Source: Candidatus Omnitrophota bacterium (GTDB taxonomy: Bacteria > Omnitrophota > Gorgyraeia > Gygaellales > Profunditerraquicolaceae). Taken from it: 19,923 nt of DNA. Position 1 is the stretch's first letter; each line of letters begins with the position of its first letter. This document shows, in pieces, positions 1 through 19,923 of this stretch. Below the pieces are notes generated by a model that saw only the letters and a program-made list of their open reading frames with translations, searched no databases and was not told the DNA's origin. Location of the stretch: contig JAHISH010000039.1 in the NCBI GenBank assembly GCA_018818365.1, forward strand, positions 1 through 19,923, in the 5' to 3' direction. A program made the translations under genes and the position numbers.

Positions 1-100
1 GCTCGAGCCCCGAATCCATTATTCTGTGGTTCGGATTCGTGGTCCCGATGGGAAGCTTCGAAACAAATGTCGCCATCGGGATTGGTTAAGAGGTACGAGC
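1..100 (+). other. possible structured RNA, three-way junction, type unknown
   Basis: Three sets of complementary segments nest as a three-way junction: GCTCG (1-5) with CGAGC (96-100), CGAATCC (11-17) with GGATTCG (33-39), and CCCGATGG (44-51) with CCATCGGG (73-80). The last two are perfect 7 and 8 bp stems. The structure ends 20 bases before tRNA-Val, and its 5' side may continue outside the window. I cannot match it to a tRNA, T-box, SRP RNA, tmRNA or any riboswitch consensus I know, and there is no open reading frame worth calling. It could be the end of a larger RNA gene, a leader or a processing structure. Confidence 0.35.
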
Positions 101-119
101 TAAGGCCATACAAAAGAAT

Positions 120-196
120 GGGCGCTTAGCTCAGTTGGTTAGAGTGTTTCCTTGACATGGAAAAGGTCACAGGTTCAAGTCCTGTAGCGCCCACCA
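120..196 (+). tRNA. tRNA-Val (anticodon GAC), CCA encoded
   Basis: A full cloverleaf can be drawn. The acceptor stem is GGGCGCT (120-126) with AGCGCCC (186-192). The D stem is GCTC (129-132) with GAGT (142-145). The anticodon stem is TTTCC/GGAAA around the loop TTGACAT, with GAC at 154-156. The T stem is ACAGG/CCTGT around TTCAAGT. The discriminator is A193 and CCA is encoded at 194-196. The next gene, thrS, starts only 18 bases downstream, so the tRNA and the synthetase mRNA may share a transcript. The tRNA carries valine, so it is not the cognate tRNA of its neighbour. Confidence 0.97.
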
Positions 197-214
197 GTAT
201 TAAAAGAAAGAGAT

Positions 215-1936
215 ATGGAATTAGATACGTTACGACATTCATGTTCACATGTAATGGCCGAGGCGGTAAAATCCCTGTGGCCTGAGGTTAAGCTCGGCAT
301 CGGGCCGTCCATCGAAGACGGGTTCTATTATGATTTTGAAAAGAAAGAGCCCTTTACCGATAAGGATTTGGCGGCGATAGAAGAGAGCATGCGCCAGATT
401 ATTGCCCAGGACCAGCATTTTGTCCGTGAAGAGCTCAAAAAAGAAGACGCAGCCGCATTATTTGAAAAACTCAATGAGACCTATAAGGTGGAATTAATAC
501 GCGCGCTTCCGGCAGACGAGGTGTCGATTTATAAAACCGGGGATAACTTCGTGGACTTATGCCGTGGCCCGCACGCAGAATCAACGGGCGCAATTCGGGC
601 TTTTAAGTTGTTATCCGTCGCCGGAGCCTATTGGCATGGGATTGAAACTAACCCTATGCTGCAGCGAATATACGGGACTTGTTTCCCCACCGCCCAAGAA
701 CTCGATGAGTATTTAAAGAATTTAGAAGAAGCAAAACTGCGGGATCATCGAAAGCTAGGGCCGGCGCTGGGGTTTTTCGATATCTATCACGAAGAAGCAG
801 GGGCCGGATTAGTCTTTTATCACCCCAAGGGAGCGCTGGTACGTAAGATCATCGAGGATTATGAGAAAGAGGAGCATCTTAAACGCGGCTACCAGATTGT
901 GATGACGCCGCATATTATGCAGGCAGACCTTTGGAAGACCTCGGGGCATCTGGAGTATTATAAGGAAAATATGTATACCTTGAAGGTCGATGATAAGGAA
1001 TTTGTGCTTAAGCCGATGAATTGCCCGGGGCATATCTTGATTTACAAATCCCAAACTCGCAGTTATCGAGACCTTCCGGTGCGCCTTTTTGAATTAGGGA
1101 CCGTCTATCGTCGTGAGAAGGCAGGGGTGCTTCATGGTCTGTTGCGGGTACGCGGTTTTACCCAGGATGATGCGCACATATTTTGTCTGCCGGAACAGTT
1201 GCCGGGAGAGATAACGGGGATTATTGATTTTGTTTTTGATATGATGAAGGTTTTTGGTTTTACCTCGGTGGGGGTGGAGTTAAGTACCCGGCCCGAAAAA
1301 TATATCGGTTCGCTTGACGATTGGAAACGCGCCACCGATGCCTTAGAAAATGCTTTAAAAGAAAAAGGGCTGCGGTATGATATTAACGAAGGCGACGGTG
1401 CGTTTTACGGGCCCAAAATAGATATAAAGTTAAAAGATGCCCTTAAGCGCTCGTGGCAATGTGCGACTATCCAATGCGATTTTGCGTTGCCGAAGCGTTT
1501 TGATTTGCGCTATGTGGATTCTGACGGTGTCGCACGTCAACCGATTATGCTGCACCGGGTACTATTAGGCAGCTTGGAGCGTTTTCTCGGGGCGCTGATC
1601 GAACACTATAAGGGAGAACTGCCTTTGTGGCTGGCGCCTACGCAGGTGTTGGTTATTCCTATTAAGGATTCGGTCCATGAATACGCCCGGCACGTAAAAG
1701 AGGTGTTAGAAACACATGCGTTTCGTGTTGATATGGATTTGCGCAATGAGACCCTTGATAAACGGATCCGCAACGCCGAAGTGCAAAAGATCCCTTATGT
1801 GGCGGTCGTGGGAGCGCGCGAGGCCACGCAAGGTAACGTTTCAGTCCGTAAGAAAGGGCAAGGGGATCAAGGAAGTCTTTCTCTCGATAGTTTTATAGCG
1901 CTTTTGCAGGAGCAGGTTGCGAACCGTTTCTCATAA
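215..1936 (+). CDS. thrS: threonine--tRNA ligase lacking the TGS domain
   Basis: Class II synthetase that charges tRNA-Thr in the cytoplasm; 573 residues against about 640 for the common form. The editing domain comes first, with H8 and H12 of HxxxH and C116/H120 in the CRGPH motif. The catalytic core follows, with the three zinc ligands C270 (PMNCPGH), H321 (DDAHIFC) and H447 (PIMLHR), motif 2 at about 297-318 (YRRE..GLLRVRGFTQDD) and motif 3 at about 441-460. The anticodon-binding domain is about residues 470-573. The N-terminal TGS domain is absent. The ATG at 215 is preceded by the purine-rich AAAGAAAGAG, and the tRNA gene just upstream leaves no room for a longer protein. It heads the thrS-infC-rpmI-rplT group. 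Confidence 0.97.
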   Translation: MELDTLRHSCSHVMAEAVKSLWPEVKLGIGPSIEDGFYYDFEKKEPFTDKDLAAIEESMRQIIAQDQHFVREELKKEDAAALFEKLNETYKVELIRALPADEVSIYKTGDNFVDLCRGPHAESTGAIRAFKLLSVAGAYWHGIETNPMLQRIYGTCFPTAQELDEYLKNLEEAKLRDHRKLGPALGFFDIYHEEAGAGLVFYHPKGALVRKIIEDYEKEEHLKRGYQIVMTPHIMQADLWKTSGHLEYYKENMYTLKVDDKEFVLKPMNCPGHILIYKSQTRSYRDLPVRLFELGTVYRREKAGVLHGLLRVRGFTQDDAHIFCLPEQLPGEITGIIDFVFDMMKVFGFTSVGVELSTRPEKYIGSLDDWKRATDALENALKEKGLRYDINEGDGAFYGPKIDIKLKDALKRSWQCATIQCDFALPKRFDLRYVDSDGVARQPIMLHRVLLGSLERFLGALIEHYKGELPLWLAPTQVLVIPIKDSVHEYARHVKEVLETHAFRVDMDLRNETLDKRIRNAEVQKIPYVAVVGAREATQGNVSVRKKGQGDQGSLSLDSFIALLQEQVANRFS

Positions 1937-1963
1937 CTAACGGGATGTGTTGCGTTACAACCA

Positions 1964-1972
1964 AAAGGAGGT
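1964..1972 (+). promoter_or_regulatory. extended Shine-Dalgarno of infC
   Basis: AAAGGAGGT is a nine-base match to the anti-Shine-Dalgarno end of 16S rRNA. Its GGAGG core lies 8 bases from the ATA at 1980 and does not serve any ATG. GTG (1971) in the same frame lies inside the site itself, and the GTG (1947) and TTG (1950) lie upstream of it. The site therefore decides the infC start. Confidence 0.85.
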
Positions 1973-1979
1973 GGTTACC

Positions 1980-2486
1980 ATAAAAAAGTTCGTGCGTATT
2001 AACGAAAGAATTCGCGTGCCGCAAGTACGTGTCATTGGGCCTGATGGGAATCAACTGGGGGTTATGTCTGTGCAAAGAGCAATGGAAGTAGCGAATCAAA
2101 ATGAGTTGGATCTTGTGGAGGTTGCCCCGAGTGCCCAGCCCCCTGTCTGCCGCGTTATAGATTATAGCAAGTTTAAATACGACCAGGAGAAGAAGGAGCG
2201 CGAGGATAAGAAACATCAGAAGAAGGGGAGGCTCAAAGAGATCCGCGTAAAACCGAACATTGACGACCATGACTACGACACGAAGGTACGGCAGGCGATT
2301 ACTTTCTTAAAAAAAAGAGATAAGGTCAAAATAAACCTTTTCTTCCGCGGAAGGCAGATGGAGCACAGGGATCTCGGGAGGAAGATACTCGATAAATTTA
2401 TTATTGATACCCAAGGGGATGGCCAGGTAGAAAAACCGCCGATGATGGAAGGCAGGATTATGTCGTTTGTCCTCTCTCCCAAATAA
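1980..2486 (+). CDS. infC: translation initiation factor IF-3, probable ATA start
   Basis: IF3 binds the 30S subunit, discriminates against wrong start codons and prevents premature subunit joining. The product of about 168 residues has the N-domain (RINERIR, then IGPDGNQLGVM and LDLVEVAPSAQPPVCRVIDY), a lysine-rich linker (about 75-95) and the C-domain (VKPNIDDHDYDTKVRQ, FRGRQMEHRDLG, EGRIMSFVLSPK). The only well-placed start after the strong Shine-Dalgarno is ATA at 1980. Rare AUU, AUC or AUA starts are known for infC and let IF3 repress its own synthesis, so I infer the same autocontrol here. An in-frame GTG at 1947 would add 11 unconserved residues and has no ribosome site. It lies 43 bases after thrS and 25 bases before rpmI. 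Confidence 0.95.
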   Translation: MKKFVRINERIRVPQVRVIGPDGNQLGVMSVQRAMEVANQNELDLVEVAPSAQPPVCRVIDYSKFKYDQEKKEREDKKHQKKGRLKEIRVKPNIDDHDYDTKVRQAITFLKKRDKVKINLFFRGRQMEHRDLGRKILDKFIIDTQGDGQVEKPPMMEGRIMSFVLSPK

Positions 2487-2511
2487 GCGCCGAGTATAAG
2501 GAGCGATACAT

Positions 2512-2712
2512 ATGCCAAAATTAAAGACTAAAAAGGGAGTCGCAAAACGTTTCAAGCTTACCAAGAAGGGGAAAATAAAATATCAACCGGGAGGCAAGAG
2601 CCACCTGCTTTCTTCTAAGAACCGAAAACGCCTGCGGGGCTTACGGCGGGAAGAGGTCTTAGATAATAAAAAACAAGTACAGTATCTTAAGGCTATGTTG
2701 CCTTACGGATAG
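2512..2712 (+). CDS. rpmI: 50S ribosomal protein L35 (bL35)
   Basis: Sixty-six residues, very basic, opening with MPKLKTKKGVAKRFK and containing KSHLLSSKNRKRLRGLR, the expected L35 pattern and length. It is a small structural protein of the large ribosomal subunit. ATG 2512 follows the ribosome site AAGGAGCG at normal distance. It sits between infC and rplT in the near-universal infC-rpmI-rplT order and is surely in the same transcript. Nothing unusual is seen. Confidence 0.98.
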   Translation: MPKLKTKKGVAKRFKLTKKGKIKYQPGGKSHLLSSKNRKRLRGLRREEVLDNKKQVQYLKAMLPYG

Positions 2713-2758
2713 TTTGCGTGGCGGAAGTACTTTATATCTTTAAGAAGGAGTACGCACT

Positions 2759-3115
2759 ATGGCTAAAGTAAAACACAGCGTTGCAACTCGTAAAAGAAAA
2801 AAGAAGACCATGAAGGCCGCGAAAGGCTTCTGGGGGGACCGGAGCAAACAGTTCCAGCAGGCACGCAGAGCCTTGTTGCACGCGCTCACCTATGCCTATA
2901 GGGATAGGCGCAGCAAAAAGAGGGACTTTCGTCGCCTTTGGATCGCACGCATCAATGCGGCATGCCGAACAACCGGCGTAACCTACAGCTCTTTTATCAA
3001 CGGGCTTAAAAAAGCGAAGGTCGGATTAGACCGAAAAGTGTTGGCAGAATTGGCAGTGCGGGATGCCAAAGCTTTTGAAAAGCTCGTTGAGATTGCAAAG
3101 AACGCACGGTCGTGA
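2759..3115 (+). CDS. rplT: 50S ribosomal protein L20 (bL20)
   Basis: 118 residues, the usual L20 length. The N-terminus [26 protein letters not shown] and the central [26 protein letters not shown] and [12 protein letters not shown] segments are standard L20 features. The protein binds 23S rRNA early in large-subunit assembly, and in several bacteria it represses its own operon. I found no obvious L20 leader mimic here. AAGGAG (2745-2750) lies 8 bases before ATG 2759. The next gene, a TrkA-type protein, starts about 50 bases later, so the usual rplT-pheST link is interrupted. Confidence 0.98.
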
Positions 3116-3127
3116 AGTTTTCTTGCG

Positions 3128-3156
3128 TTGCGTGAAGATATCGACAAGACCATACT
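3128..3156 (+). promoter_or_regulatory. weak candidate promoter for the trk cassette
   Basis: TTGCGT (3128-3133) and CATACT (3151-3156) are 17 bases apart. Each box matches the sigma70 consensus in about four of six positions. Transcription would start near 3163, almost at the trkA start at 3167. That would make the message nearly leaderless and would explain why no ribosome site is visible there. Read-through from rplT is equally possible. Confidence 0.25.
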
Positions 3157-3166
3157 TTAATTGCCG

Positions 3167-3811
3167 ATGCTTATTATAATTGTAGGATGCGGACGGGTCG
3201 GGTCGGAATTGGCTGGTCTGCTTTCCAAAGAAAACCATAATGTGGTCGTCATAGACCGTAACCGCGGATCGTTTGACCGTTTGGGCGCCACCTTCAATGG
3301 ACTTACTATCGTTGGTAACGGATTTGATCAAGAGCTGTTAAAACAGGTCGGGATTGAAAAAGCCGATGCGTTCTGTGCAGTCACCAACGGCGACAACACC
3401 AATCTTATATCCGCACAAGTCGCGAAAAAGATCTTTAAGGTCCCTAAGGTTATTGCCCGGGTCTATGACCCTCAGCGCGCGCATATTTATTCTGCGTTAG
3501 GGATGGATATTATAAGCGGCACGATTCTCTTCGCGTCGATGCTTCGGGACAAGATTATCGAGAGCCGTTTTTCCAGCTATCTTATTGAGACAAAAGATTT
3601 GGGGGTTATTGAGATTGAGGTCAAAGAAGGATTGGTCGGTAAAACCATACAGGATGTCAATATCCCCAGCGAATTACTGGTGGTAGCGATACGCAGGGTG
3701 CAGGGGGTTATTCTTCCGGAGGCACAGACTGTCTTAAAAGAAAAAGACATCCTGATGGGCGTCATTAAGGTAGCCAGCCTTGAGAGAGTGAAAGAGAAGT
3801 TTAACTTGTAA
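3167..3811 (+). CDS. trkA: TrkA/KtrA-type RCK protein, first of a tandem pair
   Basis: Cytoplasmic gating subunit of a TrkH-type potassium transporter, 214 residues. The RCK_N Rossmann domain starts at once with LIIIVGCGRVG (GxGxxG nucleotide motif) followed by VVVIDRN, whose acidic residue caps the ribose. A glycine-rich GNGFD and the DAFCAVTNGDNTN segment follow. Residues from about 140 on form an RCK_C domain (IEIEVKEGLVGKTIQDV). Classical E. coli TrkA carries two such units in one chain; here they are separate genes. ATG 3167 is chosen because the beta strand begins immediately; TTG 3161 is two codons upstream. No ribosome site is seen. The second RCK gene follows 12 bases later. Confidence 0.9.
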   Translation: MLIIIVGCGRVGSELAGLLSKENHNVVVIDRNRGSFDRLGATFNGLTIVGNGFDQELLKQVGIEKADAFCAVTNGDNTNLISAQVAKKIFKVPKVIARVYDPQRAHIYSALGMDIISGTILFASMLRDKIIESRFSSYLIETKDLGVIEIEVKEGLVGKTIQDVNIPSELLVVAIRRVQGVILPEAQTVLKEKDILMGVIKVASLERVKEKFNL

Positions 3812-3823
3812 GGAATAGTTACG

Positions 3824-4486
3824 ATGCATATTCTTATTATCGGGGCGGGGAAAGTAGGGTATTTTCTGGCCAAGCGTCTTCTTGCGGGAGAACACGTGGT
3901 GAGCATTGTCGATAAAGATAAGGATATCTGTGAGGAGATCGCCAAAGACCTTGACCTCTTGGTCATAAATGGTGATGGGTGCGATCCGCATATTCTACAA
4001 GAAGCGGGGATTGAGCGCGCACAGGTCGTGGCGGCAGTTACCGGCGAAGACGAGGATAATCTTATTATTTGCCAGGTGGCAAAAGAGCGATTCAATATCC
4101 GGCGTACGGTCGGACGCGTAAACAATCCCGATAATGAACGCACGTTTACGGAGTTGGGTATCGATGTGCCGGTTGATGCAACCAAAATTATCGCGAAGAT
4201 CATAGAAGAAGAAGTTTCTTTTTCAGATTTTGTGAATTTGATGAGTTTCAAGAGGGGGAAGTTGGCTATTGTCCGCGTAGACCTCCCGCAAGACTCCCCG
4301 GTTATCGAACGAGAGGTAAAAGATATTCAACTGCCTCCTGATTCGGTATTGGTATCCATTGTCCGCGGAGAAGAGGTGATCGTTCCCAAGGGCAATACCC
4401 TGCTTAAGGCGGGGGACGACATTATTGCGCTTACTATCGTGGGAAATGAGCCGCAACTCTTGGATCTCTTAGCGGGTAAATTATGA
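3824..4486 (+). CDS. trkA: TrkA/KtrA-type RCK protein, second of a tandem pair
   Basis: 220 residues, homologous in layout to the preceding gene. It opens with HILIIGAGKVG (GxGxxG) and VVSIVDKD, with NGDGCDP and AAVTGEDEDNL near the nucleotide pocket. An RCK_C domain runs from about residue 145 (LAIVRVDLPQDSPVIEREV to the end). It would bind NAD(H) or ATP/ADP and gate TrkH from the cytoplasm. AAGGAA precedes ATG 3824. Its stop overlaps the start of the 38-residue membrane protein as ATGA (4483-4486), so the two are translationally coupled. The pair of half-size RCK genes suggests a hetero-oligomeric gating ring, which is inference. Confidence 0.92.
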   Translation: MHILIIGAGKVGYFLAKRLLAGEHVVSIVDKDKDICEEIAKDLDLLVINGDGCDPHILQEAGIERAQVVAAVTGEDEDNLIICQVAKERFNIRRTVGRVNNPDNERTFTELGIDVPVDATKIIAKIIEEEVSFSDFVNLMSFKRGKLAIVRVDLPQDSPVIEREVKDIQLPPDSVLVSIVRGEEVIVPKGNTLLKAGDDIIALTIVGNEPQLLDLLAGKL

Positions 4487-4599
4487 GATTGAAAGTTATT
4501 ACGACCTCACTGTTAGGCATTGCCGCTGAAATCGGATATGCCCTTACCTTGATTCTCGCCGCGTTCTTTATCTGCATTTTATTGTCCGGAAAGATATGA
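4483..4599 (+). CDS. 38-residue single-span membrane protein of the trk operon
   Basis: ATG 4483 overlaps the stop of the preceding RCK gene, and its TGA at 4597-4599 overlaps the trkH start at 4596, both as ATGA. The reading frame encodes MRLKVITTSLLGIAA followed by EIGYALTLILAAFFICILLS and GKI. The N-terminus is basic (R2, K4), and residues about 9-35 are hydrophobic enough for one helix, with one acidic residue (E16) near its start. I recognise no family. Position and coupling suggest a small subunit or assembly factor of the Trk complex, by analogy with tiny transport subunits such as KdpF; that role is inference. The double ATGA overlap and the exact fill of the trkA-trkH gap are the main evidence that it is translated. 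Confidence 0.72.
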   Translation: MRLKVITTSLLGIAAEIGYALTLILAAFFICILLSGKI

Positions 4600-6098
4600 T
4601 TATCAGGCCCCGCGGGGAAGACATAAAGATCATCGGGTATTATTTAGGAAAGATTATCTTAGGGCTTGCCTTTATCATGGTCGTGCCGATAGGGGTAAGT
4701 CTTATTTTTGGAGAAACCAATCCGCTCTTTGATTTTTTGATTGCCTTTGAGATTTCTCTGGCATTCGGGATTATCCTGACATGGATTTGTAAGACGGAAA
4801 AAGACCTTAGCTGGATGCAGGGGATGATTGTGGTTTCTCTTTCTTGGATTGTGGCGACACTGCTTGGCGCGCTTCCTTTTTACTTAAGCGGCCATTGGCA
4901 ATCATATTTGGATGCCTGTTTTGATGCGATGTCTGGGTTTGCGACTACAGGATTAGCCTTGGTACAGGACCTGGACCATCTTTCGTATGCCCATAATTTC
5001 TGGCGGCACCTGATTATGTTTGTCGGCGGGCAAGGGATTGTGATTGTTGCCCTGTCGTTTTTAGTGAAGGGATTTTCCGGAGCGTTTAAGATGTATATGG
5101 GGGAGGCGCGCGATGAGAGAATCATGCCTAACGTCATTCATAGCAGTCGCTTTATCTGGCTGGTGAGCATCGTGTACCTGCTTCTTGGTACCGTCGTATT
5201 GGGCCTTACCGGGATGATGCTTGGGATGAAGCCGTTAAATGCCTTCTTCCACGGGGCGTGCATTTTTATGGCTGCGTTTGATACGGGAGGATTCGCCCCC
5301 CAGTCGCAGAATATCCTTTACTACCATAGTTTTGCGTTCGAAATCATTACCATAATTATTATGGTTCTCGGTGCCTTGAATTTTAAACTGCATTATCATC
5401 TTTGGATGGGCAACAGGAAGGAGGTGCTCAGGAACATTGAAACCAAGGCCCTTTTTTTCTCCGTCGTGGTTACTTTTTCTGTTGTCGCCGTAGGATTGCT
5501 TCAGGCAGGGGTGTATCCGGGGGCAATGACGCTGTTACGCAAGGGGTTTTATCAATTGATTTCCGGCCATACGGGCACGGGTTTTCAAACCGTCTATGCC
5601 ATGCAGTTCAAGAACGACTGGAGTCAACTGTCCACGGTGGGGCTTATCTGCGCAATGGGGCTTGGCGGCGCGGTATGTTCGACGACAGGGGCGATTAAGA
5701 TGTTGCGTGTCGGCATTGTCTGGAAGGCGCTCTTGGAAGATGTTAAACGTATTATCCTGCCTGAGCGCGCGGTTGTCGTTCAGAAATTTCATCATGTAAA
5801 GGAGGTCTTTTTAGAAGATAAACAAGTACGCTCCGCACTTTTGGTTACCTTGATTTATCTGGGGCTGTACTGTTTTGGGGCGCTTGTGGGGATGTTCTTG
5901 GGATATCCTTTCTTGGATTCTTTGTTTGAGTCTACTTCGGCGGCGGCCAATGTGGGGCTTTCCTGCGGCATTACCAATAGCGCGATGCCCGGCGTGTTAA
6001 AGGTGACGTATATGCTGCAGATGTGGGCGGGCAGGCTTGAGTTTATGTCTATTTTCACCTTGATAGGTTTTTTTGTGGCATTGTGTAAGGGGAAATAA
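4596..6098 (+). CDS. trkH: TrkH-type potassium transporter membrane subunit
   Basis: 500-residue integral membrane protein of the TrkH/KtrB superfamily, which moves potassium inward through four pore-loop repeats. The selectivity segments are visible in order: SGFATTGLAL (about 113-122), FDTGGFAPQS (228-237), SGHTGTGFQTV (323-333) and TSAAANVGLSCG (447-458). A glycine sits at each expected filter position. Many hydrophobic helices separate them, and GLGGAVCSTTGAIK (355-368) resembles the flexible gating region of TrkH. The start at 4596 overlaps the small membrane gene by four bases. With two RCK proteins upstream it forms a complete Trk system. Sodium as the transported ion, as in some NtpJ or KtrB relatives, cannot be excluded. 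Confidence 0.95.
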   Translation: MIIRPRGEDIKIIGYYLGKIILGLAFIMVVPIGVSLIFGETNPLFDFLIAFEISLAFGIILTWICKTEKDLSWMQGMIVVSLSWIVATLLGALPFYLSGHWQSYLDACFDAMSGFATTGLALVQDLDHLSYAHNFWRHLIMFVGGQGIVIVALSFLVKGFSGAFKMYMGEARDERIMPNVIHSSRFIWLVSIVYLLLGTVVLGLTGMMLGMKPLNAFFHGACIFMAAFDTGGFAPQSQNILYYHSFAFEIITIIIMVLGALNFKLHYHLWMGNRKEVLRNIETKALFFSVVVTFSVVAVGLLQAGVYPGAMTLLRKGFYQLISGHTGTGFQTVYAMQFKNDWSQLSTVGLICAMGLGGAVCSTTGAIKMLRVGIVWKALLEDVKRIILPERAVVVQKFHHVKEVFLEDKQVRSALLVTLIYLGLYCFGALVGMFLGYPFLDSLFESTSAAANVGLSCGITNSAMPGVLKVTYMLQMWAGRLEFMSIFTLIGFFVALCKGK

Positions 6099-6599
6099 GT
6101 GAAGAGAACATTACGTGTTTCGTATATAATGTATGCACTAGGTCTTGTAAGCGTATTCTTCTTTTTATGCGGCCCTGCGTGGGGGCAGTCGGTTTCTAGC
6201 GATGAATTGCTTAAGAACTCCGGCCGCTATGAGGGGAAGAGGGTGACCTATGAGGGAGAGGTCATAGGGGATATTATGCGTCGGGGCCGATACGCGTGGC
6301 TTAATGTGCGCGACCAGGCGCGCGCAATCGGCATATGGGCAGAAGTTTCTTTGCTGACGCAGATAGCTTTTACCGGACATTACAAAAGTAGGGGAGATAT
6401 CATTTCGGTAACCGGAATCTTCCATAATTCATGCCTCGAACATGGCGGGGATCTGGATATCCATGCCCAGACTATCCGCATACTTTCAAGAGGAAAAGAA
6501 ATCCCGGAGGTAGTAAGCCCAAAAAAAAAGAAATTGTCACTGATGCTTTTGGGGGCTATTATATTGTTATGGACTTTAACGCACTTGTTACACAAATAG
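6099..6599 (+). CDS. membrane-anchored OB-fold protein, function unknown
   Basis: 166 residues starting with GTG directly after the trkH stop. The N-terminus is a signal or anchor segment (basic MKRTLR, hydrophobic about 8-28, possible cleavage after AWG at 29). Residues about 32-131 look like a small OB-fold: SGRYEGKRVTYEGEVIGD, then YAWLNVRD, IGIWAE, GDIISVTGIFHNS and DLDIHAQTIRI. A KKKK run (142-145) and a second hydrophobic helix (146-163) close the chain. Similar membrane-tethered OB proteins exist in many bacteria without a settled role. Ligand and topology are unknown. It overlaps pheS by 31 bases, so it is coupled to the synthetase genes as well as to trkH. Confidence 0.75.
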   Translation: MKRTLRVSYIMYALGLVSVFFFLCGPAWGQSVSSDELLKNSGRYEGKRVTYEGEVIGDIMRRGRYAWLNVRDQARAIGIWAEVSLLTQIAFTGHYKSRGDIISVTGIFHNSCLEHGGDLDIHAQTIRILSRGKEIPEVVSPKKKKLSLMLLGAIILLWTLTHLLHK

Positions 6600-7603
6600 A
6601 GTCGGTCGCGCAAGGGATCGATACCGAAATACAGAACATATCTTCTGACGCGGATTTGGAAGCGGTGCGCATAAAATACCTGGGGAGAAAAGGGCTCTTC
6701 GCAGAGTTCACCAGCTTTATTCCCTCGGTACCTCAAGAATCCCGAGGGAAGATCGGCCAAAAGGTAAACTTCTTAAAGGATAGAATCGGAGTCTTGCTTG
6801 AAGAAAGAAAGAGGCAACTTGGTGTGGTTGCGCCGCCGCAAGAGAAGATATCCCTGGATATTTCCATGCCAGGAATGGGTCAGGCAGTAGGGAGACGGCA
6901 TCCCTTAACGCAGACGATAGACGAGATCTGCGCAATCTTCGTGCAAATGGGATTTACGGTTAAGGAAGGGCCAGAGATTGAGACGGAATTCAATAATTTT
7001 ACCGGACTTAATATCCCGTTAGAGCATCCTTCGCGGGATGCCTTTGACACCTTTTATCTGGAATCAAAAGAACGACTATTGTTACGCAGTCATACTTCTC
7101 CGGGGCAAGTGCGGGTAATGAAGTCCCGCACGCCTCCTTTGGCGGTGGTAGTGCCAGGCCGCGTCTACCGGCCGGACGCGGTCGATGCCAGCCATTCTTT
7201 TATGTTTCATCAAATTGAAGGGCTTGTGGTTGACCGCGATATTAAATTCTCTGATTTGAAAGGGACACTTGAGGTCTTTGTCAAGGCGGTATTTGGAGAT
7301 GATATTGCAATGCGTTTTCGCCCGCATTTCTTCCCGTTTACCGAGCCTTCCGCAGAAGTCGATATCTCATGCATTATGTGTAAAGGGAAGGGCTGTTCCG
7401 TCTGCGGTAGAAAGGGATGGCTGGAGATTCTTGGTTCCGGAATGATACACCCGCAAGTTTTTGCGCATGTCGGCTATCCCTCCGGAGCCTATACCGGGTT
7501 CGCCTTTGGATTAGGTATTGAGCGTATTGCTATGCTAAAATACGGAATTACGGATATCCGGTTATTCTTCGAAAACGATCTGAGGTTTCTTACTCAATTT
7601 TAA
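6569..7603 (+). CDS. pheS: phenylalanine--tRNA ligase alpha subunit
   Basis: 344 residues; catalytic subunit of the alpha2-beta2 class II enzyme. An N-terminal coiled coil (about 1-85) binds tRNA. The core shows HPLTQTIDEI (motif 1 region), LLRSHTSPGQVR, GRVYRPDAVDASHSFMFHQIEG (motif 2) and GFAFGLGIERIAMLKYGI (motif 3). A CIMC...CSVC cluster at about 268-279 is common in non-proteobacterial PheS and may bind metal. ATG 6569 is chosen because MDFNALVTQIE begins the usual coiled coil. The reading frame stays open upstream to 6431, but that extension only shadows the OB-fold gene. pheT follows after three bases. Confidence 0.97.
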   Translation: MDFNALVTQIESVAQGIDTEIQNISSDADLEAVRIKYLGRKGLFAEFTSFIPSVPQESRGKIGQKVNFLKDRIGVLLEERKRQLGVVAPPQEKISLDISMPGMGQAVGRRHPLTQTIDEICAIFVQMGFTVKEGPEIETEFNNFTGLNIPLEHPSRDAFDTFYLESKERLLLRSHTSPGQVRVMKSRTPPLAVVVPGRVYRPDAVDASHSFMFHQIEGLVVDRDIKFSDLKGTLEVFVKAVFGDDIAMRFRPHFFPFTEPSAEVDISCIMCKGKGCSVCGRKGWLEILGSGMIHPQVFAHVGYPSGAYTGFAFGLGIERIAMLKYGITDIRLFFENDLRFLTQF

Positions 7604-7606
7604 CGC

Positions 7607-9646
7607 ATGAAGCTGACCTATAATTGGCTCAATGATTTTGTGGAGATTAAACTGCCGCCGAAAGAGCTCTGCCATACTCTTACGATGGCGGGATTGGAAG
7701 TGGTGTCGTTAGAGGAAAAAGAAGGGGATTTTGTGTTGGAGATAGAAATTACCTCTAACCGGCCGGATTGGTTGAGTGTCGTTGGCATTGCCCGAGAAGT
7801 AGCGGCAATTACCGGCGCAAAGCTTCGTCAGCCGAAACACATTAAACAAAACACATTAAATATACAACCTCCGTTGGTTACTATTGAAAACAAAAAGGAC
7901 TGTCCTTTCTACTCCGCAAGGGTCATTCAGGGAGTCACCATCGGATCCTCTCCGGATTGGTTGGCTCGCCGCCTTGCGTATATTGGATGTCGCGGCATTA
8001 ATAATGTCGTTGACATTACTAATTATGTGTTGTTTACCTGGGGAGAACCGTTACACGCCTTTGATGTTTCTCGATTAGAAAATTCGTCCATCGTCGTACG
8101 TCGGGCGCACAAGGAAGAGAAGTTGATCTGTTTGGATGGGCACACGCGTACGTTGAACGACCAAATGCTGGTCATTGCTACGGGCAGTTCCCTTGCGCGA
8201 AGTCGGGCAGTAGCGGTCGCCGGGATTATGGGGGGAGAAGAATCGCAGGTCAGTACTTCGACTACCCGCATCCTTCTTGAAGCAGCGGTCTTTGATCCTG
8301 TACTTATCCGCCGCACGAAGCGCACATTAGGGATGCAGACCGATTCCGCGTATCGTTTTGAACGGGGCGTAGATATGCAGACCGCGGAATTTGCATCCGG
8401 GCAAGCATGTCGGTTAATTACAGAGATTGCGGGAGGTAAGGTCGTAGGAGGCAAGACCGTGAAAGATGCGGTTTGTAAAAAGAAAATGATCTCCTTGAAA
8501 ACCTCCTTTGTGAATAGTTTTTTAGGAATACGTATCCCCGGCAAGGCAATCAAAAAATACTTATCTCCTTTGGGATTTGAGTTGAAGCCGAAATCTAAGG
8601 ATGTCTTTTCGGTAGGGGTCCCCTCATTCCGTCAGGATGTGCGCGGTCCGGCCGATCTGGTTGAAGAGATCGCGCGTATCCATGGTTTCGAGAAGATTCC
8701 AAAGACGCTCCCGCAGATAAAACCACACGTAGAAAAATCTCCCGCAAGAGACATGGCCTGTGCTACTAAAGACATCCTGGTAGGATTGGGATTGCAAGAA
8801 GTTATTACCTATAGCCTCACGGATAAAGCCTTGTTGAAGTGTTTTGCCGAGGGTGCCGATAGTGATCCGATAGAGATAAGGAATCCTCTCAGCAAAGAAC
8901 AGGCAATACTGCGTTCTACGCTTCTGCCCAGCCTCGGCCGTTGTATCGCATATAATCTTAACCAAAAACAGGAGCATGTCGCCATTTTTGAAATCGCAAA
9001 GGTATATTTATTCGCGGGCACGCAGGTTAAAGAAACACTTGCGCTTGGCATTGCGCTGTGTGGCGCGCGCCGGCACTTTCTCGATTTTGGGTCGGTCAGA
9101 GAAGATCTAAGTCTTTTGCACCTGAAGGGGGCGATCGAGACCCTCTTTTCCCGACTAGGCATTCGAGGCTACGCGTTTACGCCTTCTCCTCATAACGTAG
9201 TCGAGATTATGATTGGCCGAGAGAGGATGGGGCGCATGCGTCCACTTACTGCGCAGGAATTAGTGGCCTTGGATATAAAGAATGCAGATGTCTTTGTTTT
9301 GGAGCTTTTGTTAGAGAAGGTTTTTCCGCGCGCGGATTTGCATAAGCGCTTTATCCCCGTTCCTAAATATCCGGCGATTAGCCGGGATATTAGTTTTGTG
9401 ATGAAGGAAGAGACCCTTGTCGATGAGGTCGTGGCGATGTTGCGCATGCGAGGAGCCCCTCTGTTACGGGACATTACCGTGATCGATTATTATAAAGGGA
9501 AACAAATCCCCCACGGTTCCCGCGGGATGACTTTTTCTTGTACCTATCGTTCCGAGGAAAAGACGTTGACCGAATCAGAAATCCTCCCGCTGCATAAGGC
9601 CCTTTGTGAGTCTCTGGTCAGCGCCTTTGGCGCAACGCTTCGTTAA
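7607..9646 (+). CDS. pheT: phenylalanine--tRNA ligase beta subunit, short form
   Basis: 679 residues, against about 790-800 for the common bacterial form. The N-terminus MKLTYNWLNDFVEI...MAGLEVVSLEEKEGDFVLEIEITSNRPDWLSVVGIAREVA passes straight from the first helices to the SNRPD/GIARE region. The roughly 110-residue EMAP-like OB tRNA-binding domain normally inserted there is missing. The B3/B4 editing domain (about 90-265, with GCRGINNVVDITNYV and PLHAFD), the B5 domain (about 290-365, with PSFRQDV..DLVEEIARIHG), the catalytic-like core and the C-terminal FDX-ACB domain (about 585-679, with PVPKYPAISRDISFV) are all present. Proofreading should be kept. No ribosome site is clear before ATG 7607, so translation is probably coupled to pheS. 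Confidence 0.96.
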   Translation: MKLTYNWLNDFVEIKLPPKELCHTLTMAGLEVVSLEEKEGDFVLEIEITSNRPDWLSVVGIAREVAAITGAKLRQPKHIKQNTLNIQPPLVTIENKKDCPFYSARVIQGVTIGSSPDWLARRLAYIGCRGINNVVDITNYVLFTWGEPLHAFDVSRLENSSIVVRRAHKEEKLICLDGHTRTLNDQMLVIATGSSLARSRAVAVAGIMGGEESQVSTSTTRILLEAAVFDPVLIRRTKRTLGMQTDSAYRFERGVDMQTAEFASGQACRLITEIAGGKVVGGKTVKDAVCKKKMISLKTSFVNSFLGIRIPGKAIKKYLSPLGFELKPKSKDVFSVGVPSFRQDVRGPADLVEEIARIHGFEKIPKTLPQIKPHVEKSPARDMACATKDILVGLGLQEVITYSLTDKALLKCFAEGADSDPIEIRNPLSKEQAILRSTLLPSLGRCIAYNLNQKQEHVAIFEIAKVYLFAGTQVKETLALGIALCGARRHFLDFGSVREDLSLLHLKGAIETLFSRLGIRGYAFTPSPHNVVEIMIGRERMGRMRPLTAQELVALDIKNADVFVLELLLEKVFPRADLHKRFIPVPKYPAISRDISFVMKEETLVDEVVAMLRMRGAPLLRDITVIDYYKGKQIPHGSRGMTFSCTYRSEEKTLTESEILPLHKALCESLVSAFGATLR

Positions 9647-9655
9647 GGTTAAGGG

Positions 9656-9683
9656 TTGACTTCCCTAGAAGATGTGCTATACT
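9656..9683 (+). promoter_or_regulatory. sigma70-type promoter of the 6S RNA
   Basis: TTGACT (9656-9661) and TATACT (9678-9683) are 16 bases apart, both close to consensus, ten bases after the pheT stop. The predicted start is near 9690, just ahead of the structured RNA. Confidence 0.7.
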
Positions 9684-9689
9684 CATTTT

Positions 9690-9866
9690 AGTAGACAGTT
9701 CTTTTAGAATCCCTGCGGTGCACGTTGGAGTACTGATAATTGTTGAACCAACAACATTATCACGGGAGCCTATCTTCATAAGCACTTTGGTGTTTACGAG
9801 AGGCCCCCACCTGATACCTACGGTTCAGACTATCGCTCCAACGGCACATGTGCGGGGTTTTTTTAT
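9690..9866 (+). ncRNA. ssrS: probable 6S RNA
   Basis: The 177-base transcript has the 6S layout. A long closing stem is formed by CCCTGC-GTG-GTTGGAG on the 5' side (about 9711-9730) against CTCCAAC...CAC...GTGCGGGG (about 9833-9857). A 5' bubble hairpin GATAATTGTTG/CAACAACATTATC is followed by GGGAGC, and the remainder can fold as an imperfect apical arm. CCTGCGGTG and GCACATGTGCGGGG resemble the conserved ends of bacterial 6S RNAs as I remember them. Seven Ts (9858-9864) follow the last stem and can end transcription. 6S RNA mimics an open promoter and holds sigma70 RNA polymerase in stationary phase. Its position just upstream of rarA matches known neighbourhoods. The downstream spacer (9867-9933) holds only a GC-rich hairpin (CGCGGG/CCCGCG, 9885-9902) without a T tract. 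Confidence 0.75.
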
Positions 9867-9933
9867 GCCCCGTGCTCCGAGAGCCGCGGGTACTCTCCCG
9901 CGTGCCGGCGGATAACTCCAACGAGCATTCCCC

Positions 9934-11265
9934 ATGGACCTTTTTGCCGAAAAACCCACCGTTAAAGAAAAAGAACTTCCTCTTGCCGTGCGCATGCGTC
10001 CGGCTAATCTCAATGATTTTATTGGGCAGGAACATATTTTGGGGAAAGGCAAGTTACTGCGTCGATGTATTGAGGCCGACCGCATTAATTCTTTGATTCT
10101 CTATGGACCGCCTGGAATCGGAAAGACTTCTTTGGCCTGGTGCATTGCCCATATCACCAAGGCCCATTACGTCAGCCTTAATGCCACTACTTCTAATGTG
10201 GAGGAGCTACGGCGGGTGATCGCCGCGGCTAAACAACGCCGCGCCAATACTCAGCAGAAGACCATCCTTTTTATCGATGAGATACACCGTTTTAACAAAG
10301 CGCAGCAGGATGTCCTCTTGCCTGATATAGAAGAAGGAATCCCCATTCTGATCGGCGCAACGGTACATAATCCGTGTTTCTCTTTAACCGCTGCGCTTCT
10401 TTCCCGCTCTTTGGTCTGCGAACTTAAGGCCCTTAAAGAGAAAGAGATCATTGTTATTCTTGAGTCCGCCCTTAAGGACCGTTCCCGGGGGCTAGGGGAA
10501 CTTAGGGTAAAGGCAGATAAAAAGGCCTTGGTTTTTTTAGCAAAGACTAGTGAGGGGGATGCCCGCAGGGCGCTGAATGCCCTGGAAGTAGGGGCATTGA
10601 CCACTTCTTCCTCGAAGGAAGGAGCAATTTGTTTTAGCTTAGAAGTTGCCCAAGAGTCTATTCAAAAAAAGGCAGTGCGTTACGATAAAGATGAAGATGC
10701 CCATTATGATACCGCTTCGGCGTTTATTAAGTCGATGCGCGGAAGTGATCCCGATGCGGCAATATACTGGCTCGCCAAGATGCTCTATGCCGGGGAAGAT
10801 CCGCGGTTTATCGCTCGAAGGATCTGTATTCTTGCCGCAGAAGACGTTGGAAATGCCGATCCTCTGGCACTGGTGTTAGCCAATGCCGCATTGCAGATTG
10901 CCGAATTTGTGGGGATGCCTGAAGCACGCATCCCGTTAGCCCAGGCCTGTATCTATGTTTCCTGCGCGCCAAAGTCCAATGCCAGCTATCTGGCGATTGA
11001 AAAGGCGGGAAAAGATGTGGAAGAGAAAAGAACGCAAGAAGTTCCCGGCCACCTGAAGGACGCATCATATTCCGGTGCCGATACGCTGGGGCATGGCAAA
11101 GGTTATAAATATGCGCACGACTATGAGGGACATTATGTAAAACAAAAGTACACTGGCCGGAAGGTGAAGTATTACGAGCCCACAGGGATTGGCTACGAAG
11201 CCAAGATACGCCAACGCATGGAAAATCTGCATAAAGAATCGGCAGATAAGGGCTTGACAAAGTAA
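9934..11265 (+). CDS. rarA: replication-associated recombination protein A (AAA+ ATPase)
   Basis: 443 residues, the normal length for RarA/MgsA, a clamp-loader-like AAA+ ATPase acting at stalled replication forks. PLAVRMRPANLNDFIGQEHILG is the family's N-terminal signature. Walker A is GPPGIGKTS (58-66) and Walker B ILFIDEIHRFNKAQQD (111-126). The usual GATTENP segment reads GATVHNP (about 137-143), a small departure from the consensus. The C-terminal tetramerisation domain shows RRICILAAEDVGNADPLAL, GMPEARIPLAQ and AYEGH-like HDYEGHYV...YYEPTGIGYEAKIRQRM. ATG 9934 has no clear ribosome site. Its mRNA may be read-through from the 6S promoter. A promoter for pyrR lies inside its last codons. 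Confidence 0.96.
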   Translation: MDLFAEKPTVKEKELPLAVRMRPANLNDFIGQEHILGKGKLLRRCIEADRINSLILYGPPGIGKTSLAWCIAHITKAHYVSLNATTSNVEELRRVIAAAKQRRANTQQKTILFIDEIHRFNKAQQDVLLPDIEEGIPILIGATVHNPCFSLTAALLSRSLVCELKALKEKEIIVILESALKDRSRGLGELRVKADKKALVFLAKTSEGDARRALNALEVGALTTSSSKEGAICFSLEVAQESIQKKAVRYDKDEDAHYDTASAFIKSMRGSDPDAAIYWLAKMLYAGEDPRFIARRICILAAEDVGNADPLALVLANAALQIAEFVGMPEARIPLAQACIYVSCAPKSNASYLAIEKAGKDVEEKRTQEVPGHLKDASYSGADTLGHGKGYKYAHDYEGHYVKQKYTGRKVKYYEPTGIGYEAKIRQRMENLHKESADKGLTK

Positions 11266-11282
11266 GATCAAGGTGGTATATT
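11254..11282 (+). promoter_or_regulatory. strong sigma70-type promoter of the pyr operon
   Basis: TTGACA (11254-11259), a perfect -35, is followed after 17 bases by TATATT (11277-11282). The -35 lies inside the last codons of rarA (stop at 11265). Transcription should start near 11289, so the transcript begins just before the PyrR-type hairpin and includes the whole leader. Confidence 0.85.
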
Positions 11283-11297
11283 TTATCAATTGTAAGA

Positions 11298-11331
11298 ACC
11301 TTTAAGCTGGCTCGTGAGAAGCTGGTAAGGT
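11298..11331 (+). promoter_or_regulatory. PyrR-binding hairpin of the pyr leader
   Basis: ACCTT (11298-11302) pairs with AAGGT (11327-11331), and AGCT (11305-11308) pairs with AGCT (11320-11323), around a loop containing CGTGAG (11313-11318). PyrR recognises a hairpin whose loop reads NGNGAG below a purine-rich internal loop. The core fits; the bases beside the loop fit less well. The element sits between a strong promoter and an intrinsic terminator ahead of pyrR, which is the classical arrangement. UMP-bound PyrR would stabilise this anti-antiterminator and let the terminator form. Confidence 0.7.
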
Positions 11332-11372
11332 GGACGATAACTATGATGTACATGTATCCTTCGAGAACCGTA

Positions 11373-11401
11373 ACCCTTGGCAAAAACGCCAAGGGTATTT
11401 T
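11373..11401 (+). terminator. intrinsic attenuator of the pyr operon
   Basis: ACCCTTGGC (11373-11381) pairs perfectly with GCCAAGGGT (11388-11396) over a six-base loop AAAAAC, followed by ATTTT. It lies about 85 bases after the predicted transcription start and about 200 bases before pyrR. GGTAAGG (11324-11330) could pair with CCTT...ACC (11358-11369) as a competing antiterminator, but this pairing is imperfect. Confidence 0.8.
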
Positions 11402-11561
11402 GTTGCAGGGGGCAACACACCAATCCATCCTATAGGATTGGGTGTAACGCAGGGGGCAATACACCGCCACAATACGTGGCGCACTTGCCATCCGATAAGG
11501 CAAGGTGCAATCCATCCGCAGCAACAGACGGCGTATCCGCCCATCCGATGTGGCGGGGTAC
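11401..11561 (+). repeat. array of hairpins with a conserved loop in the pyr leader
   Basis: This gene-free stretch between attenuator and pyrR is filled with hairpins. Three share a design: 11417-11445, 11481-11508 and 11533-11561. Each has an outer and an inner stem of unlike sequence, one unpaired G in the 3' arm, and a loop containing ATCC, then G or T, then AT. Two simpler hairpins, TGTTGC/GCAACA (11401-11417) and CGCCAC/GTGGCG (11465-11481), lie beside them. The 17-base GCAGGGGGCAAYACACC occurs twice (11405-11421 and 11449-11465). No convincing coding frame exists. It may be a dispersed REP-like repeat or a leader structure. The remaining 36 bases before pyrR show nothing beyond a weak ribosome site. 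Confidence 0.65.
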
Positions 11562-11591
11562 GAAAGGGCTGGGTGTCTTTGCAGTGGGTAA

Positions 11592-13075
<1,484 letters not shown>

Positions 13076-13092
<17 letters not shown>

Positions 13093-14350
13093 AGGCGGCA
13101 GGGTTATTGATCCGGCAAATAGCCTGGATGGTGTTTTAGATATATTGGTTGATAGCGGCGTGGTGGCAAAGGTAGCGAAAAATATCCGGCCGAATGGGTT
13201 CCAGGTAATCGATGCCGCGGACCAAATAGTCATCCCAGGGCTGGTGGATATGCACGTACATCTGCGCGAGCCGGGCAGAGAAGATAAGGAAACGATCACA
13301 AGCGGCACCATGGCTGCGTTAAAAGGAGGGGTTACCAGCATGGCGGCAATGCCGAATACTTGTCCGTGCATTGATTCCCCGGAGCAGGTTGTGCTGTTGC
13401 GAAAGATCATTGCCCAGAGCGCCTCTGCCAATGTGTATATTACTGCCGCAATCACTAAAGGAAGAAGCGGCCTTGCGTTAACCGATATCGAAGGACTCAA
13501 AGAGCAAGGAGTGATTGCGCTTTCTGATGATGGTTCCTCGGTAGATTCGGAAGAGCTGATGCGTGCAGCCCTGCAGAGAAGTAAGAAAGCCGGGATTGTT
13601 GTTATCTGTCATTGTGAAGATAAAACTCTTTCGCGCAACGGCAGTGTGAATCTAGGAATCGTCTCTACTCGCCTGGGATTGAAGGGGATCTCTAAAGAAT
13701 CAGAGTATCTGCGCGTTGCGCGCGACATCGACTTGGCACAGGAAATAGATGCGCCGATTCATATCACCCATGTAAGCTGTCAAGAATCGGTGACGCGTAT
13801 TGCCGAAGCCAAGAAAAAGGGGATTAAGGTCACCGCGGACACGGCTCCGCATTATTTTACGCTCAGCCAAGAAGCATTGCAGGGGTTTGATACCAACATG
13901 AAGATGAATCCTCCCTTGCGCACGAAATCCGATGTCGCAGCTATTCGGCAAGGGTTACGGGACGGCACTATCGATACAATCGCCTCCGATCATGCCCCGC
14001 ATACTGAGAATGAGAAAGAGATAGAGTTTGAGCGCGCCGAATTCGGCGTCATCGGCTTGGAAACGGAATTAGCGGTGGGGATTACTGAACTAGTGCATAC
14101 GGGAATATTAGGATGGCAGGAACTGGTGGCAAAGTTGACGTGCAATCCTGCGCGGATCTTAGGAATTGCCAAGGGGACTTTGTCGGTAGGCGCAGATGCG
14201 GATATAGCGGTGGTTTCTCCCGACAAGGAGTGGGTGGTGGAAAAACATGGTTTTCTTTCCCGGTCGAAAAACTCCTGTTTTTTAAATCGCACGCTAAAAG
14301 GGTACGTTGTCTGTACCATCTGCGGGGGAAAAATTGCGTATAGACATTGA
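13076..14350 (+). CDS. pyrC: dihydroorotase, class I
   Basis: 424 residues, the long class I form of the amidohydrolase superfamily; it cyclises carbamoyl aspartate to dihydroorotate. The metal ligands are in place: H60 and H62 in DMHVHLREPG, D151/D152 in ALSDDGSS, H179 in ICHCED, H232 in ITHVSC and D305 in ASDHAPH. DTAPHYFTL and MNPPLRTKSD are also standard. The start ATG 13076 lies within the end of pyrB, so translation is coupled. The product of carAB and pyrB feeds directly into it. Nothing is missing. A 59-base gap separates it from the EndoQ-type gene, with no terminator seen. Confidence 0.96.
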
Positions 14351-14409
14351 AATTGAGTATCACCAGAGAGGTAGGTCGCCCGTCCCCAAGCTTCTGAGGA
14401 TTTTTGAGA

Positions 14410-15648
14410 ATGGAATTTATAGCTGATTTTCATATTCATTCTAAATACTCCCGCGCGACCAGCAAGGAGATGGATATTGCGCATCTGGCAGAATGGGCAA
14501 AGCTCAAAGGGATTACTCTTATGGGAACAGGGGATTTTACTCATCACCTTTGGCTTGAGGAACTTAAATCTCACTTGGAAGATGTCGGGAACGGGCTTTT
14601 TAAATATCAGGATGTTTATTTTGTTTTAACCACAGAGATAAGCAGTATCTATTCGAAGAACAATCGCGGGTACCGCATACACAATATGATCTTTAGCCCT
14701 TCATTCAAGACTACGGATAAGATAAACGAAACCTTAAGCCGGATGGGAAATCTTGCCAGTGACGGACGTCCTATCTTGGGGCTCGATGCCGCAGAGTTGG
14801 CAAGGATTGTTTTTGATATCGATGAAAATTGTATGGTGGTCCCGGGACATATCTGGACCCCCTGGTTCAGTCTGTTTGGATCGATGTCCGGCTTTGACCG
14901 CATCGAAGATTGTTTTGAAAAACAGGCTTCCAAGATATTCGCTCTTGAAACGGGATTGTCAAGCGATCCGGCAATGAATTGGCGTCTAAGCGCGCTGGAC
15001 AGATTTAGCCTTATCTCTAACAGCGACTCTCATTCTCCGTCAAAGATAGGACGCGAGGCCAATGTCTTTAACTGCGACCTTGATTATAAGACAATCCGCG
15101 AAGTCCTACGTACCAAAGATAAGAAGAGGTTTCTCTATACAATAGAGTTTTTCCCTGAAGAGGGGAAATATCATTTTGACGGACACCGTCTTTGCGGAGT
15201 GCGCCAGTCGCCAAAAGAAACCAAAGCCAATAATGGGCGTTGTCCGCAATGCGGAAAATCGGTGACTGTGGGGGTCGTTAATCGAGTAGAGGCGCTTGCG
15301 GACCGGCCAGAAGGATTCATCTTGCCTCACGCGATTCCTTTTCGCAATCTTATCCCGTTTGAGGAGATCGTTGCGGAAGCCAAGGGGCTGGGGAAGACCT
15401 CTCTTGCGGTAGAGAGAGAGTACCGGAGTTTGGTTACAAAATTCCAAACAGAGTTTAATATATTGCTGCGTGCTTCAGAGAGCGAACTTCGCCAAGGGCT
15501 GCCTCCCCGGATTGCCGAGGGGGTACTGCGCGTGCGGCAAGGAAAAGTAACTATCAAGGCCGGTTATGACGGGGAGTACGGAATTATCTCTATATTCGGA
15601 GACGAAGATAAACCGGAAAAGACAGAACAGCAGCTTAGCTTATTTTAG
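14410..15648 (+). CDS. PHP-domain endonuclease Q-type protein with a C-terminal clamp motif
   Basis: 412 residues of the PHP family that includes EndoQ, which nicks DNA 5' of deaminated bases such as uracil and hypoxanthine. The PHP metal motifs are ADFHIHSKYS (5-14), GTGDFTHH, TTEISSIY, IHNMIF, PGHIWTPWFSLFGS and LISNSDSHSPSKIG. A zinc cluster CPQCGK (about 280) with an upstream CG leads into VGVVNRVEALADRPEG, which is typical of EndoQ. The last five residues are QLSLF (15631-15645), a match to the bacterial sliding-clamp motif QLxLF. ATG 14410 is preferred; TTG 14404 is two codons earlier. It follows pyrC in the same orientation, without functional connection that I can see. Confidence 0.88.
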   Translation: MEFIADFHIHSKYSRATSKEMDIAHLAEWAKLKGITLMGTGDFTHHLWLEELKSHLEDVGNGLFKYQDVYFVLTTEISSIYSKNNRGYRIHNMIFSPSFKTTDKINETLSRMGNLASDGRPILGLDAAELARIVFDIDENCMVVPGHIWTPWFSLFGSMSGFDRIEDCFEKQASKIFALETGLSSDPAMNWRLSALDRFSLISNSDSHSPSKIGREANVFNCDLDYKTIREVLRTKDKKRFLYTIEFFPEEGKYHFDGHRLCGVRQSPKETKANNGRCPQCGKSVTVGVVNRVEALADRPEGFILPHAIPFRNLIPFEEIVAEAKGLGKTSLAVEREYRSLVTKFQTEFNILLRASESELRQGLPPRIAEGVLRVRQGKVTIKAGYDGEYGIISIFGDEDKPEKTEQQLSLF

Positions 15649-15656
15649 AGGTGCCT

Positions 15657-16136
15657 ATGAAGAGTGTAATAATTTATTATTCTTTCAGCGGGAATACTCG
15701 TAAGGTTGCCGAGGTTTTAGAGGCACACCTTAGAACCAAAGGGGAGGTTGAATTAATAGGGCTTAAGCCAACACAAGAGACAAAGGCTTTTTTAGCCCAG
15801 TGTGCACAAGCTCTCCGGCGCGTACGCACAGAGCTGGAGCCCGTGAAATTTGATTTAAGTGAATATAAGGGGATCTTTCTGGGGACTCCTGTGTGGGCTT
15901 TCGCACCTGTTCCGGCGCTAAATACCTTTTTAGATAAATGCGAAGGGGTGAATGGTAAGCACGTAACATTGTTTACTACCTATGGAAGCGGGACAGGAAA
16001 TCAAAAGTGCCTTGATTCCATGCAGAATGCGTTGACGAAGAAAGGCGTCTCTAATTTTAGTCGGTTTTCTATTCAGCAATTTAAGGTAAAAGACAACGAT
16101 TTTGTTCTTTCTGAAATACGCAAAGCCGGGATATAG
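15657..16136 (+). CDS. flavodoxin-like protein
   Basis: 159 residues with one flavodoxin fold. The FMN phosphate loop is YYSFSGNTRKVAE (about 7-19), in the Ser/Thr-x-Thr/Ser-Gly-Asn-Thr pattern. GIFLGTPVWAFAPVPALNTF and VTLFTTYGSGTGN form the two flavin-ring loops. It is likely an electron carrier or an NAD(P)H-dependent flavin reductase partner in the cytoplasm. ATG 15657 is chosen since KSVIIYYSFSGNT begins the first strand. AGGTG lies only three bases upstream, so GTG 15651 is an alternative two codons earlier. It is eight bases after the EndoQ-type stop and may share its message. Confidence 0.85.
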   Translation: MKSVIIYYSFSGNTRKVAEVLEAHLRTKGEVELIGLKPTQETKAFLAQCAQALRRVRTELEPVKFDLSEYKGIFLGTPVWAFAPVPALNTFLDKCEGVNGKHVTLFTTYGSGTGNQKCLDSMQNALTKKGVSNFSRFSIQQFKVKDNDFVLSEIRKAGI

Positions 16137-16141
16137 ATTTT

Positions 16142-16213
16142 GCGCCTGTAGCCCAACGGATAGGGCAATGGCCTCCGGCGCCATGTGTGACAGTTCGATT
16201 CTGTCCAGGCGCA
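16142..16213 (+). tRNA. tRNA-Arg (anticodon CCG), no encoded CCA
   Basis: The acceptor stem is GCGCCTG (16142-16148) with CAGGCGC (16206-16212) and discriminator A16213. The D stem is GCCC/GGGC. The anticodon stem ATGGC/GCCAT encloses CTCCGGC, giving anticodon CCG at 16174-16176 by loop order (C, T, then C-C-G with T at position 33). The T stem is GACAG/CTGTC around TTCGATT. The next bases are TTA, so CCA must be added by an enzyme, unlike the tRNA-Val at the start of the window. It starts five bases after the flavodoxin-like gene. Confidence 0.93.
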
Positions 16214-16240
16214 TTAAATACATCTTTGTTTCGGGATGTT

Positions 16241-16268
16241 GTACGCGGGCTGAAATTTCAGTACGCGG
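16241..16268 (+). repeat. direct repeat flanking a perfect palindrome
   Basis: GTACGCGG occurs at 16241-16248 and again at 16261-16268. Between them lies the 12-base perfect palindrome CTGAAATTTCAG (16250-16261). It sits between tRNA-Arg and the SLOG-like gene. It could be an operator or a processing hairpin. No T tract follows, so it is not an intrinsic terminator. Confidence 0.4.
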
Positions 16269-16293
16269 AAGCAAGAACCTAAAATAAAGAACT

Positions 16294-16752
16294 ATGCGTA
16301 AAAAGATAGTGGGAGTAATAGGCGGGCATACGTGTACGGATGAGGTGGAGCAGATTGCCCATGAATTAGGCAAAAAGCTGGCCAAAGTGGTTGGATTGCT
16401 CGCTTGCGGTGGACTTAGTGGTACGATGTTGGCGATTTGCCGCGGATTTAAGGATGGAGGAGGCGTAACTATAGGAATATTACCGAGTTACAACAAAGAT
16501 GATGCGAATGAGTATGTTGATATTCCCCTTCCCACCGGAATGGGATTGGCAAGGAATGTCTTAGTGGTAAAAAGCGCGGATGTGGTGGTGGCGCTTCCTG
16601 GCGAAGCAGGAACCTTATCTGAAATTGCGTATTGCCTGCAATTCGGAATCCCTGTAATCAGCTTGAGATCATGGGATATCCCGGGCGTTATAAAAGTTGA
16701 TACTGTGGAGCAGGCCGCGGATAGAGTCAAAGAATTTCTAAAGGAGAATTAA
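16294..16752 (+). CDS. SLOG/LOG-like nucleotide-binding protein (TIGR00725 type)
   Basis: 152 residues with a Rossmann-like fold. VGVIGGHTCTDE opens the first strand, LLACGGLSGTMLAICRGFKDGGG (about 35-57) matches the nucleotide loop of the LOG/lysine-decarboxylase-like family, and ADVVVALPGEAGTLSEIAYCLQFGIPVI (about 95-122) aligns with the PGGxGTxxE motif. The second glycine is replaced by Glu in PGEAGT, so phosphoribohydrolase activity like that of LOG cannot be assumed; family members of this short type include molybdenum-cofactor carrier-like proteins. It lies three bases before carA, AAGGAG near its end serving carA, so the two are co-expressed. Confidence 0.8.
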   Translation: MRKKIVGVIGGHTCTDEVEQIAHELGKKLAKVVGLLACGGLSGTMLAICRGFKDGGGVTIGILPSYNKDDANEYVDIPLPTGMGLARNVLVVKSADVVVALPGEAGTLSEIAYCLQFGIPVISLRSWDIPGVIKVDTVEQAADRVKEFLKEN

Positions 16753-16755
16753 TCT

Positions 16756-17829
16756 ATGAAGGCACTCTTAATGTTGGAGGATGGCAAAACTTTTATAGGA
16801 TTGGGTATCGGGGTAAAGGAAGAAAAGATAGGGGAGGTAATCTTGAATACTGCCGTGGTGGGGTATCAGGAGATGATGACTGACCCGGCCAATGCCGGAA
16901 AAATATTAATCCTAACCTATCCCCTGATCGGCAATTACGGCACTGCGCCAAAGTTTAATGAGTCCTCAAGGGCGTGGCTGGCGGGTTTGGTGATTAAAGA
17001 AAAAAGCAATATGTATTCAAACTGGCAGGCCACACAAAGCTTTGATGACTTCGTCAAAGATAATAACCTTTTGGCGATCAGTAAAGTGGATACCCGCACC
17101 TTGGCCGTGCATATCCGGCAAAAAGGGCAGATGTATGGCATTATATCTACGCAATGTTTTGAGCCAAAAGAACTCAAGCTTAAGATCGAACGGTTCCGTG
17201 CGCAGGCTCCAGAAAGCATCCTTGCCCAGATCTCTGTAAAGAAACCAACGCGGGCAGGAAGGGTTAAGGGGAAACATAAGATAGCGGTATTAGATTTAGG
17301 GATTACGCAGAGTATTATTACGCAACTCGAAAGATTGAATTGTGCGCTGACCCTCTTGCCCTATAATACTCCTACGTCCGAGATCATACGGCTTAAGCCG
17401 GGCGGATTGGTTATATCCGGCGGTCCGGAAGAAGATACCCAGTTACGCATAGCCCAAGAGAATATCAAGCCTTTGATCGGGAAAATCCCTCTTTTAGGAA
17501 TTGCCACGGGGCATCAGGTCTTAGCCAGGTCGTTAGGGGGCAGGACTACGAAGTTAAAAGTAGGCCATCACGGAGTCAATTACCCCATTCATTATCCCAC
17601 TTCTTTTAAGGGGGAAGTTACGGTACAGAATCATTCCTATTCGGTCGATGAGGATTCATTCAGTAAGATAAAAGAGGTAAAGATCACCGCGTATAATCTT
17701 AATGACCGAACGGTAGAAGCAATTGAAAGCAAAAAGCTTAAATTGCTCGGGGTACAGTATAATCCGGCAAGCCCCGGATTTGAAGAGGTCCATAGCGTTC
17801 TTACGCACTTTATCAAAATGGTATCTTAA
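16756..17829 (+). CDS. carA: carbamoyl phosphate synthetase small subunit with a degenerate glutaminase site
   Basis: 357 residues, near the usual 360-380. The N-terminal CarA domain is normal in outline (GEVILNTAVVGYQEMMTDPANAG, PLIGNYG, VDTRTLAVHIR). The class I glutaminase domain from about residue 190 keeps the fold signature, with GIATGHQ, LKVGHHGVNYP and a VQYNPASPG end. The catalytic residues are gone: the GICLGHQ cysteine is Ala250, the histidine of QxHPEASPG is Asn336, and the glutamate is lost by a one-residue contraction. SNGPGDP reads SGGPEED (221-227), and QNHG reads QNHS (291-294). The frame is intact with no stop. I infer that it cannot hydrolyse glutamine and may serve only as a structural partner of CarB, which would then use free ammonia. 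Confidence 0.92.
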   Translation: MKALLMLEDGKTFIGLGIGVKEEKIGEVILNTAVVGYQEMMTDPANAGKILILTYPLIGNYGTAPKFNESSRAWLAGLVIKEKSNMYSNWQATQSFDDFVKDNNLLAISKVDTRTLAVHIRQKGQMYGIISTQCFEPKELKLKIERFRAQAPESILAQISVKKPTRAGRVKGKHKIAVLDLGITQSIITQLERLNCALTLLPYNTPTSEIIRLKPGGLVISGGPEEDTQLRIAQENIKPLIGKIPLLGIATGHQVLARSLGGRTTKLKVGHHGVNYPIHYPTSFKGEVTVQNHSYSVDEDSFSKIKEVKITAYNLNDRTVEAIESKKLKLLGVQYNPASPGFEEVHSVLTHFIKMVS

Positions 17830-17847
17830 TTTAAAAGGAGACAAGGT

Positions 17848-19923
17848 ATGCCTCGACGTCGTGATATCAAAAAAGTCTTAATGATAGGCTCGGGCCCGAT
17901 TGTTATCGGCCAGGCCTGCGAGTTCGACTACTCAGGTTCCCAGGCTTGTAAAGCGCTGCGAGAAGAAGGATATTTTACTATCCTGGTCAATTCCAATCCT
18001 GCGACGATCATGACCGATCCGGGCATGGCCGATGTAACCTATATCGAGCCGCTTTCGGTAGATATCGTCACGCAGATAATCCGGAAGGAGAAGCCCGATG
18101 CAATTCTTCCGACGCTCGGCGGACAAACCGGCTTAAACCTGGCCTTCTTTTTGATGAAGAAGGGGATCTTAAAGAAATACGGGGTGGAGTCGATTGGCGC
18201 ATCCGTGACCGCGATCTCTTGCGCGGAAGACCGGGAGCTCTTCAAGAAGGCGATGCAGGAGATAGGTGTTGGCGTCCCCAAAAGTGGCATTGCCACTACT
18301 CTCGAGGAAGGCATGCAAATCGGTTTAAGTATCGGCTTTCCCCTTATCTTGAGGCCGGCATACTGTCTGGGAGGAAGCGGCAGCGCCACCGTCTTTAATA
18401 AGGAGGAACTGGAGAGATTTTTGGATAAAGGCTTAGAGACAAGCCCGGTACACCAGGTCTTAGTGGAACAATCCGTCCTGGGATGGAAAGAGATTGAGTT
18501 TGAAGTAATGCGCGATTGTGCGGATAATGTGATCATGATTACTTCCATGGAGAACGTTGATCCGATGGGCGTCCATACCGGCGATAGCATTGTGGTTGCG
18601 CCTTCCCAGACGTTGACCGCCGAAGAATACACCAATTTTGTCAACCTTTCTAAAAGGATCATCCGCCGCGTGGGGATCTCCGGGGGCGGGGCAAATATCC
18701 AATTTGCCCAGAATCCCTATAATGGGCACATCGTTATCATCGAAGTCAACCCACGCCTGAGCCGCTCCTCAGCGCTCGCCTCGAAGGCGACGGGTTTTCC
18801 CATTGCCCGCGTCGCCACGAAGCTTGCGGTAGGTTTGACGCTGCCTGAGGTAATGAACCAGATTACCGGAAAGACTACATCCTTCTTTGAACCGACGGTG
18901 GATTATTGTGTATTTAAGATCTGCCGGTTTGCGTTCGAGAAATTTTCCCGCACCGACCGCGTCCTTAACACCTCGATGAAGGCGGTCGGGGAAGCAATGT
19001 CGATAGGAAGGAATTTTAAAGAGGCGCTCCAAAAGGGGATCCGCTCGACGGAAACATCTCGTTTTGGGTTCGGCGCAGACGGTAAAGATAAGATCACCGA
19101 TGAGATGCTTAAAGATCCCGAGAATAGATTACTCAAGCAAATCCGCGACAAAATCCGTATCCCCCACGACGAAAGGTTATTTTATATTCGCTATGCCCTG
19201 AAAGCGGGGATTTCACCCGAAGAGATTCATCAACTTTCGCATATCGACCGCTGGTTTATTGATAATATGAAGCAGCTTGTGGATATGGAGGCAAAGATCA
19301 AAACCTACAAAAATTCCAAAGAGCAAGATGAGCTCAAGCTCCCTATGGAATTATTCCGGCAGGCCAAGGAAGACGGGTTTTCCGATAGGCAGTTGGCTTA
19401 TTTATTGCAGGTGAAGGAGGAGAAAGTGCGAGAGGCGCGAAAAAAGAATAATATCAAGCCGACATATAAATTAGTCGATACCTGCGCGGGAGAACATCAT
19501 GCCAAGCAGCCGTATTTTTACTCTACCTATGAGACGCAGGAAGAGGCCAGGCCGAGCAAGAATAAGAAAGTGATCATCTTAGGCGGCGGTCCGAATCGTA
19601 TCGGGCAGGGGATCGAATTCGATTATTGCTGTTGCCATGCGGCGTACGCCTTAAAAGAGGAAGGGATCGACAGCATCATGGTTAACTGTAATCCGGAGAC
19701 GGTCTCTACTGATTATGACACTTCCGATAGGCTCTATTTTGAGCCTCTGACCTTTGAAGATATCATGAATATCATCGAAGTTGAGAAACCCATGGGGGTA
19801 ATCGTACAGTTCGGAGGACAGACTCCGCTTAATTTGGCGGTTTCTTTACGCAAGGCCGGGGTTCCTTTGCTGGGCACCAGTGCCGAGAGTATCGATATCG
19901 CCGAAGACCGCAAACGGTTTAAA
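17848..19923 (+). CDS. carB: carbamoyl phosphate synthetase large subunit, 3' end cut by the window
   Basis: The first 692 codons of a protein normally about 1070 long; the frame is open to the window edge. AAAGGAG (17834-17840) lies seven bases before ATG 17848. The first synthetase half shows [17 protein letters not shown] (14-30), [47 protein letters not shown] and [22 protein letters not shown]. It builds carboxyphosphate and carbamate. A linking helical domain follows (about 400-560), and the second half begins at residue 572 with [20 protein letters not shown]. The ATP-grasp motifs seen look functional, in contrast to the CarA next door. It is 18 bases after carA and in one operon with it. 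Confidence 0.97.

Follow-up and report, generated by a model that had tools for sequence, protein, structure and literature searches.

According to the excerpted text of PMC4655335, vertebrate carbamoyl phosphate synthetase 1 (CPS1) lost its catalytic cysteine, and variants of the Escherichia coli carbamoyl phosphate synthetase (CPS) whose tunnel is blocked or perforated retain activity on ammonia supplied from outside. In addition, a title cited in PMC6245113 names the in vivo synthesis of carbamyl phosphate from NH3 by E. coli CarB alone. Here, we describe a bacterial CPS locus whose small subunit CarA has no glutaminase triad. In the open-access literature, outside which most subscription journals lie, we found no report of a bacterial ammonia-type CPS with a dead CarA. 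The novelty lies in the form, with CarA as a separate bacterial subunit, and in its spread and gene setting; the chemistry would be that of a known enzyme.

Results

Loss of the glutaminase triad in a pyr operon CarA

The window, i.e., the whole stretch of 19,923 nucleotides analyzed here, is contig C171 of a Candidatus Omnitrophota genome in 295 contigs that is 81% complete. It contains an operon in the order pyrR-like, pyrB, pyrC, TIGR00375-like, flavodoxin-like, SLOG protein, carA and carB, the carA being termed carAx in the following:

11598..12140, plus strand: PyrR-like phosphoribosyltransferase, its name inferred from domain and position
12133..13092, plus strand: pyrB, aspartate carbamoyltransferase, which uses carbamoyl phosphate; named from domains and operon
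13076..14350, plus strand: pyrC, dihydroorotase, from profile matches
14404..15648, plus strand: TIGR00375-like protein, a usual pyr operon member (187 bits, under the TIGR00375 cut-off)
15651..16136, plus strand: flavodoxin-like protein, an optional operon member, from profile matches and relatives' loci
16294..16752, plus strand: SLOG LDcluster4/TIGR00725 protein, usually just upstream of carAx
16756..17829, plus strand: carAx, CPS small subunit without the glutaminase triad (C269 to A250, H353 to N336, E355 deleted)
17503..17505, plus strand: GCC, Ala250, at the nucleophile position
17761..17763, plus strand: AAT, Asn336, at the catalytic histidine position, with the Glu355 deletion directly after it
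17848..19923, plus strand: carB, CPS large subunit, ending at the window edge and apparently resuming on contig C272; listed N-half ATP-site residues retained apart from E208Q; R265V, P360C

The carAx frame (16756-17829) begins with ATG, encodes 357 aa without interruption and ends with TAA; AAAGGAG lies 5' of its start. At full length its product scores 339.3 bits with TIGR01368 (cut-off 307.35) and 146.6 bits with PF00988 (cut-off 27). Alignment with E. coli CarA pairs C269 with A250, H353 with N336, G243 with E225, S47 with A45 and G313 with S294, and E355 is deleted. The original prediction of a CarA without any catalytic triad residue was thus confirmed on the codons (GCC for Ala250, AAT for Asn336, Glu355 deleted) and in the alignment, which also bore out the proposed motif changes from SNGPGDP to SGGPEED and from QNHG to QNHS. 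By the Cys-His-Glu triad, CarAx does not class as a catalytic class I glutamine amidotransferase. G241, H272, Q273, N311 and H312, which we take to belong to the glutaminase pocket, are retained, from which it follows that part of the old pocket remains. Some database records name proteins of the CarAx type "glutamine-hydrolyzing".

carAx adjoins carB with a gap of 18 bases. As the two are separate frames, the pair is not the single fused chain of CPS I proper. The CarB had been called intact-looking, which stands for the 692 residues inside the window; the remainder apparently resumes on C272, another contig of this genome, a short gap further on.

CarAx-type proteins form a clade under purifying selection

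A first search of 58 genomes, i.e., 57 relatives and the window's own, found a CarAx-type CarA in 20 relatives. In a phylum-wide profile search of 384 genomes, 38 matches reached at least 440 bits, the window's own included, and the next match was a canonical CarA at 393 bits; the CarA of G023 appeared in fragments, and its two pieces were excluded from the CarA tree. With the pocket columns removed, 33 dead Omnitrophota CarAs formed one clade with an SH-aLRT of 100, in a tree whose outgroup does not form one side of a branch. None of these 33 has H353 or E355 (G030 being uninformative there), and C269 occurs only in G016. Six further CarAs read after the tree have the same triad losses. Among the best 120 listed of 2122 database matches, minus the window's own (n = 119, some of them identical to proteins in the CarA tree), His or Glu was present in 0/119 and Cys in 3/119. 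As a control, the best 80 CarA loci from a named genome collection had Cys in 79/80, His in 78/80 and Glu in 78/80; the Cys-less locus, L107, is itself an Omnitrophota contig, and L116 is gapped at His and Glu.

By mean identity, CarAx evolves faster than canonical CarA, with 55% versus 69% in the glutaminase domain and 61% versus 69% in the N-domain. Dozens of columns are invariant among the CarAx rows, including the glutamate at the G243 position (33/33). G241, Q273, N311 and H312 are largely kept across the dead CarAs. For carAx, the closest pair (dS 0.5) gave a dN/dS of 0.19, and two pairs with dS close to 2 gave 0.07 and 0.09; the other five listed pairs were saturated. Unsaturated pairs of canonical carA gave 0.04-0.08; carAx is therefore constrained, somewhat less than canonical CarA. 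No internal stop was found in the 38 carAx-scoring matches of the phylum search. The triad loss is clade-wide and under purifying selection and is not decay. The expectation of a clean frame without ordinary decay hence held, with 357 aa open, a 33-member clade and dN/dS of 0.07-0.19.

Partner CarBs keep catalytic residues and differ at the presumed ammonia tunnel

Wherever letters exist in the 35 partner CarB rows, R129, R169, E215, H243, Q285, E299, N301 and R303 are all kept, as are R715, E761, Q829, E841, N843 and R845. E208 is the exception among the listed ATP-site residues, being Q in 32/34 partner CarBs. The carAx-carB pair hence combines a lost glutaminase triad with retained synthetase residues from this list. 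H754 of E. coli CarB is replaced by K in carAx partners and likewise in most canonical kin. Compared with 35 canonical N-halves, carAx partners have replacements at 34 of 248 conserved N-half positions, versus 0 of 193 in the C-half.

CarB R265 is R in 35/35 canonical N-halves, V in all 33 carAx partners with letters and Q in 11/11 CarA-less CarBs. In the dead CarAs with letters, P360 is kept in 0/38 and H361 in 1/38, while canonical rows have P in 37/37 and H in 34/37. We take CarB R265 together with CarA P360 and H361 to form the wall of the ammonia tunnel; Kim and Raushel (2004) reportedly found that tunnel changes at P360, H361 and R265 cost glutamine use, not ammonia use. H361 is the weakest of the three because it varies in other phyla as well (H in 50/80 control loci).

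For the CarB half trees, rows of less than 300 residues were excluded. Full-length CarBs without an adjoining CarA form a separate, long-branched clade (L073, L074, L080, L082 and others, from G022, G010, G021 and G040), and the N-half tree carries a long-branch warning at the junction of carAx partners and CarA-less CarBs. In G022 and G040, the CarA-less CarB is followed by a GMP synthase frame without a glutaminase domain.

Many relatives encode a second CarA, catalytic by its triad where read

A second CarA is present in 25 of the 42 carAx relatives, and none was shown in 17. In the first set of 20 relatives, 10 encode a further CarA, and all 10 of these retain Cys, His and Glu. Altogether 11 second CarAs were read, all catalytic by the triad and 10 of them encoded with a half-length CarB. 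In the first set, the second CarA adjoins this half-CarB (about 550 residues, N-half only) in 9/10; in G001, the two lie at contig ends on different contigs, and G146 is a further adjoining case. The half-CarB comprises the N-half ATP-grasp and the oligomerisation domain and has no C-half (Pfam on one, L061). In G006, it is split into two overlapping frames (L053:4736-6381), a frameshift or error. pyrG adjoins the second CarA, gltBD is nearby in several genomes, and a single run in G146 joins pyrG, carA, half-carB, DUF1846, carAx and carB. A DUF1846 protein often neighbours CPS genes of both kinds (L052:6536-8131 and other loci).

Among the 15 two-CarA genomes of the wider survey, 9 have a second match listed at canonical score, and in G174, G244, G397, G229, G293 and G333 the second CarA is known from the count of two alone. 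The dead residues were read in 19 of the 22 wider-survey genomes; G174, G332 and G333 were assigned by score alone.

Full-strength glutamate synthase is present in 24/25 two-CarA versus 1/17 one-CarA genomes. In the first set, it occurs in 10/10 with a second CarA versus 0/10 without. A gltB prediction set beforehand for 22 genomes was right in 20 (14/15 two-CarA versus 1/7 one-CarA) and wrong in G159 and G098; gltB of G098 is in fragments, and its second CarA may therefore be absent through assembly. Fisher p-values for second CarA against glutamate synthase (1e-5, 6e-4 and 2e-9) overstate independence because the genomes share ancestry. An ammonium transporter, searched in the first set only, is found in 10/10 genomes with a second CarA versus 0/10 without. 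The enrichment of glutamate dehydrogenase (GDH) that we had predicted for one-CarA genomes failed, with 12/17 versus 20/25 in two-CarA genomes.

The window's genome carries gltB, gltD, amt, glutamine synthetase and GDH. No second CarA was found in its 81%-complete assembly. With this completeness, and since gltB and amt are near-constant companions of the second CarA in relatives, the genome probably has one that is unassembled. A second catalytic carA, which had been named as the finding that would count against an ammonia-using enzyme, is thus present in many relatives and absent from the window's assembly. It had also been proposed that pyrimidine and arginine synthesis are tied to free ammonium. 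This does not stand as stated: with a second CarA in 25/42 relatives, catalytic in 11/11 read, neither pathway would depend on free ammonium alone in such genomes. We also considered the half-CarB as a complete minimal CPS on its own; this idea lost ground with separate C-half genes in the pyr operons of carAx-free relatives, although homodimers are possible.

Genomes with carAx alone and their gene neighbourhoods

Eight of the 17 carAx-only genomes are at least 90% complete, six of them without caveat: G059 (96%), G222, G025, G314, G018 and G046. Apart from a CarB fragment in G016, no CPS other than the dead pair was found in the 10 first-set relatives with carAx alone. argF (ornithine carbamoyltransferase) and pyrB were both matched in 10/10 carAx-only genomes searched, of the 17. 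A glutamine synthetase domain was matched in 14/17, which makes glutamine synthesis probable. At 98%, G030 is the most complete genome with carAx alone; its carAx-carB junction is damaged, from deletion or misassembly: its CarAx (L042:9237-10217) is about 37 residues short at the end and runs into a CarB without its first residues.

Outside the window's family, carAx lies one or two genes from GDH in G059, G063 and G038. In G059, the run reads DUF1846, hisF, a glutaminase-free GMP synthase frame (316 aa), GDH, purF, carAx, carB, purL, nagB, trpE-like (named from its sequence) and trpG. In G063, part of a GMP synthase at the contig end precedes GDH, purF, carAx and carB, and G038 has GDH, DUF1846, a PurF-like protein with Ser replacing the N-terminal Cys, carAx and carB. 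These settings suit an ammonia-using enzyme. PurF of G059 and G063 keeps its Cys, and the gene set is therefore not wholly glutaminase-free. The run uniting hisF, glutaminase-free GMP synthase, GDH, purF, carAx, carB, purL and nagB in a carAx-only genome lies at L231:791-16710. PurF-like proteins with the catalytic Cys changed to Ser (MSG.FGV) occur in 3 of 17 rows (L048:3026-4426, L080:2694-4235, L082:6614-8077), upstream of carAx or of a CarA-less CarB.

Judged on GMP synthase frames alone, the glutaminase-free form is the only kind in 6/17 one-CarA versus 0/25 two-CarA genomes, with G063 and G232 cut by contig ends and G219, G332 and G397 (of the 25) unassignable at contig ends. All six genomes lie outside the window's family. 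Two GMP synthase frames occur in the window's genome, a short C-part (336 aa; G000:C247:2688-2930) and a partial one at a contig end (C260).

Genomes with a CarB C-half alone or without CarA

Some carAx-free relatives have the C-half alone in the corresponding position of the pyr operon. In 10 of them the contig also carries pyrB or pyrC; in two further cases only the SLOG gene lies alongside. For G021, G041, G019 and G034, the C-half-only assignment depends on contig-end frames. Several C-half-only relatives encode an active CarA and an N-half elsewhere in the genome. C-half-only rows are dispersed among the carAx rows of the C-half tree. With all 17 rows included, the starred branches require 4 or more changes; when the four doubtful rows are omitted, the minimum is 8. 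It would be economical to assume that the ancestor possessed both front ends and that one or the other was lost repeatedly.

In the assemblies of G024 (96% complete), G019, G020 and G028, CarA and the CarB N-half were not found; only the C-half was, that of G019 at a contig end. The respective loci, L192 (G024), L195 (G028), L190 (G020) and L204 (G019), possibly encode a one-half CPS. G042 (94% complete) has a pyr operon with full carB, and CarA was not found anywhere in its assembly.

Discussion

We consider it likely, from comparison of sequences, that carAx-carB encodes an ammonia-dependent CPS in which CarAx is kept as a scaffold, and the best reading is convergence with animal CPS1. Ammonia use with a structural CarA, as originally proposed, fits best because the triad loss is clade-wide and under purifying selection and the listed CarB catalytic residues are kept, and because residues of the presumed tunnel wall are replaced, 17/42 relatives show no other CarA and argF is present in 10/10 genomes searched. 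The pyr operon of G042, with carB and no CarA found, and the GDH neighbourhoods of G059, G063 and G038 also speak for it. The second CarA in 25/42 relatives speaks against the proposal in its full breadth. Further points against ammonia use are the damaged G030 junction, the glutamine synthetase domain in 14/17 carAx-only genomes, the faster evolution of CarAx, the loss of both carAx and the CarB N-half in some relatives, the lack of GDH enrichment in one-CarA genomes, the largely kept pocket residues and the variation of H361 in other phyla. CarAx, without a working glutaminase, would act as docking and folding partner of CarB, as its conservation suggests. The CarB N-half would phosphorylate bicarbonate and join it to free NH3, and the C-half would phosphorylate the carbamate; glutamine would not be a direct donor for this pair. 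We thus infer both the substrate and the scaffold role from observed residue losses, conservation, retained CarB residues, gene content and phylogeny.

In relatives with a fuller nitrogen-scavenging gene set, an active CarA with half-CarB, together with pyrG and often gltBD, may form a second front end. As this has no C-half gene of its own, it probably borrows the pyr operon C-half. The C-half tree suggests that a single CarB C-half works either with an ammonia front end in cis or with a glutamine front end in trans. We may thus speculate, tentatively, that there is one CPS whose C-half is shared by two front ends that can replace each other. CarAx with the CarB N-half would work in cis and CarA with half-CarB in trans, and lineages could possibly drop either one according to their nitrogen physiology. 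It is equally tentative that a few lineages moved the ammonia version beside GDH and other enzymes capable of using free ammonia.

Alternatively, the CPS might be composite, CarAx-CarB being a scaffold, with CarA and half-CarB providing carbamate from glutamine in trans and the full CarB contributing mainly its C-half. The half-CarB without a C-half agrees with this, as do the lack of a separate C-half gene among the listed matches in the 10 dual genomes searched and the presence of both front ends in the one G146 run. Likewise, C-half-only pyr operon relatives with CarA and N-half elsewhere must combine halves, unless each half is a working homodimer. However, 17/42 carAx relatives show no second CarA, half-CarB was absent in the 10 of these searched apart from the G016 fragment, and the N-half of the carAx partners retains all listed catalytic residues but E208, which is unexpected for a mere scaffold. 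We hence regard this arrangement as unlikely.

Somewhat less likely still, and compatible with ammonia use by CarAx-CarB, CarAx could be a sensor, its remodelled pocket taking up a new ligand and thereby gating CarB. Its new residues are near-invariant (G243 to E in 33/33, P245 to D in 30/33); yet no ligand is indicated, and such changes could simply seal the pocket. It appears improbable that CarAx is a dispensable relic in the process of loss, held by linkage or mild effects on stability. The scattered C-half-only rows (at least 4 starred changes, or 8 without the doubtful rows), the damaged G030 junction and carB without carA in relatives such as G042 would agree with a relic, but dN/dS well below 1, the lack of internal stops in 38 matches and the dozens of invariant columns argue against it. 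A sequencing error or recent pseudogene, conceivable in a metagenome-assembled genome, can be practically dismissed with the same losses in 33 loci of different genomes and in 119 database proteins; for carAx in general, the clade, these proteins and dN/dS rule out error or decay.

If ammonia use by CarAx-CarB is true, the pair would correspond in bacteria to animal CPS1, with both subunits changed where we take the ammonia path to run, and would offer a natural comparison for the uptake of external ammonia by CPS. It would also connect gene content across an uncultured phylum with the choice between glutamine and ammonia as nitrogen supply.

In domain make-up, gene order and listed CarB catalytic residues, CarAx-CarB resembles E. 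coli CarA-CarB, from which it differs by the missing triad and the replaced CarB R265 and CarA P360 and H361. Relatives with C-half-only pyr operons are reminiscent of the split CPS of Aquifex aeolicus with separate N-half, C-half and CarA genes (excerpt of PMC6022934), although in Omnitrophota the parts are distributed over two gene clusters and a fused CarB is also present in carAx relatives. The 41-kDa CPS of Methanobrevibacter smithii, a single small dimer in the same excerpt (PMC6022934), might fit the C-half-only case of G024; unlike it, the Omnitrophota C-half, as seen in the single case L198, bears an MGS domain. Like vertebrate CPS1, as far as the excerpt of PMC4655335 describes it, CarAx-CarB keeps a glutaminase-like domain without Cys and the synthetase sites, with a probably altered ammonia tunnel. 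Unlike in CPS1, CarAx is a separate bacterial subunit, encoded in a pyr operon in the window's family, and has also lost His and Glu.
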